This document shows positions 1-64,000 of a stretch of DNA of 64,000 bases, one piece after another. Where the stretch lies: positions 1-64,000 of the forward strand of contig NZ_JAUSBZ010000121.1 in NCBI RefSeq assembly GCF_030651755.1. The letters are read 5' to 3'. Source of the stretch: Phenylobacterium sp. Lineage in GTDB: Bacteria > Pseudomonadota > Alphaproteobacteria > Caulobacterales > Caulobacteraceae. Every line of letters begins with the position of its first letter. Position 1 is the first letter of the stretch. The position numbers and the translations under genes were made by a program. The notes under the pieces are model-generated. The model saw only the letters and a list, made by a program, of their open reading frames with translations. It was not told the origin of the DNA and searched no databases.

Positions 1-1
1 G

Positions 2-1111
2 GCGATTGAACTGGGCCAACTGCGGGTGCAACAGGTTTACCAGTTCAGCCGACTGTCCAGCCTGATCGGTTTGATTGTGGCCGTCTTGATCGCCATGGCT
101 GTGGCCTATCTGATCCGCAGGTCGATCATTACGCCCCTCAACTCGTTCATGGCCTTCGTGGAGCGGGTCGGTCAGGGCGACCTCACCCGCCACACCGAGC
201 TTACCGGGGTCGACGAGATCGGCCGCCTCGGCGCCACGCTGAATGGCATGGTGGATGGGCTCCGCGATCTGGCCCAGCAGAACCGGGCGGCGACCGAAAA
301 CCTGAACGCCGCCACGGCTGAGATTCGGGCCTCCTCTCAGGAACAGGCCGCCAGCGTCGAGGAACAGCTGGCCGCGGTGCAGGAGACCGCCGCCACGGTG
401 GACGAAATCACTCATTCCGGCGCCCAGATCGGCAAGCGCGCTCAGGACGTCATCGCCTCGGCCCAGGCCACCGCCCAGACCAGCAATGAGGGTCTGCGCG
501 CGGTGGACGAGACCGCCCGGGCCATGGACGCCATCCGCGACCAGGCCGAGGCCGTGGCCGAAAACATCGTCGCGCTCAGCGAAAAGACCCAGGCCATCGG
601 CGACATCATCTCGACGGTGAATGACATCTCCGAGCGCTCGCACCTGCTGGCCCTGAACGCCGCCATCGAGGCCGCCGCCGCAGGCGAGAACGGTCGCAGC
701 TTCTCTGTCGTGGCCTCCGAGATGAAGCTGCTGGCCGATCAGGCCAAGGACGCCACCAACCAGGTCCGATCAATCCTCGGCGACATCCAGCGGGGCATCA
801 ATTCCTCGGTCATGCTCACCGAGGAGGCCGTCAAGCGGGTGGCGGCCGGCAAGGAGCGCACCGACACCACCCAGCGCACCATCACCGAGATCACCGGCCG
901 GGTGCAGGAGAGCGTCCAGACCTTCCAGCAGATCGTCGCCTCCACCAACCAGCAGCAGCTGGGGATCGAACAGGTCATGGGCGCCCTGCAGAACATCCGC
1001 CAGGCCAGCCAGCAGACCGCGGTCGGGACCCGCCAGTTGGAGGAAGCCGCCGGCAATCTGGCCAGCCTGTCCCAGCAGCTGCTGGGCCTGGCCGAACGCT
1101 ACCGGGTCTGA
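2..1111 (+). CDS. Methyl-accepting chemotaxis protein, 5' end cut by window
   Basis: The reading frame is open from base 2 with no stop, so the real start and the periplasmic sensor part lie upstream of the window; the GTG at 26 is just the first in-frame start-like codon. What remains is one membrane segment (LIGLIVAVLIAMAVAYL), a HAMP linker (IITPLNSF onward) and a cytoplasmic methyl-accepting signalling domain with the conserved hairpin LLALNAAIEAAAAGENGRSF. The hairpin tip is the part that docks on CheA and CheW. The variant SVVASEMKLLADQ differs a little from the classic VVASEVRKLAERS. It is followed 9 bases later by a CheA-like gene, so it is presumably the receptor of this local chemosensory pathway. 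Its ligand cannot be told from the visible part. Confidence 0.93.
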   Translation, partial: AIELGQLRVQQVYQFSRLSSLIGLIVAVLIAMAVAYLIRRSIITPLNSFMAFVERVGQGDLTRHTELTGVDEIGRLGATLNGMVDGLRDLAQQNRAATENLNAATAEIRASSQEQAASVEEQLAAVQETAATVDEITHSGAQIGKRAQDVIASAQATAQTSNEGLRAVDETARAMDAIRDQAEAVAENIVALSEKTQAIGDIISTVNDISERSHLLALNAAIEAAAAGENGRSFSVVASEMKLLADQAKDATNQVRSILGDIQRGINSSVMLTEEAVKRVAAGKERTDTTQRTITEITGRVQESVQTFQQIVASTNQQQLGIEQVMGALQNIRQASQQTAVGTRQLEEAAGNLASLSQQLLGLAERYRV

Positions 1112-1120
1112 TCGCTCCCC

Positions 1121-3301
1121 GTGGCTGACCTCCGCGCCCAGCTCCTGGCGGCGTTCGATATCGAACACCGCGACCACCTCGAATCCGTGCGCCGGGCCCT
1201 GGCCGCGCCGGCGGAGGCGGACCTGCGCGAGGTCTTCCGGCGGCTGCACAGCCTGAAGGGCGCCGCCCGCGCGGTGGATCTGGAGGTGGTCGAGCATCTC
1301 GCCCATCGGCTGGAGGAGCGCCTGGCCCAGGTCATCGACGCCGGCCGAGGCCTGGACCCCGCCAGCGTGGATCTGATTCACCTGGGTCTGGACGCTATCG
1401 AGGGTCAGGCGGCCGCTCAGCGCGAGGGGCAACCGCTCCCCGACGCCAGCCGCGCCCTGGCGGCCCTCGGGGCGACTCCGTCACCGACGACCGCAGGAGA
1501 CATCGCCCCAGCGCCGGCTTCCCCGGCCGGCCCGCCCAGCGGGGAGCGGGCGCCCGAATATGTGCGGATCGATTCCCAGCTCGGCGACAGTCTGAGCGAG
1601 TCGCTCCACCACCTGTCCAGCGAGGTGCAGATCGAGGCGGCGCAACTCGAGATGACGCAGCGGCTGCGCCGCGAAGCTGCGCAACTTGAACGTCTCTGGG
1701 GGGAGATGCGCGCCAAAGGCGGCCGCGATCGAAACGCCGCCCGGAGCCTGGCGTTTGAGCGGGGACTCCAGAACCTCAGCAGAAATCTCGGCGAGCTGAC
1801 CAGGCGCCAGGCGCGCGCCAACTGGGCCGTCTCTGAGAGCCTGACGGCGCTGCGCGAGCAGATCAACGAAGTCACCCTGACGCCGGCCGAAAGCGTGCTT
1901 GGCGATCTTGGCCGCATGGTCCGTGATCTGGCCCGAGAGCAGGGCCTGGAGGTTGACGTCCGAATAGAAGGGCTGGAGGTCCGGGCTGAGCGCCGGGTGC
2001 TTCAGGCCCTGCGCGAGCCCATCATCCACCTGCTGCGCAATGCTGTGAGCCACGGGGGCGAACCGGCCAAGGTCCGCGCCGCCGCCGGCAAGGACGAACG
2101 CCTGCATGTCACCTTGCGCGCCCTCGCCCGCGGCGGGCGGCTGGAGATCTACATCGCCGATGACGGCGCTGGACCTGATCTGGCCCGGATCGAGGCCGCC
2201 GCGGTGGAGCGGGGCCTCCTGCCTCCCCGTGAACCTGGCGCCCCGCTTCGTCAGGCTGACGAGATTTTGGCCATGGCGTTCGAGCCGGGCGTATCGGCCG
2301 CACAGACCGTCGACCGACTTTCCGGACGAGGTATGGGGCTCTCGGCCGTGAGCGAGGCGCTGACCGCCCTGGGCGGATCTGCCCGCCTGCTTCAGCGACG
2401 CCCGGCCGGCACGGAGGTGGTGCTTTCCGCCCCCCTATCGGCCGCTCGCCAGACGCTGGTCGTGGCGGAGGCCGGCGGCGCACTCTTTGGCCTGCCCAGT
2501 TTTGCGATCAAGGCCCTGTTGCGTCTTCGCGCCAGCGATATGGAAATCGTCGAAGGCGCGCCCAGCGCACGGATACAAATCGACGGGTCAGACATTGTCA
2601 CGCCCGTGATACCGCTCAGCACCCTCATCCATGAGTCCGCCCCAGCCCCTCTGGCGTCCGACGCCGCGACGCCATTGATCCTCATTCATCGCGGTGAGCG
2701 TCATCTGTTGCTGGCGGTGGATGAAATCACCGATGTGCGCGAACTCACCGTGCAGGACCTGGACGACAGCCGCCTCGCCCCAGGCCTGACCTTGGGCGCC
2801 GCGATCCTTGGCGAAGACCGGCCCCTGCTGGTGCTCAACCCTGAGGCCTTGATCGACCGATGGCTGAGGAACGCCCGGCGTCTGTCGATTTCCGCCCTCG
2901 GACTCGCCAACCGCGAGGATGTTGCGCGACAGGTCCGCACCGTCCTTGTGGTCGACGATTCGATCACCACCCGAACCCTGGAGAAGAGTATTCTGGAGGC
3001 TCAGGGCTACCGGGTGATCCTCGCGGTCGATGGGGTCGACGCCTTGAACACCCTGCGATCGTCTGAGGCCCTCATCGACCTTGTGGTGGCCGACATTGAG
3101 ATGCCGCGCATGGATGGCTTCTCGCTCCTGCAGGCGATCAAGGCCGATGCGGGGCTCGCCAACCTGCCAGTGATCTTGATGACCTCGCGAAACGACGAGG
3201 CCGACGTGCGCCGCGGCCTTGATCTGGGCGCGGAGGCCTACATCACCAAACAGAAGTTCGACCAGCGGGAGCTTTTTGCGACCATCGGACGAATCTTGTG
3301 A
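1121..3301 (+). CDS. CheA-like hybrid histidine kinase (HPt, kinase, CheW, receiver)
   Basis: This 726-residue protein is a chemotaxis-type histidine kinase. An N-terminal HPt domain carries HSLKGAAR with the likely phospho-accepting His at about residue 43. An ATP-binding domain follows, with an N-box near residue 300 (LLRNAVSHGG) and a G-box near 400 (GRGMGLSAV). Next come a CheW-like coupling domain at about 440-580 and a C-terminal receiver from about 607 (VLVVDDSITTRTLE), with phospho-acceptor context VVADIEMPRMDG. A fused receiver is typical of alternative (non-flagellar or gliding/type IV pili) chemosensory systems rather than the classical CheA. No distinct CheY-docking P2 domain was recognised. 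The start is GTG at 1121 without an obvious Shine-Dalgarno. The stop overlaps the cheB start by 4 bases (GTGA), which implies translational coupling. Confidence 0.93.
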   Translation: MADLRAQLLAAFDIEHRDHLESVRRALAAPAEADLREVFRRLHSLKGAARAVDLEVVEHLAHRLEERLAQVIDAGRGLDPASVDLIHLGLDAIEGQAAAQREGQPLPDASRALAALGATPSPTTAGDIAPAPASPAGPPSGERAPEYVRIDSQLGDSLSESLHHLSSEVQIEAAQLEMTQRLRREAAQLERLWGEMRAKGGRDRNAARSLAFERGLQNLSRNLGELTRRQARANWAVSESLTALREQINEVTLTPAESVLGDLGRMVRDLAREQGLEVDVRIEGLEVRAERRVLQALREPIIHLLRNAVSHGGEPAKVRAAAGKDERLHVTLRALARGGRLEIYIADDGAGPDLARIEAAAVERGLLPPREPGAPLRQADEILAMAFEPGVSAAQTVDRLSGRGMGLSAVSEALTALGGSARLLQRRPAGTEVVLSAPLSAARQTLVVAEAGGALFGLPSFAIKALLRLRASDMEIVEGAPSARIQIDGSDIVTPVIPLSTLIHESAPAPLASDAATPLILIHRGERHLLLAVDEITDVRELTVQDLDDSRLAPGLTLGAAILGEDRPLLVLNPEALIDRWLRNARRLSISALGLANREDVARQVRTVLVVDDSITTRTLEKSILEAQGYRVILAVDGVDALNTLRSSEALIDLVVADIEMPRMDGFSLLQAIKADAGLANLPVILMTSRNDEADVRRGLDLGAEAYITKQKFDQRELFATIGRIL

Positions 3302-4365
3302 GCGCCGCCACCCACCCGGTCCGGGTGATGATCGTCGAGGACTCCCTCGTCGTGCGGCAACTGCTGACCCATATTGTCGGCCGCGATCCACGCTTCCTCA
3401 TCGTCGCGGCGGTGGCTTCGGCCGAAGAGGCCCTGGACGCTATCCCCAAGGTCCGGCCGGATGTCATCTCCATGGATATCCGCCTGCCAGGCATGGACGG
3501 GCTGGAAGCCACCGCTCGGATCATGGCTGACTATCCAACGCCTATTGTCGTCATCGCAGACGCTGTCGAGGACGCCGCCCTGCGCATTTCGATGAACGCC
3601 CTTCGCGCCGGCGCCCTGACGGTCGTGGAAAAGCCCGCCGGCCCTGCCAACGCCAGCTATGAGCGCCTGGCCGACACGATCTGCACGCAGCTATTCATCA
3701 TGAGCAGCGTCCCGGTGATCCGCCGGCGCAGCATCGGCGGCGCAACCACCCCGCTGTCGCGGCCGCCGCCAGGGGGCGCGGGCGCCTTCAAACGGCTGGA
3801 CTTCCTGGCTCTGGCCGCTTCAACCGGCGGCCCGCCGGCGCTCGCCAAGGTGATCGGCGCCCTTCCCGCCGACTTTCCGGCGCCCGTCTTCATCGTCCAG
3901 CACATGGGGGCGGCGTTCATGGAAGGCTTCGCCAAATGGCTCGGCGGTTTGTCAGCCATGCCCGTGGTCCTGGCCATGGATGGCGCGAGGGCCAAAGAGT
4001 CTCACATCTATGTGGCGCCCGGCGACAGCCATCTGAGCGTCCGCGGCGATGGGATCATCCACATCAGCCGCGACCCGCCCGCCGGCGGGCAGCGCCCTTC
4101 CGCCAATGTTCTGTTCGGCTCACTGGCGGAAATCGCCCCGACCCGAACTGTCGCGGCTCTTCTGACCGGCATGGGCGAGGATGGCGCTCAAGGCCTTTCG
4201 CGATTGGCGCAAGGCGGCGGGCACACCATCGCCGAGCACGCCAGCACCGCGGTGGTCAACGGCATGCCCGCCGCGGCCGTGCGCCTGAAGGCGGCCAGGG
4301 ACATTCTGCCTCTGGACCTGATTGGGCCGCGCATTGTCCAACTCGCCGCCCGGGGGCGGACATGA
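3298..4365 (+). CDS. cheB: CheB protein-glutamate methylesterase/deamidase
   Basis: CheB removes methyl groups from the receptor and is switched on by phosphorylation of its receiver. The 355-residue protein has an N-terminal receiver with phospho-acceptor Asp60 in DVISMDIRLPGMDG and a C-terminal esterase domain with the Ser-His-Asp set: Ser near 177 (AASTGGPP), His202 (IVQHMG) and Asp295 (GMGEDGAQG). The usual Ser/Thr of the receiver switch site appears to be Ala (VVIADAVED), which may alter signalling. No cheR is visible; it may lie upstream of the window. The gene starts with GTG overlapping the kinase stop and ends in an ATGA overlap with the next kinase gene. Confidence 0.95.
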   Translation: MSAATHPVRVMIVEDSLVVRQLLTHIVGRDPRFLIVAAVASAEEALDAIPKVRPDVISMDIRLPGMDGLEATARIMADYPTPIVVIADAVEDAALRISMNALRAGALTVVEKPAGPANASYERLADTICTQLFIMSSVPVIRRRSIGGATTPLSRPPPGGAGAFKRLDFLALAASTGGPPALAKVIGALPADFPAPVFIVQHMGAAFMEGFAKWLGGLSAMPVVLAMDGARAKESHIYVAPGDSHLSVRGDGIIHISRDPPAGGQRPSANVLFGSLAEIAPTRTVAALLTGMGEDGAQGLSRLAQGGGHTIAEHASTAVVNGMPAAAVRLKAARDILPLDLIGPRIVQLAARGRT

Positions 4366-5996
4366 GCCCGCATCAGACCGCCAAGATCCTTGTGGTCGAG
4401 GACTCCGAAACCCAGGCCATGGCCCTTCGCGGTCGCCTTGAGGCGGAGGGATACACTGTCCAGACCGTGACCAGCGCCGAGGCCGCCCTTGAGCGTCTGA
4501 ATGGCCCCCTGCCGGACCTGGTGGTGGCTGATTTCCATCTGCCAGGGATGGATGGCCGAGAACTCTCGCGGCAACTCCGCCTGAATCGCCGGACCCGGAC
4601 ACTGCCCCTGCTGATGCTGACCAGCGCCCGGGAACAGGACCTGGAGCGACAGGGCCTGGAGAGCGGCGCCGACGCCTATGTGTCCAAATCAGCCGACATG
4701 GATGTGATGCTCGCCAGGCTGAGGGCCCTGCTGCGTCGTGGCCGCACCGGCGGCGGAGAAGCGGCGACCGACACCGACTTTCGACCAGCCCGGGTCATGG
4801 TGGTCCACGACAGCCCCACCCGTCGGCTGCACCTTGGGGCGGTCCTGGCCCAGGTGGGCTATGAAGTCAGCGAGGCCGCCAGCGCCGAAGGGGCGATGGC
4901 GGCCGCCCATGACCAGATCGACTGCATCGTGATGCCGGCTTTTGGAGCCGGGCTCGACGGCCTTGAGCTTTGCCGCAGCCTCGACCGTCGGCGTGAGCGA
5001 ATGTCGCTTCCGTTTCAGATTGTGGTGATTGGCCCTGCGGCGAGCGATCCGGCGGGCCTGGCTGCCGCCTTTGACGCTGGCGCCGATGACGTCGCCGCAA
5101 GCAGCGACGATGACGAAGTTCTGCGTATGCGGGTCCGCGCCCTGGTCCGTCGGAAGCTCCTGGCCGAGGAGACACGCCGTTCCGAGGAGGCCGAGGCCCG
5201 CGCTGCCGCCGCAGATGCCCTGGCCCGCACCAACGCCGAGCTGGAAGCCGCCAATCAGCAGCTGCGCGAGGCGCAGGCCCAACTGGTTCAATCGGCCAAG
5301 ATGGCCTCCCTGGGCGAGCTGGTCGCCGGCATCGCCCATGAAATCAATAATCCCCTGGCCTTCATCCTGGGGCATCAGAACACCGTCGAACGCCTGACTG
5401 GACAAGTGGCGGAGGGCGATCTGGCCGAGGACGACAAGGTGGCCCTGGCCAAGGCGATCGACCGACTCGGGGCGATGCGAATGGGCCTGCAGCGCATCTC
5501 GGGTCTGGTGATGAACCTGCGGAAATTCTCCCGTCTCGACGAGGCCGAGAGCCAGAGCCTGGACATACCGGACGCGATAGAAACGGTTCTTGCTCTGCTG
5601 GCGCCCAAACTGGGCGCCATTCAGGTCCGGCGTCGCCTGGAAGCGCGCTCAACCCTGACGGCCTCGCCGGCGCTGCTCAATCAGGTGGTGATGAACCTAT
5701 TGTCGAACGCCGCTGACGCCCTGGGCGGCGAGGGCGTCATCGAGATCGCCACAGGCGAGGCCGATGGCCTATATCGGATTGAAATCAACGATACGGGTCC
5801 AGGGGTCCCGGAAGCGTATCGCGACCGCATTTTCGAGCCGTTTTTCACCACCAAGCCCGTGGGCGCCGGCACTGGACTGGGCCTGGCCATTGCCTACGCC
5901 GTCGTCCGCGCCCACAAGGGCGACATCACGGTCGATAGCGGGCCCCTTGGCGGCGCGCGTTTCACTATCAAGTTGCCCCTGGAAGACCAGGCATGA
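4362..5996 (+). CDS. Histidine kinase with two N-terminal receiver domains
   Basis: The ORF track opens this frame at 3936, but that part is a shadow of cheB. The real start is ATG 4362, which overlaps the cheB stop (ATGA) and gives 544 residues. Domains in order: a canonical receiver (about 6-120; [12 protein letters not shown] and VSKS), a second receiver-like domain (about 143-265) whose phospho-acceptor position reads DCIVMPAF and so lacks the expected Asp, a coiled coil rich in Ala/Glu/Gln (about 275-310), a HisKA dimerisation helix with the phospho-His in GIAHEINNP near 326, and a C-terminal ATPase domain ([13 protein letters not shown]). The kinase is soluble. It probably takes a phosphoryl signal from the CheA-like protein or passes one on; the direction is inference. 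Confidence 0.92.
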
Positions 5997-7876
5997 CCGC
6001 GCCGCAAGATCCGCCTCCCCTCATTCTCCTGGTCGATGACGAGCCCGACATCCTGGTGGCTTTGGAAGACCTGTTCGAGGCTGATTTCAGGGTCAAGGCG
6101 GCGCATTCCGGGGCTGAAGCCCTCGAGTTCCTGGCCGGTGAGCCGGATGTGGCGGTGATCATTTCCGACCAGCGGATGCCGGAAATGACCGGCGACGTCT
6201 TTCTCAGCCACGCCCGACGCTATTCACAGGCCGAGACCATACTCCTGACCGGCTATGCAGACCTCAGCTCGGTCACCGCGGCCCTGAACAAGGGCGGCAT
6301 TGTCGGCTATGCGCCCAAGCCGTGGGACCCCGAGGCCCTTAGCGCCATGGTGGGCGCGGCGGTCTCGCGTCATCAGTTGCGCCGCGCCCTCAATGAAGAA
6401 CGCTCGCTGTTGCGTGGGCTGATGGCCCACCTGCCCGCCGCTGTGGCGGTCAAGGACCGCGACGGGCGGTTCATCCGCATCAACCAGCGCAAGGCGCTTT
6501 CCCTGGGGGTGGCCGTCGAGGATGGCCTGGGCCTGACTGAGCCGGAATTGGGCGGCGGCCTTGGCCGCACGGACGCCGAATCCCGCGCCCGTCAGGAGGG
6601 GCGGACGATCGAGGTCCTAGAAGAGGTTGAGAGCGAGTCGGGCGCCCAATGGTTCGAAACCGCCATTGTGCCCGTCCCTGACGCCAGCGGAGAGGTTCGC
6701 CATCTGGTGATCGTTGAGCGGGACGTCACCGACGAGAAGCTGGCGGAGATGCATCTGCGCCAGTCCGACAAGTTGCGCGCCCTGGGGACCCTGGCCGGCG
6801 GGGTGGCCCACGATTTCAACAACCTGCTGACCGCCATTATCGGCAGCCTCGAACTGGCTACCCGACGACTGGGGGACGAGGGTGCTGTGCGGCGCTACCT
6901 CGACAACGCCACCATGGCGGCCCAGAAGGGCGCGACCCTCACCCAACGCCTTCTGGGTTTCAGTCGGCAAACCGAAAGCCGGGGGGCCGAGGTCGTCAAT
7001 CTGGCGGAGATCCTCGCCGAGGCCCGCGACCTGGTGGAACGAACCTTGGGCGGGGGCGCCCGGATCAGCTGGAATCTGATCGACGACCTCTGGATGTCGG
7101 CCATCGAACCCGATCAGTTCGAGCTCGCCGTCCTGAACCTTGCCGTGAACGCCCGCGACGCCATGCCAGGCGGGGGACGGATCACCATTTCGGCCTGGAA
7201 CCAGCCGGTTGAGACCGCGCCACCAGGTCTGGACCTCAACCCCGGCGACTATGCCGTGGTGTCGGTGCAGGACACTGGCGAAGGCATGACTCCGGAGGTG
7301 TTGGCTCGGGTGCTGGAACCGTTCTTCACCACCAAGCCGGTGGGCAAGGGAACCGGTCTTGGGCTGCCCATGGCCTATGGTTTCGCCCAGCGCTCCGGGG
7401 GCGCTCTGGAAATCTGCAGCGAGCCCGGCCAGGGAACCGAAGTGAAGATCTACCTCCCGCGCGCCTCGCCCCGGGAGGCAATGCCGGACGTTGGCTCCGG
7501 CGACGGACAGGACCTCGCCCCTGATACTGGCGGCCGTCGGATTCTCGTCGTGGATGATGAGACGCCGGTCAGGGCGGTCACGGTCGGGTTCCTCCGTGAT
7601 CGCGGTTGTCAGGTTGTGGAGGTCGACAGCGCCGACGCCGCCCTCAACCTGCTGGGGCGAGATAGCGCCTTTGACCTCGCCCTGGTCGATTTCGCCATGC
7701 CCGGCATGAACGGCGTGGAGTTCGCCAATCGTGCGCAGGCCGCTTGGCCCGATCTACCGATCATCCTCATCACGGGCTATTTCGACGTCGCTGTGCCGCC
7801 CGGAATCATCCTGGTCCACAAGCCGTTCAGCAACGCCACCTTGCAGGCCGCGCTGGACCGCGTCTGGGCTCAGTAG
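5993..7876 (+). CDS. Hybrid histidine kinase, receiver-PAS-kinase-receiver
   Basis: The last gene of the chemosensory operon encodes a 627-residue soluble hybrid kinase. Domains in order: a receiver (about 9-125; ILLVDDEPDILVAL, phospho-acceptor context IISDQRMPEMTG), a PAS domain (about 140-250; AVAVKDRDGRFIRIN), a HisKA helix with the phospho-His in GGVAHDFNNLL near 272, an ATPase domain (about 375-490; GTGLGLPMAYG) and a second receiver (about 510-627; ILVVDDETPVRA, VDFAMPGMNG). It starts at ATG 5993, overlapping the previous stop by 4 bases. The N-terminal receiver resembles those that feed HD-GYP or c-di-GMP style outputs, but no output domain is present here. Its final output partner is not in the visible operon. 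Confidence 0.93.
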   Translation: MTAPQDPPPLILLVDDEPDILVALEDLFEADFRVKAAHSGAEALEFLAGEPDVAVIISDQRMPEMTGDVFLSHARRYSQAETILLTGYADLSSVTAALNKGGIVGYAPKPWDPEALSAMVGAAVSRHQLRRALNEERSLLRGLMAHLPAAVAVKDRDGRFIRINQRKALSLGVAVEDGLGLTEPELGGGLGRTDAESRARQEGRTIEVLEEVESESGAQWFETAIVPVPDASGEVRHLVIVERDVTDEKLAEMHLRQSDKLRALGTLAGGVAHDFNNLLTAIIGSLELATRRLGDEGAVRRYLDNATMAAQKGATLTQRLLGFSRQTESRGAEVVNLAEILAEARDLVERTLGGGARISWNLIDDLWMSAIEPDQFELAVLNLAVNARDAMPGGGRITISAWNQPVETAPPGLDLNPGDYAVVSVQDTGEGMTPEVLARVLEPFFTTKPVGKGTGLGLPMAYGFAQRSGGALEICSEPGQGTEVKIYLPRASPREAMPDVGSGDGQDLAPDTGGRRILVVDDETPVRAVTVGFLRDRGCQVVEVDSADAALNLLGRDSAFDLALVDFAMPGMNGVEFANRAQAAWPDLPIILITGYFDVAVPPGIILVHKPFSNATLQAALDRVWAQ

Positions 7877-8361
7877 ATTCCCAGGGCGAGGCCGGCCGCC
7901 ATCGCTGCTCCAAGGTCACGACAGCGGCCCAGGGCGGTTTCATCGAGGCGCTTCGGCGCCAGGATGGCTTCCGGCGTCTGGGCGTGGGTGCAGATGATGA
8001 TCGGCGCGGCCACAGCCTTCAGCCGCCAACCGGTGGCGATCCGCGCCATCTGTCGCACAGCGTTCTCCCCGTCACTGCCTGCGCAGACCATCAGAGCGTA
8101 GGGACGTCCCTCGATCTGGCCGAGGACCGGATAGTAGGCGCGATCAAAGAACGCCTTCATCTCACCGGTGATCGCCGCCAGATTCTCAGGACAGATAAAG
8201 AGGTAGCCGTCCGCCGCCAGGAGGTCTGAGGCGCAGCCCGCCTCGGCCTCCAGCAGCCGCACCTCGACTTCATCGGCCCCGCGGGCCGCCTCAGCGGCCG
8301 CCTGCGCCATCTGCCGCGAACCGCCCGTGCGGGAATGATAGGTGATCAGCAAGGTCTTCAT
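7870..8361 (-). CDS. Flavodoxin-fold NAD(P)H-dependent oxidoreductase-like protein
   Basis: The ORF track starts this frame at 8622, but the recognisable protein begins at the ATG at 8361 (MKTLLITYHSRTGGSRQMAQ), giving 163 residues. This opening is the phosphate-binding loop of flavodoxin-like proteins (S/T-x-T-G-x-S/T), so FMN binding is expected. The middle reads as a flavodoxin domain (YLFICPENLAAITGEMKAFFDR), the segment that contacts the flavin ring in this family. The partner and substrate are unknown. The stop overlaps the hybrid kinase stop by 7 bases on the opposite strand. It diverges from the haem-oxygenase-like gene with about 190 bases between them. Confidence 0.82.
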   Translation of the reverse strand: MKTLLITYHSRTGGSRQMAQAAAEAARGADEVEVRLLEAEAGCASDLLAADGYLFICPENLAAITGEMKAFFDRAYYPVLGQIEGRPYALMVCAGSDGENAVRQMARIATGWRLKAVAAPIIICTHAQTPEAILAPKRLDETALGRCRDLGAAMAAGLALGIY

Positions 8362-8550
8362 CGGGCCAGCATAGCCGACTCCCGGCCCCTTGAAGGCGGG
8401 GTTCCAACACCCGGCCGCCCACCATCCGGTCGGCTGGCCCAGGTCGAAGACCCATGTGGCGAGCTTGGCCAGCAAAATTTCTTCCTCGAAAGCTCCACAC
8501 GGGAACCCAGTCAGCCATCTGCGGCTTTCTTCCGCCAACAGGAGATTTCC

Positions 8551-9495
8551 ATGGGCATGATCCAAGGTCTGGGCCTTCAGAGCGCCCCTGCGGCAGGTTT
8601 CGCCGACCCCAATAGTCTTCACCGCGGCCTCGCCCGGTGGAATCGCAGTCGGCTGTCACCCTCGACCCCGCGCAACGACTGGCGCCTGGAGCTGAACCGC
8701 GACCTGCGGATGCAGCTCAAGGAGGGCGAGTTCATTGAGGCGTTTCGCGCGCGGGTGCAGGACGAGGTGTCCGCAGTCCCGACTGACCCCGACGGCTTCA
8801 TCGCCTGGTTCGAGGGTCTGAAGGACACCGGGCCGGGTCAATGGGACCCCTTGTTCGACTGGTTGGCCACCCAGGCCGATCTTGACCAAATGCGCTGGTT
8901 CCTGACCCAGGAAGCCGTCGGCGAAGCCGGTTTCGATGACCTCGTGGCCATGACCCAGGTCAAGCTGCCGGACCGCCCCAAGCTCGAACTGGCCCGCAAC
9001 TACTGGGACGAGATGGGCCGCGGCAACATGGGCGGCATGCATGGCCCGATGCTCGACCTGACCGTCAAGGGACTGGAGCTCACCCCGACCCTTGAAGGGG
9101 CGCTGTGGCAGGCTCTGGCCCTGGCCAACACCATGACCGCCTTCGCAACCACCCGACGATATGCCTATCATTCCGTCGGCGCCCTGGGCGTTGTGGAGCT
9201 GACGGCCCCGACCCGGGTCGCCTCCGTCGCCGCCGGCCTCAAGCGTCTCGGCGTGGCGCCCAAGCTGCGCAAGTACTTCGATCTCCACGCCGTGCTGGAC
9301 GTCGAGCATTCCAAGGCCTGGAACGCAGAGGCGCTGACGCCCCTGGCCCGGGATCACCCCGAGGTGCTTCCGGCGATCGCCGAGGGTGCGATCATGCGAC
9401 TGCGCTGCGGCGAGCAGTGTTTTGAGGCCTATCGCGCCTTTCTGTGGGCCGGCGCACGGGCCAGTCAGCCCGTCGCCTTGAAGGAGTCGGCCTGA
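8551..9495 (+). CDS. Haem-oxygenase-like iron-containing redox enzyme family protein
   Basis: The frame is open from 8335, but ATG 8551 has AGGAG 6 bases upstream and gives a 314-residue protein that starts where family resemblance starts. The sequence looks like the all-helical iron-containing redox enzyme family (haem-oxygenase-like fold, related to diiron desaturase/lyase enzymes). It has acid-His clusters that could be metal ligands: NYWDEMGRGNMGGMHGP near residues 150-170 and LHAVLDVEHSKAW near 250. This family often carries out unusual oxidative cleavage or N-oxygenation, but no substrate can be assigned from the neighbours (a flavodoxin upstream, a stress protein downstream). The diverged flavodoxin could in principle donate electrons; that is inference only. 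Confidence 0.75.
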   Translation: MGMIQGLGLQSAPAAGFADPNSLHRGLARWNRSRLSPSTPRNDWRLELNRDLRMQLKEGEFIEAFRARVQDEVSAVPTDPDGFIAWFEGLKDTGPGQWDPLFDWLATQADLDQMRWFLTQEAVGEAGFDDLVAMTQVKLPDRPKLELARNYWDEMGRGNMGGMHGPMLDLTVKGLELTPTLEGALWQALALANTMTAFATTRRYAYHSVGALGVVELTAPTRVASVAAGLKRLGVAPKLRKYFDLHAVLDVEHSKAWNAEALTPLARDHPEVLPAIAEGAIMRLRCGEQCFEAYRAFLWAGARASQPVALKESA

Positions 9496-9512
9496 GCGCG
9501 ACCCTCTCGGCC

Positions 9513-10358
9513 TCAGTGAGCCAGGAAGACGGGCGCTGGCGGCGCCTCCAACATGCTGCGGGTTGCGCCGCCGAGGATAAACTCCCGAGCGCGTGACTGA
9601 CCAAAGGCGCCCATGACCAGGAGGTCGGCCTCGGCACGGAGGACCACATGGTCGAGCACGGATCCGATCTTGGCGCCTGCGGAGTCAAACTCCTGGACCT
9701 CAGCCCTGACCCCATGGCGTTCCAGGTGGCGGAGGAGGTCCGATCCAGCGCCTGAGCGAGCACTGGCCTTCTCGTTGGTCACCGTCAAGACCACGACCTT
9801 ACGCGCTGAAGCCAGGGCAGGCATGGCGGCGGCCACAGCCGCGGCGGCTGAACGGCTGTTGTCCCAGGCGACCACCACCGTACCCAAACCTTGCTCGAAC
9901 CGGGGCCCGTCAGGGCGGAAAATGACGACCGGCCGGCCAGATGAAAAGATCATCGCCTCGGCCACCCCCTGATAGGTCGCCGCCTCCCGACCATAGGGAA
10001 TGACACACAGGTCGCGGGTTCGGGCTACACGGGCGGTCAGTTCCGGAATTTCAAAGACTTCAGCCTGGGGCGATAGCCGGCCGCCGAAGACGCCCAGGGC
10101 CTGGGCCCTGGCTTCGAAGAGGTCGAGCGTCGCCTGGGCGTTTTGGCGGCTGCGCGCCTCCTCGGCCTTGGCCATTTCCCCGAGGCTCAAGGCAAAATCG
10201 GCCAGTCGGTTGGTCTTCAGCGGAATGGAGACCTGCGGAGCCAGCGCCGTGACCTGTGTCCCCAGCGCCCGGCAGAGGGCCAACCCCTGCTCCACAGCCT
10301 GGTCTGGCGTGGGGTCAGGATAGGACTCCAGATGCAGCAGGATATCCTTGAAAGCCAT
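9513..10358 (-). CDS. Universal stress protein (UspA family), two-domain
   Basis: This 281-residue cytoplasmic protein is about twice the length of a single Usp domain. It begins with the typical MAFKDILLHLE and ends with a clear ATP-binding signature GAFGQSRAREFILGGATRS (G-x2-G-x9-G-S/T). The first half is more diverged, as is common in tandem UspA proteins where only one half keeps the nucleotide site. Proteins of this type are linked to stress survival and hypoxia or stationary phase in Proteobacteria. It is convergent with the iron-enzyme gene (17 bases apart) and lies in the same direction as the DUF883-like gene upstream, about 120 bases away. Confidence 0.9.
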   Translation of the reverse strand: MAFKDILLHLESYPDPTPDQAVEQGLALCRALGTQVTALAPQVSIPLKTNRLADFALSLGEMAKAEEARSRQNAQATLDLFEARAQALGVFGGRLSPQAEVFEIPELTARVARTRDLCVIPYGREAATYQGVAEAMIFSSGRPVVIFRPDGPRFEQGLGTVVVAWDNSRSAAAAVAAAMPALASARKVVVLTVTNEKASARSGAGSDLLRHLERHGVRAEVQEFDSAGAKIGSVLDHVVLRAEADLLVMGAFGQSRAREFILGGATRSMLEAPPAPVFLAH

Positions 10359-10481
10359 GGCTAGTCTCCAGTCCGGACAACGACCGCCCCCGCCCCTGAG
10401 CCCGCGCGGGTCAGGAGACGGAGGCGCTTAGATTGAGCAAGGCCCGGACCCGGCCAAGGGCGATCGGGCGATTCCGCGGGC

Positions 10482-10808
10482 CTAGCCCTTCTTGCGACGC
10501 TCAGCGACCAACAGGCTGATCAACAGCGCCGCGGCGGTCAAGGCGGCGCCGGCCGAGACGATGGGGTGATCCTTAACCTCATGGACCGCCTTTTCAGCCA
10601 GGGCCTTGGCGGGCTTGGCCTTTTCCGAAAGCGCATCAGCGGCCTTGCGAACCGCGACAGCCGCCTTGGCGATCGCTTCTTCGCTTTCGTCCGACAGACT
10701 CTCGGCCGCAGATCGAAGGGCGCGGGCGACGTCTTCCAGGGTCTCGTCGATGTTCTCCCGCAGGTCTTTGACGTCTTCGCGGAGGTCTTTGCTGATGGAC
10801 TTCGACAT
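10482..10808 (-). CDS. DUF883/ElaB-YqjD-like membrane-anchored helical protein
   Basis: The start is chosen at ATG 10808 (MSKSISKDLREDVKDLREN), with AGGAG about 7 bases upstream, rather than the longer frame in the ORF track. The 108-residue product is almost entirely charged amphipathic helix (heptad-like ADALSEKAKPAKALAEKAV). It ends in a glycine/alanine-rich hydrophobic segment (AALTAAALLISLLVA) and a basic tail ERRKKG. This is the layout of the ElaB/YqjD/DUF883 family, which anchors in the inner membrane by its C-terminus and, in E. coli YqjD, associates with ribosomes in stationary phase. The neighbouring universal stress gene fits a stress or stationary-phase role. Function here is inferred from architecture only. 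Confidence 0.75.
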   Translation of the reverse strand: MSKSISKDLREDVKDLRENIDETLEDVARALRSAAESLSDESEEAIAKAAVAVRKAADALSEKAKPAKALAEKAVHEVKDHPIVSAGAALTAAALLISLLVAERRKKG

Positions 10809-10984
10809 GGGGCGGCTCCTTGGGGTTGCGCACCGCACCTGGCGCGCTTTCCGCGGGCGACGCCTTGACCAGCATCAAACCACCGCAGCCTCAGTCCAAG
10901 CTCAAGCTTGAGCCAGATCAAGGATGCCCTCCCCGACCAGGCGCATCACGCCGCCACGGTCCTACCGTCAATTAGGGGATAGTC

Positions 10985-11632
10985 ATGAAAACCACCGCCG
11001 CCCTCCTCGCCGCGGGCCTCGCCCTCACCCTCGCCGGGGCGGCCCAGGCTCAAGAGTTCCAGCCCAAGACCGCCGGGACCAAGATGCTCAACGTCCGGGT
11101 CACCACCGTCGATCCGGAAGCCGGCGATTCCATCACCACCCTGGCCGGCGCCCCGACGGGCCTGCGCGCCGAGGTGAACGCCGATGTGATGCCGACCATC
11201 GGGCTGAGCTACTTCTTCACCGACAATCTCGCCGTCGAGGTGATCGCCGGGACCACCAAGCACACGGTCACCGCCAAGGGTCCGGGCGCCGACGTGAAGG
11301 TCAAGGAGACCTGGGTCCTCCCCCCGGTGGTCTCCCTGCAATACCACTTCGCCCCAGCCGCCAAGGTCAGCCCCTACGTGGGCGCGGGCGTGAACTACAT
11401 GATCTTCTACAGCGGCTCGGACAAGAACGGCTTCGACCTGGACATCGACAACGGCTTCGGCTTCGCCCTGCAGGCCGGCGTGGACGTGGCGGTCAGCGGC
11501 CCATGGAGCGCCAATCTCGACGTGAAGAAGGTGTTCTTCGAGACCGACGCCACCGACAACCGCAATGGCCTGAAGTCCACGGTGAAGCTGGACCCCTGGG
11601 TCGTCTCGGCGGGTTTCGGCTACAAGTTCTAA
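10985..11632 (+). CDS. ompW: OmpW-family outer membrane protein
   Basis: The 215-residue protein has a signal peptide (MKTTAALLAAGLALTLAGAAQAQ, cleavage likely after AQA) and an 8-strand beta-barrel pattern. Its sequences are typical of OmpW: VTTVDPEAG early on, TIGLSYFFTDNLAVEVIAG, then a C-terminal strand ending in the aromatic signature GFGYKF for Bam-dependent insertion. OmpW proteins form small hydrophobic-channel porins in the outer membrane. A GC-rich hairpin followed by T residues lies 29 bases after the stop. About 175 bases upstream separate it from the divergent DUF883-like gene. Confidence 0.93.
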   Translation: MKTTAALLAAGLALTLAGAAQAQEFQPKTAGTKMLNVRVTTVDPEAGDSITTLAGAPTGLRAEVNADVMPTIGLSYFFTDNLAVEVIAGTTKHTVTAKGPGADVKVKETWVLPPVVSLQYHFAPAAKVSPYVGAGVNYMIFYSGSDKNGFDLDIDNGFGFALQAGVDVAVSGPWSANLDVKKVFFETDATDNRNGLKSTVKLDPWVVSAGFGYKF

Positions 11633-11660
11633 GCCGCGTTTGAAACGCAGACTGAAGAGA

Positions 11661-11688
11661 GGCCCCGGCTTAACCGCCGGGGCCTTTT
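11661..11688 (+). terminator. Rho-independent terminator after ompW
   Basis: A perfect 9-base stem GGCCCCGGC / GCCGGGGCC with a 6-base loop is followed by TTTT and then CATTTT. It lies between the ompW stop and the ackA stop, which face each other. The plus-strand T run fits ompW. The stem could also slow transcription from ackA, but there is no clear T run in that direction. Confidence 0.85.
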
Positions 11689-11693
11689 CATTT

Positions 11694-12869
11694 TCAGGCG
11701 CCCTGCAGGAGGGCCCTGGCGGCGCGAGCGATGACGATCTGCTCGTCCGTCGGCAGGACCAGCGCCTGGAGGCGGCTGGCGGGCGTGGTGATCGTCTCCG
11801 CTCCCGCCAGATTGGCCTCAGCGTCCAGCTCGGCGCCTAGCCAGGCGCAGGCCTTCAGCACACCAGCGCGGATCTCTGCGGCGTTCTCGCCGACGCCGGC
11901 GGTGAAGACCAGACGGTCAACCCCGCCCAGGACTGCCGCCAGGCCGCCGATCTCCCGCGACAGGCGGTAGACGAACAGGTCCAGCGCCTCTCGGGCCTCT
12001 GGCCGGCCGCTGGCCTGCAGCACGCGAACATCGCCGCTCTCGCCAGAGACGCCCAGGAGGCCAGATCGCCGATAGAGAAGGTCGGTCAGATCGGACGACG
12101 ACATCCCCTTGGCCTCCATCAGATAGAGCAGGACGCCGGGATCAAGCGCCCCGGAACGGGTGGCCATGGGCGGGCCGTCCAGGGCGGAGAAGCCCATGGT
12201 GGTGGCCAGGCTCTGGCCCTCGGCCAGGGCGCAGAGGGACACCCCGCTGCCCAGATGGGCGACGATGACCCGCCCGCCGCAGGTCGGTCCGAACCGCTCC
12301 CGCAGGGCGCCGGCTATGAAATCGTAGGACAGGCCATGAAAGCCGTAGGCCAGCACGCCCTCGTCGGTGAGCCGGCGCGGCAGGGCGTAGAGGCGAGCCA
12401 GCCGGGGCTGAGCGGCATGGAAGGCGGTGTCGAAGCAGCCGACCTGCGCCGCGTTGGGAAAGCGGTCCCGGGCGGCGCGGACGGCGGCGAGATTGAACGG
12501 CTGATGCAGGGGCGCCAGGGGCGACAGCGCCTCAAGGCGATGGAGGGTCTCGTCATCCAGGCGGACGGGCGCGCGAAAAGCCAGGCCCCCGTGAACGATG
12601 CGGTGGCCGATGGCCGCGGGCGCGCTCACCCCGCCCTCCCCCGCCAGCCAGTCGAGGGCGCAGGCGAGCGCGTCGGCAAGCCCGCCGGCCGCCTGGGGCC
12701 AATCGGCCTCAGCCAGGATCGCCCCGTCCACGCCGGTCACCCGGAACTGCGGCCGATCGGGCAGGCCTGACACCGCGCCGGTCATCTGCAGGACCAGCCC
12801 GTCGCGCCCACCGTCATAGACCGCGAACTTGAGGCTGGACGAACCCGCGTTCAGAACCAGGATCTGCAT
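11694..12869 (-). CDS. ackA: Acetate kinase
   Basis: Acetate kinase interconverts acetyl phosphate plus ADP and acetate plus ATP. The 391-residue protein shows the family motifs in order: VLNAGSSSLKFAVYD at the N-terminus, GHRIVHGG, FDTAFHA, YGFHGLSYDF and AHLGSGVSLCA, then MATRSGALDPG and a C-terminal FTAGVGENAAEIR. Length matches the family (about 400). It sits 11 bases downstream of the phosphotransacetylase gene on the minus strand, making the usual Pta-AckA pair for acetyl-CoA overflow or substrate-level ATP production. The next locus encodes beta-oxidation, which makes acetyl-CoA. Confidence 0.96.
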   Translation of the reverse strand: MQILVLNAGSSSLKFAVYDGGRDGLVLQMTGAVSGLPDRPQFRVTGVDGAILAEADWPQAAGGLADALACALDWLAGEGGVSAPAAIGHRIVHGGLAFRAPVRLDDETLHRLEALSPLAPLHQPFNLAAVRAARDRFPNAAQVGCFDTAFHAAQPRLARLYALPRRLTDEGVLAYGFHGLSYDFIAGALRERFGPTCGGRVIVAHLGSGVSLCALAEGQSLATTMGFSALDGPPMATRSGALDPGVLLYLMEAKGMSSSDLTDLLYRRSGLLGVSGESGDVRVLQASGRPEAREALDLFVYRLSREIGGLAAVLGGVDRLVFTAGVGENAAEIRAGVLKACAWLGAELDAEANLAGAETITTPASRLQALVLPTDEQIVIARAARALLQGA

Positions 12870-12880
12870 GCCCGCGTCCC

Positions 12881-13837
12881 CTAGCGGGAGGGCGGCTTGA
12901 GGCGGCCGGCCTTGGCCACCAGCAGGGCGACGGCGCAGGAGGCCAGACGCGAGAGCACCCCGTCGGAGCGGCTGGTGAGCATGATCGGGACCCGAGCCCC
13001 CATCACGATGCCCGCCGACTGCGCCCGCGCCAGATAGAAGAGCTGCTTGGCCAGCATGTTGGCGGACTCGATGTCCGGCGCCAGCAAAATGTCAGCATCG
13101 CCAGCCACCTCGGAGACGATGTGCTTTTGCTCAGCGGCCTCCCGGGAGATGGCGTTGTCGAAAGCCAGTGGCCCATCCAGCAAGCCCCCGACGATCTGAC
13201 CCCGATCGGCCATCTTGCACAGGGCGGCGGCGTCGAGGGTGGCGACCATCTTCGGATTGACCGTCTCCACCGCCGCCAGGATGGCCACCTTGGGCCGCCC
13301 GACCCCCATGGCCCGGGCGCAGTCGATGGCGTTCTGGACGATGTCGCGCTTGGTGGTGAGGTCCGGGGCGATATTGATCGCCGCATCGGTGACCAGCAGC
13401 GGCTTTGGATAGGTGGGGACATCCAGGATGAAGACGTGACTCATCCGCCGTTCGGTGCGCAGGCCGCATTCCTTGACCACCACCGCTTCCAGAAGCTCGT
13501 CGGTGTGCAGAGCGCCCTTCATCACGGCCTCCGCCTCGCCCCGGCCGGCCATCAGACAGGCAAGGGCGGCGGCGGCGTGACTGTGGGGGGCGTCGTGTAG
13601 CTCGAAGCTGCTGATATCAACGCCAGCCGCCTCTGCGGCGGCGCGGATGCGACCTTCTGGTCCCACGAGAATAGGGGTGATGAGCTTGCGCTCAGCCGCC
13701 TCGAAGGCGCCCATGATGGAGAGGTCATCCACGGGATGGACCACCACCGTGCGCACAGGGTCTGGTCGATCCGCCAGGGCCAGCAGGCGCTCCAGCTGCG
13801 AGCCAGGCGCGCCGTCGGTCAGGTTGCTCAGGGTCAA
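12881..13837 (-). CDS. pta: Phosphate acetyltransferase (short Pta/Ptb type)
   Basis: The 318-residue enzyme belongs to the phosphate acetyl/butyryltransferase family and converts acetyl-CoA and phosphate to acetyl phosphate. It begins MTLSNLTDGAPGSQLERLLAL and shows family stretches such as AVMKGALHTDELLEAVV and ADILLAPDIESANMLAKQL. It has no N-terminal DRTGG or MaoC extension, so it is the short form. It is the first gene of a two-gene operon with ackA. Ptb and Pta cannot be separated with certainty from the sequence alone; ackA rather than buk downstream favours acetyl-CoA. Confidence 0.9.
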   Translation of the reverse strand: MTLSNLTDGAPGSQLERLLALADRPDPVRTVVVHPVDDLSIMGAFEAAERKLITPILVGPEGRIRAAAEAAGVDISSFELHDAPHSHAAAALACLMAGRGEAEAVMKGALHTDELLEAVVVKECGLRTERRMSHVFILDVPTYPKPLLVTDAAINIAPDLTTKRDIVQNAIDCARAMGVGRPKVAILAAVETVNPKMVATLDAAALCKMADRGQIVGGLLDGPLAFDNAISREAAEQKHIVSEVAGDADILLAPDIESANMLAKQLFYLARAQSAGIVMGARVPIMLTSRSDGVLSRLASCAVALLVAKAGRLKPPSR

Positions 13838-13901
13838 GGGGAAACTCCGTCAGTGGCGAGGTCGCAGCCTGTCACGGGCGATGGCCGCCGCCCACCCCGG
13901 G

Positions 13902-14357
13902 TCATCCCTTAGAGGACTTGTCCTGATAGCCGAGGTCCTGGAGATCAGCATCGCTCAGCCGCTCGGCTTCAAGCCCAGCAGGATCGGCACGTGGGGTGTC
14001 GGGGGCGGCCTGCATGTCGCCGGCGTCGATCAGCGGCGCCTCGCTCTCAGCCCGACCCGGGCCGCCGCCGTCCTGGGCGGCGTCGAACACAGGCCGATCA
14101 CCGTCCCTGGCGAGACCATCCTGTTCGTCACGGCCCAACGCGACGATCTCGTCGTCCGTCAAATCCTCAGCGAACTGGGCCTCATCGTCGTCGGAGTCAC
14201 CGATGGCCGCCGTCTCGTCGCGCACCTGCGCCATCTCCTCGAAGGTGCGCATCTCGGCGGGCGGAATGTCGTCGCCCGCGCCGACGGTGTTGTCCTCGTC
14301 AAAGACCTCAGCCTGGTCCTGCGGTTCGAAATCCGGCTGCTCGGGAATGGGGGGCAT
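13902..14357 (-). CDS. Highly acidic protein of unknown function
   Basis: The 151-residue product is extremely rich in Asp and Glu (AEVFDEDNTVGAGDD, GDSDDDEAQFAEDLTDDE) with several Pro and Ala. It has no signal peptide, membrane segment or cysteine, and is probably largely disordered. ATG 14357 has a TGGAGA ribosome site about 6 bases upstream, which supports it as a real gene rather than a shadow. It diverges from the beta-oxidation operon (162 bases between starts). Similar acidic Caulobacteraceae proteins of unknown role exist to my recollection, but no family name can be given with confidence. It could be a charged linker or DNA-mimic-like protein; that is speculation. Confidence 0.6.
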   Translation of the reverse strand: MPPIPEQPDFEPQDQAEVFDEDNTVGAGDDIPPAEMRTFEEMAQVRDETAAIGDSDDDEAQFAEDLTDDEIVALGRDEQDGLARDGDRPVFDAAQDGGGPGRAESEAPLIDAGDMQAAPDTPRADPAGLEAERLSDADLQDLGYQDKSSKG

Positions 14358-14519
14358 GGGAATCTCCAGGGGCTATGGGCGTTCATCTGAGAACACCTGG
14401 CCCCGATCTCCGTTCGCTTTGAACCGCAGTTTTTCCGCCCTTGGGCTGCCGGCGATCACGGCGAACCTAAGCGGCCCTGGCGCGTTGGCCTTGCTGAACC
14501 CGAACCAGGAAGGTGTTGC

Positions 14520-16772
14520 ATGGACAGGTCCGCCCTGCGCCGCGACTTTGTCACGCGGCCGATCTATCACATGGCCAAGGGCGTCCTGCCCGAGATGTCC
14601 GACACCGAAGCCGAAGCCATCGCCGCCGGCGACGTCTGGTGGGACGCCGACCTCTTTTCCGGCGATCCGGACTGGCAGGCCATGCTGGATATTCCCGCAG
14701 CCAAGCTGACCGAGGCCGAGCGCGCCTTCATCGACGGCCCCGTCGACCAGCTCTGCGCCATGCTGGACGACTGGAAGATCAACTGGGAGGACCGTGACCT
14801 TCCGCCCGAGGCCTGGGACTTCATCAAGCGCGAGCGCTTCTTTGGGATGATCATTCCCGAGGAATATGGCGGCCTGGGCTTCAGCCCCTACGCCCATTCC
14901 GAAGTGGTGCGGAAAATCTCCACCCGCTCGGTGGCCGCCGCAGTCACGGTGATGGTGCCCAACTCGCTCGGCCCCGGCGAACTGCTGATGAAGTTCGGCA
15001 CGGACGATCAGAAGTCCTTCTGGCTGCCGCGGCTGGCCGATGGCCGCGACATCCCCGCCTTTGGCCTGACCAGCGCCGAGGCCGGCTCCGACGCCACGGC
15101 CATGACCGACACCGGCGTGGTCTGCGAAGGCGAGTACAAGGGCCAGAAGGTGCTGGGCCTGAAGCTGAACTGGGCCAAACGCTACATCACGCTTGGCCCT
15201 ATCGCCACGGTTCTCGGGCTGGCGGTGAAGGTCAAGGACCCCGACGGGCTGCTGGGCGGCGAGGAGGACCTGGGCATCACCGTGATCCTGGCGCCCACCG
15301 ACACGCCCGGGATCGAGATCGGCCGACGGCATATTCCGGCCATGCAGGCCTTCCAGAACGGCCCCAATTCCGGCCACGACGTCTTCCTGCCCATGGATGC
15401 GATCCTTGGCGGGCAGGACCAGATCGGCAAGGGCTGGATGATGCTGAATGCGGCGCTCGCCGCCGGGCGTGGCATCTCCCTGCCCTCCTTGTCGGCCGCG
15501 GGCGCGGCCATGGCGGCGCGCACCACCGGCGCCTATTCGAGGGTCCGCACCCAGTTCCGCATTCCCATCGGCGAGTTCGACGGCGTGCAGGAGCGTCTGG
15601 GGCGCATCGCCGCCAACGCCTATCTGCTGGACGCCGCCCGCCGGTTCACCTGCGCCGGCCTGGCGCTCGGCCACCATCCGTCGGTGGTCTCGGCGATCAT
15701 GAAGAACAGCGCCACCGAGCGCATGCGCATCAGCGCCAACGACGCCATGGACGTCCATGCCGGCAAGGCTGTGATCGATGGCCCGAAGAACTACCTTGGG
15801 ACCTTTTACCGTTCCGTGCCGGTGGGGATCACGGTGGAGGGCGCCAACATCCTCACCCGCAGCCTGATCGTCTTCGGCCAGGGCGCCATCCGCGCCCACC
15901 CCTTCATCCTCAAGGAGATGGAGGCCCTGGCCGACGAGGATACGCAGCGAGGGCTGGCCGCCTTTGACGTCACCGTCTGGGCCCATGCCGGCCACATACT
16001 GCGCACCGCCAAGAACGCCTTCATCCGCTCCTGGAGCGACGGGCTGCTGGGTCCCGCGCCGGAGACCGGTCCAACCAAGCGCTATTACCGCAAGCTCAGC
16101 CGCTATGCGGCCAGCTTTGCGCTGGCCTCCGACGCGGCCCTCCTGACCATGGGCGGCTCTCTGAAGCGCAAGGAGATGCTATCGGCCCGCTTTGGCGACA
16201 TCCTGGCCGAGCTCTATCTGCTCAGCGCCACCCTGAAGCGCTGGGAGGAGGATGGCCGCCAGGAGGCGGACCTGCCGCTGGTCGAATGGATCATGCAGGA
16301 CGGCTTCCTGACCATCGAGCGCCGCATGAAGGAAATACTCGACAACTTCCCCAACCAGCCGGTCGCCTGGCTGCTCGGCCTGTTCGTCCTGCCCTTCGGG
16401 ATCATCCGCCGCGGCCCCAGCGACCGGATCACCCGCGCCTGCGCCCGGCTGATCATGGAGCCGTCGGCGACCCGCGACCGCCTCACTGAGGGCGTCTATC
16501 TGGGCGTCGGCGATGACGCCGTGGCCGAGCTGGAACATGCCCTGGATCTTGTGGTCTCCACCGAACCGATCCGCGACCGTATGAAGAAGCTGCGGGTCCG
16601 CGACCCGGCCGCCGCCCTCGACCAGGGGCTGATCAGCCGCGATGACCACGACAAGCTGGCCGAGGTGGCCATTGCCGTCGCCAAAGTCGTCGCCGTGGAT
16701 GACTTTTCGCCCGAAGAGATCACCGGCAAGGCGACGCCAGCCGAGCAGGTGCGCGTCGAGGCGGCAGAATGA
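14520..16772 (+). CDS. fadE: Acyl-CoA dehydrogenase (long FadE type)
   Basis: The first gene of a four-gene beta-oxidation operon encodes a 750-residue FAD enzyme that makes the trans-2-enoyl-CoA. It is the long proteobacterial FadE form with a C-terminal extension (DUF1974-like; from about residue 470) beyond the core dehydrogenase. Core features include FFGMIIPEEYGGLGFSPYAHSE, FGLTSAEAGSDATAMTDTG for FAD/substrate contacts, and GFDVT-like AAFDVTVWAHAGHILRTAKN later. The start ATG follows AGGAAGG at a good spacing. The stop overlaps the thiolase start by 4 bases, showing co-translation. Confidence 0.94.
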   Translation: MDRSALRRDFVTRPIYHMAKGVLPEMSDTEAEAIAAGDVWWDADLFSGDPDWQAMLDIPAAKLTEAERAFIDGPVDQLCAMLDDWKINWEDRDLPPEAWDFIKRERFFGMIIPEEYGGLGFSPYAHSEVVRKISTRSVAAAVTVMVPNSLGPGELLMKFGTDDQKSFWLPRLADGRDIPAFGLTSAEAGSDATAMTDTGVVCEGEYKGQKVLGLKLNWAKRYITLGPIATVLGLAVKVKDPDGLLGGEEDLGITVILAPTDTPGIEIGRRHIPAMQAFQNGPNSGHDVFLPMDAILGGQDQIGKGWMMLNAALAAGRGISLPSLSAAGAAMAARTTGAYSRVRTQFRIPIGEFDGVQERLGRIAANAYLLDAARRFTCAGLALGHHPSVVSAIMKNSATERMRISANDAMDVHAGKAVIDGPKNYLGTFYRSVPVGITVEGANILTRSLIVFGQGAIRAHPFILKEMEALADEDTQRGLAAFDVTVWAHAGHILRTAKNAFIRSWSDGLLGPAPETGPTKRYYRKLSRYAASFALASDAALLTMGGSLKRKEMLSARFGDILAELYLLSATLKRWEEDGRQEADLPLVEWIMQDGFLTIERRMKEILDNFPNQPVAWLLGLFVLPFGIIRRGPSDRITRACARLIMEPSATRDRLTEGVYLGVGDDAVAELEHALDLVVSTEPIRDRMKKLRVRDPAAALDQGLISRDDHDKLAEVAIAVAKVVAVDDFSPEEITGKATPAEQVRVEAAE

Positions 16773-18052
16773 GCCGGCCGGTCTATATCGTAGACGGCGC
16801 CCGTACCCCGTTCATCAAGGCCCGCGGGCGGCCCGGCCCTTTCACCCCGGTGGATCTGGCCGTCCAGTGCGGCCGCCCCCTGCTGCTTCGTCAGCCGTTT
16901 GCGCCGAGCGCCTTCGACCAGGTCATCCTGGGCTGCGTGAACGTGGTGGCCGATGAGATGAACCCGGCGCGGGTGGCGGCCCTGCGGCTGGGCATGGGCG
17001 AGGCCATGGTCGCCTTCACCGTGCAGATCAATTGCGGCTCGGGCATGCAGTCGATCGACACCGCCTTCCGCTACATCCAGCAGGGGACGGCGGACCTGAT
17101 CCTGGCCGGCGGCGCGGAATCCTTAAGCCATGCGCCCCTGGTCCTGAACCATGACGCCACCGAATGGTTCGCCGAGCTGAACGGCGCCCGAAACCCCATG
17201 GCCCGGGCCAAGGCGGCTATAGGCTTCCGGCCAGATTTCCTTAGTCCCGTCATCGGCCTGGAACGCGGCCTGACCGATCCGATCACCGACCTGAACATGG
17301 GCCAGACCGCCGAAATCCTGGCGCAGATGTTCGACATCTCCCGTCATGAGGCGGACGTCTATGCGTCCGAAAGCCAACTCCGCTCCGCCCGCGCCCACAC
17401 CGAGGGCTGGTTCAAGGGCGAGCTGGAGCCCGCCTTCGCACCGGACGGCGAGCTCTATGACCGCGACGATGGGGTGCGGGCGGATTCCAGCCCCGACAAG
17501 CTGGCCAAGCTGAAGCCCGCCTTCGAGCCGCCGTTCGGCAAGGTGACGGCGGGAAACAGTTCGCAGATCACCGATGGCGCGACCTGGGTGGTGCTGGCCT
17601 CGGAGGCCGCGGTCAAGGACCACGGCCTGGAGCCCCTGGCTGAAATCGTCGATAGCCGCTGGGCCGCGCTGGATCCGAAGATCATGGGGCTTGGTCCGGT
17701 GATGTCGGCGACCGAACTGCTGCGCGCCCACGACATGACCCTGGCTGACGTGCCGATCTGGGAGATCAACGAGGCCTTCGCCGCCCAGGTCCTGGCCTGT
17801 CTGGCGGCCTGGCAGGACGACGACGTCCGACGCCAAGTCCTCGGTCTGGACGGCGACTTCGGTCAGATCGACCGGGAGCGGCTGAACGTCGATGGCGGCG
17901 CCATCGGCATGGGCCATCCGGTGGGCGCCAGCGGGGCGCGCATCGTCCTGCACCTGGCCAACGCCATGAAACGCCTGTCCCAGCCCCGGGGCGTCGCCAC
18001 CGAATGCATCGGCGGCGGCCAGGGCGGCGCCATGCTGCTCCAAGCGGTCTGA
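16769..18052 (+). CDS. Acetyl-CoA acyltransferase (3-ketoacyl-CoA thiolase)
   Basis: The 427-residue thiolase cleaves 3-ketoacyl-CoA to acetyl-CoA and a shortened acyl-CoA. The acyl-enzyme Cys is in QINCGSGMQS (about residue 92), the active-site His in GMGHPVGASGARI, and the second Cys in ECIGGGQGGAML near the C-terminus; NEAFAAQ is also present. Length and motifs fit the FadI/FadA type. It starts with ATG overlapping the fadE stop by 4 bases. The following fadB gene begins 11 bases after its stop with a strong GAAGGAGA ribosome site. Confidence 0.94.
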   Translation: MSRPVYIVDGARTPFIKARGRPGPFTPVDLAVQCGRPLLLRQPFAPSAFDQVILGCVNVVADEMNPARVAALRLGMGEAMVAFTVQINCGSGMQSIDTAFRYIQQGTADLILAGGAESLSHAPLVLNHDATEWFAELNGARNPMARAKAAIGFRPDFLSPVIGLERGLTDPITDLNMGQTAEILAQMFDISRHEADVYASESQLRSARAHTEGWFKGELEPAFAPDGELYDRDDGVRADSSPDKLAKLKPAFEPPFGKVTAGNSSQITDGATWVVLASEAAVKDHGLEPLAEIVDSRWAALDPKIMGLGPVMSATELLRAHDMTLADVPIWEINEAFAAQVLACLAAWQDDDVRRQVLGLDGDFGQIDRERLNVDGGAIGMGHPVGASGARIVLHLANAMKRLSQPRGVATECIGGGQGGAMLLQAV

Positions 18053-18063
18053 AGGAGACATCG

Positions 18064-20181
18064 ATGACGGATATCGCCTGGAAGACCCTTGAGCCCCGGC
18101 TGATGGAGCTTGGTCCTGACACCGGCGCGCCGGGCCCCTGGAAGACCTGGCGGCTGACCCGGGACGAGGACGGGATCGATTGGCTGATCGCCGACCAGCC
18201 GGGCGCCAGCGCCAATACGGTCTCCGAAGAGGTGCTGGAAGAACTCGACCAGATCCTGGCCAAGGTGGAGCAGGACGCGCCGAAGGCCCTGGTGATCCGC
18301 TCGGCCAAGGCCGGCGGCTTCTTCGCTGGCGCCGATGTGAAGGCCTTTGTCGGCGCCCGCGACGCCGCCGAGGTGGAGCAGCGCATGACCCGCGCCCACG
18401 CCGTGGTCGATCGCCTGGCCAAGCTCAGCACGCCGACGGTCGCGGTGATCCACGGCTACGCCCTGGGCGGCGGCCTGGAGATCGCGCTGGCCTGCGATCA
18501 CCGCATCCTGGTGGGCGACGAGGCGCGCCTGGGCTTTCCGGAGGTGCAGCTCGGGCTGCATCCGGGCCTTGGCGGTACAGCTCGCCTGCTGGATCTGATC
18601 GATCCGCTGGACGCCATGCAGATGATGCTGACCGGCAAGGCCAAGCGTCCTGGCGAGGCCAAGGCCATCGGCCTGGCCGACGCCGTGACCGACGAGCGGC
18701 ACGTGAAAGCGGCCGTCGCGGCTGTGGCCCGCGGCGAGTTCCGCTCATCCAAGCCCGGCCGCCTAGGCCGACTGCGCCAGCAGGTCACCGAACGCATCCT
18801 GCACGCCGATATTCCCCGCCGCGCTGCAGCCGATCGCATGCGTAGCCAGGCGGCCAAGCAGGCGCCCCCGGAACACTATCCGGCGCCGGGCGCCCTGGTG
18901 GATCTGTGGGAGCGGCACGGGGATGATCTGAAGGCCCTGCGCAAGGCCGAGATCGCCTCCTTCGCCCAGCTGATGACCACCGACGCGGCCCAGAACCTGA
19001 TCCGGGTCTTCTTCCTGCGGGAGAAGATGAAGCGGCTGACCGAGGTGGAGGCCAAGGCGCCGCGCCACCTGCACGTCATCGGGGCCGGCGCCATGGGCGG
19101 CGACATCGCCGCCTGGGCGGCCTGGCATGGGATCAAGGTGACCCTGGCCGACCTCAAGCCCGAGGTCATCGCCCAGGCCGTTGGCCGGGCCGCGACCCTC
19201 TATCCGAAGCTGGGCCACGACAGCGCCAAGACCCGCGACGCCCTGGATCGGCTGATCCCCGACCCCGATGGCCAGGGGGTTCGCCATGCCGACCTGATCA
19301 TTGAGGCGGCGCCTGAAAAGCTTGATCTCAAAAGAAAAATCTACGCCGATCTCGAACCGCGCATGAAGTCCGGAGCGGTCCTGGCGACCAACACCTCGTC
19401 TATCCGCCTGGAAGACCTCGCCGAGGGTCTCGCCCAGCCCGAGCGGCTGATCGGCATTCACTTCTTCAATCCGGTCTCGCGGATGCAGCTGGTGGAGATC
19501 GTCACCCATGAGGGCGTGGCGGACGACACCCTGAACCTGGCCAAGGCCTTCCTGGGCGCCATTGATCGCCTGCCCGCCCCTGTGCGCAGCGCGCCGGGCT
19601 TCCTCGTGAACCGGGCGCTGACGCCCTACATGCTGGAAGCCATGGTGATGATGCAGGAGGGTGTCGCCCCCGAGACGATCGACGCCGCAGCCGAGGCCTT
19701 CGGCATGCCCGTGGGGCCGGCCGAACTGGCCGATCAGGTGGGCCTGGACGTGGGCATCGCCGTCGCCGACAGCCTGAAGGCGGGCCTCGACAAGCCCCTG
19801 CCCGTCCCGCCGGACACCCTGCGCGCCAAGGTCACGGCCGGCGATCTGGGCCGCAAGACCGGTAAGGGGATCTACGCCTGGAAGGACGGCGAGCCGCAGA
19901 AGGCCAAGTCCTTCGCCAAGCCCTCTCAGGAAATGACCGACCGCCTGATCCTGCCGATGATCGACGCCTGCCTAGAATGCCTCCGCAAGGGTGTGGTCGA
20001 GGACGAGGACATTGTCGACGGGGCCATGATCTTCGGCGCCGGCTTCGCCCCCTTCCGCGGCGGACCCATCCACTATGCCCGCGAGGCCGGGGCGCAGACC
20101 TTGAAGGCGCGCATGGAGGAACTGGCCGCGGTCCATGGCGAACGCTTCCGTCCTGACCAGGGCTGGGAGCTTCTGACGTGA
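18064..20181 (+). CDS. fadB: Multifunctional enoyl-CoA hydratase / 3-hydroxyacyl-CoA dehydrogenase
   Basis: The ORF track opens at 18004, but that is inside the thiolase in another frame. ATG 18064 follows GAAGGAGA and gives 705 residues. The N-terminal crotonase half has oxyanion-hole residues in GADVKAF and ALGGGLEIALACDHRI. The C-terminal half starts with a Rossmann NAD-binding loop (HVIGAGAMGGDIAAWAA), followed by the dehydrogenase His/Glu region in GIHFFNPVSRMQLVEIV. This is the FadB/FadJ alpha subunit of the beta-oxidation complex, working with the thiolase just upstream. It overlaps the next gene by 4 bases. Confidence 0.95.
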   Translation: MTDIAWKTLEPRLMELGPDTGAPGPWKTWRLTRDEDGIDWLIADQPGASANTVSEEVLEELDQILAKVEQDAPKALVIRSAKAGGFFAGADVKAFVGARDAAEVEQRMTRAHAVVDRLAKLSTPTVAVIHGYALGGGLEIALACDHRILVGDEARLGFPEVQLGLHPGLGGTARLLDLIDPLDAMQMMLTGKAKRPGEAKAIGLADAVTDERHVKAAVAAVARGEFRSSKPGRLGRLRQQVTERILHADIPRRAAADRMRSQAAKQAPPEHYPAPGALVDLWERHGDDLKALRKAEIASFAQLMTTDAAQNLIRVFFLREKMKRLTEVEAKAPRHLHVIGAGAMGGDIAAWAAWHGIKVTLADLKPEVIAQAVGRAATLYPKLGHDSAKTRDALDRLIPDPDGQGVRHADLIIEAAPEKLDLKRKIYADLEPRMKSGAVLATNTSSIRLEDLAEGLAQPERLIGIHFFNPVSRMQLVEIVTHEGVADDTLNLAKAFLGAIDRLPAPVRSAPGFLVNRALTPYMLEAMVMMQEGVAPETIDAAAEAFGMPVGPAELADQVGLDVGIAVADSLKAGLDKPLPVPPDTLRAKVTAGDLGRKTGKGIYAWKDGEPQKAKSFAKPSQEMTDRLILPMIDACLECLRKGVVEDEDIVDGAMIFGAGFAPFRGGPIHYAREAGAQTLKARMEELAAVHGERFRPDQGWELLT

Positions 20182-22043
20182 GTGGGGCGATGCTGCGGAT
20201 GACCAAGGCCGACGATGTCGCCAAGGCGATCATCGAACGCCTGGACGGCAAGGTGGTGCTCGGCCTGCCGCTGGGCCTCGGCAAGGCGAACCATATCGCC
20301 AACGCCCTCTATGCACGGGCGGCCACCGACCGCTCCATCTCCCTGCGCATCTTCACCGCACTCACCCTGACGCCGCCCGAGCCCGGCAGCCTGTTGGAAA
20401 AGCGGTTCATGGGGCCGATCATGGAGCGCACCCTGGGGGGCTATCCCGAGCTCGCCTACGCTCAGGCCCAGCGCCGCGGCGGCCTGCCGCCCAATGTCGA
20501 GGTGGACGAGTTCTTCCTGCAGGCCGGCATGTGGCTGAACGATCCCGAGGTGCAGCAGAACTACATCAGCGCCAACTACACCCATGCCAGCCGTTACATC
20601 CTGGAGCGCGGCTGCAATGTGGTCGCCCAACTGGTGGCCAAGGGAGAACGGGACGGCGCCGAGCGTTACAGCCTGTCCTGCAACACCGACCTGACCCTGG
20701 AACTGTTGAAGGCCAAGGCGGAGGGCCGCACCGACCTCATCCTGGTGGGCCAGGTCAATTCTGAGTTGCCCTATATGCCCGGGGCCGCCGAGCTGGCGCC
20801 TGAGGCCTTCACCATCATGCTGGAGAGCCCGGAGGTGGAGTTTCCCCTGCCCGGCCCGCCCAAGCAGCCGGTCAGCCTGACCCACTACGCCATGGGCTTC
20901 CACGTCGCGAGCCTGATCCCCGACGGCGGCACCCTGGAGATCGGCATCGGCTCCATGGGCCACGCGGTGGCCCACGCTCTGATCCTGCGTCACCAAAAGC
21001 CGACACGCTTCGCCGCCATCCTCAAGGCCCTGACTCCGCCCGACGATCCTCTGGAGCGCCACACCGGACCCTTCGAAGAGGGGCTCTACGGAGCCACCGA
21101 GATGTTCGTGGACGCCTTTCTCGAGCTCTATCGCGCGGGCGTTCTAAAGCGCGAGGTGGACGGCGCGGTGCTGGACGCCGCCTTCTTCCTGGCGCCGCGG
21201 GACTTCTACGCCGCCCTGCGCGACATGCCCCTGGAGGAGCGCGCCAAGTTCCGCATGACCGATGTGGGCTTCGTCAATGAGCTGCACGGCGCGGACTTCG
21301 ACAAGCGTGTCGCAGACCGCAAGGGGGCGCGCTTCGTCAACAACGCCATGATCGCCACCCTGCTGGGGGCCGTGACCTCTGACGCCCTGGAGGACGGCCG
21401 CGTGGTGAGCGGGGTGGGGGGCCAGTACAACTTCGTCGCCCAGGCCTTCGCCCTGCCCGACGCCCGCTCGATCATGACCCTCCCGGCCAGCCGCCAAGGG
21501 GGCGACGGCCCGGAATCCAACATCCGCTGGTCCTATGGCCACACGACCATTCCCCGCCACCTGCGCGACATGGTGGTGACCGAGTACGGCGTGGCCGACC
21601 TGCGCGGCGCCCGCGACGCCGAGGTGATCGCCCGGATGCTGGAGGTGGCCGATGCGGGCTTTCACGACGTCCTCACCGGCCAGGCCAAGTCCGCGGGAAA
21701 GCTGGCTGGCGACCACCAGATCAGCGCCGCGGCCGCCAACAACACCGCCGACGCCCTGGCCACCCGCCTGGCGCCCTTCCGTGAGGCCGGCGACCTGCCG
21801 CCCTTCCCATTCGGCACGGAGATGACCGAGGTGGAGCAGGCCCTGGCTCCGGCCTTGCAGAAGATCAAAGCCGCGTCGGCCTCCAAGGCGGACATCGCCG
21901 CCCTGGTCCTGCGCGGCCTGACGGCGGGACGGCCCGATGATCAGGTTCGCCAGGCGCTGGAGCGACTGGGGCTGGAACGCCCCAGGAGCGTGGAGGAACG
22001 TCTCTATGCGCGTCTCGTTCGAGGCGCCATGGCGCGGTCCTAA
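20178..22043 (+). CDS. Acetyl-CoA hydrolase/transferase family protein
   Basis: The 621-residue protein belongs to the acetyl-CoA hydrolase/CoA-transferase family (CoA-transferase type I fold, Rossmann-like N- and C-terminal halves). It is longer than the roughly 500-residue usual form. Family regions include KVVLGLPLGLGKANHIANAL, GGTLEIGIGSMGHAVAHAL, GATEMFVDAFLELY and SVGGQYNF-like VSGVGGQYNFVAQAFAL near the C-terminus. The start is GTG overlapping the fadB stop (GTGA). As the last gene of the operon it may release or exchange CoA from acetyl-CoA made by beta-oxidation. Whether it hydrolyses or transfers to acetate or another acid cannot be told. Confidence 0.85.
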   Translation: MSGAMLRMTKADDVAKAIIERLDGKVVLGLPLGLGKANHIANALYARAATDRSISLRIFTALTLTPPEPGSLLEKRFMGPIMERTLGGYPELAYAQAQRRGGLPPNVEVDEFFLQAGMWLNDPEVQQNYISANYTHASRYILERGCNVVAQLVAKGERDGAERYSLSCNTDLTLELLKAKAEGRTDLILVGQVNSELPYMPGAAELAPEAFTIMLESPEVEFPLPGPPKQPVSLTHYAMGFHVASLIPDGGTLEIGIGSMGHAVAHALILRHQKPTRFAAILKALTPPDDPLERHTGPFEEGLYGATEMFVDAFLELYRAGVLKREVDGAVLDAAFFLAPRDFYAALRDMPLEERAKFRMTDVGFVNELHGADFDKRVADRKGARFVNNAMIATLLGAVTSDALEDGRVVSGVGGQYNFVAQAFALPDARSIMTLPASRQGGDGPESNIRWSYGHTTIPRHLRDMVVTEYGVADLRGARDAEVIARMLEVADAGFHDVLTGQAKSAGKLAGDHQISAAAANNTADALATRLAPFREAGDLPPFPFGTEMTEVEQALAPALQKIKAASASKADIAALVLRGLTAGRPDDQVRQALERLGLERPRSVEERLYARLVRGAMARS

Positions 22044-22105
22044 GCTTCACCGCGGCCCCAGGCTTGCAGAGCTCCCTCCAAACCGTACCGAGAAGGGACG
22101 CCGCC

Positions 22106-22576
22106 ATGTTCGAGAAAGCCAACAAGACCTCCCCTCGCCCGCTGCTGGAGGACAATCCGCCGTCGCGCAACGCTGCAGCGCCTTCGCCCGCGCCAGCCAA
22201 GCCCAAGGCCCCGTCGCTGATTGGCCCAGGCCTTTGCGTGCAAGGCAATGTGGCTGGTGAGGCCGAGGTTCAGATCGATGGTCTGGTGCGCGGCGACGTT
22301 CGGGTCGGCAAGCTCAGCCTGGGCCCCCAGGGTCGCATTGAGGGCTCGGTCGTCGCCGTCGTGGCTGAGATTCGCGGCCATATCAAAGGCCCGATGAAGG
22401 CGCGTCAGGTGCGCCTCTATGGGACGGCCCATGTGGAGGGCGACATCGCCCATGAGCAGTTGGCCATGGAGACCGGCGCAATCTTCGAGGGTCGTAGCGT
22501 GCGGTTGGCCAAGCCTGCGGAGGCTGACGCCCCCGCCGCTGTTCCGGCTCCGCCGGCCGTATCCAGCGCCGCCTGA
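22106..22576 (+). CDS. Bactofilin (polymerising cytoskeletal protein)
   Basis: The ATG at 22106, after AGAAGGGA, is preferred over the upstream ATG at 22064 because the protein then starts MFEKANKTSPRPL like known bactofilins. The 156-residue product has a Pro/Ser-rich disordered N-terminus, then a right-handed beta-helix core of short repeats (GPGLCVQGNVAGEAEVQIDG, VRGDVRVGKLSLGPQGRIEG) and an Ala/Pro-rich tail. Bactofilins polymerise without nucleotide and, in Caulobacter, organise cell-wall synthesis at the stalk. It has its own short 5' region and is convergent with the patatin gene (3 bases apart). Confidence 0.93.
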   Translation: MFEKANKTSPRPLLEDNPPSRNAAAPSPAPAKPKAPSLIGPGLCVQGNVAGEAEVQIDGLVRGDVRVGKLSLGPQGRIEGSVVAVVAEIRGHIKGPMKARQVRLYGTAHVEGDIAHEQLAMETGAIFEGRSVRLAKPAEADAPAAVPAPPAVSSAA

Positions 22577-22579
22577 GTC

Positions 22580-23785
22580 TCAGGGGGCGACGGGCGGCGG
22601 CTGCGCCTCCGGTATCACCTCTTCGAAGGCCGTACCGTCGGCGCCGGTCGCCAGACCCGCGTCGAACAATCGCTGCATTGACGCCCTGTCGAAGGCCAGA
22701 CTGTCCGCCCCCAGGGCGGTGGGGATGGCCGCATATCGCAGGCGCGCCTCATTGCGGGACGCAAACGCGACCGCGGCGATCAGATGCGCCCGAAGGTCAG
22801 ACTTGGACAGGGTGTCGAAGCTGCGCATCAGGATCGGCAAGGTCGCGCCCTTGGTGATGGTTCGCCGCGGTTCAATTTCGCCGTTGATGATCACATAGAG
22901 GTCCTTGGGACGCATCACCCCTTCGGGCCGCCAAAAGGTCAGGCCGGCCGGCGCCAGGACAAACGGCGTGCTGACACCCCCGTCCACATGCATCTCGCTC
23001 ACTGTCCCGAAGGGCCCCGCCGCCTCCATCATGACGGGCGGAAAGACGCCGGGGATACTCGCCGAGGCGACCAGGACATTGCGAAACAGGGCCAGGGCTG
23101 CGGCCTCCTGTCCTGGCGCCTGGCCAGCCAGGGCGATGGCCCCCATGTCCCAGAGGATCGTCGCCTGGGCGTCCAGATTGGTGGTCGCCACCAGCAGTCG
23201 CCGTCCCGCCTGGTGCTCAGCGGCGATCGCCGTCAACAGATCTGGCTGCACATATTTGCCCACCAGGGCTCGGAGCGACCGGTCGCCATACAGGCTGGGC
23301 CGGCGCAGCGCACCCCAGCGACCGGCGGTGAGCCGCGAGGCGTCCTCGTCCCTGTAGGCCGCCGCAAGCCGCTCGTCCCAATCTGAACCCAGGAAGGCGA
23401 ACGGTGAGATCAGGGCCCCCGTGCTGACGCCGGTCACCAGATCAAAGACTGGCCGCTCGCCAGTCTGCGTCCACCCGACCAGCACACCAGCGCCAAACGC
23501 CCCATTGGCGCCGCCCCCCGACACCGCCAGGGCGGTGACGGACTGCGCGCCGCCAGCCTCCCGCTGGGCCTGCCAGGCGTTGAGAAAGGCCTGACCAGCG
23601 CCCTCGCTGTCGGCGACGAAACGGAACGGGTCCAGGGACGAAGCCGCCGCCGCCACGCCGATGCGGGCGGGCTCCGCCTCCGGTCGAGAGATCGACCCGC
23701 AACCGGCCAGGGTCAGCGCCAGGACGCCCGCGAGCATAGCGACGGCCGGCCCGCCCCAATCCCTGAACTGTCCCCGTGTCAGCAT
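22580..23785 (-). CDS. Patatin-like phospholipase, lipoprotein
   Basis: The 401-residue protein has a lipoprotein signal (LAGVLALTLAGC, lipobox Leu-Ala-Gly-Cys), so it should be anchored in the outer or inner membrane. The patatin domain shows the oxyanion loop SGGGANGAFGAG, the nucleophile elbow GVSTG (G-x-S-x-G), and the catalytic Asp in HVDGGV. The Ser-Asp dyad is therefore complete. It faces the bactofilin gene and lies downstream of the LysR gene on the same strand with a 14-base gap, so read-through is possible. The substrate is probably an acyl lipid; no closer assignment is possible. Confidence 0.9.
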   Translation of the reverse strand: MLTRGQFRDWGGPAVAMLAGVLALTLAGCGSISRPEAEPARIGVAAAASSLDPFRFVADSEGAGQAFLNAWQAQREAGGAQSVTALAVSGGGANGAFGAGVLVGWTQTGERPVFDLVTGVSTGALISPFAFLGSDWDERLAAAYRDEDASRLTAGRWGALRRPSLYGDRSLRALVGKYVQPDLLTAIAAEHQAGRRLLVATTNLDAQATILWDMGAIALAGQAPGQEAAALALFRNVLVASASIPGVFPPVMMEAAGPFGTVSEMHVDGGVSTPFVLAPAGLTFWRPEGVMRPKDLYVIINGEIEPRRTITKGATLPILMRSFDTLSKSDLRAHLIAAVAFASRNEARLRYAAIPTALGADSLAFDRASMQRLFDAGLATGADGTAFEEVIPEAQPPPVAP

Positions 23786-23799
23786 TCAGTTCCCCTGAC

Positions 23800-24738
23800 T
23801 CAAACCGCGGACCCTGTCGAGCCCGGCCCCCGGATGGCGCACCGTTCAGAGAGCCGACGGACCAGAAACTGGGCGAGGACCTCCACCCGGGCAGGTCTTG
23901 GTCCCCCGGGCGGCATGACGAGGTGCAGGGCCACGGGCGGTGGACGCCAGTCCGTCAACACCGCCTCCAGGCGGCCGGCGGCGAGGCTTTCACCCACAAT
24001 GAAGTCCGGCTGCAGCGCCAGGCCAAGTCCGGCTTCAAGAGCGGGCACGAGGGCCTCGGCGTTGTTGGCGCGCAGGGGGCCTGCGGGACGGACCGAAACC
24101 TCCTCGCCTGCGCCATTGATGAACCGCCAGGTTTCGGGGGTCGGCAGATAGGCGTAACCCAGGCAGGCGTGCTCGGCGAGGTGGGCCGGATGGGTCGGAC
24201 GCCCTCGGGCGGCGAGATAGGCCGGCGCCGCCACCACGTGCCGCGGGACCTGTCCGATTTTGCGGGCCAGCAGCGACGAATCTGGCAGGGCGGCGATCCG
24301 CAAGGCCATGTCAAAGCCAAGGCCGATCAGATCGACAGCCTCGTCGCTCATGTGCAGGTCGACCGAAACCTCCGGATAGGCGGTGAGGAAGTCCGGCAGC
24401 AGCGGCGCCACCTCCAGCAGCCCGAAGGACATGGGCGAGGCCAACCGGACCAGCCCCCTGGGCTGGGCCGACTGCGCCAGGATCTCATCCTCAGCAGCCT
24501 GTCCGTCCGCCAGCAGGCGGGTGGCCGGCTCCGCCAGCCTCAGCCCGGCCTCGGTCAGGGCCAGGCGTCGCGAGGTGCGATTGAACAGCCGCGCGCCAAG
24601 GCGGGCCTCAAGGCGCGTCACCGCCTTGGAAACCGTCGCCTTGGAGAGTTTCAGCTCGTCGGCCGCGCCGGAGAAAGACTTCAACTCCACCACCTTGGCG
24701 AAAATCGCCATGGCCTCGAGGTCTGGCAATGCGGTCAT
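23800..24738 (-). CDS. LysR-family transcriptional regulator
   Basis: The 312-residue regulator has the N-terminal winged helix-turn-helix (MAIFAKVVELKSFSGAADEL, SKATVSKAVTRLEARLG) and a periplasmic-binding-like effector domain (LVRLASPMSFGLLEVAPLL). It is divergent from the pirin gene with exactly 100 bases between starts, the classic LysR layout in which it controls its neighbour. An inverted repeat GAAACTA-N10-TAGTTTC lies in this gap close to the lysR start. Effector unknown. A role in oxidative or quinone stress is likely from the pirin-WrbA targets (inference). Confidence 0.93.
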   Translation of the reverse strand: MTALPDLEAMAIFAKVVELKSFSGAADELKLSKATVSKAVTRLEARLGARLFNRTSRRLALTEAGLRLAEPATRLLADGQAAEDEILAQSAQPRGLVRLASPMSFGLLEVAPLLPDFLTAYPEVSVDLHMSDEAVDLIGLGFDMALRIAALPDSSLLARKIGQVPRHVVAAPAYLAARGRPTHPAHLAEHACLGYAYLPTPETWRFINGAGEEVSVRPAGPLRANNAEALVPALEAGLGLALQPDFIVGESLAAGRLEAVLTDWRPPPVALHLVMPPGGPRPARVEVLAQFLVRRLSERCAIRGPGSTGSAV

Positions 24739-24742
24739 TTTT

Positions 24743-24766
24743 GAAACTATGACTTTCCGTAGTTTC
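24743..24766. promoter_or_regulatory. Inverted repeat, candidate LysR operator
   Basis: A perfect 7-base inverted repeat, GAAACTA-N10-TAGTTTC, lies in the gap between lysR (start 24738) and pirin (start 24839). Its size and symmetry match the dyad bound by LysR-type regulators, and its AT-richness stands out in this GC-rich DNA. Its place next to the lysR start would let the regulator control itself and the divergent pirin-wrbA genes. Confidence 0.6.
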
Positions 24767-24838
24767 TATTTCTATATCGATCATCCGCCCTATCTTGGTC
24801 TCAGGCAAGAGCGCCCCGCTGGGCGCGGAGGTTTCGAG

Positions 24839-25537
24839 ATGATCGAACGCAGAGGTTTTGACGGACTGGGCGGCGCCGACCACGGTTGGCTGAAGGCGCG
24901 CCACCACTTCTCCTTCGCCAACTACTACGACCCCAAGCGCATGGGCTGGGGGCCGATCCGGGTCTGGAACGACGACGAGATCGCGCCGAATTCGGGTTTT
25001 CCGCCCCACCCTCATGCCGACATGGAGATCATCACCTATGTCCGCGAGGGCGCCATCACCCACCAGGACAGCCTGGGCAACAAGGGCCGCACCGAGGCCG
25101 GCGACGTCCAGGTGATGAGCGCCGGCTCCGGCATCCGCCACGCGGAATACAATCTGGAGAGCGACGCCACCCGTATCTTCCAGATCTGGATCGAGCCGGC
25201 GCGGACGGGCGGCGCGCCGGCCTGGGGCGCCAAGCCCTTCCCCAAGGACGACCGAACCGGTCGCTTCGTGACCCTGGCCAGCGGCTTCGACGACGACGCC
25301 GACGCCCTGCCGATCCGCACGCCGGCCCGCGTCCTGGGGGCGACCCTGAAGGCGGGCGAGACCACCGAGCACGTCCTGGACGCCGCCCGCCATGCCTATC
25401 TGGTGCCGGCCAAGGGTCGGGTGGAGGTCAATGGCGTGACTCTGGAAACCCGCGACGGCGCGGCGATCACCGGTGAGACGTCCCTGACCATCACCGCCCT
25501 GGAAGATTCCGAGCTCGTCCTGGTGGACGCGGCCTGA
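24839..25537 (+). CDS. Pirin family protein
   Basis: The ORF track begins at 24383 in a lysR shadow. The right start is ATG 24839 after GGAGG, giving 232 residues. The bicupin shows the pirin signature: HHFSFANYYDPKRMGWGPIRVWNDDEI, then PHPHADMEIITYV and SAGSGIRHAEYN, which hold the His/Glu metal ligands of the N-terminal cupin. Some bacterial pirins are quercetin 2,3-dioxygenases and others modulate metabolism; the metal site is complete here. It is followed 42 bases later by wrbA in the same direction, and preceded by a divergent LysR gene. Confidence 0.93.
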   Translation: MIERRGFDGLGGADHGWLKARHHFSFANYYDPKRMGWGPIRVWNDDEIAPNSGFPPHPHADMEIITYVREGAITHQDSLGNKGRTEAGDVQVMSAGSGIRHAEYNLESDATRIFQIWIEPARTGGAPAWGAKPFPKDDRTGRFVTLASGFDDDADALPIRTPARVLGATLKAGETTEHVLDAARHAYLVPAKGRVEVNGVTLETRDGAAITGETSLTITALEDSELVLVDAA

Positions 25538-25579
25538 GGCCGCGCCCCCTCCCCCTAATCCCAAGTTGCAGGAGTTCCC

Positions 25580-26179
25580 ATGACCAAGGTTCTGGTCCTT
25601 TACTATTCGGCCTATGGCCACATCGAAACCATGGCCAAGGCGGTGGCCGAGGGCGCCCGCGAGGTCGGCGTCCAGGTGGACATCAAGCGCGTTCCCGATC
25701 TGGTGCCGGAAGAGGTCGCCAAGGCCGCTCACTACAAGATGGACCAGGACGCGCCCGTGGCGACCATCCAGGATCTGGCCGACTATGACGCCATCATCAT
25801 CGGCGTCGGCACCCGCTTTGGCCGGATGGCCTCGCAGATGGCCAACTTCCTGGATCAGGCTGGCGGCCTGTGGGCCAGCGGCGCGCTCAACGGCAAGGTC
25901 GGCGGCGCCTTCACCTCCACCGCCACCCAGCACGGCGGCCAGGAAACCACGCTGTTCTCCATCATCACCAATCTGATGCACTTTGGGCTCGTGGTGGTGG
26001 GCATGGACTATGGCTATCAGGCCCAGATGCGTCTGGACGAGGTGACCGGCGGCAGCCCCTATGGCGCCACCACCATCACCGGCGGCGATGGTTCGCGCCA
26101 GCCCAGCCAGACCGAACTGGACGGCGCCCGCTATCAGGGCCGTCGCATCGCCGAGGTGGCCAAGAAGCTAAAAGGCTAG
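25580..26179 (+). CDS. wrbA: NAD(P)H:quinone oxidoreductase WrbA
   Basis: The 199-residue flavoprotein performs two-electron reduction of quinones with FMN. It begins [20 protein letters not shown], the FMN phosphate loop, and carries the family motifs [19 protein letters not shown] and [15 protein letters not shown], with the TIIN-like [17 protein letters not shown] segment. Length is standard for WrbA. It forms an apparent two-gene operon with pirin, a pair often seen under LysR control and linked to quinone or redox stress. Confidence 0.96.
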
Positions 26180-26345
26180 GTCGAAAGGCGTGCTTGTCCC
26201 TACCGGGGCACGCACGCCGCCCTCCTGTCTAGCCAACAAGTGGCGGCCAATACATTGAGACATCACTGAAACCACGAATGGATGACACTGGCCTAGCCTA
26301 GTGGAGGCCCCCGTCCGCTGATCACAGCAACAAGGGGGACGGACC
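26180..26345. other. Intergenic region before the TonB receptor
   Basis: About 166 bases separate wrbA from the TonB-dependent receptor. GGCGTGC and GCACGCC form a possible loose stem at 26187-26218, but no T run follows, so it is a poor intrinsic terminator. No clear promoter or known operator was recognised. Confidence 0.4.
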
Positions 26346-29045
26346 ATGTCATCCAATCACCTGCGCCACCCGGCGCGTCTCGCCGGCGCGCGTACACGCC
26401 GCGCTCTGCTGGCCGTCTCGGCCTCCCTGCCCATCCTGGCGGCCGCAGCCGCCCCAGCCCTGGCCGACGACGCCGAGGTCTCCGAGTTGGTGGTCACCGC
26501 CACCCCGATCCGTGACTCCATCGAGGCCTCGCTGGAGATCCAGAGGGCGTCGGACAACATCGTCAACGTCATCGCCTCCGACACGATCGGCCGCTTTCCC
26601 GACGCCACCGCGGCCGGCGCGCTCGCCCGCCTCCCCGGCGTCGGCGTTCAGCGCGACCAGGGCCAGGAGCGCTACATCCAGATCCGCGGGGCGCCCACCC
26701 GTTGGACCACCATGGCGCTGGACGGCGTCAACCTGATCGGCGCCGAAGACCGCATTTTCCGGTTCGACTCCGTGCCGGCCGCTCAGATCAGCCAGGTGGT
26801 GCTGAACAAGACCCTGCTACCGAACATGCCCGCCGAAGCCCTGGCTGGCCGGGTGAACATCGAGACCTTCTCGCCCCTGACCCTGCCGGGCTTCCATGGG
26901 TCGTTCGATGTGGGCGGCGGGTTCGTCGATATGGGCGATGGGCCGGTGAAGCAGTATTCCGGCCGCCTGTCCTGGTCCAACGGGACCTGGGGCGCCAGCC
27001 TGATCGGCTCCCACTACTCCTTCGAGCAGCACACCGACAATGACGAGCCGCGCTTCGACGACATCGGGCTCTCCTCGCTGCGATTCACCAAGTATGTGAT
27101 CGAGCGGGTGACCGAGTCCTATTCCGCGAAATTGGAATACTCGCCCAGCGACGACCACTATATTTCACTCTCTCACCTGTCGACCGAGTTCGCCGACTAC
27201 GAAGAGCGGAACTGGTACGTCTTCAGCTACGCCAACGCCTTCTCTGGCACGCGGAACTTTGAGACCGCGGATCTGGTCGGCGTCCCCATGACCGCCTCCT
27301 TCGCCTACGGGATCTACACCAATGGCGTGGTCTTCAACGTGCTGCACGGCGACCACCGCGTGGGCGCCTGGGATCTGAACTGGGACCTCGCCTACGCCAC
27401 CACGGAGTTCAACAACTTCTACCCGAGCGTCGGCCAGACGACCTCAACGGCCACGTCGCGGCCTTCGATCGCCAACACCGTCTTCCTCCCGTCCATGAAT
27501 GTGACCGTCAACGCGGTCTCCGGCGGCTTCCCCTACCACACGCTCTACGACACGGTTCTGGTCAATGGACAGCCGACCCGGGGCCAACAGCGCACCTCCA
27601 TCAACCAGATGTCGCTGCCCGAATCCTTCGCCACCGAATCCACCAGCCGGCTTGAGACCGAGGCCTACACGGTGAAGTTCGACGCCAGCCGCGACTGGAA
27701 CAGCTTCGGCGCCCTGGCCACTTTCAGCGCCGGCTTCCAGTTCGACGACCGGACGCAGGAAAACGACATCACCAACCTGGTCCGCCCGGACGGCAGCGTA
27801 GCCACAGGAAACCGCACCGGCTTCCCCCTGGAGACCAACGCCGCCCTGCTCGGTCTGCCCTGGGACATGAAGACCCTCTTTGGGACGACCCCCTGGGACC
27901 AGGACATGGATCGCGGCTTCACCGCCGTCCACATCGACACCCGCCGCATGCGCGATGGGGTGCTGGCCCTGATGGACGCCGCGCGCGTCGCCAACGCCGC
28001 TGGAACCGGCAATTTCGCCGTCTATGATATCGACCGGAAGCTCAGCAACACCGTCGACGAGAAGATCGCCTCCGCCTACGCCATGAACCGCTGGAAGTGG
28101 GATCGTCACACCCTCACCGGCGGCGTCCGGGTAGAGCGCACGGAGACCGCGTCTGATGGTCTGGCCAATGTGGGCGGAACCCTGGTCCCCCTCAACTTCT
28201 CGTCGGAAGTCACCCACGTCTTTCCGAGCCTGCACTACGGCTTCGACTATTCGGACAATCTGAAACTCCGCGCCGCCTTCATCACCGGCGCCGCCCGCCC
28301 CAGCATGAACTGGCAGCGCGCGACGGTGACGGTGAACGACACCAGCGAAACCCTTTCTGGCGGCAACCCCTTCCTCGTGCCGGAAAGGGCCTACGGGGTA
28401 GATCTCTCGGCCGAGTGGTACTTCGCCCCCGCCGCCCTGATGGCGGTCAGCTTCTTTCATCGCGAAGTGGAAGACGTCCTGTTCAGCGCCTCGCGGATCG
28501 TTGGGGACGCCAGCTACAACTTCAACGGCGTGGACCGGAGCGGCTACACCCTGTCCTCGTTCCAGAACGGTCGAAATGGCCATCTGACGGGCCTGGAGTT
28601 CGTCTACACCCAGCCCTGGACCTTCCTGCCGGGCCTGCTGTCGGGCTTGGGCTTCCAGGGCAGCGTGTCGTTCACCAAGGGCGAGTTCGAAACCCCCGAT
28701 GGCGAGACGGTGGAGTTCCCGGGCACCTCTGACCGGATCACCAGCGCGACCCTCTTCTATGAAAAACACGGCATTTCCAGCCGCCTGACCTGGCAGCATC
28801 GGACCGACTGGCTGGACGAGGTCTTCCCGTCCGGATCGTCGGCCAATTCCAACCTCTACTGGGATGAAAGCCAGCGATTGGACCTGTCGGTTCGCTATCA
28901 GGTCAACGACACCTTCTCGGTCTTCCTGGACGCCAACAACCTGACCAATGAGCAGGGCGTGCGCTACCAGGGCCGTGAAGACCGTCCCTATGAGGTCGAA
29001 GGCTTTGGCCGGAAGTATCTCCTGGGCGTCCGCGCCTCCTTCTAA
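26346..29045 (+). CDS. TonB-dependent outer membrane receptor
   Basis: The 899-residue protein has a long signal peptide (RALLAVSASLPILAAAAAPALADD), a plug domain (VVTATPIRDS as TonB-box-like region, then LARLPGVGVQRDQGQERYIQIRG), and a large beta-barrel ending GVRASF. Sequence style resembles the TonB-dependent receptors that are expanded in Caulobacter and Xanthomonas. Substrate is not identifiable. It lies upstream of, and is convergent with, the phnM/phnF genes, so a link to phosphonate uptake is possible but only positional. Confidence 0.93.
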   Translation: MSSNHLRHPARLAGARTRRALLAVSASLPILAAAAAPALADDAEVSELVVTATPIRDSIEASLEIQRASDNIVNVIASDTIGRFPDATAAGALARLPGVGVQRDQGQERYIQIRGAPTRWTTMALDGVNLIGAEDRIFRFDSVPAAQISQVVLNKTLLPNMPAEALAGRVNIETFSPLTLPGFHGSFDVGGGFVDMGDGPVKQYSGRLSWSNGTWGASLIGSHYSFEQHTDNDEPRFDDIGLSSLRFTKYVIERVTESYSAKLEYSPSDDHYISLSHLSTEFADYEERNWYVFSYANAFSGTRNFETADLVGVPMTASFAYGIYTNGVVFNVLHGDHRVGAWDLNWDLAYATTEFNNFYPSVGQTTSTATSRPSIANTVFLPSMNVTVNAVSGGFPYHTLYDTVLVNGQPTRGQQRTSINQMSLPESFATESTSRLETEAYTVKFDASRDWNSFGALATFSAGFQFDDRTQENDITNLVRPDGSVATGNRTGFPLETNAALLGLPWDMKTLFGTTPWDQDMDRGFTAVHIDTRRMRDGVLALMDAARVANAAGTGNFAVYDIDRKLSNTVDEKIASAYAMNRWKWDRHTLTGGVRVERTETASDGLANVGGTLVPLNFSSEVTHVFPSLHYGFDYSDNLKLRAAFITGAARPSMNWQRATVTVNDTSETLSGGNPFLVPERAYGVDLSAEWYFAPAALMAVSFFHREVEDVLFSASRIVGDASYNFNGVDRSGYTLSSFQNGRNGHLTGLEFVYTQPWTFLPGLLSGLGFQGSVSFTKGEFETPDGETVEFPGTSDRITSATLFYEKHGISSRLTWQHRTDWLDEVFPSGSSANSNLYWDESQRLDLSVRYQVNDTFSVFLDANNLTNEQGVRYQGREDRPYEVEGFGRKYLLGVRASF

Positions 29046-29333
29046 ACACCTTGTCCTAGACTGGCCATGCGCAGGCGCGGCCAGTCCCAGGCGGAAGCAC
29101 AGGCGTCTCGGCCATGCCGGGGCGCCCTTTCTTTGACGGCGCTATCGGTCCAGATCGGGCCAGGTCAGCCAGCATGAGGGCGTGACCGGAGGGAACCCAG
29201 GGCCAGATGATTGAGCCCGGCGGCGATGGCGTTCAGGTCACCGCCCGACAGCAGTCCGGAGCCTGGCCAGCGATCCGCCGCCCACACTCGCCCTCGAGTT
29301 TCCAGGTGTCGAGGGCGTCGATCCGCATGGGCC
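29046..29333. other. Convergent intergenic region, TonB receptor / phnM
   Basis: About 290 bases lie between the receptor stop and the phnM stop. A stem ACTGGCC / GGCCAGT is visible at 29060-29085 but has no T run after it. No gene in either frame is convincing; the longer ORFs here are phnM shadows. Confidence 0.4.
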
Positions 29334-30467
29334 TCAGGCCGCCCGGGCGCCGTTGGTCCAGACGCCTCGGACCAGAGGCAGACCGCCGGCGAGCCGCACT
29401 CTCAGCAAATCGGCCCGCTGGCCGGGGGCGATTTCGCCACGGTCAGACAGGCCGACCGCCCGGGCGGGGGCGGCGGTGACCAGGGCTGCGGCCCGCGAGA
29501 GGCTCCAGCCAAAAGGCTCGCGGGTCATGGCGAAGGCGCACTCCACCAGACTGCGCGGCACATAGTCCGAGGCGAAGGCGTCCAGCAGGTCAGCCTCGGC
29601 CAACTCAGCGGCCGGGACGTTGCCGGAATAGGAACCGCCGCGGATCAGGTTGGGGCCGCCCATGACCACCACCATGCCCCGCGCCCGCGCCCGATGGGCG
29701 GCCTCGGCCGTGACCGGGAACTCAGCCACGGTCGCGCCAAGCGCCGCGGCCTCATCAATGTGCTCGAGGCTCTCATCATCGTGGCTGGCCAGGGGGATCT
29801 GACGGTCCCGCGCCATCTGCGCCACATGCCGACGGTTGTCATTGGCGTTGCGGGCCTGGCGGTCCCGCACCTGGGCCAGCCGGTCGAGGGCGGCCGCCTC
29901 GCTCATGCCGCCCGCCTGCCAGTTGGCCAGGTGCTTTTCGAGGTTGCGATACTGCCGCTGGCCCGGGGTGTGATCCATCAGCGAGAACAGCGAGGTCATC
30001 GGATGATCGGCCATCACCTCCAGGCGGCTACGCAGATCATCGGCGGTGGTCTCGCAGCGCCAGTGGATCCTGTGATCGGCCCGCAGCATGCCCTGGCCTT
30101 CCGCCGCATGCAGGCCATCGACCAGGCGTTTCAGATTGTCGGTGTTGCGCGCCGCCGATGGATTGAAGGAGCCCAGGGTCAGGGAGTTGAGCACCGTGGT
30201 CACCCCCACCGAGAGGCCACAGCCGTCATGGGTCACCGCCGCCGAGACCGGGTTCCAGTCGATATTGGGCCGGGGGAAATAGTGCTTTTCCAGGCTGTCG
30301 GTGTGCAGGTCGACGACCCCGGGCATCAGGACATCGCCCTCAAAGTCCTCCCCGACCTCGCCGCCCCCCCGGTCCACCTGGACGATGACGCCGTCGCGCA
30401 CCAGAACCGATCCGATGAAGTCATCTTCGCCCGTGACCACACGGGCGTTTCGAAACGCCAGTTCCAC
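29334..30467 (-). CDS. phnM: Alpha-D-ribose 1-methylphosphonate 5-triphosphate diphosphatase (first copy)
   Basis: PhnM is an amidohydrolase that removes pyrophosphate from the ribose 1-phosphonate 5-triphosphate made by PhnGHI(L). The track starts at a TTG (30494), but GTG 30467 has AGGAG at ideal distance (30474-30478), so the start is placed there for 377 residues. Metal-binding motifs are visible: VDLHTDSLEKHYFPRP near the N-terminus, SLMDHTPGQRQ, SHDDESLEH, and ASDYVP near the end. It follows phnF in the same operon. A second, clearly diverged phnM sits at 35999 in the main C-P lyase operon, so one copy may be specialised. Confidence 0.92.
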   Translation of the reverse strand: MELAFRNARVVTGEDDFIGSVLVRDGVIVQVDRGGGEVGEDFEGDVLMPGVVDLHTDSLEKHYFPRPNIDWNPVSAAVTHDGCGLSVGVTTVLNSLTLGSFNPSAARNTDNLKRLVDGLHAAEGQGMLRADHRIHWRCETTADDLRSRLEVMADHPMTSLFSLMDHTPGQRQYRNLEKHLANWQAGGMSEAAALDRLAQVRDRQARNANDNRRHVAQMARDRQIPLASHDDESLEHIDEAAALGATVAEFPVTAEAAHRARARGMVVVMGGPNLIRGGSYSGNVPAAELAEADLLDAFASDYVPRSLVECAFAMTREPFGWSLSRAAALVTAAPARAVGLSDRGEIAPGQRADLLRVRLAGGLPLVRGVWTNGARAA

Positions 30468-30473
30468 ACTCTT

Positions 30474-30478
30474 CTCCT
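30474..30478 (-). promoter_or_regulatory. Ribosome binding site that decides the phnM start
   Basis: AGGAG on the minus strand lies 6 bases before GTG 30467. No comparable site precedes the TTG at 30494 used in the ORF track, so this places the first phnM start 9 codons further in. Confidence 0.65.
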
Positions 30479-30494
30479 GGAAAACTTGAGACAA

Positions 30495-31214
30495 TCAGTC
30501 CCGCTCTGGGTCCTGGAAGATGATTTCGATCTCCGCGGTGGAGCGGGATTCCCCGAACTCCAGCGGGCGGCCCAGACCATCGACATTGAGGTATTTGCGG
30601 ATCAGCAGCGGGACGTGCCGAGGGACGTGCAGTTGCTCGGCCTCCTGCGGGGTGGGCAGGCGCGCTGATATGGAGGTTTTTCGCCGCGTATAGTCGGGCA
30701 CGCCGCTGTCGCGCAGGGTCTGGGTGATGGTGCCGCGGACCTTGTACATCTCGATGAAGGTCGGGAAGCGTTCGAAGCTGAAGTGGTGAAGGCCAAGCGC
30801 CGTCGGCTCGCCATCGACGAAACGTCGCCGCTCCATGAAGATCACCGGCGCGCCGATCTTCAGGCCCAGGGCCTCGGCCACCGGACTGGTCGCCGGACGA
30901 ACCTCCAGCTTGATGATCTGGGTGGTCGGCTCCGCGCCGCTTCTCAGGACCGCCTCGGTGAAGCGGGGCCGCTTCTGGAGCCGCGCCGGACGCGAGGGCC
31001 GGCGCACGAAGCTGCCCCGTCCCTGGGTCGACTCCACGATCCCCTTTTCCTGCAGGTCAGACAGGGCGCGGCGCACCGTGTGGCGGTTGACCATGAACTG
31101 GCGCGAAAGCTCGTGTTCGGTCGGTAACTTATCGCCGGGCGTCAGCTCACGCGACCGGATCTGCTGTTCCAGGGACTGGGCGATCTCGCGCCACAACGGC
31201 ATTCCACCTGACAT
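30495..31214 (-). CDS. phnF: PhnF, GntR/UTRA-family phosphonate-operon regulator
   Basis: The 239-residue regulator has an N-terminal GntR winged helix-turn-helix (MPLWREIAQSLEQQIRSREL, VNRHTVRRALSDLQEKGIVE) and a C-terminal UTRA effector-binding domain (AEALGLKIGAPVIFMERRRF, PFEFGESR-like PLEFGESRSTAEIE). It is the HutC/PhnF type. It diverges from phnG with about 155 AT-rich bases between starts, holding inverted repeats that are likely its operators. ATG 31214 follows GAGGTGG. PhnF family members repress phosphonate or phosphate transport genes; the effector here is unknown. Confidence 0.93.
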   Translation of the reverse strand: MSGGMPLWREIAQSLEQQIRSRELTPGDKLPTEHELSRQFMVNRHTVRRALSDLQEKGIVESTQGRGSFVRRPSRPARLQKRPRFTEAVLRSGAEPTTQIIKLEVRPATSPVAEALGLKIGAPVIFMERRRFVDGEPTALGLHHFSFERFPTFIEMYKVRGTITQTLRDSGVPDYTRRKTSISARLPTPQEAEQLHVPRHVPLLIRKYLNVDGLGRPLEFGESRSTAEIEIIFQDPERD

Positions 31215-31257
31215 TCCACCACCTCGTGATCAGTCTACGTCGGATGTCCTAGACAAG

Positions 31258-31273
31258 TTTTACTACTGTAAAA
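31258..31273. promoter_or_regulatory. Inverted repeat in phnF-phnG gap, candidate PhnF operator
   Basis: TTTTAC-N4-GTAAAA is a perfect palindrome in the divergent gap between phnF and phnG. A second element pair, GACAAGT (31252-31258) and its reverse complement ACTTGTC (31352-31358), brackets the same gap; the latter lies just before the phnG ribosome site. Either or both could be PhnF sites. The assignment rests on position and symmetry, not on a known consensus match. Confidence 0.5.
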
Positions 31274-31368
31274 TAAGTTTCATACTTGGCTTGTTGTCGT
31301 CAATTGGGCTTTCGAATACCCAATGCATAGGACGAATACAACATTTTACTTACTTGTCGAGGTGAGGG

Positions 31369-31842
31369 ATGCAGGTTGACCCGGTCAACGAGACGGCGAG
31401 CGAAGAGCGCCGCCAGTGGTTGTCCATCCTGGCCAAGGCGCAGCCCGACGAGGTCAGCGCAGCCTGGGACACCCTTGCCCAGCCGCCGGCCTATTCGGCG
31501 CTCCGCGCGCCGGAGACCGGCCTGGTTCTGGTGCGGGGCCGCATGGGCGGCGCCGGCGACGCCTTCAACATGGGCGAGATGACTGTCACCCGCGCCGCGG
31601 TGCGGCTGGAGAGCGGCGAGACCGGCATCGGCTACGTCGCCGGCCGCGACCGTCGCCACGCTGAACTGGCCGCGGCCGTTGACGCCATGATGCAGGCTCC
31701 GGCCCTTCGCCCGGTGGTCGAGGGCGCCGTGGTCGCCAAGCTGGCCCGCGCCCAGGCCGAGCGCCGCGACACCACCGCCCGCAAGGCGGCGGCCACCAAG
31801 GTCGACTTTTTCACCATGGTTCGCACCCGAGGCCCCCAATGA
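31369..31842 (+). CDS. phnG: C-P lyase subunit PhnG
   Basis: PhnG is a subunit of the PhnGHIJ core complex that, with PhnI, transfers phosphonate to the ribose of ATP. The 157-residue product reads EERRQWLSILAKAQPDEVSAAW at the start and MVRTRGPQ at the end, typical of the family and of its usual size. ATG 31369 follows GAGGTGAGG. It is the first gene of a seven-step operon phnGHIJKLM plus a 2H phosphoesterase gene, with overlaps of 1-4 bases throughout. Confidence 0.94.
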   Translation: MQVDPVNETASEERRQWLSILAKAQPDEVSAAWDTLAQPPAYSALRAPETGLVLVRGRMGGAGDAFNMGEMTVTRAAVRLESGETGIGYVAGRDRRHAELAAAVDAMMQAPALRPVVEGAVVAKLARAQAERRDTTARKAAATKVDFFTMVRTRGPQ

Positions 31843-32456
31843 GCGTCGCCACCCTCGATCTCAGCCGCATCGCCCCGGCCTTCGCCGATCCGGTTCGTGA
31901 GAGCCAGGCGGTGTTCCGCGAAGTCATGGAATGCATGGCCCGGCCCGGCCGCATCACCCGCTTCGACCGCGCCCCCGACGCCCCGAACGGTCTCAGCAAG
32001 GCCGCGGGCGCCGTGGCCCTGACCCTGTTCGACTTCGAGACCCTGGTCTGGCTCGATCCGGCGCTGGCCGACTCAGAGGCCGAGGCCTGGCTCCGCTTCC
32101 ACTGCGGCTGCCCGCTCACGACGAAGGCTCAGGAGGCGGCTTTCGCCATCGTCACCGACGCGGCCAAGGCCCCGAACCTGGCCGCCTTCAGTCAGGGCGA
32201 CGCCAAGTACCCCGACCGCTCCACCACGGTGATCCTGCAGGTTGCGTCCCTCGAGGGCGGCCCCACGGTGACCCTCAGCGGTCCGGGCATCCAGACCACC
32301 ACCGACATCGCGCCCCAGGGCCTGCCCCAGGACTTCTGGACGCAGATCGAGACCAACCAGGCGCAGTTCCAGTTCGGCGTGGACGTTCTGCTGGTCGCTG
32401 GCGACCAGCTGCTCGCCCTGCCGCGCACCACCACCGCTCAGATCAAGGGAGGCTGA
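31839..32456 (+). CDS. phnH: C-P lyase subunit PhnH
   Basis: PhnH (205 residues) is a PLP-fold-like but catalytically silent subunit of the C-P lyase core complex. It carries family sequence LDLSRIAPAFADPVRESQAV, FREVMECMARPGRITRF and VLLVAGDQLLALPRTT. The start overlaps the phnG stop by 4 bases. Its stop lies just before the phnI ATG. Confidence 0.94.
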   Translation: MSVATLDLSRIAPAFADPVRESQAVFREVMECMARPGRITRFDRAPDAPNGLSKAAGAVALTLFDFETLVWLDPALADSEAEAWLRFHCGCPLTTKAQEAAFAIVTDAAKAPNLAAFSQGDAKYPDRSTTVILQVASLEGGPTVTLSGPGIQTTTDIAPQGLPQDFWTQIETNQAQFQFGVDVLLVAGDQLLALPRTTTAQIKGG

Positions 32457-32457
32457 C

Positions 32458-33567
32458 ATGGCCTACGTTTCCGTCAAAGGCGGCGAGAAGGCGATCACCC
32501 ACGCGCACCAGTGGCTGGCCGAAGATCGCCGTGGCGATCCTGGCGTCAGTGAGCTGGAGGTGGCGCAGGTTCGCGAACAGCTGTCGCTGGCCGTCGACCG
32601 GGTGATGAGCGAAGGCTCCTGCTACGACCGCGACCTGGCCGCCCTGGCCATCAAGCAGGCCCGCGGCGACCTGCCCGAGGCCATCTTCCTGCTGCGGGCC
32701 TATCGCACCACCCTGCCCCGCTTCGGCGCCTCCCTGCCCGTGGAGACCGAGGCCATGGCGGTGCGTCGCCGCGTCTCGGCGGCCTTCAAGGACATTCCCG
32801 GCGGCCAGGTGCTTGGCCCCACCTTCGACTACACCCACCGCCTGCTGGACTTCGCCCTGGCGGCTGAAGGCGGCGTGGCGCCTGAGCCCGCGCCCCAGGC
32901 CGAGGAGCCCCAGGCCTATCCCATGCCCAACATCGCCTCGGTGTTCCGCCATGAGGATCTGCTGGAGCACGACGTCCGCGCCGACGAGGGGCCTGAGCCC
33001 TACGACCTGACCCGCGAGCCGATGAAGTTCCCGGCCGACCGCGACCAGCGCCTGCAGGCCCTGGCCCGCGGCGACGAGGGCTTCCTGCTCAGCCTGGCCT
33101 ATTCCTCGCAGCGCGGCTGGGGCTCAACCCACCCCCTCTGCGGCGAGATCCGCATGGGTGAGGTGGCCGTGGAATTCGTGCCTGACGAGCTGGGCTTCGC
33201 CATCGAGATCGGCGAGGTCACCCTGACCGAATGCACCATGCTGTCGGGCTTCGCAGGCTCGGCCGAGCGTCCGCCGCAATATACCCGCGGCTATGGCCTG
33301 ACCTTCGGCCATTGCGAGCGCAAGGCCATGAGCATGGCCATCGTCGACCGCGCCCTGCGTCACCGCGAAGTGGGCGAACAGGCCGACGCCCCGGTCCAGG
33401 ACGAGGAGTTCGTCCTCTACCACTCCGACAATGTGGAAGCCTCGGGCTTCGTGCAGCACCTGAAGCTGCCCCACTACGTCGACTTCCAGGCCGACCTGCA
33501 ACTGATCCGCCGGCTCCGCAAGGAGCACTTCGAGCGCCGCGCCGCCCTGAAGGAAGCCGCAGAATGA
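32458..33567 (+). CDS. phnI: C-P lyase subunit PhnI (nucleosidase/transferase)
   Basis: PhnI (369 residues) is the catalytic subunit that displaces adenine from ATP with phosphonate to give ribose 1-phosphonate 5-triphosphate. It begins MAYVSVKGGEKAITHAHQWL, typical of the family, and has SYSSQRGWGSTHPLCGEIRMGEV-type core sequence (LAYSSQRGWGSTHP). Length is normal. The stop overlaps phnJ by 4 bases (ATGA). Confidence 0.95.
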   Translation: MAYVSVKGGEKAITHAHQWLAEDRRGDPGVSELEVAQVREQLSLAVDRVMSEGSCYDRDLAALAIKQARGDLPEAIFLLRAYRTTLPRFGASLPVETEAMAVRRRVSAAFKDIPGGQVLGPTFDYTHRLLDFALAAEGGVAPEPAPQAEEPQAYPMPNIASVFRHEDLLEHDVRADEGPEPYDLTREPMKFPADRDQRLQALARGDEGFLLSLAYSSQRGWGSTHPLCGEIRMGEVAVEFVPDELGFAIEIGEVTLTECTMLSGFAGSAERPPQYTRGYGLTFGHCERKAMSMAIVDRALRHREVGEQADAPVQDEEFVLYHSDNVEASGFVQHLKLPHYVDFQADLQLIRRLRKEHFERRAALKEAAE

Positions 33568-34493
33568 GTACGCCCGTCCCGGCTCGCGCCAATGCGCCCG
33601 AGCGCTATTACAACTACGCCTATCTCGACGAGCAGACGAAGCGGATGATCCGCCGCTCGATCCTCAAGGCCCTGGCCATCCCCGGATACCAGGTGCCCTT
33701 CGGCTCGCGGGAAATGCCCGTGCCCTATGGATGGGGCACTGGCGGCATCCAGCTGACCGCGGCGATCATCGGCCCCGACGATGTCTACAAGTGCATCGAT
33801 CAGGGCGCCGACGACACCACCAACGCTGTCTCCATCCGCCGCTTCTTCGCCAATGTGGCCGACGTGGCCACCACCGAGGACACTGGGGAGGCGACCATCA
33901 TCCAGACCCGCCACCGGATCCCGGAAAAGCCCCTGAAAGCAGGCCAGGTGCTGATCTATCAGGTGCCGCAGCCCGAGCCCCTGCGCGGCCTGGAGGCCCG
34001 GGAGACAGAGACCCGCGCCATGCACGCCTATGAGGAATACGGCCTGCAGTACGTCTCGCTCTATGAGAACATCTCGGCCTATGGGCGCATCGCCGCCACC
34101 GCCGGCTATCCGGTGATGGTGGAGGAGCGCTACCTGATGTCGCCCTCGCCGATCCCCAAGTTCGACAATCCGAAAATGGCCCAGAACGAGGCGGTCATGC
34201 TGTTCGGCGCCGGCCGGGAGAAGCGCATCTACGCCGTGCCGCCCTTCACCCGCGTCCGCAGCCTGGACTTCGAGGACTACCCCTTCGAGACCCAGACCTG
34301 GGAAGAGACCTGCGCCCTGTGCGGGGCCAAGGATTCCTATCTCGACGAGGTCATCCTCGATGACGCCGGCGACAAGATGTTCGTCTGCTCCGACAGCCAC
34401 CACTGCGCCGAACGCCGCGCGGCCGGCCATGTCGGCCCCATGGCCGGCCACACCCTGGATCAGGACGCCGCCCTGCAGGAGCCCGCCCAATGA
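33564..34493 (+). CDS. phnJ: C-P lyase PhnJ, radical SAM-type C-P bond cleaving subunit
   Basis: PhnJ cleaves the C-P bond with a [4Fe-4S] cluster and S-adenosylmethionine. The ORF track opens at 33231 inside phnI; ATG 33564 overlaps the phnI stop (ATGA) and gives 309 residues, close to the usual size with a modest C-terminal tail. The unusual cluster cysteines are present in ETCALCGAKDS and MFVCSDSHHC, matching the C-x2-C-x21-C-x5-C pattern of the family. It is the heart of the operon. Confidence 0.96.
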   Translation: MSTPVPARANAPERYYNYAYLDEQTKRMIRRSILKALAIPGYQVPFGSREMPVPYGWGTGGIQLTAAIIGPDDVYKCIDQGADDTTNAVSIRRFFANVADVATTEDTGEATIIQTRHRIPEKPLKAGQVLIYQVPQPEPLRGLEARETETRAMHAYEEYGLQYVSLYENISAYGRIAATAGYPVMVEERYLMSPSPIPKFDNPKMAQNEAVMLFGAGREKRIYAVPPFTRVRSLDFEDYPFETQTWEETCALCGAKDSYLDEVILDDAGDKMFVCSDSHHCAERRAAGHVGPMAGHTLDQDAALQEPAQ

Positions 34494-35287
34494 ACGCCAT
34501 CCCTGGCAGAATTGCGCCTGCCCCGCTGCTGAGCGTCGAGGGCCTGACCAAGTGGTACGGCCACGTGCTGGGCTGCCGCGATGTGGCCTTCGACCTGCGT
34601 CCCGGCGAGGTGTTGGGCATCGTCGGTGAGAGCGGATCGGGCAAGACCACCCTGCTCAACTGCATCTCCGGCAAGCTGACGCCCACCTCCGGCGAGGTCC
34701 GCTTCGACACCCGCCGCTTCGGCCTGACCGACATCTACCGCCTGTCCGAACCCGACCGCCGCCGGATGCAGCGGGAGGAATGGGGCTTCGTCCACCAGAA
34801 CCCCCGCGATGGCCTGCGCATGCGGGTCTCCGGCGGGGCCAATGTGGCCGAGCCGCTGATGAACCTGGGCGCCCGCCACTATGGAAAGATGCGTCAGTCC
34901 ACTATCGACTGGCTGGACCGGGTCGAACTCGACACCCGTCGCATCGACGACAAGCCGCGCAACTTCTCCGGCGGCATGCAGCAGCGGATCCAGGTGGCCC
35001 GCAACCTGATCCACGGCCCGCGCCTGGTGTTCATGGATGAGCCCACCGGCGGTCTCGACGTCTCGGTCCAGGCCCGCCTGCTCGACCTGCTGCGTGAACT
35101 GGTCCGCGATCTGGGCCTGGCGGTGATTATCGTCACCCACGACATGGCCGTGGCCCGCCTGATGGCCGACCGCCTGATGGTCATGAAGGGCGGCGAGGTG
35201 GTGGAAACCGGCCTGACCGACCAGGTGCTGGACGATCCCCAGCATCCCTACACCCAGCTCCTCGTCTCCTCCGTCCTGCAGATCTAG
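34490..35287 (+). CDS. phnK: PhnK, ABC-type ATPase of the C-P lyase complex
   Basis: PhnK (265 residues) is an ABC ATPase that binds the PhnGHIJ core rather than a transporter. Walker A is GESGSGKTT, the signature is SGGMQQRIQVARNL and Walker B RLVFMDEPTGGLD, with the switch His in VTHDMAVA. The start overlaps phnJ by 4 bases. Position between phnJ and phnL is the canonical order. Confidence 0.95.
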   Translation: MNAIPGRIAPAPLLSVEGLTKWYGHVLGCRDVAFDLRPGEVLGIVGESGSGKTTLLNCISGKLTPTSGEVRFDTRRFGLTDIYRLSEPDRRRMQREEWGFVHQNPRDGLRMRVSGGANVAEPLMNLGARHYGKMRQSTIDWLDRVELDTRRIDDKPRNFSGGMQQRIQVARNLIHGPRLVFMDEPTGGLDVSVQARLLDLLRELVRDLGLAVIIVTHDMAVARLMADRLMVMKGGEVVETGLTDQVLDDPQHPYTQLLVSSVLQI

Positions 35288-35291
35288 AGCC

Positions 35292-35996
35292 ATGACCGAC
35301 AAACCCCTGATCATCGTCGAAGACCTGGCCAAGACCTTCGTTCTGCACAATGCGGAGCAGGCTACCATCCCGGTCTTCCAGGACCTGACCCTGCAGGTCG
35401 CCGCCGGCGAATGCGTGGTGCTGGCCGGAGAGTCCGGCGTCGGCAAGTCCACCCTCATGCGCTCCATCTTCGGCAACTATCTGCCGACCCAAGGGGCGGT
35501 GAAGGTCTGGCATGACGGCGCCTATGTGGACATCACGAGGGCCAATCCCCACGAGGTGCTGGAGGTCCGCCGCCGGACCCTGGGCTATGTCTCCCAGTTC
35601 CTGCGGGTCATCCCCCGGGTGCCGACCCTGCAGCTGGTGATGGAGCCCCTGCTGGAGAACGGCGTCGCGTTCGACGAGGCCAAGGACCGGGCCAGCGAGC
35701 TGCTTTCGGCGCTCCGCCTGCCCCAGGCCCACTGGGACCTGCCGCCGGCCACCTTCTCCGGCGGCGAGCAGCAGCGGGTGAACATCGCCCGCAGCTTCAT
35801 CCGGAAGTATCCGGTCCTGCTGCTCGACGAGCCCACCGCCTCCCTGGATGCGGAGAACCGGGCCATCGTCGTGCGGCTGATCAACGAGGCCCTGGCCGAG
35901 GGCGCGGCCATGATCGGCATCTTCCACGATCTCGACGTTCGCGACGCCGTGGCCAGCCGGCTGTTTGAGGTGTCCCAGTTCAAGGCGGCCGCCTGA
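35292..35996 (+). CDS. phnL: PhnL, ABC-type ATPase of the C-P lyase pathway
   Basis: PhnL (234 residues) is the second non-transport ABC ATPase of the pathway. Walker A is GESGVGKST, the signature SGGEQQRVNIARSFI and Walker B LLLDEPTASLDAEN. It begins 4 bases after phnK and stops 2 bases before phnM. PhnL supports phosphonate ribosylation with PhnGHI. Confidence 0.95.
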   Translation: MTDKPLIIVEDLAKTFVLHNAEQATIPVFQDLTLQVAAGECVVLAGESGVGKSTLMRSIFGNYLPTQGAVKVWHDGAYVDITRANPHEVLEVRRRTLGYVSQFLRVIPRVPTLQLVMEPLLENGVAFDEAKDRASELLSALRLPQAHWDLPPATFSGGEQQRVNIARSFIRKYPVLLLDEPTASLDAENRAIVVRLINEALAEGAAMIGIFHDLDVRDAVASRLFEVSQFKAAA

Positions 35997-35998
35997 CC

Positions 35999-37141
35999 AT
36001 GACCGAGACCCGCATCTTCTCCGACCAGGTGATCACGCCCTCAGGCCAGATCGCCGCCGAACTGATCCTCCGCGACGGCGTCATCGCCGCCGTGGAGGCC
36101 CGGGACGCCTGCCCAGCAGGCGCGCTGGACTGGACCGGCGACGTGCTGGTCGCCGGCCTGATCGACATCCACACCGACAATCTGGAAAAGCACTACCAGC
36201 CCCGCCCTGGCGCCCTGTGGGACGCCTATGGGGCGGCGCTGGCCCACGACGGCCAGTGCGTCACCGCCGGCATCACCACCGTGCTGGACTCCCTCAGCCT
36301 GCATGGGCGCAAGGATGGCCTGGACCGCAAGGACGCGCTCGGCCCCATGATCGCCGGCATGGACCAGGCGCAGACCGACGGCGCCCTGCGCGCCGACCAC
36401 CTGCTGCACCTGCGCTGCGAGGTGACCAATCCCGAACTGCTCACCCTGCTGGAGCCCCACGCCGACAATCCGCGGCTGAAGCTGCTGTCGGTCATGGACC
36501 ACACGCCGGGCCAGCGGCAGACCGCCAATGTGGAGCGCCTCCAGGCCCGCATGGTGGCGGCCGGTCGCAGCGCAGACGAGATCGAAGAGATCATGGCCCG
36601 CCGCCATGCCGGCCGCGATCCCGGTGTCGCCTATGACAACCGCCGTAAGGTGGTGGCGTTCGCCCGGGAATACGGCGTGCCGCTCGCCGCCCATGACGAC
36701 GAAACCCTGGAGCATGTGGAAGAGGCCCATGACGACGGCTGCATCATCGCGGAGTTTCCCGTCACCCTGACCGCGGCCCGCAAGGCCAAGGAACTGGGCA
36801 TGTTCGTGGCCATGGGCGCGCCGAACTTCGTGCGCGGCGGCTCGCATTCAGGCAATCTGTCGGCCCGTGAGAGCGCCCAGGCCGGCGTGCTCGACATCCT
36901 CGCCTCGGACTATGTGCCCCTCTCCATGCTGCGCTCCGCCTTCATGCTGATCGACGACCTCGGCTGGGCGCCGCAGGACGCCATGGCCACGGTCAGCGCG
37001 GCGCCGGCCCGCAGCCTAGGGCTCAAGGATCGCGGCGAGATCGTCGTCGGCCAGCGCGCCGACCTGGTTCGCGTCTCCCGCCGCAGCCAGGGCTGGCCCG
37101 TCCCGGTGGAAGTCTGGCGCCAAGGCGTCCGCGTGGCATGA
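35999..37141 (+). CDS. phnM: Alpha-D-ribose 1-methylphosphonate 5-triphosphate diphosphatase (second copy)
   Basis: This 380-residue PhnM is the copy that sits in the classic phnGHIJKLM order. The metal-site motifs are intact: IDIHTDNLEKHYQPRP, SVMDHTPGQRQ, AHDDETLEHVEE and ASDYVPLSM. It is related to, but clearly different from, the phnF-linked phnM at 29334; they share the motifs but not long identical runs, so this is an old duplication or separate acquisition. The stop overlaps the 2H phosphoesterase start by 4 bases. Confidence 0.95.
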   Translation: MTETRIFSDQVITPSGQIAAELILRDGVIAAVEARDACPAGALDWTGDVLVAGLIDIHTDNLEKHYQPRPGALWDAYGAALAHDGQCVTAGITTVLDSLSLHGRKDGLDRKDALGPMIAGMDQAQTDGALRADHLLHLRCEVTNPELLTLLEPHADNPRLKLLSVMDHTPGQRQTANVERLQARMVAAGRSADEIEEIMARRHAGRDPGVAYDNRRKVVAFAREYGVPLAAHDDETLEHVEEAHDDGCIIAEFPVTLTAARKAKELGMFVAMGAPNFVRGGSHSGNLSARESAQAGVLDILASDYVPLSMLRSAFMLIDDLGWAPQDAMATVSAAPARSLGLKDRGEIVVGQRADLVRVSRRSQGWPVPVEVWRQGVRVA

Positions 37142-37842
37142 GCCCCCGCTACGCCGTCTATTACGCGCCTGATCCGCAAGGGGACCTCTGGGACCTGGCC
37201 TGCGCCTGGCTCGGCCGCGATCCGCATCGCAAGGTGGATTGCGTCCGGCCGGCCACGCCGGCGCTCGCCGACCTCGACCTGGACGCCTTGACCGCCAGTC
37301 CTCGGGGCTATGGCTTCCACGCGACGCTGAAGGCGCCGTTCGAACTGGCGGACGGGGCCAGCGAGCGGGACCTGCTGGATTTCGCCGAAGGCTTCGCCAG
37401 CCAGTGGACCGCCTTCGAGGCCTTGATTTCCCCCCAGGCGCTGGGCCGCTTCCTGGCCTTCCGGCTTAATGATCCCTGCCCGGCCATGGACGCCCTGGCC
37501 GAGGCCTGCGTTCGCGACTTCGACCCGTTCCGCGCGCCCCTGTCGGAGGCCGACATCGCCCGTCGCCGCAAGGCGAACCTGACGCCGGCCCAGGACGCCC
37601 GGATGCTGGAGTGGGGCTATCCCTACATCTTCGATGACTTCCGCTTCCACATGACACTGACCAGCGGAATCGCCGATGACACGGTGCGCGCCCGGGTGCT
37701 GGAGACCCTCTCGCAATTGTTCGCCTATGTGACAGGCCCACACCGCTTTGACAGCGTCGCCATCTACCGTCAGGCCGACCGCGACGCGCCGTTCGAGGTG
37801 ATGTCGCGCTTCGGCTTCGCCGTTGAGCGGGCGGCGGTCTAG
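37138..37842 (+). CDS. DUF1045/Phn operon protein, 2H phosphoesterase-like
   Basis: The 234-residue protein belongs to the family found in phosphonate operons of Alphaproteobacteria (putative phosphonate metabolism protein). It carries two His-x-Thr motifs of the 2H phosphoesterase fold, FHATLKAPF near residue 60 and FHMTLTSG near 170, so a cyclic-phosphate phosphodiesterase activity is plausible. Because no metallo-beta-lactamase-fold phnP is found in the window, it may open the 5-phosphoribosyl 1,2-cyclic phosphate made by PhnJ. This is inference from motifs and gene content. It ends the plus-strand operon, converging with the PII-like gene by 4 bases. Confidence 0.88.
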   Translation: MSPRYAVYYAPDPQGDLWDLACAWLGRDPHRKVDCVRPATPALADLDLDALTASPRGYGFHATLKAPFELADGASERDLLDFAEGFASQWTAFEALISPQALGRFLAFRLNDPCPAMDALAEACVRDFDPFRAPLSEADIARRRKANLTPAQDARMLEWGYPYIFDDFRFHMTLTSGIADDTVRARVLETLSQLFAYVTGPHRFDSVAIYRQADRDAPFEVMSRFGFAVERAAV

Positions 37843-38156
37843 AACTTGTCGCCGCGCATGACCTCGACGTCAGAGACAGCCGCCACCCCAGGATAATCGG
37901 CGAAGAAGTCGGCCAGACGGGTCAGGACCCGGTCGGCCACCTCGGTGGTCACCAGGGCATAGATCAGCCGCTTTTCCTGGCCCGGCGTGAAGTCGCCGCT
38001 ACGCCATTCGCCGCTGTCGCCGCTGCCCGCCAGACTGGGCAGCACGGTCCAGCCCCGCACCCCGGCCTCGGCGAGGAAGGCCTCCACCCGCCGCAGCACC
38101 GGCGCCTCAACGATGATTTCCAGCTTCTTCCGTTTCGACAGTTGCATGGATCTCAC
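37839..38156 (-). CDS. PII-like (SbtB-type) small signalling protein
   Basis: The 105-residue protein has the small ferredoxin-like fold pattern of PII-like SbtB: KKLEIIVEAPVLRRVEAFLAE, a variable loop SLAGSGDSGEWRSGDF, and the C-terminal VEVMRGDKF. The start used is the GTG at 38156 overlapping the sbtA stop; ATG 38147 (MQLSKRKK) is an equal alternative. In cyanobacteria, SbtB binds and regulates SbtA in response to adenylate nucleotides. Gene order sbtA then this gene is the same here. Confidence 0.82.
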   Translation of the reverse strand: MRSMQLSKRKKLEIIVEAPVLRRVEAFLAEAGVRGWTVLPSLAGSGDSGEWRSGDFTPGQEKRLIYALVTTEVADRVLTRLADFFADYPGVAAVSDVEVMRGDKF

Positions 38157-39139
38157 CCGAAGAGGGCGGCGGTCGCCGCCGTGTAGAGGGGAATGCCAAA
38201 GACCAGGTTGAACGGGAAGGTCACCGCCAGGGACAGGGTCAGATAGACGCCGGGATCAGCGTCCGGCAGGGCGATCCGCATGGCGGCCGGTACGGCGATA
38301 TAGGAGGCGCTGGCCGCCAGGATAGCCAGGACCGCCGCATTGCCCGGCGACAGTCCAAGGAGCAATGACAGGCCCAGCGACAGCACTGAGGAGGCCAGCG
38401 GCATGAGGATCGCAAAGGCGACCAGCGGCAGGGTCAGCGACCGCGCCGCGCTGAGCCGCCGGGCCGCCACCAGCCCCATGTCCAGCAGGAAGAGCACCAG
38501 CACCCCCTGGAAGACCGGGCCGACAAAGACCTCCATCTTGCTCATGCCCGCATCGCCGCTGAGCAGCCCCACCAGGAAGGCGCCGATCAGCAGGACCACC
38601 GACCCGTTCAGCGCCACCTCACGGAACAGCTCACCGCGCAGGCCCTGCCGGCCGGCCGCGCCGCCGCCCGCCAGGATCAGGGCCGAGAGAATGGCCGGGG
38701 TCTCCATCAGCGCCACGACCGCGACCATGTAGCCTCCGAAAGGCACGCCGCTGACCCGCAGGAACTCCGTGCCGGCCACGAAGGTGACGATGGACACCGA
38801 GCCATAGTGGGCCGCCGTGGCCGCCGCCGTCGTCCGGTCCAGGCGGCTGATTAGCCGCAGGACGCCGAAGGCGAGGATCGGGATGCCGAAGCTGAGGGTC
38901 AGGCCGACGCCAGCCGCCTTGAGAAAGTCCGCGCTCAGGCCCGCTCGCGCAGCCTCCACGCCGCCCTTGAAGCCAATGGACAACATCAGCACCAGGGCCA
39001 GAGTCTTGGCTGCGCCCTCCGGCACGGTCAGGTCGGACTTGAACCACCCGGCGCCGAAGCCCAGCAGGAAGAACAGGATGGCTGGCGTCAGCAGGTTGGT
39101 CAGGGCCAGTTGCAGCGACTCGACCACGGGCGGCTCCAA
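38153..39139 (-). CDS. sbtA: SbtA-type sodium-dependent transporter permease
   Basis: The 328-residue inner-membrane protein has about ten hydrophobic segments in two inverted halves (LLTPAILFFLLGFGAGWFKS, AHYGSVSIVTFVAGTEF, ASYIAVPAAMRIALPDADPG). These match the SbtA sodium-dependent bicarbonate transporter family. It lies in a phosphonate gene cluster 48 bases downstream of phnN on the same strand, followed by a PII-like SbtB partner. In non-cyanobacteria the true substrate of this family is not certain, so bicarbonate is only the default guess. Confidence 0.88.
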   Translation of the reverse strand: MEPPVVESLQLALTNLLTPAILFFLLGFGAGWFKSDLTVPEGAAKTLALVLMLSIGFKGGVEAARAGLSADFLKAAGVGLTLSFGIPILAFGVLRLISRLDRTTAAATAAHYGSVSIVTFVAGTEFLRVSGVPFGGYMVAVVALMETPAILSALILAGGGAAGRQGLRGELFREVALNGSVVLLIGAFLVGLLSGDAGMSKMEVFVGPVFQGVLVLFLLDMGLVAARRLSAARSLTLPLVAFAILMPLASSVLSLGLSLLLGLSPGNAAVLAILAASASYIAVPAAMRIALPDADPGVYLTLSLAVTFPFNLVFGIPLYTAATAALFG

Positions 39140-39187
39140 GGGTTCAGGGACCAGCCCTCATAGCAGAACCATCAACGGGCTCCAGGC

Positions 39188-39808
39188 TCAACTGGCTCTC
39201 AGAATGGCGCTCATCATCGCCATGACGCCGGCCTCGCGGGAGCTGTCATTGCGCAGCACGATCACATCATCGCCGGCGATACTGTAGGCCCGGGCGCGGG
39301 CGATGCGGTCGGCGATCTCGGCCTCCGTCTCCCGGCCGCGGCGACGCAGGCGTTCGGCGAGTTGTTCGGGATCGGCGGTGACCGAGACGACGCGAACCCC
39401 GCCAAAACGCCGTCGGGCCTCGTCGATCACGCCGCGGGATACATTGGCGACAACCCGGCGGCCCAGGGCCAGATCCTGCAGGATGTCCACCGGCACGCCG
39501 TAGGAAAGGCCGTGGGCCCGCCAGAACAGCGCATAGTCGCCGGCCGCCTCGCGACGCTGGAAGTCAGCCTCGCTGACCGGCTGGTGGTCTTCGCCCCCGG
39601 CCTCGGCCGGGCGGGTAATGTCGCGGCGGACGAAGACGACGGCGGGATTGTCGGCCAGGGCCGCCCGGGCCCCGTCGATCAGGGTGTCCTTGCCGACCCC
39701 TGAAGGGCCGACCACCAGCACCAGCAGGCCGGCCTCAGGCGTACTTTTCGACGAAGGCCTCAGCGTCGAGGGCGCGGAAGTCGTCGAGGGCGTCAGCGAG
39801 GCGTTCAT
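39188..39808 (-). CDS. phnN: Ribose 1,5-bisphosphate phosphokinase PhnN
   Basis: PhnN phosphorylates ribose 1,5-bisphosphate to PRPP, the end of the C-P lyase pathway. It is a guanylate-kinase-like P-loop protein: [15 protein letters not shown], then FVRRDITRP and [12 protein letters not shown]. The ATG at 39808 gives 206 residues but overlaps the upstream gene by 74 bases and adds a Ser/Thr-rich leader. GTG 39721 would give 177 residues, nearer the E. coli size, and starts 13 bases past that gene's stop. The start is therefore uncertain. The gene is on the minus strand after the hexapeptide transferase. Confidence 0.9.
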
Positions 39809-40427
39809 GATCCCAGTCCCACCAAGCGATCGCGAGAAGGCCGTCCTGCACCGCCTTGGGGAAGCGCTCACGGATCGGCTTGGACGGCACCCCGCCCACA
39901 ATCGTGAACGGGGCCACATCCTTGGACACCACCGCGCCGGCCCCGACAACCGCGCCGGTGCCCACGGTGACGCCGGGCAGCACGGTCACCCCGTGGCCCA
40001 GCCACACGTCATGGCCCAGGGTCACGGTATGGGACCGCCGCCACTCAAAGAAGTCCTGGTCGTCCTCGTCCCCAAGCTCATAGGAGATGGCCCGATAGCT
40101 GAAGTGATGCTGGGCCGCCTTCCAGGTCGGGTGGTTGCCCGGATTGATCCGCACGTCCCGGGCGATGGAGCAGAACTTGCCGATCTCGGCATAGGCTGCG
40201 CTGGAGTCGTTCACGATATAGCTGAACGTCCCCATGGCGGTTTCCGACAGGCTGGTGCGCGCGCCCACCCGGCACCAAGGGCCAAGGATGCTGTCATGCA
40301 CCTGGGCCTGGGCGCTGATGGCGGGTTCAGGCCCCCCCGTCTTCTCGGCGGGTTCGGCCGGCGGCGTGAAACGCTCAAAATAGCGATAGCCCGGCGACAG
40401 GGGCCGGTCGGCGAGTCTCAGACCCAT
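39735..40427 (-). CDS. Hexapeptide-repeat transferase of phosphonate operons
   Basis: The 230-residue protein is a left-handed beta-helix acyltransferase-like protein of the family seen in phosphonate clusters (DapH/LacA-like). Imperfect hexapeptide repeats are visible in [39 protein letters not shown] and [17 protein letters not shown]. The C-terminus has an acyltransferase extension ([20 protein letters not shown]). It begins 1 base inside the phnC stop, so it is coupled to it. The acetyl or other acyl acceptor is unknown; it may stand in for PhnO. Confidence 0.88.
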
Positions 40428-41209
40428 CAGGCGGCGGCCACGGCCTGGGTGGCGAAGGCCCGCCCGGCGCGGCCGGTGCGCACGCCATAGATCCTGTCGA
40501 CCACATCTGGCGTCAGGCCCGAAGGGGCGCCGTCATAGATGATCTTGCCCTTAGACATGCCGATAATGCGCGTGCAATAGCGCCGGGCGATGTCCAGGCT
40601 GTGAAGGTTGACGATGACGGGGATGCCCCGCTCACGGCACACATCCTCGAGCGCCTCCATCACCACCTCGGTGTTGATGGGATCGAGAGAAGCCACTGGC
40701 TCATCGGCCAGCAGCATGTCCGGCTCCTGCAGCATGGCCCGGGCGATGGCCACCCGCTGTTGTTGTCCGCCAGACAGGGTCGCGGCCCTCTGCAGCGCCG
40801 CCTGGGCCATGTCCAGACGGTCGAGCTCCAGGATGGCGCGGGCGCGGTCCTCCGCGGGGAAGATCTTGAGCAGAGACGTGGCCGTCGGTCGTTCGGCCAG
40901 GACGCCCACCAGTACATTGGTGATCACATCCAGGCGCGGACAGAGATTGAACTGCTGGAAAATCATCGCGCAGCGGCGGCGCCAGCGGCGCAGCGGCTTG
41001 CCCCTCAGCCTGCCCACATCCTCGCCGTCCCAGAGGATCTGCCCCGAGGTGGGCTCAGCCAGACGGTTTATCATGCGCAACAGGGTCGATTTGCCGGCGC
41101 CCGAGCGCCCGATCACCCCGATGAACTCGCCGCGGTCGCATCTGAAGGACACGCCGTCGACGGCGCTGACCTCCCCGAACCGCTTGGTCACGTTGCGCAG
41201 CTCCAGCAT
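40427..41209 (-). CDS. phnC: Phosphonate ABC transporter ATP-binding protein PhnC
   Basis: The track extends the frame to 41356, but ATG 41209 follows GGAGG and starts [20 protein letters not shown], giving 260 residues. Walker A is GRSGAGKST, the signature [15 protein letters not shown] and Walker [13 protein letters not shown]. It is the ATPase for the PhnD/PhnE importer but is separated from phnE by a PfkB-family gene on the other strand, so it has its own promoter region (41210-41391). Confidence 0.93.
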
Positions 41210-41391
41210 CCTGCCTCCAGGGTTCGGCGGTAAGCTCTTGATCCCTTGCCGTTTAGCCCGCCCCAGTGACCTCAGCATGACGGCCTCCGAGAGCCCCGGG
41301 CGCACCAAGGGGGGATTTGTCGGCCGGACTGCGGCGAGGTGTCTCGCCCGCGTCACCGGCCAAGCCTAAGGAGGACGGCGGAGGCGACCCC

Positions 41392-42264
41392 ATGGCGGAC
41401 TTTCTGGTGATCGGCGCGCTGGCCCTGGACCGTCCGGTCTGGCTGGAGGGCAGGCTGGAACGTGGTGGTCGTATGGCGGGCCGCAGCCTGATGGGCCGGC
41501 TCGGACCGCGCCTCGGCGGCGGTGGCGCCAATGCGGGGGTCGCCCTGGCCAAGGCCGGCCATATCGCCAGGCTCGCGAGCCTGGTCTCCGCGGACGACGG
41601 CGGCGACGAGTCGATCGCCATGGCGAAAGCCGCCAGCCTCGACATCACCCTGGTGGGGCGCCGGCCAGGCGCCAGCCGGACAACCCTGATCCTCATCGAG
41701 CCTGACGGCGAGCGCCTGGTGCTTGGCCTGGATTTCGACCGGGCCCGCATCACCCTGCCGGCGCTTCCCTCGCCCTCGGACCATCCAGAGGTTCAGCCAG
41801 ACGGCGTCTATGTGCGCGCCGCCTATCCAGGATCCGACGCCTGGGCGAGCCACAGCCGCGGCCCGGTGGTGGTCCACTGGCCGGCGCCGACCTATGCCGG
41901 GCCCGCCGACGTGGTGATCTGTTCGGCCGACGACCTTGATCCTGGCGTCCTCGCCTCGCCGTTCGAGGCCGCGAGGGCAGTCTTTGGGCCGCGCCTCTCG
42001 GCCATTGTCGTCACCCACGGGGCTGGCGGAGCGAGCGCCTACAGCATGAGCGCGCCGATCATCGTGCGCCCACCCCCTGCAATGGTCATAGACTCCACCG
42101 GCGCGGGCGACGTGTTCGCCGCCGGCCTGCTGGAGGCCCTCACGGCCGGCGCCGGCATGGAGGCGGCGCTCCAGCACGCCTGCGCCTGGGGCGCCGTCAC
42201 GGTCGGGTTGGCCAGTTCGGCGCCCGTGGACGCCGGCCCTGGCGCCTACCGACCCTTCGCCTAG
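41392..42264 (+). CDS. PfkB-family carbohydrate kinase
   Basis: ATG 41392 follows GGAGG at a good spacing and gives 290 residues; the longer frame from 41317 lacks support. The ribokinase-fold kinase begins MADFLVIGALALDRPVWL and has a Gly-rich lid GGGGANAGVALAKAGHIA and the anion-hole/catalytic motif DSTGAGDVFAAGLLEAL. Sugar identity is not clear. It lies head-to-head with phnC and tail-to-tail with phnE (stop codons overlap by 4 bases), so it splits the minus-strand phosphonate transport genes. It could serve ribose salvage or be unrelated. Confidence 0.85.
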   Translation: MADFLVIGALALDRPVWLEGRLERGGRMAGRSLMGRLGPRLGGGGANAGVALAKAGHIARLASLVSADDGGDESIAMAKAASLDITLVGRRPGASRTTLILIEPDGERLVLGLDFDRARITLPALPSPSDHPEVQPDGVYVRAAYPGSDAWASHSRGPVVVHWPAPTYAGPADVVICSADDLDPGVLASPFEAARAVFGPRLSAIVVTHGAGGASAYSMSAPIIVRPPPAMVIDSTGAGDVFAAGLLEALTAGAGMEAALQHACAWGAVTVGLASSAPVDAGPGAYRPFA

Positions 42265-43082
42265 GCCAGACGGTTGCGCAGCGCCCGCGACAGGGTGTCG
42301 AGGCAGGCCACGGCGATCATGTAGAGCAGGATGATGAAGGCCACTTCGTCGAAGGCGAAGATGCGGATCCGCTCGTCCAGCTCGAAGCCGATGCCGCCGG
42401 CGCCGACGATTCCCAGGACGCCAGCGTTGCGGAAATTGCCCTCCAGGAAGAACAAGGTCTGGCTGGTGGCCACAGGCGCGAACTGCGGGGCCAGGCCAAA
42501 ACGCATCACCGCCAGGGGCGGGGCGCCGGCCGAGCGGACGCCTTCGATCGGCTTGGGGTCGCTGTTCTCCAGGGCCTCGGAGAACAGCTTGGCGAGGTTG
42601 GGAATGTCGGCGAGCGCCAGGGCGACCACCCCGGCGAAGGGGCCAAGTCCGAAGGCCGAGACCAGGATCAACGCCCAGACCAGCGCCGGAACCCCTCGGA
42701 AGATATCCAGGAACCGCCGAAACACGAAGTGCAGCACCGGGTTGGACACCACGGTCTTGGCGCCGATAATCCCCAAGGGCAGGGCGATCACCGCCGCAAT
42801 GGCGGTGCCGGCGAAGGCCATGGCGAAGGTTTCCGCCAGAGCCTTCAGAATCCGCTCGGACTGACCGCCCGATGAGGGCGGAAACATCTCGCCGAGGAAG
42901 CGGCCAAGCTTGCCAAATCCGGCCATCAGCGCTCCCGGCGCCATCTCCAGATCGATCGCCATGGCCACCAGGGCGGCCAGGGCGAGCGCCAACAGGGCGG
43001 CGTCGCGCGCCCGGCGGGTCCAGGGCGCCCGCAGGGCGTCCGGCGCGATGTTCAAGGCCTGGTCATAGGCTTGCCGCGGCAT
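42261..43082 (-). CDS. phnE: Phosphonate ABC transporter permease PhnE (second)
   Basis: The 273-residue inner-membrane permease has several hydrophobic segments and the BPD-transport EAA-like loop (VRSAGAPPLAVMRFGLAPQ). It begins 1 base before the other phnE ends. Sequences such as FLDIFRGVPALVWALIL and GIVGAGGIGFELDERI are typical of PhnE. It works with the neighbouring phnE as the heterodimeric channel for PhnC/PhnD. Confidence 0.92.
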   Translation of the reverse strand: MPRQAYDQALNIAPDALRAPWTRRARDAALLALALAALVAMAIDLEMAPGALMAGFGKLGRFLGEMFPPSSGGQSERILKALAETFAMAFAGTAIAAVIALPLGIIGAKTVVSNPVLHFVFRRFLDIFRGVPALVWALILVSAFGLGPFAGVVALALADIPNLAKLFSEALENSDPKPIEGVRSAGAPPLAVMRFGLAPQFAPVATSQTLFFLEGNFRNAGVLGIVGAGGIGFELDERIRIFAFDEVAFIILLYMIAVACLDTLSRALRNRLA

Positions 43083-43969
43083 CAGGCCTTCTCCAGACCA
43101 ATGAGGCGATGACGCACCGCTTCTGAGAACAGGTCGATCAGGAAGATCATGGCGATGATGATCATCAGGATCGCCAGATAGGTGTCGAACTCGGTGTAGG
43201 TGATGGCCCGTTGCAGCTCGAGGCCGATGCCCCCTGCCCCAACGATGCCGAGGGCTGCGGCGCCGGCCAGATTCCCCTCCAGCCGAATGAGGGCGTAGGA
43301 GGCGTAGTTGGGCAGAACCTGGGGCATGACCCCATAGCGGATCTTCTTCAAGGATCCGGCGCCGGCGGCCTGCAGGGCCTCCATCTGGCGGGGATCGATC
43401 TCCTCGTTGATCTCGGCGAACAGCTTGCCGAGGCTCCCCATGGTCGAGATGGTCAGGGTCAGCACGCCAGCCAGAGGGCCAACCCCGAAGGCCGCCACCA
43501 GGATCAGGGCCATGATCAGGTCCGGCAGGGTGCGGATCGCCTCGAGGATGCGACGCACCACAAAACGCACAGGCGCGAAGGGCATCAGATTCTGGGCGGT
43601 GAGGAAGGACGCGCCAAGCGCCAGAAACGAGCCCATTGCTGTGGCGAGTATCGCCATCTCGACAGTCTGCCAGGCCGCCCGCAGCCAGATCGGCAGAGCG
43701 TAGAACCAGGAATGCAGCGAGCCGCGGGTCTGACGATCCTCCAGCAGGAGATCGGCCTGCAGGCCAGGATTCATCCGCTGCAGGAAGTCGGCCATGCGTC
43801 CCAGGGGATCACCACCGATTTCAGACCCGAAGAACTGGCTGCGCTGGAATGAGACCAGGAGCAGCACCGAGAAAATCGCCAGGCCGACGGCGGCCTGGGT
43901 CCGCTGGCGGATCAGCAGACGTCGACGCTCCCGCTCAAAGGCCTCGACGGCCGGATGCTGGATGCTCAT
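43082..43969 (-). CDS. phnE: Phosphonate ABC transporter permease PhnE (first)
   Basis: The 295-residue permease has an N-terminal membrane segment (AAVGLAIFSVLLLVSF) and a core similar to the second phnE: ILEAIRTLPDLIMALILVAAFG, EALQAAGAGSLKKIRYGVMPQ and GIVGAGGIGLELQRAI. The start overlaps the upstream phnD-like gene by 4 bases. It pairs with the 42261-43082 gene. Confidence 0.92.
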   Translation of the reverse strand: MSIQHPAVEAFERERRRLLIRQRTQAAVGLAIFSVLLLVSFQRSQFFGSEIGGDPLGRMADFLQRMNPGLQADLLLEDRQTRGSLHSWFYALPIWLRAAWQTVEMAILATAMGSFLALGASFLTAQNLMPFAPVRFVVRRILEAIRTLPDLIMALILVAAFGVGPLAGVLTLTISTMGSLGKLFAEINEEIDPRQMEALQAAGAGSLKKIRYGVMPQVLPNYASYALIRLEGNLAGAAALGIVGAGGIGLELQRAITYTEFDTYLAILMIIIAMIFLIDLFSEAVRHRLIGLEKA

Positions 43970-44823
43970 GACCCGACCGTGGGTCCCTGGTGCAGCAGGG
44001 CCTGAGCCTCGGTAGGCTCGAACTCTTCGCCCCCTGCCCTCCCCACGGCCCAGGCGAAGGCCTCCGGCGCCTCGTTATGCAGCGCCACATGGATGCCGAT
44101 CAGTCGAAAGCGACGGTCATCGCTTATATCGGTTCGCACCGACCACGCCTGGTCGGCCACCGGCCGTTGGCGCCAGATGACCCGCAGGTCCTGGCAACGA
44201 TCTTCGCCCGGGTGGTCGCCGCGGCAGAGCTTCTGCCAGGCGCCCGCATGCAGCACCATGGCCTGAGCCTCGCCGGCGCGCAGGCGGACGGCGGCCTCGT
44301 CATAGTCGCGGGCGACGGTCTGCGGACCAAAGAAGGCCTCGTCGGCGCCGTAGTCGGACAGGGCCCGACGAGGGACGTCCAGGCTGGCCTTCAGGGGGCC
44401 GCCGAAGACGAGGCTCGCCCCGGCCATATCCGGCAGGGTCCGGAACGGCGCCCCTTGGGCCGCAGCCACCACCACGGGGATTCGGTTCAGCGCCCCGGCC
44501 GCCCGAACAGTCAGCACATTGCGTGTCTTGCCGGCCACCGGCGCAAAGGCCGCGCCATCAAGCCTGGCCAGATCAATCTCCCCCGCCGCCAGGGCCACGG
44601 CTGCGGTCGCGGCGTCGGCCATCGGACAGTTCAGGACATCGGTCTGGAGCCGCTCAGCCAGCAGATCGAAATAGGCCTTCTGACCGGCGGGCGCGCTGGG
44701 CGGCAGAGGCCCGCAGGGCCCGGCCTCCCCGGTGATGTCGGCGACCCGCAGGGGTAGAACCGGCGTCTGAGCCTGGGCGGCGCTCAACAGGACCGCGCCA
44801 GCGGCCAAGGCGATGCGTCTCAT
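43966..44823 (-). CDS. PhnD-like periplasmic binding protein (second)
   Basis: The 285-residue protein has a signal peptide (MRRIALAAGAVLLSAAQAQ, cleavage after AQA) and reads like a diverged phosphonate-binding protein of the PhnD type: YFDLLAERLQTDVLNCP, GEIDLARLDGAAFAPV, ASLVFGGPLKASLDVPRRAL. It contains paired Cys residues, one in ALNCP-type context and two in LCRGDHPGEDRCQDL. It sits between the lipoprotein phnD and phnE genes with 4-base overlaps on both sides, so the importer probably has two binding proteins with different ligands. Confidence 0.82.
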   Translation of the reverse strand: MRRIALAAGAVLLSAAQAQTPVLPLRVADITGEAGPCGPLPPSAPAGQKAYFDLLAERLQTDVLNCPMADAATAAVALAAGEIDLARLDGAAFAPVAGKTRNVLTVRAAGALNRIPVVVAAAQGAPFRTLPDMAGASLVFGGPLKASLDVPRRALSDYGADEAFFGPQTVARDYDEAAVRLRAGEAQAMVLHAGAWQKLCRGDHPGEDRCQDLRVIWRQRPVADQAWSVRTDISDDRRFRLIGIHVALHNEAPEAFAWAVGRAGGEEFEPTEAQALLHQGPTVGS

Positions 44824-45767
44824 TGGCGCACTCCGCTGCGACGCGCGGCGATGTCTTCGGCGCGGAGCTTGATGATCGGGGCGTAGTGTTCGCGCGTCAC
44901 GGCGGTGTAAGCCGCGCCGTCGGGCTGGCCGATGTCGCGCCAGACCTCCGGATCGTCGTAGGGCAAGGCCGCCATGGCTCCGCGGACCGCGTCAATGAAC
45001 GGCTGCGGACGGTCGGTGCGGACAACAATGGCGCTGTTTGGGATCGGGCCAGCGGTCCAGATGATCCGAAAATCGTCGAGATCGACCACGCCCCGCCGGG
45101 CCATGGTGAAGTGGGCGCCTGTTGTGAAGCCGTGCTCGGGGTCCCCGCCCCCGGCCTGGATAATCGTGGCGTCAAACTGGCCGTTGTCCAGGGCCATCAC
45201 CGCCTGGGTGTGCCCGCCGGCGAAGCTCGACCGGCCGAAGAAGGTGTCCGGATCAATTCCCTGATCACGCATCATCTTTCGGGGGAACAGGTAGCCGGAG
45301 GTGGAGTTGAAATCCACGTAGCCCAGGGTCTTGCCCTTCAGGTCCTGAATCGAACGGTAGGGGCTGTCGGCCATGACCAGCAGGCCGGAATAGTAGCCGG
45401 TGTCACCTTCCGCCTGGCGGACCGTCAGGATCGGCTGGGCCAGATCGCCAATCTGGGCGTCCACATTGGCGTAGCCGCCGCCAGCTATGGTGGCGATGTC
45501 CACCTGGCCGCTGGAAAGCGCCTGGATAGTGCCATTGAAGTCCGAGGATTCGTAGAGCTTGACGGGCAGGCCGGTGGCCTTGCCGATATAGGTCTTATAG
45601 GCGGTCAGGCGCCGGGTGATCATCGGGTCGTCCTCCGACCCGCGGACCGCCATCCGGACCTCCCGCATCTGGCTCTGCCAGGCGCCGTCGGTGGTCTTGG
45701 CTTCGCCGCCGCATCCCGCAAGGCCAAGGCCGATCGCCGCCAGGATCGCACCGGATCGTCGCCGCAT
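44820..45767 (-). CDS. phnD: Phosphonate-binding protein PhnD, lipoprotein
   Basis: The 315-residue binding protein has a lipobox (AIGLGLAGCGG), so it is membrane-anchored in the periplasm. The core matches PhnD: RRLTAYKTYIGKATGLPVKLY, GQVDIATIAGGGYANVDAQIG, KGKTLGYVDFNSTSGYLFPRK, and GHTQAVMALDNGQFDATI. It is the first gene of the minus-strand transport operon phnD-phnD2-phnE-phnE. About 140 bases upstream hold its promoter region, facing the stop of the HWE-type kinase gene. Confidence 0.93.
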   Translation of the reverse strand: MRRRSGAILAAIGLGLAGCGGEAKTTDGAWQSQMREVRMAVRGSEDDPMITRRLTAYKTYIGKATGLPVKLYESSDFNGTIQALSSGQVDIATIAGGGYANVDAQIGDLAQPILTVRQAEGDTGYYSGLLVMADSPYRSIQDLKGKTLGYVDFNSTSGYLFPRKMMRDQGIDPDTFFGRSSFAGGHTQAVMALDNGQFDATIIQAGGGDPEHGFTTGAHFTMARRGVVDLDDFRIIWTAGPIPNSAIVVRTDRPQPFIDAVRGAMAALPYDDPEVWRDIGQPDGAAYTAVTREHYAPIIKLRAEDIAARRSGVRQ

Positions 45768-45909
45768 GGGGAACCTCTACGCTGTCAAGTCGCGGCGCCG
45801 CGAACGACCCGGCGTCGGGGCCGAGGTTTCGCATCTGGACGTGAAGCCGCGGTGACACCGCCATGGGACGGCGGGCCAATGGCCGCCGCACTTGTCGGGT
45901 CCGGGCCGC

Positions 45910-46884
45910 TTAAGCTGGGAAGGTCAGGCGCACCTGGGCGCCAGCGCCATGGGGAAATTCAAGTTGGCCGTCGAGTTGGGTGGCCAGGCTGTGCATGATG
46001 CCGAAGCCCAGACTCCTGCGCCCCTCCAGGTCTGGGATGGTCGCCGGAAAGCCCGGCCCATCATCGGCGATGGTCAGCACCGCTCGCCCATCGCCCCGTG
46101 GGGCGAGATGCAAGGTGATCTGTCCCTCTCGGCGGCTCCCAAAAGCGTGCTTCAGGGAGTTGGTGACCACCTCAGCCACAAGCAGGGAGAGCGTCACCAG
46201 CCGCGTGGTGTCGAGATTGACGTCATCGGCCTCCACCGAACAGGTCACCCCGCCAACGCCTGCGGCCTGGATCAGATCGTCGCAAAGCTCCCGCAACGAC
46301 GCCGACACGCTGAGTTCAATGGTGGCGGGATCGTACAGCCGCCTATGGATCTGGGCCATGGTGACCAGACGCTCGCGGGCCTCGTCCAGAGCTTCCGAGG
46401 CCTGCGGGTTGTCGATGGACCGCTTCTTGATCTGCAGCAGTGCGGCCACGAAGGTCATGTTGTTGGCCACCCGGTGCTGCAACTCCTGAAACATCACCCG
46501 CTGCCGCTCATAAAGCTGCGCGGTCAGGATCTGCTCATGGCCAAGGCTGACGAGGGCCCGGCGCATCAGTTCGATCACCGCGATGTCGACGGCCACGACG
46601 AAAACGAAGAAGACAAGGGTCAGGGCGCTCGCGCCTGACAGACCAAAGCCGGTCGGTGGGATGAAAAACCACCAGGCCGAAAGGCCCGACAAAATCGCGC
46701 AGAGGATCCCTGGCCAGAGCCCCGCCAGGAAGGCTGTGAGAATCACCGCTGGAAAGAAGGTCAGATACGGAAAGCCCGGCGGCAGCACGCCATCCAGGGC
46801 CCAGCGCACATAGAAGCCCAAGCCGGCGCTGAGGATGGCGAGGGCGTAGGCAAGAACCGGGTGCTGCTGAAATATCCGAATCAA
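45910..46884 (-). CDS. Membrane histidine kinase, DUF4118 plus HWE/HisKA_2 type
   Basis: The 324-residue kinase begins with four membrane helices typical of the DUF4118 sensor region (LAYALAILSAGLGFYVRWAL, FFPAVILTAFLAGLWPGIL, WWFFIPPTGFG). It continues with a phospho-acceptor box of the HWE/HisKA_2 type, FQELQHRVANNMTFVAALLQ (His near residue 170), and an ATPase domain (DDGPGFP, GFGIMHSLATQL). No response regulator is adjacent, so it is an orphan kinase. A perfect CtrA-type box lies about 130 bases upstream of its start and may control it. Confidence 0.92.
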   Translation of the reverse strand: MIRIFQQHPVLAYALAILSAGLGFYVRWALDGVLPPGFPYLTFFPAVILTAFLAGLWPGILCAILSGLSAWWFFIPPTGFGLSGASALTLVFFVFVVAVDIAVIELMRRALVSLGHEQILTAQLYERQRVMFQELQHRVANNMTFVAALLQIKKRSIDNPQASEALDEARERLVTMAQIHRRLYDPATIELSVSASLRELCDDLIQAAGVGGVTCSVEADDVNLDTTRLVTLSLLVAEVVTNSLKHAFGSRREGQITLHLAPRGDGRAVLTIADDGPGFPATIPDLEGRRSLGFGIMHSLATQLDGQLEFPHGAGAQVRLTFPA

Positions 46885-47010
46885 TTTGGTTGCCCACCCC
46901 TAGGCGGCCGGTGGGCCTATCGCCGTGGCCATGCGCTCTAGGGCCTCGGAGATTGCTTGTCTATCGGTCCGCCGACAATGCCAAAGGCGAGATAGCGGTC
47001 GCCGGCGCCG

Positions 47011-47025
47011 TTAACCTTGCCTTAA
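47011..47025. promoter_or_regulatory. Perfect CtrA-type box TTAA-N7-TTAA
   Basis: TTAACCTTGCCTTAA, followed by CC, is an exact match to the CtrA full-site consensus TTAA-N7-TTAA. It is the only perfect one found in the intergenic DNA of the window by eye. It could drive a short plus-strand transcript ending at the terminator at 47114, or the kinase gene to the left. Confidence 0.65.
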
Positions 47026-47029
47026 CCAT

Positions 47030-47114
47030 AAACAACCACCTTCGAGAGGTCTTCTTTGAAGACACCCCACCATCACCAACCTTCTCAAGCCCGGCTTCGG
47101 CCGGGCTCTTTTTT
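47030..47114 (+). ncRNA. Candidate small RNA ending at a strong terminator
   Basis: Between the CtrA-type box and the terminator, about 85 bases read through a hairpin (47049-47063) and a C-rich unpaired stretch (CCCCACCATCACCAACC) that could pair with G-rich ribosome sites. No open reading frame is evident. The exact 5' end is not known, and no clear -10 box was seen. The call rests on position, terminator and hairpin only. Confidence 0.35.
47088..47114 (+). terminator. Rho-independent terminator before tRNA-Asn
   Basis: AGCCCGGC-TTCG-GCCGGGCT, a perfect 8-base stem with the very stable UUCG tetraloop, is followed by C and TTTTTT. This is the strongest intrinsic terminator seen in the window. 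No plus-strand gene ends just before it, which suggests an unannotated short transcript. Confidence 0.9.
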
Positions 47115-47195
47115 GACCGGGCCTGTGGATAGGACGCCACCGGAGACTTGCACCGCCCGGCCACCCGGCGTATAGCCGCCGCCCTACGGTGCTGA

Positions 47196-47271
47196 TCCCC
47201 GATAGCTCGGTTGGTAGAGCAGTCGGCTGTTAACCGACTTGTCGCAGGTTCGAGTCCTGCTCGGGGAGCCA
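47196..47271 (+). tRNA. tRNA-Asn (anticodon GTT)
   Basis: A complete cloverleaf is visible: acceptor TCCCCGA / TCGGGGA, D-arm TAGCTCGGTTGGTAGAGCA, anticodon stem GTCGG / CCGAC with loop CTGTTAA (anticodon GTT at 47229-47231), T-arm GCAGGTTCGAGTCCTGC, discriminator G and an encoded CCA (47269-47271). GTT reads AAC/AAU, so this is tRNA-Asn. Confidence 0.96.
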
Positions 47272-47310
47272 CCGTTCTTCATCCGCCGTCTGGCCGGATG
47301 TCCCCTCGCC

Positions 47311-47751
47311 TCACCACTGCCCTTGATTGCCCATGGACGCCCAGGGCTCGGCCGGCGGCAGGGCTGCGCCCGATTGCAGCAGTTCGACCGAAATGCCGTC
47401 CGGCGATCGCACAAACGCCATGTGGCCATCCCTGGGCGGCCTGTTGATCACCACCCCGCCGTCCATGAGCCGCTTGCAGGCGGCATAGATGTCGTCCACC
47501 GCATAGGCCAGGTGCCCGAAATTTCGGCCGCCCTGATAGTCCTCCGGATCCCAGTTATAGGTCAGCTCAACCATCGGTGCGCGCTGTGTCCGCGCCAGGT
47601 CCTCGTCCCCAGGGGCGCACAGGAAGACCAGGGTGAATCGCCCCGCGGCGTTCTCAACCCGTGAGACCTCCGTCAGCCCGAGCTTAGCGCAATAGAAGTC
47701 CAGGGACGCGTCCAGGTCGCGCACCCGAACCATGGTGTGGAGATATCGCAT
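47311..47751 (-). CDS. Lactoylglutathione lyase-like glyoxalase (VOC fold)
   Basis: The 146-residue protein starts at ATG 47751 (MRYLHTMVRVRDLDASLDFY), preceded by a GGAG site; the track adds a TTG codon. It has the two beta-alpha-beta VOC modules of glyoxalase I: the Arg-rich start, VENAAGRFTLVFLCAPGDE, then VELTYNWDPEDYQGGRNFGHLAYAVDDIY and SVELLQ with metal-ligand Glu. Length and motifs fit GloA-type methylglyoxal detoxification. It has no neighbours in the same operon. Confidence 0.9.
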   Translation of the reverse strand: MRYLHTMVRVRDLDASLDFYCAKLGLTEVSRVENAAGRFTLVFLCAPGDEDLARTQRAPMVELTYNWDPEDYQGGRNFGHLAYAVDDIYAACKRLMDGGVVINRPPRDGHMAFVRSPDGISVELLQSGAALPPAEPWASMGNQGQW

Positions 47752-47996
47752 CAAGGGGCTCCGTCGTTACTCTGAGGTGTGGGCGCGCCGGCCAGGACCA
47801 ACGGGCTACAGGACCATTCTATGCCCTCAACTGAGGTTCGTCAGGCACAGTCGCGGCGTCAATCGCATCCTGTCTGCGAATTCATTTGCACGTGTGCCGA
47901 GTGCGCCTCACAAGCGGCGGCGGTGTCCCAAAGAACGTGGGAATGCAGTCGCGCCGGGCTTTAACGCCGCCGGAGAGGCTGGGGGAAACAAACAGC
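47752..47996. other. Upstream region of the RND efflux operon
   Basis: About 245 bases lie between the glyoxalase start and the RND adaptor start, which diverge. A GGGGGAA ribosome site precedes the adaptor. No TetR or other regulator gene is adjacent and no clear operator repeat was recognised. Confidence 0.4.
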
Positions 47997-49058
47997 ATGC
48001 GTCTCAAGGCGTCTCATATCTTTATCCTCGCCGTTTTCGGCGTCTTGGTGGTCTATTTCGTTGGCATGTCTCTCTTGGGCGGCGACAGCGCGCCAGCCGA
48101 GACCGCCGCCGAAACCTCCGAGACTCCGCAGGTTCAGGTCGCCCTGACCCCAGAGGCCATACGGCCCTATGTCGTCACCCTGCGCGGACGCACAGAGGCG
48201 GCTCGCAGCGTCGTGGTCCGGGCCGAAACATCGGGCGTGGTGGCCGCAACGCCGACCCGGGAGGGCGCCTTTGTCCAAAGGGGCGCGGTGTTGTGCAGGC
48301 TGTCGGTGGACGCCCGCCAGGCCTCCCTCGACCAGGCCAGGGCCGCGCTCCGCTCCCGTGAGTTGCAACACAAGGCCTCGGCTTCCCTGGCCGAGAAGGG
48401 CTATCGCTCCGAGACCCAGGTGCTGCAGGATCAGGCCAGTCTGGATGCTGCGGCGGCGGCCGTCCGGCAGGCGGAAATCGCCCTGGAGCAGGTCAATATC
48501 CGCGCGCCCTTCGCCGGCGTGTTTGACAACCGCGAAGCTGAGATCGGGACCTATCTGTCCCCTGGTCAGCCCTGCGGCACCCTGATTGAGCTGAACCCGA
48601 TCCTTATTGTCGGCAACGTGCCAGAGACCCAGGCCGGTCGAATTCGCAGCGGCGAGCCCGCCACCGCCACCTTGGTGTCAGGAGAAGTCCTGTCTGGCCA
48701 GGTCCGCTTTGTGGGTCGCGAGGCCGACCCCCAGACCCGCACCTATCGCCTCGAGATCATCGCGAACAACCCGCAGATGGCGACCCGTTCGGGTCTCTCG
48801 GCCGATGTGCGGATCACGACGGCCTCTGGTCCCGCGCATCTGGTTCCGCCGTCGGCCATGGTGCTCGACGCCGAGGGACGGCAGGGCGTTCGCCATGTGG
48901 GGCCGGGCGACCTCGTCGTTTTCACGCCCGTGCAGGTGACCGAGGAAACGCCGGACGGCGTCTGGGTGCGGGGCCTGAGCGGAGACGTCAGGCTGATCAC
49001 AGTGGGCCAGTCCTATGTCGACCAGGGCCAGAAGGTTCGCGTGGCGCTGGCCCGCTAG
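47997..49058 (+). CDS. RND efflux periplasmic adaptor (HlyD/MFP family)
   Basis: The correct start is ATG 47997 (MRLKASHIFILAVFGVLVVY), not the 47886 start of the track. The 353-residue protein has an N-terminal membrane anchor, a lipoyl/biotinyl-like domain (RSVVVRAETSGVVAATPTR, FVQRGAVLCRLSVDAR), a coiled-coil hairpin (ALRSRELQHKASASLAEKGY) and beta-barrel/MP domains. It links the inner-membrane RND pump to an outer-membrane channel. The RND gene starts 27 bases later, so both are co-transcribed. No outer-membrane channel gene is adjacent. Confidence 0.93.
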   Translation: MRLKASHIFILAVFGVLVVYFVGMSLLGGDSAPAETAAETSETPQVQVALTPEAIRPYVVTLRGRTEAARSVVVRAETSGVVAATPTREGAFVQRGAVLCRLSVDARQASLDQARAALRSRELQHKASASLAEKGYRSETQVLQDQASLDAAAAAVRQAEIALEQVNIRAPFAGVFDNREAEIGTYLSPGQPCGTLIELNPILIVGNVPETQAGRIRSGEPATATLVSGEVLSGQVRFVGREADPQTRTYRLEIIANNPQMATRSGLSADVRITTASGPAHLVPPSAMVLDAEGRQGVRHVGPGDLVVFTPVQVTEETPDGVWVRGLSGDVRLITVGQSYVDQGQKVRVALAR

Positions 49059-49085
49059 GGCGCGCCGCACAGGAGGCTTGAGAGT

Positions 49086-52000
49086 ATGATCGGTCCGCTG
49101 ATCGACGGCGCCATCAAGCGGCGGAAGGTGGTGCTGGGCGTCACCCTGATCGCCAGCATCTTTGGCCTGTTCGCCTATCTGGCCATGCCCCGGGAGGCCA
49201 ACCCGGACATCGACTTCCCGTTCGTGTCGGTGGTCGTGCCCTATCCCGGCGTCAGCCCGGAGGATTCCGAGCGCCTGCTGGTCAAGCCCCTCGAGGTGGA
49301 GTTGCAGTCCATCGAGGGGCTGAAAGAAATGAACTCGTCCGCCCGCCAGGGCGTGGCCATCGTCAATCTCGAATTCGAAGTGAACTTCAACAAGGACAGG
49401 GCCCTGTCTGAGGTTCGCGCCAAGGTGGACCTGGCCCGGGGCAAGTTCCCCCCGAACGCCGAAGAACCCATCATCCAGGAGGCTAATTTCAGCGGCGAGC
49501 CGGTGATCGGCATCGTGCTCTCGGGCGCGGCGCCGGAACGGGAGCTCTATCGCATCTCCCGGGCGCTGAAAGATCGGTTGGAATCCGCCCCAGGCGTGCT
49601 TGAGGTGAACCTCACCGGCGGGCGCGAGGAGATGCTTGAGGTCACCATCGATCCCCTGCGGATGGAGGCCTACAACGTCACGACCGGTGAGCTGGCCCAG
49701 GTGATCAGCCGCAACAACCAGCTGGTCGCCGCAGGCAGCCTTCGCACAGGCGGCAGCCAGTTTGCGGTCAAGGTGCCGGGGGTCGTCGAAGAGCCGGCCG
49801 ACATCCTGAGCCTGCCGATCAAGAAGAGCGGCGACCGGGTCATTACGGTCGCCGACATCGGCGATGTCCGCCGCACCTTCAAAGAACCCAACTTCATCAC
49901 CCGCTACAACGGGCAGCCGGCCATGTCGCTGGAGGTCTCCAAGCGCAGCGGCGCCAACATTCTTGACACCGTCGACGCCGTCCGCGCCGCGGTGACCGAG
50001 GAACAGGCTCGGTGGCCAGAGACGATCAAGGTCTCCTACACCTTCGATGAGAGCGACTTCATTCACCGCACCCTAGTCGTCCTGGAGTCGGGCCTGCTGA
50101 TCGCCACCATCCTGGTGATGATGATCATTGTCGCGGCCCTGGGCATCCGTCAGGGGCTGATGGTCGGCGCGGCCATTCCGGCCTGCTTCATGCTGGCCTT
50201 CCTGATGCTCAACGCCTCTGGCGTGACCCTGAACCAGATGGTGATGTTCGGCCTCGTCCTGGCCGTCGGCATCCTGGTGGATGGCGGCATCGTCGTGGTC
50301 GAATACGCTGACCGCAAAATGGCCGAGGGCCTGCCCAAGGAAGAGGCCTTCGCCGCCGCCGGCAAGCGGATGTTCTTCCCGGTCCTGAACGGCACCCTGA
50401 CGACGCTCTGCGCCTTCCTGCCGTTCATGTTCTGGAACTCGATCCCGGGCAAGTTCATGAGCTTCCTGCCGTTGACGCTCATGTACGTTCTCGGCGCCTC
50501 GATCTTTGTGGCCCTGATCTTCACCCCTGCCTTGGGGTCGATCTTTGGCCGCAAGACCGCGGTGGACGAGGCGCATCTGGCGGAGATTGAAAAATCCGAG
50601 CGCGGCGATCCCAGGGACATGTCCGGCTTCATGGGCTGGTACGCCCGCGCCCTGTGGACCCTGGGGGCTGCTCCCACCCGAACCTTCGCCGCCACCTTGC
50701 TGATCGTCGTGGCGATCGTCGCCTGGTTCGCCATGTCGACCCATCGCACGGAGTTCTTCCTCGATGAGGATCCCGAATGGGCCCAGGTCTATGTAAAGGC
50801 GCGGGGAAACCTGTCGCCTGAAGCCCATGACGTCCTGGTCCGGCAGGTGGAAGAACGGCTGCTGGACGTTCGCGGCGTCGATTCCATCTACACCCGCTCC
50901 GGGGCCGCAAGTTCCCGCGGCGGCGGCGGCGGGCCGCCGAACGACACGGTTGGACGGCTGCAGGTCGACCTGCTCGACTTCGAAGAGCGTGGCGAGCTTG
51001 GGCTGCGCGGGGCGGACATCGTCAATGACATTCGCACGCGCCTCACCGACCTGCCGGGGGTGCAGATCGAGGTGCGTGAGCCCCAGGGCGGTCCGCCGGT
51101 GGGCAAGGACGTGCAGGTTGAGCTGCGCAGCCAGAATCCAGAAGCGCTGAACGCCGCGGCCGACCTGATCCGCGCGCGGCTGGCCTCCGATCCCCAACTG
51201 TTCGAACTGGAGGATAACCGCACCTCCCCAGGCATCGAACTCAACCTGACGGTCGACCGTCAGGCCGCCGGACGCTATGGGGTCGACGTTCTTTCAGTGG
51301 GTCAGGCGATCCAGTTCGTCACGACCGGCGTGCTGGTGGGCCGCTTCCGCCCCGATGATGCGGACGACGAACTGGACATCCGCGTGCGCTTCCCGCCGGA
51401 GGCGCGCAATATTGCGGCCTTTGACGACCTGAAGATCTCGACCGCCCTCGGCCCCGTTCCGGCCAGCTATTTCATCCGCCAGGCGCCGGCCCAGCAGGTG
51501 ACCACCATCCAGCGACGGGATGGCCAGCGTCTGGTGATCGTCCAGGCTAACGCCATCAAGGGAGTCGCCGCCAACCAGAAGATCGCCGAACTGCGCCCCT
51601 GGCTGGAGCAGGCTGAAATCAGCGATGAGGTTCGCTGGAAATTCACTGGCGCCGATCAGGAGGGCCAGGAGGCCGCGCAGTTCTTCGTGGTCGCGATGGC
51701 GGTGTCCCTGTTCCTGATGGGCATCATATTGCTCTGGCAGTTCAACAGCTTTTACGGCGTGGTCGTCACCCTATCGGCAGTGGCGCTATCCACCGTCGGG
51801 GTGCTTCTGGGGGTGCAGATCAACCTGCTGGGCACCTTCAACTATGTTTCGGTGATCATGCTGGGCACCGGCATCGTCGCCCTGGCTGGGGTGGTGGTGG
51901 GCCACAACATCGTGCTGGTCGACACCTATTATCAGCTACGCCGTTCAGGGTACGCCGCCGACGACGCCGCTGTGCGAGCGGCCACCCAACGGTTCCGGCC

Positions 52001-52322
52001 GGTCATCCTGACCACCGTGGTGACCGTGGTCGGCCTGCTTCCGCTGATGTTCCAGCTGCATCCCAACTTCCGGGTCGGGCATATCGAGTATCGGGCGCCA
52101 GGATCGGAATGGTGGGTGCAACTGTCGGCCGCCGTGGTCTGGGGGCTGTCCTTCGCCACCCTGCTGACCCTCGTCCTGACCCCCGTCATGCTGGCTGCGC
52201 CCAAGGTCTATGGTGAGCGGCTGCGCCGCGCCGCCGGCTGGGGCGGGCGCAAGCTCGGCCTGCGGCCCCGGTCCGGGCGTGCGGCGGCGAACGAGGAAAC
52301 CCTGCCCAGGGCCGCCGAATAG
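49086..52322 (+). CDS. RND-type efflux permease
   Basis: The 1078-residue inner-membrane pump begins MIGPLIDGAIKRRKVVLGVT and has twelve membrane helices with two large periplasmic loops (LEVELQSIEGLKEMNSSARQG and DVQVELRSQNPEALNAAADL). The TM4 region reads GILVDGGIVVVEYADRKMA, where the usual pair of adjacent Asp residues of HAE pumps is reduced to one Asp. A Gly-run SSRGGGGGPPND sits in the second loop. Substrate is likely drugs or hydrophobic compounds. It is convergent with the Atm1-like ABC gene (4 bases apart). Confidence 0.93.
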   Translation: MIGPLIDGAIKRRKVVLGVTLIASIFGLFAYLAMPREANPDIDFPFVSVVVPYPGVSPEDSERLLVKPLEVELQSIEGLKEMNSSARQGVAIVNLEFEVNFNKDRALSEVRAKVDLARGKFPPNAEEPIIQEANFSGEPVIGIVLSGAAPERELYRISRALKDRLESAPGVLEVNLTGGREEMLEVTIDPLRMEAYNVTTGELAQVISRNNQLVAAGSLRTGGSQFAVKVPGVVEEPADILSLPIKKSGDRVITVADIGDVRRTFKEPNFITRYNGQPAMSLEVSKRSGANILDTVDAVRAAVTEEQARWPETIKVSYTFDESDFIHRTLVVLESGLLIATILVMMIIVAALGIRQGLMVGAAIPACFMLAFLMLNASGVTLNQMVMFGLVLAVGILVDGGIVVVEYADRKMAEGLPKEEAFAAAGKRMFFPVLNGTLTTLCAFLPFMFWNSIPGKFMSFLPLTLMYVLGASIFVALIFTPALGSIFGRKTAVDEAHLAEIEKSERGDPRDMSGFMGWYARALWTLGAAPTRTFAATLLIVVAIVAWFAMSTHRTEFFLDEDPEWAQVYVKARGNLSPEAHDVLVRQVEERLLDVRGVDSIYTRSGAASSRGGGGGPPNDTVGRLQVDLLDFEERGELGLRGADIVNDIRTRLTDLPGVQIEVREPQGGPPVGKDVQVELRSQNPEALNAAADLIRARLASDPQLFELEDNRTSPGIELNLTVDRQAAGRYGVDVLSVGQAIQFVTTGVLVGRFRPDDADDELDIRVRFPPEARNIAAFDDLKISTALGPVPASYFIRQAPAQQVTTIQRRDGQRLVIVQANAIKGVAANQKIAELRPWLEQAEISDEVRWKFTGADQEGQEAAQFFVVAMAVSLFLMGIILLWQFNSFYGVVVTLSAVALSTVGVLLGVQINLLGTFNYVSVIMLGTGIVALAGVVVGHNIVLVDTYYQLRRSGYAADDAAVRAATQRFRPVILTTVVTVVGLLPLMFQLHPNFRVGHIEYRAPGSEWWVQLSAAVVWGLSFATLLTLVLTPVMLAAPKVYGERLRRAAGWGGRKLGLRPRSGRAAANEETLPRAAE

Positions 52323-52326
52323 GACG

Positions 52327-54159
52327 TCAGCGCTGGCGGGTCTGACGCCGCCATAGGGCCGCATACTCGCCCGCCGCAGCCAGAAGGGCGTCGTGGGTTC
52401 CCCGTTCGACGACGCGGCCCCGGCGCAGCACCACGATCAGGTCGGCGTCAACGATGGTCGAGAGCCTGTGGGCGACCACAAGTGTGGTCCGCCCCGTGCG
52501 CACCTTGCGAAGGGTCGCCTGAATGGCTTCCTCAGTGCGTCCGTCCAGGGCGCTGGTGGCCTCATCCAGGATCAGCAGGCGTGGATCGGCCAGCAGGGCC
52601 CTGGCGATCCCCACCCGCTGGCGTTCGCCCCCAGACAGCTTAAGCCCCCGCTCCCCAACCTGAGTGTCGAGGCCGTCCGGCAGGCCTTCGATGAACGGAC
52701 CCAGTTCCGCCGCCTGGGCGGCCGCCTCGATGTCCGCCGCGCCCGCCTGCGGCCGGCCAAAGGCGATATTGGCCCGCAAGGTGTCGTTGAACAGGGCCAC
52801 ATCCTGGGGCACCAGGGCCACAGCCTGGCGCAAGGCGGTCTGACGGACCTGACGGAGGTCCAGCCCGTCCAGCAGGATCGCGCCCTCCTGAGGGTCGATC
52901 AGGCGCAGGGCCAGGCGCACAGCGGTCGTCTTTCCCGCCCCTGACGGACCGACCAGGGCCACGGTGGCGCCAGGCTCGGCGACGAAGCTGACATCGAGCA
53001 GACCCTGGCTGCGGGCGTCATGGCGGAAACCCACCTCGCGGAATTCCAGCCGGGCGCCGTCCGGCGAGGCGGGCGGCAGGTCCTGGGCCCCGGCCGCATC
53101 AAGGATGTCGGGGGTCCGGCCGGTCAGGGCCACCAGTTGCTCCATGTCGATGAAGGCCTGACGGATCTCGCGATAGTTGAATCCCAGCATGTTGAGCGGC
53201 GCATAGATGCCGATCAGCAGCAGGATGGCCATGGTCACATCGCCGATGCGCATGGTTCCGGCCGCAACCTCAAGGCCGGCCAGGACCGTCATCACCGCCA
53301 GCCCCAGGTTCAGGATGACCGCCTGAGCGCCATTGAGCAGGGAGAGGGAGGTGTTGGCCTTGACCGCGGCCCCGACATAACGGTTCAGCGCCGTGCGATA
53401 GGTGTCCACCGCCCGGGTCTCGGCCCCGAAGGTCTTGACGGTTTCAAAGTTCATCAGGGCGTCCACCGACAGCCCCGCGGCGCTGGCGTCAGCCTCATTG
53501 AGCTCCCGGCGATGGGACAGCCGCCAGTCGGTGATCTTGAAGGTGACCACGGCATAGATGACCACGGTCACAAAGGCCGTGGCGGCGAATCGCCAGTCCA
53601 GCCGCACGATCATCACGCCCATGGCCAGCAGCAGTTCCACCGCCGTCGGGCCGAGATTGAAGACCACGCTGCGGATCAGGAAGTCCGTCGAGCGCGCGCC
53701 CCGCTCGATCACCCGCGCCAGAGTTCCCGTCTGCTTGCTCTGATGAAAGTCCAGGGACAGGGAGACCGCATGGCCAAACCCCTCCACCGCGGCGGTGGCC
53801 ATGGTGGACTGGGACACCGCCGTAAACACCGCATCCCGGGCGAAGGGGGCGCAGGCCGACAGGAGCCGAAGCCCGGCGAAGGCCACCGCCAGGCCCACAA
53901 AGGTCGTTCCGACCACCACCGCGCCGCTGGAGACCGACAGGGTGTTGATCGCCTCCCCCAGCATGACCGGGGCGAGCACGGCGGCCACCTTTCCGATCAG
54001 CACGAGGATGACGGCGGCGGTCAGCCGCAGGCGCAGCTGCGGCGCGCCCGAGCGCATGACCAGGGCCCCGAGGTCGGCCATGGCGGGCCAGAAGCGAAAG
54101 TCGGCGGACACGGCCGGCTCGCCATTGCCCCGCCCTCGGGCGAGTCCTGGGGGATTCAA
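52327..54159 (-). CDS. Atm1-like ABC exporter (half-transporter)
   Basis: The 610-residue protein is a fused permease-ATPase half transporter of the Atm1/heavy-metal tolerance type. Six membrane helices precede the nucleotide-binding domain with Walker A GPSGAGKTT, signature LSGGERQRVGIARALL and Walker B LILDEATSALD. The cavity region has typical sequence GFNYREIRQAFIDMEQLVAL. Such proteins export glutathione-linked sulfur or metal species and aid Fe-S assembly or metal tolerance. It overlaps neither neighbour and faces the RND gene. Confidence 0.9.
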   Translation of the reverse strand: MNPPGLARGRGNGEPAVSADFRFWPAMADLGALVMRSGAPQLRLRLTAAVILVLIGKVAAVLAPVMLGEAINTLSVSSGAVVVGTTFVGLAVAFAGLRLLSACAPFARDAVFTAVSQSTMATAAVEGFGHAVSLSLDFHQSKQTGTLARVIERGARSTDFLIRSVVFNLGPTAVELLLAMGVMIVRLDWRFAATAFVTVVIYAVVTFKITDWRLSHRRELNEADASAAGLSVDALMNFETVKTFGAETRAVDTYRTALNRYVGAAVKANTSLSLLNGAQAVILNLGLAVMTVLAGLEVAAGTMRIGDVTMAILLLIGIYAPLNMLGFNYREIRQAFIDMEQLVALTGRTPDILDAAGAQDLPPASPDGARLEFREVGFRHDARSQGLLDVSFVAEPGATVALVGPSGAGKTTAVRLALRLIDPQEGAILLDGLDLRQVRQTALRQAVALVPQDVALFNDTLRANIAFGRPQAGAADIEAAAQAAELGPFIEGLPDGLDTQVGERGLKLSGGERQRVGIARALLADPRLLILDEATSALDGRTEEAIQATLRKVRTGRTTLVVAHRLSTIVDADLIVVLRRGRVVERGTHDALLAAAGEYAALWRRQTRQR

Positions 54160-54172
54160 GACGCCTCTCCCA

Positions 54173-54967
54173 TCAGTCCAGCAACAGGGTCGACTGCAGA
54201 CCGCCGCCAGGAGTCAGCCAATCGACCCTCAATCCATGGGGTGTCCGCGCCGCGCGAAAAGCGCCGGCGGTGATGGCGGGGGCAGGTGTAGCGTCCACCT
54301 CGGCGCTGAGATCCAGCGACTCCCCCTGAACACGGATCTGGTGCGTTCCCGACGGAACGGGCGCGCCGAAAGGCAGATTGAAGCGCCCCTGGGGGTTGGC
54401 CCGGCCGCTGGTGGAAACAGTGCGGCCGTCGATTCTGACCGACAGGCTGGCGTCCGCCGCGGCGATCCCGGAGATCACCGCCCCGCCCTCTTCGTCGAAA
54501 TCAAAGGCCAGGATGCCCGGAGCCTCGGCGCCCTGGACCACGATGGCGCCCGCTCCGGCTCTCAACAGCACCAGCCGGCCGTCCGGAAGGACCAGCTGAT
54601 AGCCTTCGGCCTGCACCGTGCGGTTGGCGATCGTCATGGACAGGCCGAAGATCTGCGGGGCCGTGCTGGCGTCCAGGGCGATCCGCCAGCCCCCATCCCC
54701 TCCCGCCTCGGCCGTCCGCACCTCCCCGTCCGGCGTCGCCAGGCGCACGCTGGCTCCCGGCGTAGCCTTGCCGATCAGGACCAGCCCCTCAGCCGCGGGA
54801 TCGATCGTCAGGGCCTGGGGCGGCGAAAGATAGGTCGAGCGGGGCGCAGGCTCCCGGTTCAGCGGAGAGCCGGCCCCCACAGGCGCCTCGCCGCAGGCCG
54901 CCAGACCCAGGAGGGCCAGGGTCGGGGCCAGCGCCATCCTGAGGAGGGTTTGCTTGAATCGCATCAT
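54173..54967 (-). CDS. Lipoprotein of unknown function
   Basis: The 264-residue protein has a lipobox (PTLALLGLAACG), so it is lipid-anchored. Beyond that it is rich in beta strands and reads like two bacterial Ig-like domains (LIGKATPGASVRLATPDGEV and ISGIAAADASLSVRIDGRTV). No catalytic motif was recognised. It is upstream of the Atm1-like gene on the same strand (13-base gap) and diverges from the LOG-family gene with overlapping 5' ends. Function unknown. Confidence 0.75.
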   Translation of the reverse strand: MMRFKQTLLRMALAPTLALLGLAACGEAPVGAGSPLNREPAPRSTYLSPPQALTIDPAAEGLVLIGKATPGASVRLATPDGEVRTAEAGGDGGWRIALDASTAPQIFGLSMTIANRTVQAEGYQLVLPDGRLVLLRAGAGAIVVQGAEAPGILAFDFDEEGGAVISGIAAADASLSVRIDGRTVSTSGRANPQGRFNLPFGAPVPSGTHQIRVQGESLDLSAEVDATPAPAITAGAFRAARTPHGLRVDWLTPGGGLQSTLLLD

Positions 54968-55037
54968 GTCAGACCCTAGCTACACAGATTCCCCGGCCCG
55001 CTTGGCGCGCCGACGACGTTCCAGGAGTCAACACCCT

Positions 55038-55646
55038 ATGGGCGCTTCGCCCCCCGCCATCGAGTCTGTCTGTGTCTTCTGCGGCTCTTCCGACGCCGCG
55101 GCCCCCAGCCTGTTGGCTGACGCCGCCGGGCTGGGCCGCGCCCTGGCCGCCGACGGCCGCCGCCTGATCTATGGAGGCGGCGGGGTTGGGCTGATGGGCG
55201 CCTGCGCCCGGGCCGCTCATGAGGCTGGCGGCGACGTGCTGGGGATCATCCCTCAGTTTCTCACCAGCCGTGAGCGGGCCTTGGAGGTGGTGGAGACCAT
55301 CGTCGTGCGCTCCATGCACGAACGTAAGCAGATCATGTTCGAGCGGTCCGACGGCTTTGTCGTCCTGCCGGGCGGCATCGGCACCCTTGAGGAGATCATC
55401 GAGCTGCTGTCGTGGCGCCGGCTCGATCTGCATCGCAAGCCTGTGGTCTTCTACAGCCCCGAAGGATTCTGGGACCCGCTGTTCAAGTTGCTGGAGCATA
55501 CCGTGGCCGCCAACCTCACGCCGGCCGACTTCATGGACAGCTGGGCCGTCGCCGCGAGGGTCGCCGACATCCTGCCGAAGCTGGACGGCCGCCTGACCGT
55601 GGGCGACGCCGAGGACGCCGTCCTGACCACAACCCGGATCACCTGA
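55038..55646 (+). CDS. LOG-family nucleotide phosphoribohydrolase
   Basis: The start at ATG 55038 (MGASPPAIESVCVFCGSS) is chosen over the track start at 54954, because AGGAG lies upstream and the family begins here. The 202-residue protein has GGGGVGLMGACARAA and the signature PGGIGTLEEIIELLSW of LOG (lonely guy) proteins, which hydrolyse cytokinin riboside 5'-phosphates or other nucleotide monophosphates to base and ribose 5-phosphate. In bacteria the physiological substrate is often AMP-like. Confidence 0.92.
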   Translation: MGASPPAIESVCVFCGSSDAAAPSLLADAAGLGRALAADGRRLIYGGGGVGLMGACARAAHEAGGDVLGIIPQFLTSRERALEVVETIVVRSMHERKQIMFERSDGFVVLPGGIGTLEEIIELLSWRRLDLHRKPVVFYSPEGFWDPLFKLLEHTVAANLTPADFMDSWAVAARVADILPKLDGRLTVGDAEDAVLTTTRIT

Positions 55647-55691
55647 CCCCCCGCCGCGGCGCGATGGTCAGCGACTTGTCAGCGCCTGACC

Positions 55692-56117
55692 TCAGTCGTC
55701 GCGGTGAACCCGCTCGCGCCGCTCATGGCGTTCCTGCGCCTCAAGGCTCAGGGTGGCGATGGGGCGAGCCTCAAGACGGGCCAGACCGATGGGTTCGCCG
55801 GTTTCCTCGCAATAGCCGTAGCTGCCATCCTCGATACGGCGAAGGGCCTCGTCGATCTTCGAGATCAACTTGCGCTGGCGGTCCCGGGTGCGCAGCTCCA
55901 GCGCCCGGTCGGTCGCCGACCAGGCCCGGTCGACGTCATCGGGCAGGTTTTCGGTTTCGTTTTGAAGATGAGAAAGGGTCTCCCGGCTCTCCCGGAAAAT
56001 CTCTTCCTTCCAACTCATGAGCTTCAGCCGGAAATACTCGACCTGGCGCTCATTCATGAACTCTTCGTCCTCAGACGGACGATAAGAACTATCTAAAGCC
56101 AAGACAGTGGCCGTCAT
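55692..56117 (-). CDS. dksA: RNA polymerase-binding transcription factor DksA
   Basis: The 141-residue protein has the long coiled-coil tip (MSWKEEIFRESRETLSHLQ, with DDVDRAWSATD) and a C-terminal globular region of DksA. Only one Cys is visible (SYGYCEETGEP), where classical DksA has four zinc-binding Cys; this degenerate site is normal for many alphaproteobacterial DksA proteins. It enters the secondary channel of RNA polymerase with ppGpp to tune rRNA and stress promoters. It is next to the flagellar block on the minus strand. Confidence 0.93.
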   Translation of the reverse strand: MTATVLALDSSYRPSEDEEFMNERQVEYFRLKLMSWKEEIFRESRETLSHLQNETENLPDDVDRAWSATDRALELRTRDRQRKLISKIDEALRRIEDGSYGYCEETGEPIGLARLEARPIATLSLEAQERHERRERVHRDD

Positions 56118-56189
56118 AACGATACCTCACGCCCCTGGACGGTTCCCCGGAACTTGGGAGGCGGCTATATAGCAGAACGCTGCGGACAT

Positions 56190-56648
56190 TCAACGCGACT
56201 CCACCGCCTCACGAAGACCAGCGTTACGCGCCATTTCGAGTTTGGCCAGTTCGACCGCGGCGCGGGTCTCAATCTCATTGAGAACGCCTTCGAGTGCGGC
56301 GTCCTCCGTGGCCGCCCGCTCCTCGCGAACAGCGCGGGTCAGGCGCTCAAGCTGCCCGAGGCTGAGTTCGCCGCTGATCAGGGCCAACTTGACCTCATCA
56401 AGGACATCAAGAATTCGTCCGGCCCGGCTGACCGCTCGACGCCGCCGCTCCAGGGGCCCCCCGGCCTCCTGCAGGGCCAGCAGCGCGCTCAGCCCTCCAA
56501 CGGAGGCCACCGCCGCGGCGGGGCCTGCGGCGGCCGCGGGCGCCGCGCCGCTGGCTGTCGGAATCTGAAATACTCCGTCGCCGGATGCGCCCTTGGCGCG
56601 ACCGGCCCCAGACGTTGATCCTGCAGAACCTGAACCAGTGACCTTCAT
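56190..56648 (-). CDS. fliX: Flagellar assembly regulator FliX
   Basis: The 152-residue protein starts with a Gly/Ser/Ala-rich disordered segment (SGSAGSTSGAGRAKG) and ends in a conserved helical part (RILDVLDEVKLALISGELSL). It matches Caulobacter FliX, the factor that links class II basal-body assembly to FlbD-dependent class III flagellar gene expression. It diverges from flgI; the gap holds a CtrA-type box. It is 72 bases from dksA. Confidence 0.92.
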   Translation of the reverse strand: MKVTGSGSAGSTSGAGRAKGASGDGVFQIPTASGAAPAAAAGPAAAVASVGGLSALLALQEAGGPLERRRRAVSRAGRILDVLDEVKLALISGELSLGQLERLTRAVREERAATEDAALEGVLNEIETRAAVELAKLEMARNAGLREAVESR

Positions 56649-56697
56649 GCGCCCTGCTGCACCGAAACCAAACTGAGGGGACTTTCGGCTCCGCCGC

Positions 56698-56712
56698 TTA
56701 GGGTATGGTTAA
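56698..56712. promoter_or_regulatory. Near-perfect CtrA-type box between fliX and flgI
   Basis: TTAG-N7-TTAA differs from the CtrA consensus TTAA-N7-TTAA at one base. It sits in the 200-base gap between the divergent fliX and flgI genes, where Caulobacter class II flagellar promoters use CtrA. The place and match support a cell-cycle-controlled promoter. Confidence 0.6.
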
Positions 56713-56850
56713 TGCCGGGCAAATTCTGCACCGGTCCGCTCTGACCTCGTCCCACCAACGCACACAGAGCTGTTTTTGTTGGACTTTTTACAGTCGCGCC
56801 CTTGGCATGGGGCTCGCAAGAGCCAGGGCCTGCTTCCCTCGTCCTGGTGA

Positions 56851-57963
56851 GTGTTCATGCCCTACCTCCTGCGCCTCCTCAGCACAGCTCTGGTTTGCCT
56901 TGGCCTCACTGCAGGTCCGGGGCTGGCCAGCTCCCGCATCAAGGACATCGTCGAGTTCGAGGGCGTGCGGGACAATATGCTGGTGGGCTATGGCATCGTC
57001 GTCGGCCTGAATGGCACGGGAGACTCCCTGCGCAATGCGCCCTTCACCCGCCAGAGCCTGGAGGCCATGCTGGAGCGGATGGGGGTCAACACCCGGGACG
57101 CCAATCTCAACACCAAGAACGTGGCCGCCGTCATGGTCACGGCCAGGTTGCCGGCCTTCTCCGCCGCGGGTTCCCCCATCGACGCCACGGTCTCGGCCAT
57201 GGGCGACGCCAAGAGCCTGCAAGGGGGCACTCTCCTGGTGACGCCGTTGCTGGGGGCCGATGGCGAAGCCTATGCGGTCGCCCAGGGCACGGTTCAGACC
57301 GGCTCGGTCTCGGCTGGCGGCGCCTCCGGCACGTCCATTTCCAAGGGCGTTCCCACCGCGGGACGCATCGCCAGCGGCGCCATAGTCGAACGCGAAATCG
57401 GCTTTCAGCTGGCCTCCATGGGGCAGATGCGCATGACCCTGCGCAATCCCGACTTCACCACCTCCCGGCGGATCGCTGAGGCGGTCAATCGCCAATTCCC
57501 TGGGACCGCCCACGCCCAGAACCCCACCATTGTCGCTGTCCGCCCCCCCGCAGGGCACGACATGACCGCCTTCATGGCCCAGATTGAAAACCTGCAGGTC
57601 CAGCCTGACAACGCCGCCAAGGTGGTGATCGACGAGGTGTCTGGGGTCATCGTCATGGGCGAGGCCGTTCGCGTCTCCACCGTCGCCATCGCCCAGGGCA
57701 ACCTGACGATCCGCGTGCAGGAATTCCCCGATGTCGTTCAGCCGGCGCCCTTCGGCCAGGGCCAGACTGTCGTCATCCCCCAGACCGCCGTCGATGTGGA
57801 GGAAGAGCGGGGCCGCCAGTTCCTGACCGTGCGCAACGGCGCCTCCCTCTCCGACCTTGTGGCCGGTCTCAACGCCCTGGGCGTCACGCCGCGGGACATG
57901 ATCTCCATCCTGCAGACCATCAAGGCCGCCGGCGCCCTGCAGGCCGACATCGAGGTGATGTGA
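56851..57963 (+). CDS. flgI: Flagellar P-ring protein FlgI
   Basis: FlgI builds the periplasmic P ring of the flagellar basal body. The 370-residue protein has a signal peptide ([21 protein letters not shown], cleavage after GLA) and typical sequence [47 protein letters not shown] and the C-terminal [28 protein letters not shown]. The GTG at 56851 and ATG at 56857 are both possible starts. It is the first gene of a three-gene class II flagellar operon. Confidence 0.96.
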
Positions 57964-58283
57964 TGAACGCCCTGTCGCCCATCTCCGCCATCGCCCCCGG
58001 GACCGGCGTCGCGCCCGGGGCTCAGGACACCGCCGCCCTGGCCAAACGCGGTCAGATCCAGAAGACGGCTGAGGACTTCGAGGCCGCATTCCTGTCGATC
58101 ATGATGCAGCAGATGTTCACCGCCACCGAGGTGTCGGCTCCGTTCGGCGGCGGGCAGGCGGAAAACCAGTTCCGCTCCTTCCTCACCGAGGCCTTCGCCC
58201 GGGAGACCACCAAGAGCGGCGGCGTCGGCCTGGCCGACACGGTGGCCCGGGAAATGTTGAAACTACAAGGCCTGGAGGAGTAG
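57963..58283 (+). CDS. cheL: Rod-binding protein, CheL/FlgJ N-terminal type
   Basis: The 106-residue protein starts at ATG 57963, sharing its A with the flgI stop, and holds only the FlgJ N-terminal rod-binding part ([34 protein letters not shown]). The C-terminal muramidase domain of enterobacterial FlgJ is absent. Caulobacter calls this gene cheL. It lies between flgI and flbY. Confidence 0.9.
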
Positions 58284-58288
58284 CCGCC

Positions 58289-58732
58289 ATGGCGATCGCC
58301 GCGACGGACGCGAATGACCGCGTCGAACAGTTGAGCCTGCTGACCGAGCGTCTGACCGAGCTGGTCGCTTTGAGCGCCCAGGCCTTCGAGGACGGACGTC
58401 CCCAACAGGCCGCCGACCAGTTGGAGGAGACCACCCGACTGGCCAATGTCTACCGCCATGAATCAGCGCGGATCCGGGCCAATCCGGAACTGGTGGCGGC
58501 CGCCCCCGTCGTGCTTCGCGCCCGCCTGGTCCGCGCGACCGAGGCCTTTGACGCCGTGCTCGCCCGCCAGGGTCGCGCCATCGCGGCGGCCCGTACCGTC
58601 ACCGAGGGCCTGGTGAGGGCGATCGCTGATGAGGTGGCCGCCCAACGGGGAGAGGCCGCCGGCTATGGTCCTCGATCTGACCAGGCCGTCAACAAGGCCG
58701 CATCCGCCATCACCCTCAACAAGCGCGCCTGA
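58289..58732 (+). CDS. flbY: Flagellar basal-body protein FlbY (FlgN-like)
   Basis: The 147-residue helical protein (RVEQLSLLTERLTELVALSA, ETTRLANVYRHESARIRAN) matches Caulobacter FlbY, a small flagellar protein with a FlgN-like helical pattern. It ends the flgI-cheL-flbY operon, starting 5 bases after cheL. The precise function is not settled; a chaperone-like role is inferred from the fold. Confidence 0.85.
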   Translation: MAIAATDANDRVEQLSLLTERLTELVALSAQAFEDGRPQQAADQLEETTRLANVYRHESARIRANPELVAAAPVVLRARLVRATEAFDAVLARQGRAIAAARTVTEGLVRAIADEVAAQRGEAAGYGPRSDQAVNKAASAITLNKRA

Positions 58733-59046
58733 TTCAAACGCTTGTTTGCCGCGGTGGGTTGGGGCTAGGCTGGACCTGTCGCCGGGGGTTCCGGCGATCT
58801 ACGTTCTCAGGGCGGGGTGTAATTCCCCACCGGCGGTAATGCCGGGTCTCTAACGACCCGGACGAGCCCGCGGGCGCTTGGCGGCTCCATGCCGCCAAGG
58901 ACGAGCAGACCCGGTGTGATCCCGGGGCCGACGGTTAGAGTCCGGTTATGAGAACCGTTGGACGACACCTTGAGGGCGCGTGCGCCCGCATGGTCCGTCC
59001 AGCGCGCCCCTGAGTCGTGGTTCATCCACCCGTCAGGGAAACGACC
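58733..59046. other. Leader region of ribH
   Basis: These 314 bases hold an FMN riboswitch (58803-58955) and, after it, two alternative hairpins: GGGCG...CGCCC at about 58974-58987 and a longer GGGCGCG / CGCGCCC pairing (58974-58980 with 59003-59009). They may act as the expression platform in front of the ribH start. Confidence 0.6.
58803..58955 (+). promoter_or_regulatory. FMN riboswitch (RFN element)
   Basis: The conserved RFN blocks are all present in order: CAGGGCGGGGTG, AATTCCCCACCGGCGGT, AGCCCGCGGGCG, GACCCGGTGTGAT and CCGACGGTTAGAGTCCGG. The closing stem GTTCTC / GAGAAC pairs the ends. Binding of FMN should turn down the downstream ribH. Confidence 0.96.
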
Positions 59047-59541
59047 ATGACCCAAGCCGCCTTTGAACTTCCCACCGCCAACGGCGCTTTCCGCGCCGGC
59101 CGCATCGCCTTTGTCCAGTCCCTCTGGCATCGGCAGATCGTCGATCAGGCCTATGAGGGCTTCCTTGAAGCCATCGCGCAAAAGGGCTTTGGCCCGGAAC
59201 GCATCGACCGTTTCGAGACCCCAGGCGCCTTCGAGATTCCCCTCCATGCCCAAAGCCTGGCGCGCACCGGCCGCTACGCCGCCATCGTCGCGGCGGGTTT
59301 CGTTGTCGACGGGGGCGTTTACCGCCACGATTTCGTCGCCCAGACCGTCATCGCCGCCCTGATGCAGGTGCAATTGGCCACGGAGACGCCGGTCTTCTCC
59401 GTCGTTCTGACCCCGCACCACTTCCATGAGCACAAGGCGCATGAGGACTTTTTCACCGCCCACTTCCGGATCAAGGGCCAGGAGGCCGCCGAGGCCTGCG
59501 CCGGCACGCTGGAAAGCCTCGCCCGCCTGGCCGCGGCGTGA
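59047..59541 (+). CDS. ribH: 6,7-dimethyl-8-ribityllumazine synthase (RibH2 type)
   Basis: RibH condenses the ribityl pyrimidine with butanone phosphate in riboflavin synthesis. ATG 59047 (MTQAAFELPTANGAFRAGR) is 92 bases after the riboswitch; the track start at 59017 is GTG. The 164-residue protein resembles the Brucella RibH2 form: QSLWHRQIVDQAYEGF with Trp in the substrate pocket, GAFEIPLHAQSLARTGRYA, YRHDFVAQTVIAALMQVQL and SVVLTPHHFHEH. It is probably a stand-alone riboswitch-controlled paralogue of a housekeeping RibH elsewhere; the other copy is not in view. Confidence 0.93.
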   Translation: MTQAAFELPTANGAFRAGRIAFVQSLWHRQIVDQAYEGFLEAIAQKGFGPERIDRFETPGAFEIPLHAQSLARTGRYAAIVAAGFVVDGGVYRHDFVAQTVIAALMQVQLATETPVFSVVLTPHHFHEHKAHEDFFTAHFRIKGQEAAEACAGTLESLARLAAA

Positions 59542-59549
59542 GGTCGGTC

Positions 59550-59981
59550 ATGGATCTCCTCGCGCCGCCCCCAGAGGGCTTTGAACCCCATGTCCGCAAG
59601 AGCCCGGTCACCGATCCCTGGGAGCCGCTCTACGCTCGAACGACAGACGATGCTGTCATCCTTGGCCTGCGCGCCGCTCAGCCGCACGCCAATGGCCGCG
59701 GCTTCGTTCATGGCGGTCTCATCTCGGCCCTGGCCGACAACGCCATGGGCTTGTCCTGCGCCCGCAGGCTCGGCGGCGAAGCCTCGCTGATCACGGTGAG
59801 CCTGAGCCTGCACTTCCTCGCCGCCGCCCAGATGGGGCAATGGCTGGCCTTCGAGACCGCCTTCGTGAGGCCCGGCGCAACCCTGTGCTTCGCCCAGGCC
59901 TTCGTCACGGCCGACGGCGCGCCGTGCGCCCGGGCCGACGGGGTGTTCCGGGTGGTCCGGCGGCCGCCTAGCCCAGGCTGA
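59550..59981 (+). CDS. PaaI-family acyl-CoA thioesterase (hotdog fold)
   Basis: ATG 59550 with GAGGT six bases before is preferred over GTG 59538, giving 143 residues. The hotdog core shows FVHGGLISALADNAMGLSC and SLHFLAAAQMGQWLAFETAF, typical of PaaI-like thioesterases, with the catalytic acid region around the ADNAMG helix. It follows ribH by 8 bases and is probably co-transcribed with it, so it may also come under the FMN riboswitch. Substrate unknown. The 3' end overlaps the ABC-F gene stop by 14 bases on the opposite strand. Confidence 0.88.
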   Translation: MDLLAPPPEGFEPHVRKSPVTDPWEPLYARTTDDAVILGLRAAQPHANGRGFVHGGLISALADNAMGLSCARRLGGEASLITVSLSLHFLAAAQMGQWLAFETAFVRPGATLCFAQAFVTADGAPCARADGVFRVVRRPPSPG

Positions 59982-61545
59982 TCTCGCGATCGACGCCGAC
60001 GGCGGCGAGGAAATCGCGGTCATGGCTGACCAGCAGCAAGGCGCCGTCATAGGCGCCGAGCGCCGCCTCGACTGCGGACAGGGAGTCCAGGTCGAGGTGG
60101 TTGCTGGGTTCGTCCAGCACCAGCAGCTGCGGGGGATCGGGCCGCAGCAGCACGCAGGCCAGGGCGGCCCGCAGGCGCTCGCCGCCGCTCAGCTCGGCGA
60201 TCTTGCGCTCGGCCGCCCGGTTGCGAAACAGGAACCGGGCCAGGGCCGCCTGGGCGGCGTTGCGGTCAGCCTGAGGGTTCAGCCGCAGATAAGCCTCCAG
60301 CAGGGTCTCGTCGGGCGACAGCAACCGCATCTGCTGGTCGAAGATCGCCGGCGCGACCCCCTGGCGCACCGCTCCGGCGGCCGGCGCCTGCTGGCCTGTG
60401 AGCACCCGCAGGAGGGTGGACTTGCCTGAACCGTTGGGTCCGCTCAGCGCCAGGCGCTCGGGACCAGCGATCTGAAGGTTGAGACCGTCAATGAGCATTC
60501 GGCCATCAGGCGCGCGAAGGCGCAGGCCCTCGGCGGCCAGCACAGTCTTGCCCTGCGCCAGCCCGCTGGACGGCAGGGAGAAGCCCAGACGCCGAACGGC
60601 CTCGACCCGGGCGCGGGCGGCGTCCAGCTGGTCGGTCGCAGCCTCGGTCTTGCGTTCGGCCAGACGGTCCAGGCGGCCAGAGCTGTTCTCGGCGCGCTCG
60701 GCCTGGGCGCCCAGCAAGATCTTCGGCTCACTGCCCCGGGCGGCGAAGCGGCGCCCGGCGCCGTCCCGACGGGCCTTGCGCTCGCGGTCAGCCTGGACCT
60801 CCCGGGCGACACGGGCGGCCTCCGTCTCGGCGGTCTCCAGGGCCCGCGTTGCTGCGGCGGCGGCCTCGGCCTTCCGCGCCACATAGAGATCATAGCCGCC
60901 GCCATAAATCTGTGGCCCGAGGCTCGTCAGGTCCAGGATCCGGTCCATCCGCCGCAACAGGGCTCGGTCGTGGCTGATCGCCAGGACGCCCCCAGGATGG
61001 GCGGACACCGCCTCGGCGACCAGGACCCGGCCTGCGGCGTCCAGGTCGTTGGTCGGCTCGTCAAGGATCAGAAGATCGGGCGCCTGGACCAGCAGGCCCG
61101 CCAGGGCCGCCCGGGTCGCCTCCCCGCCGCTGAGGCTGGCGGCTGGCCGGTGAAGATCCAGGCCCGCCAGGTCCAGGCTCTCCAGAGCCGCGGCGAGTCG
61201 GGGCTCCAAGGTCCAGTCGGCCTCGTCGAGGTCGGCGCCGCTCCCCTCCCCCCGCTGGATACGCTCCAGGCGCGCCAAAGGCGTGGCGAGGCCCAACAGA
61301 TCGGCGACCCGTCCCTCTGGCGGCCCCGCACGCTGGCGCAGGACGCCGATCCGACCCGAAACGGCCACCGACCCTGAGGCTGGCGCCGACTCGCCAAGGA
61401 TCATTCTGACGAGGGTCGACTTGCCCGCGCCATTGGCGCCGACCAGCCCGGTGCGTTCATGCCCAAGGGAAAGGGTCAGATTGTCAAAGAGAAGACGGCC
61501 GTCAGGGGTGCGAGCGCAGAGGCTGTCCAGGGTGACGAAGGGCAT
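59968..61545 (-). CDS. ABC-F family ATPase (translation factor type)
   Basis: The 525-residue protein has two ABC ATPase domains and no membrane segment, the ABC-F layout. Domain 1: Walker A GANGAGKST, signature LSGGEATRAALAGL, Walker B DLLILDEPTNDLD. A long charged linker (AEAAAAATRALETAETEAARV) joins domain 2: GPNGSGKST, LSGGERLRAALACVL, LLVLDEPSNHLD. It most resembles Uup/EttA-like factors that act on the ribosome. Target state cannot be given. Confidence 0.92.
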   Translation of the reverse strand: MPFVTLDSLCARTPDGRLLFDNLTLSLGHERTGLVGANGAGKSTLVRMILGESAPASGSVAVSGRIGVLRQRAGPPEGRVADLLGLATPLARLERIQRGEGSGADLDEADWTLEPRLAAALESLDLAGLDLHRPAASLSGGEATRAALAGLLVQAPDLLILDEPTNDLDAAGRVLVAEAVSAHPGGVLAISHDRALLRRMDRILDLTSLGPQIYGGGYDLYVARKAEAAAAATRALETAETEAARVAREVQADRERKARRDGAGRRFAARGSEPKILLGAQAERAENSSGRLDRLAERKTEAATDQLDAARARVEAVRRLGFSLPSSGLAQGKTVLAAEGLRLRAPDGRMLIDGLNLQIAGPERLALSGPNGSGKSTLLRVLTGQQAPAAGAVRQGVAPAIFDQQMRLLSPDETLLEAYLRLNPQADRNAAQAALARFLFRNRAAERKIAELSGGERLRAALACVLLRPDPPQLLVLDEPSNHLDLDSLSAVEAALGAYDGALLLVSHDRDFLAAVGVDREISLG

Positions 61546-61749
61546 GGGCGGGAGTCCGGGCGACGTTTGCGGGCGGGGCGAGGCGGGCTTCCGTCGCGAG
61601 GCGCATGTCGGGACTCCTTCTTTGGGTGGGCGATAAATAGTCGCCGAGGCTCAGGGGCGCAATTCTCCATGGTTGAGGAAGCCTCGCCATTGCGCCCGCC
61701 ATGCCCCTGCCTCCAAACTGCGCCATCAGCCTCCAAGGAGTTCCGCCCA

Positions 61750-62958
61750 GTGTTCCGACGCGCCCTGCTCGCCAGCTTCCTCGTCCTCGCCGCCAGCGGC
61801 GCACACGCCCAGGCGCCCACCCCGGCGCAGATGCACGAGCGAGCGATCGTCCTGGACACCCACTTCGACACCCCGGCCAATTTCTCGGCCCGGGGCTGGA
61901 GCATCATGGACCGGCATGACTATGCGGTGGACGGCACCCAGGTCGACTATCCGCGCATGGTGGAAGGTGGCGTGGACGGCGGCGTCTTCGTGGTCTTCAC
62001 CCCTCAGCGGGGTCGCGATGTCGTGGCGGACATGTGGTCACGCGACCATGCCCTGCTCCGGACCGTGGAGATTCTCGAGATGACGGCCCGTCATCACGAG
62101 CACTTCGTGCTGGTGACAACCGCCGATGAGGCCCGCGCCGCAGTGGCCGAGGGCAGGAAATTCGTCTTCATCAGCCTGGAGAATGGCGCGCCGCTGGCCG
62201 GGGACCTGTCGCTGATGCAGACCTTCTATCGCCTGGGCGTGCGGATGATGGGGCCGGTCCATTTCGCCAATAACGACCTGGCGGACTCCTCCACCGATCC
62301 CGCCGGGCCCGAATGGGGCGGCCTGAGCGAGAAGGGGCGCGCCTTTGTCCGGCACGCCAATGACCTCGGGATCGTCATCGATCCGAGCCATGCGTCGGAC
62401 GCGGCCCTGGACCAGATGCTGGAGCTGTCGCGGGCGCCGCTGGTGCTGTCCCACTCCGGGGTGAAGGCGGTCTATGACCACCCCCGCAATATTCCCGACG
62501 ACCTGCTGCGCAAGCTGGCCGACAAGGGTGGCGTCATCCAGGTCAACGCGTTTTCCGGCTATATGGTGGAGACGCCGCGGATTCCCGAGCGCAACGCGGC
62601 CCTTATCGCCCTCACCGAGAAGTATGGGCCGCAGCGGGACGTGAAGCCTGAACAGCGCGAGGCCTATCTGGCTGAACGGGCGGCGATCGAGGCGAAATAC
62701 CCCCTGCCCCGGGCCAATATGGACGACCTGATGCAGCATATCCTGCATGTGGTCGAGACCGTCGGTATCGACCACGTGGGCCTGTCTGGCGACTTCGACG
62801 GCGGCGGCGGGATCGAGGGTCTGGAGGACGTCACCACCTTCCCCGCCCTCACCGAACGGCTGGTGGCCGCAGGCTTCACCCAGTCGGATCTCGACAAGTT
62901 CTGGGGGGGCAATGTCCTGCGGGTGATGGAGCAGGTCCAGGCCGCAGCCGCCCGCTGA
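61750..62958 (+). CDS. Membrane dipeptidase (M19, renal dipeptidase type)
   Basis: GTG 61750 follows AAGGAG and gives 402 residues, better than the track start at 61459, which is inside the ABC-F gene. A signal peptide (RRALLASFLVLAASGAHAQ) exports it to the periplasm. The TIM-barrel zinc peptidase motifs are visible: VLDTHFDTPANF (His-x-Asp), LENGAPLAGDLSL, GIVIDPSHASD, LVLSHSGVKAV, GGVIQVNAFSGY and LSGDFDGGGGI. Family enzymes cleave dipeptides, often D-amino-acid or beta-lactam-like. No signal for a lipid anchor. Confidence 0.92.
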   Translation: MFRRALLASFLVLAASGAHAQAPTPAQMHERAIVLDTHFDTPANFSARGWSIMDRHDYAVDGTQVDYPRMVEGGVDGGVFVVFTPQRGRDVVADMWSRDHALLRTVEILEMTARHHEHFVLVTTADEARAAVAEGRKFVFISLENGAPLAGDLSLMQTFYRLGVRMMGPVHFANNDLADSSTDPAGPEWGGLSEKGRAFVRHANDLGIVIDPSHASDAALDQMLELSRAPLVLSHSGVKAVYDHPRNIPDDLLRKLADKGGVIQVNAFSGYMVETPRIPERNAALIALTEKYGPQRDVKPEQREAYLAERAAIEAKYPLPRANMDDLMQHILHVVETVGIDHVGLSGDFDGGGGIEGLEDVTTFPALTERLVAAGFTQSDLDKFWGGNVLRVMEQVQAAAAR

Positions 62959-62968
62959 CGGGGACTTT

Positions 62969-62983
62969 GTTCGCCTCTTGTTC
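62969..62983 (+). promoter_or_regulatory. Alphaproteobacterial SOS (LexA) box upstream of uvrA
   Basis: GTTC-N7-GTTC (GTTCGCCTCTTGTTC) is the alphaproteobacterial LexA binding consensus. It lies about 80 bases before the uvrA ATG, a normal operator distance, so uvrA should be part of the SOS response. Confidence 0.85.
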
Positions 62984-63064
62984 TCGTGTTATCTCTGAGT
63001 CCCGGCACTACATAGAAACCGGCCGCCTGGAACCTGGGCGGCCGGCACGGTTTCCAGGACAATC

Positions 63065-64000
63065 ATGGCCGATCAGCTGAACTTCATTCGCGTGCGCGGC
63101 GCCCGCGAGCACAATCTCAAGGACGTCAATGTCGACATCCCGCGGGGCGAGCTGGTCGTGCTCACCGGTCTGTCCGGTTCAGGCAAGAGTTCTCTGGCCT
63201 TCGACACCATCTATGCGGAGGGTCAGCGCCGCTATGTGGAGAGCCTCTCGGCCTATGCCCGCCAGTTCCTGGAGCTGATGAGCAAGCCCGATGTGGACCT
63301 GATCGAGGGTCTGTCTCCGGCCATCTCCATCGAGCAGAAGACCACCAGCCGCAATCCCCGCTCCACCGTCGGCACGGTCACCGAGATTCACGACTATATG
63401 CGCCTCCTGTGGGCGCGGGTCGGCGTCCCCTACTCCCCGGCCACCGGTCTGCCCATCGAGAGCCAGACCGTCAGCCAGATGGTCGACAAGCTGACCGCCC
63501 TGCCCGATGGCGAGCGGCTCTATCTGCTGGCCCCCGTGGTGCGCGGCCGCAAGGGCGAGTACCGTAAGGAAATCGCCGAGTGGCAGCGGGCGGGCTTCCA
63601 ACGGCTCAAGATTGACGGGACCTTCTATCCCATTGAGGACGCCCCGGTTCTCGACAAGAAGTTCAAGCACGACATCGACATCGTCGTGGACCGGCTGGTC
63701 ACCCGGCGCGACCAGGACAGCCGCTACGCCGACAGCCTGGAGACCGCCCTGCGGCTGGCCGACGGCATTGCGACCGCCGAATGGGCCGACGTGGCCGAGG
63801 GTGAGACCGAGCCGCGGAAGATCATTTTCTCGGAAAAGTTCGCCTGTCCGGTGTCAGGCTTCACCATCAGCGAGATCGAGCCGCGGCTGTTCTCGTTCAA
63901 CAACCCCTTCGGCGCCTGTCCGGCCTGCGATGGTCTGGGCGCCAAACTCACCTTCGACGCCGATCTGGTGATCCCGGACAAGGACAAGCCCCTGCACAAG
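63065..64000 (+). CDS. uvrA: Excinuclease ABC subunit UvrA, 3' end cut by window
   Basis: The frame opens at ATG 63065 ([20 protein letters not shown]) and runs to the window edge without a stop, so it is not listed as a plus ORF in the track. The 312 visible residues include the first Walker [10 protein letters not shown], the conserved [20 protein letters not shown] and [21 protein letters not shown] blocks, and the zinc-finger region starting ACPACDG. UvrA recognises bulky DNA lesions for nucleotide excision repair. The SOS box upstream fits LexA control. Confidence 0.96.

Follow-up and report, generated by a model that had tools for sequence, protein, structure and literature searches.

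A candidate CtrA-activated small RNA gene of the CC0196 family in Phenylobacterium, conserved together with its promoter in the Caulobacterales and beyond

A stand-alone small RNA gene was predicted at positions 47049-47114 on the plus strand of the window (the whole 64,000-nucleotide stretch of Phenylobacterium sp. DNA that was analyzed). We interpret it as the Phenylobacterium member of the CC0196 family, activated by phosphorylated CtrA and acting in trans, an explanation to which, taken as a whole, we assign a probability of approximately 0.8. The gene itself, its structure, the layout of its promoter and its conservation are supported by comparison with related sequences. The RNA is not new in kind, since it belongs to an existing Rfam family. 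What seems to be new here is breadth, as judged from the sequence comparisons, in that the RNA and a CtrA-type promoter appear to travel together across the Caulobacterales and beyond; no paper on such co-conservation across the order and beyond was found in the open-access literature.

The predicted RNA is 66 nt long with a start at approximately 47049, as indicated by the match to Rfam RF01519, by a model built from aligned relatives with the 5′ hairpin included (model R1) and by its fold. It begins with a 6 bp stem-loop, GUCUUC-UUU-GAAGAC (47049-47063, GTCTTC-TTT-GAAGAC in the DNA), which is followed by an unpaired C-rich stretch of 24 nt (47064-47087) containing a core, CCCACCAU, that was near-invariant in the alignments and is the presumed interaction site. 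The RNA ends in an intrinsic terminator (47088-47114) made up of the UUCG hairpin AGCCCGGC-UUCG-GCCGGGCU at 47088-47107 and a T tract, CTTTTTT, which runs to 47114. Folding of 47049-47114 gave -24 kcal/mol (z = -6.0) and none of 200 shuffled sequences was equally stable, confirming that the hairpin, the unpaired C-rich stretch and the strong terminator described in the first-pass annotation are all real. The same annotation had stated that no gene ends there, and indeed no protein gene ends at the RNA locus, which has a kinase gene starting at approximately 46884 (minus strand) on one side and a tRNA-Asn at 47196 (plus strand) on the other. Model R1 matched the window at 47049-47114 with an E value of 3e-17, a self-inclusive figure.

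Pairing of GTCTTC with GAAGAC in the 5′ hairpin was preserved in nearly all of the 91 Caulobacteraceae loci, with a loop which varied in length and was mostly 3 to 8 nt. In alignment A2, 95.3% of cells were paired, and both sides of a pair had changed in 12 cells compared to 2.7 in shuffles (0/500). Most of this paired-change signal came from the terminator, the 5′ hairpin varying chiefly through G-U changes. The unpaired core CCCACCAT was near-invariant across families, and a coding function is disfavoured by length differences of a single base in the loop and the C run.

Upstream of the RNA, at 47011-47025 and 62 bases before the terminator stem, is a CtrA-type box of the form TTAA-N7-TTAA (TTAACCTTGCCTTAA). 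This was the sole exact instance on both strands of the 64-kb window, and 100 dinucleotide shuffles of the window gave no perfect box (0 expected), which agrees both with the earlier report of a perfect box and with the rough estimate, made at the time, that none would be expected by chance in a window of this size. The box spans -38 to -24 from the predicted RNA start, a position conserved in relatives, and a -10-like element, CACCTT, is found at 47037-47042.

A promoter survey was carried out on 127 non-redundant loci anchored on the G of GTCTTC. The perfect box was present in 72 loci (48 at -38, 20 at -39, 2 at -40 and 2 at -28), giving 70 loci from many genera and several families with the box at -38 to -40, and no perfect box was found in 268,086 bases flanking the same loci. 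The box was imperfect in many loci, with TTTA and TTAG as the most frequent variants of its first half, and the TTAA of the second half was located at -27/-28 in 112/127 loci. A-11 (102/127 loci) and T-7 (98/127), the two positions at which a sigma-70-type -10 element is most highly conserved, are both present in the window copy, and this pattern is consistent with transcription beginning at the G of GTCTTC (47049 in the window). As a separate observation, the CcrM motif GANTC occurred between -30 and -1 in 24 of the 127 loci where approximately 8 were expected, a mild excess near the -10 element.

Promoters activated by CtrA in C. crescentus are marked by full CtrA motifs whose 5′ base lies near -35 (-39 in ctrA P2; PMC4287350), and the TTAA-N7-TTAA of the window lies near -35 in the same manner, at -38 from the predicted start. 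CtrA was encoded in each of the 12 genomes tested, namely the genome of the window (94% identity) and 11 others; the query sequence was 100% identical to the C. vibrioides DSM 9893 gene. The role of CtrA as activator, like the start site and the timing of the RNA, is something that we infer, and activation of the RNA by CtrA appears well supported at the level of sequence. The suggestion, first made from the letters of the window, that a small RNA gene is present here under a CtrA-type promoter is borne out by the Rfam family and by the fixed -38/-39 position of the box across genera and families.

With the Rfam RF01519 model, matches at E <= 0.001 were obtained in 126 of 199 Caulobacteraceae genomes and matches above the Rfam cut-off in 82 of the 199. 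Model R1 found the RNA in 200/299 Caulobacterales genomes and 46/54 genera (not all matches were read individually); a conservation search of this region in other Caulobacterales had been proposed in the first-pass annotation. In a class-wide sample R1 gave 26 matches among 385 genomes, from which seven weak matches without the core were excluded by eye. The same hairpin, core and box were present in six alphaproteobacterial families outside the Caulobacterales, and most loci of these families also shared the tRNA neighbours.

A second model, R2, represents the core and was built partly from the outside-family loci, so its scores in those loci are not independent, whereas the R1 matches are. 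Strong class-wide R2 matches were confined to the same groups as those of R1, and those with E values between 1e-4 and 1e-3 that lay outside the six families were treated as chance without inspection. A phylum-wide sample searched with R2, which may omit the six families, contained nothing below 1e-4 outside the Caulobacterales. When ten non-Caulobacteraceae loci were scored with the Rfam model at a loose threshold, only some gave a score, at 23-28 bits and under the cut-off. We consider it slightly better than an even bet that CC0196 forms an ancient post-transcriptional arm of the CtrA regulon, widespread in the Caulobacterales and in further alphaproteobacterial families outside that order, activated via a box at fixed distance and acting through its near-invariant CCCACCAU core on conserved partners, with a breadth that an overly narrow Rfam model has hidden.

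The match of the window RNA to RF01519 (CC0196, Caulobacter sRNA) extended over 47053-47110 and model positions 1-58 of 58 with a score of 37.4 bits (cut-off 35), and the 5′ stem-loop was mostly outside the model. On the basis of name and position we identify the RF01519 family as CCNA_R0004 of C. crescentus. This RNA is encoded on the minus strand between CCNA_00197 and CCNA_00196, is expressed from its own promoter and was up 3.7-fold, not specifically, after mitomycin C; its published length is 133 nt (PMC6237742), versus the 66 nt predicted for the window RNA. In C. vibrioides DSM 9893, GTCTTC is located at 1497 and tRNA-Asn at 1631, and the interval between approximately the first base of GTCTTC and the last base ahead of the tRNA is 133 nt, as published for R0004. 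Perhaps the annotated 3′ end of R0004 was set at the tRNA, which would explain the 133 nt. CCNA_R0004 has been labelled 'cell cycle regulated' with a TSS at 210993, its 5′-RACE counts were low (2-13) and its phase was unassigned in the published time course (PMC5988900). The C. crescentus gene was scored with no full and one half CtrA site, and R0004 is missing from a published table of Hfq-enriched sRNAs.

Two neighbours of the RNA could in principle account for the box or for the RNA itself. The box could control the divergent histidine kinase gene at 45910-46884 on the minus strand (HisKA_2/HWE-type, HATPase_c and DUF4118 by Pfam), whose start lies on the opposite strand at a distance of 127 bases, with the adjacent RNA being incidental. 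We find this alternative, which had been raised in the first-pass annotation, scarcely credible, and the kinase was rejected as owner of the box: it adjoins the RNA in just 6 of 91 loci, the box persists without it at a constant distance from the RNA in the rest, and the -10 element is on the RNA side. We therefore assign the box to the RNA. On the other side a tRNA-Asn(GTT), located outside the RNA at 47196-47271 (plus strand; ARAGORN and Rfam), is a conserved neighbour, being downstream of the RNA in 83/91 Caulobacteraceae loci, 75 of them on the same strand and 8 convergent. The RNA would then be a 5′ leader or attenuator of the tRNA, with CtrA setting the supply of tRNA-Asn, and by our inference the published 133 nt of R0004 would reach the tRNA. 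This too we regard as very unlikely, since the RNA is retained both in the 8 convergent loci and in the 8 loci with no tRNA-Asn within 500 bases; moreover, a strong terminator stands between RNA and tRNA and the unpaired core is conserved far more than a leader would require.

Several further features of these neighbourhoods were recorded. A second tRNA-Asn was present approximately 210-300 bases past the first, downstream of the RNA, in seven loci that we listed, that of C. vibrioides DSM 9893 among them, and in others, and other families often carry tRNA-Cys upstream of the RNA as well. In the window, the kinase gene is adjoined by a pair of genes (43966-45767, minus strand) which both encode phosphonate-type periplasmic substrate-binding proteins, perhaps the sensing partners of the kinase. 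An RND efflux pair consisting of a HlyD-type membrane-fusion protein and an AcrB-type transporter is encoded at 47886-52322 (plus strand), and an FMN riboswitch (RFN element, Rfam RF00050, 85.5 bits) is located at 58799-58959 (plus strand).

In the reading that we prefer, that of a stand-alone, CtrA-activated RNA, the box at 47011-47025, which covers the -35 region, is probably bound by phosphorylated CtrA. This would bring RNA polymerase to the -10 element at 47037-47042, with transcription probably starting at approximately 47049 and running to the end of the terminator at 47114. The RNA would accumulate while CtrA is active. Its layout of 5′ hairpin, exposed C-rich stretch and 3′ terminator is that expected of a trans-acting base-pairing RNA, and the CCCACCAU core may pair with G-rich sites in several mRNAs, with or without Hfq. 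The targets and mode of action are our guess, as is the earlier idea that the C-rich stretch blocks ribosome sites.

The target prediction suggested for the C-rich stretch was run as complement searches and against the ctrA leader, and no mRNA target was found. When sought in 8 genomes with at most one mismatch, the 14-nt complement GTGATGGTGGGGTG recurred only at the RNA locus itself, with four scattered extras in three genomes. A 12-nt pattern with one mismatch gave dozens of matches per genome, too many for use, and the exact 12-nt complements inspected were within genes, none at gene starts. Pairing of the RNA with the ctrA leader of its own genome was no better than with shuffled or neighbouring sequence in 10 of the 11 genomes scored; there was one isolated site, at -140 in a single genome. 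On these 11 genomes, CcnA-like regulation of ctrA was rejected.

Two other readings leave the RNA gene in place and differ from ours in how it is controlled or in what it does. The C-rich core could titrate a protein or another RNA and not pair with mRNA at all, which is compatible with the same gene and promoter. The failure to find an mRNA site with a long complement, the near invariance of the core across several families and the precedent of the RNA sponge CrfA (PMC12559287) are all in its favour, but multi-target base-pairing RNAs likewise keep an invariant short seed and the searches made here covered long complements; we consider titration improbable, though the most serious of the competing readings. 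We regard it as distinctly less probable that the TTAA box is a repressing site or one served by a different factor, for example MucR, and not a site of CtrA activation. CtrA half sites over the -10 do repress in C. crescentus and MucR binds many CtrA promoters (PMC4287350), and expression of R0004 was weak in the published time course, but the box at -38 to -24 is off the -10 and in the activating position for full CtrA motifs.

The protein-coding regulon of CtrA is well studied in C. crescentus, but CcnA is the one non-coding target for which a worked-out account was found in the accessible literature. Landt et al. in 2008 reportedly described one sRNA that seemed to be under CtrA control. 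As the RNA has been kept with a CtrA-type promoter in many genera of the Caulobacterales and in outside families, it is a strong candidate for one of the core outputs of this pathway. The gene is short and lies outside protein genes, so that in C. crescentus (CCNA_R0004) it would be straightforward to delete it, to mutate its promoter and to capture its targets. Rfam RF01519 should be rebuilt with the 5′ hairpin and wider relatives added.

Among known systems, alpha-R8 (mmgR, SisA-D) resembles the window RNA in its weak 5′ hairpin, short pyrimidine-rich core and terminator, and gave sub-threshold Rfam scores. Its core is UUUCCUCCCU (PMC12559287); this was absent from the window RNA, which scored 20.4 bits, far under the cut-off of 41, and membership was rejected. 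CcnA (CCNA_R0094) is likewise a CtrA-controlled RNA of C. crescentus with an upstream CtrA box and an exposed C stretch (PMC8959179), but it is 182 nt long and located in the replication origin, and the window RNA has no consistent complementarity to ctrA. The closest relative is CC0196/CCNA_R0004. The RF01519 model begins inside the 5′ hairpin, and the CtrA box which is perfect in the window copy is imperfect in C. vibrioides DSM 9893, but the window RNA matches the family in sequence and structure above the cut-off, and tRNA-Asn lies directly downstream on the same strand both in the window and in C. vibrioides DSM 9893.
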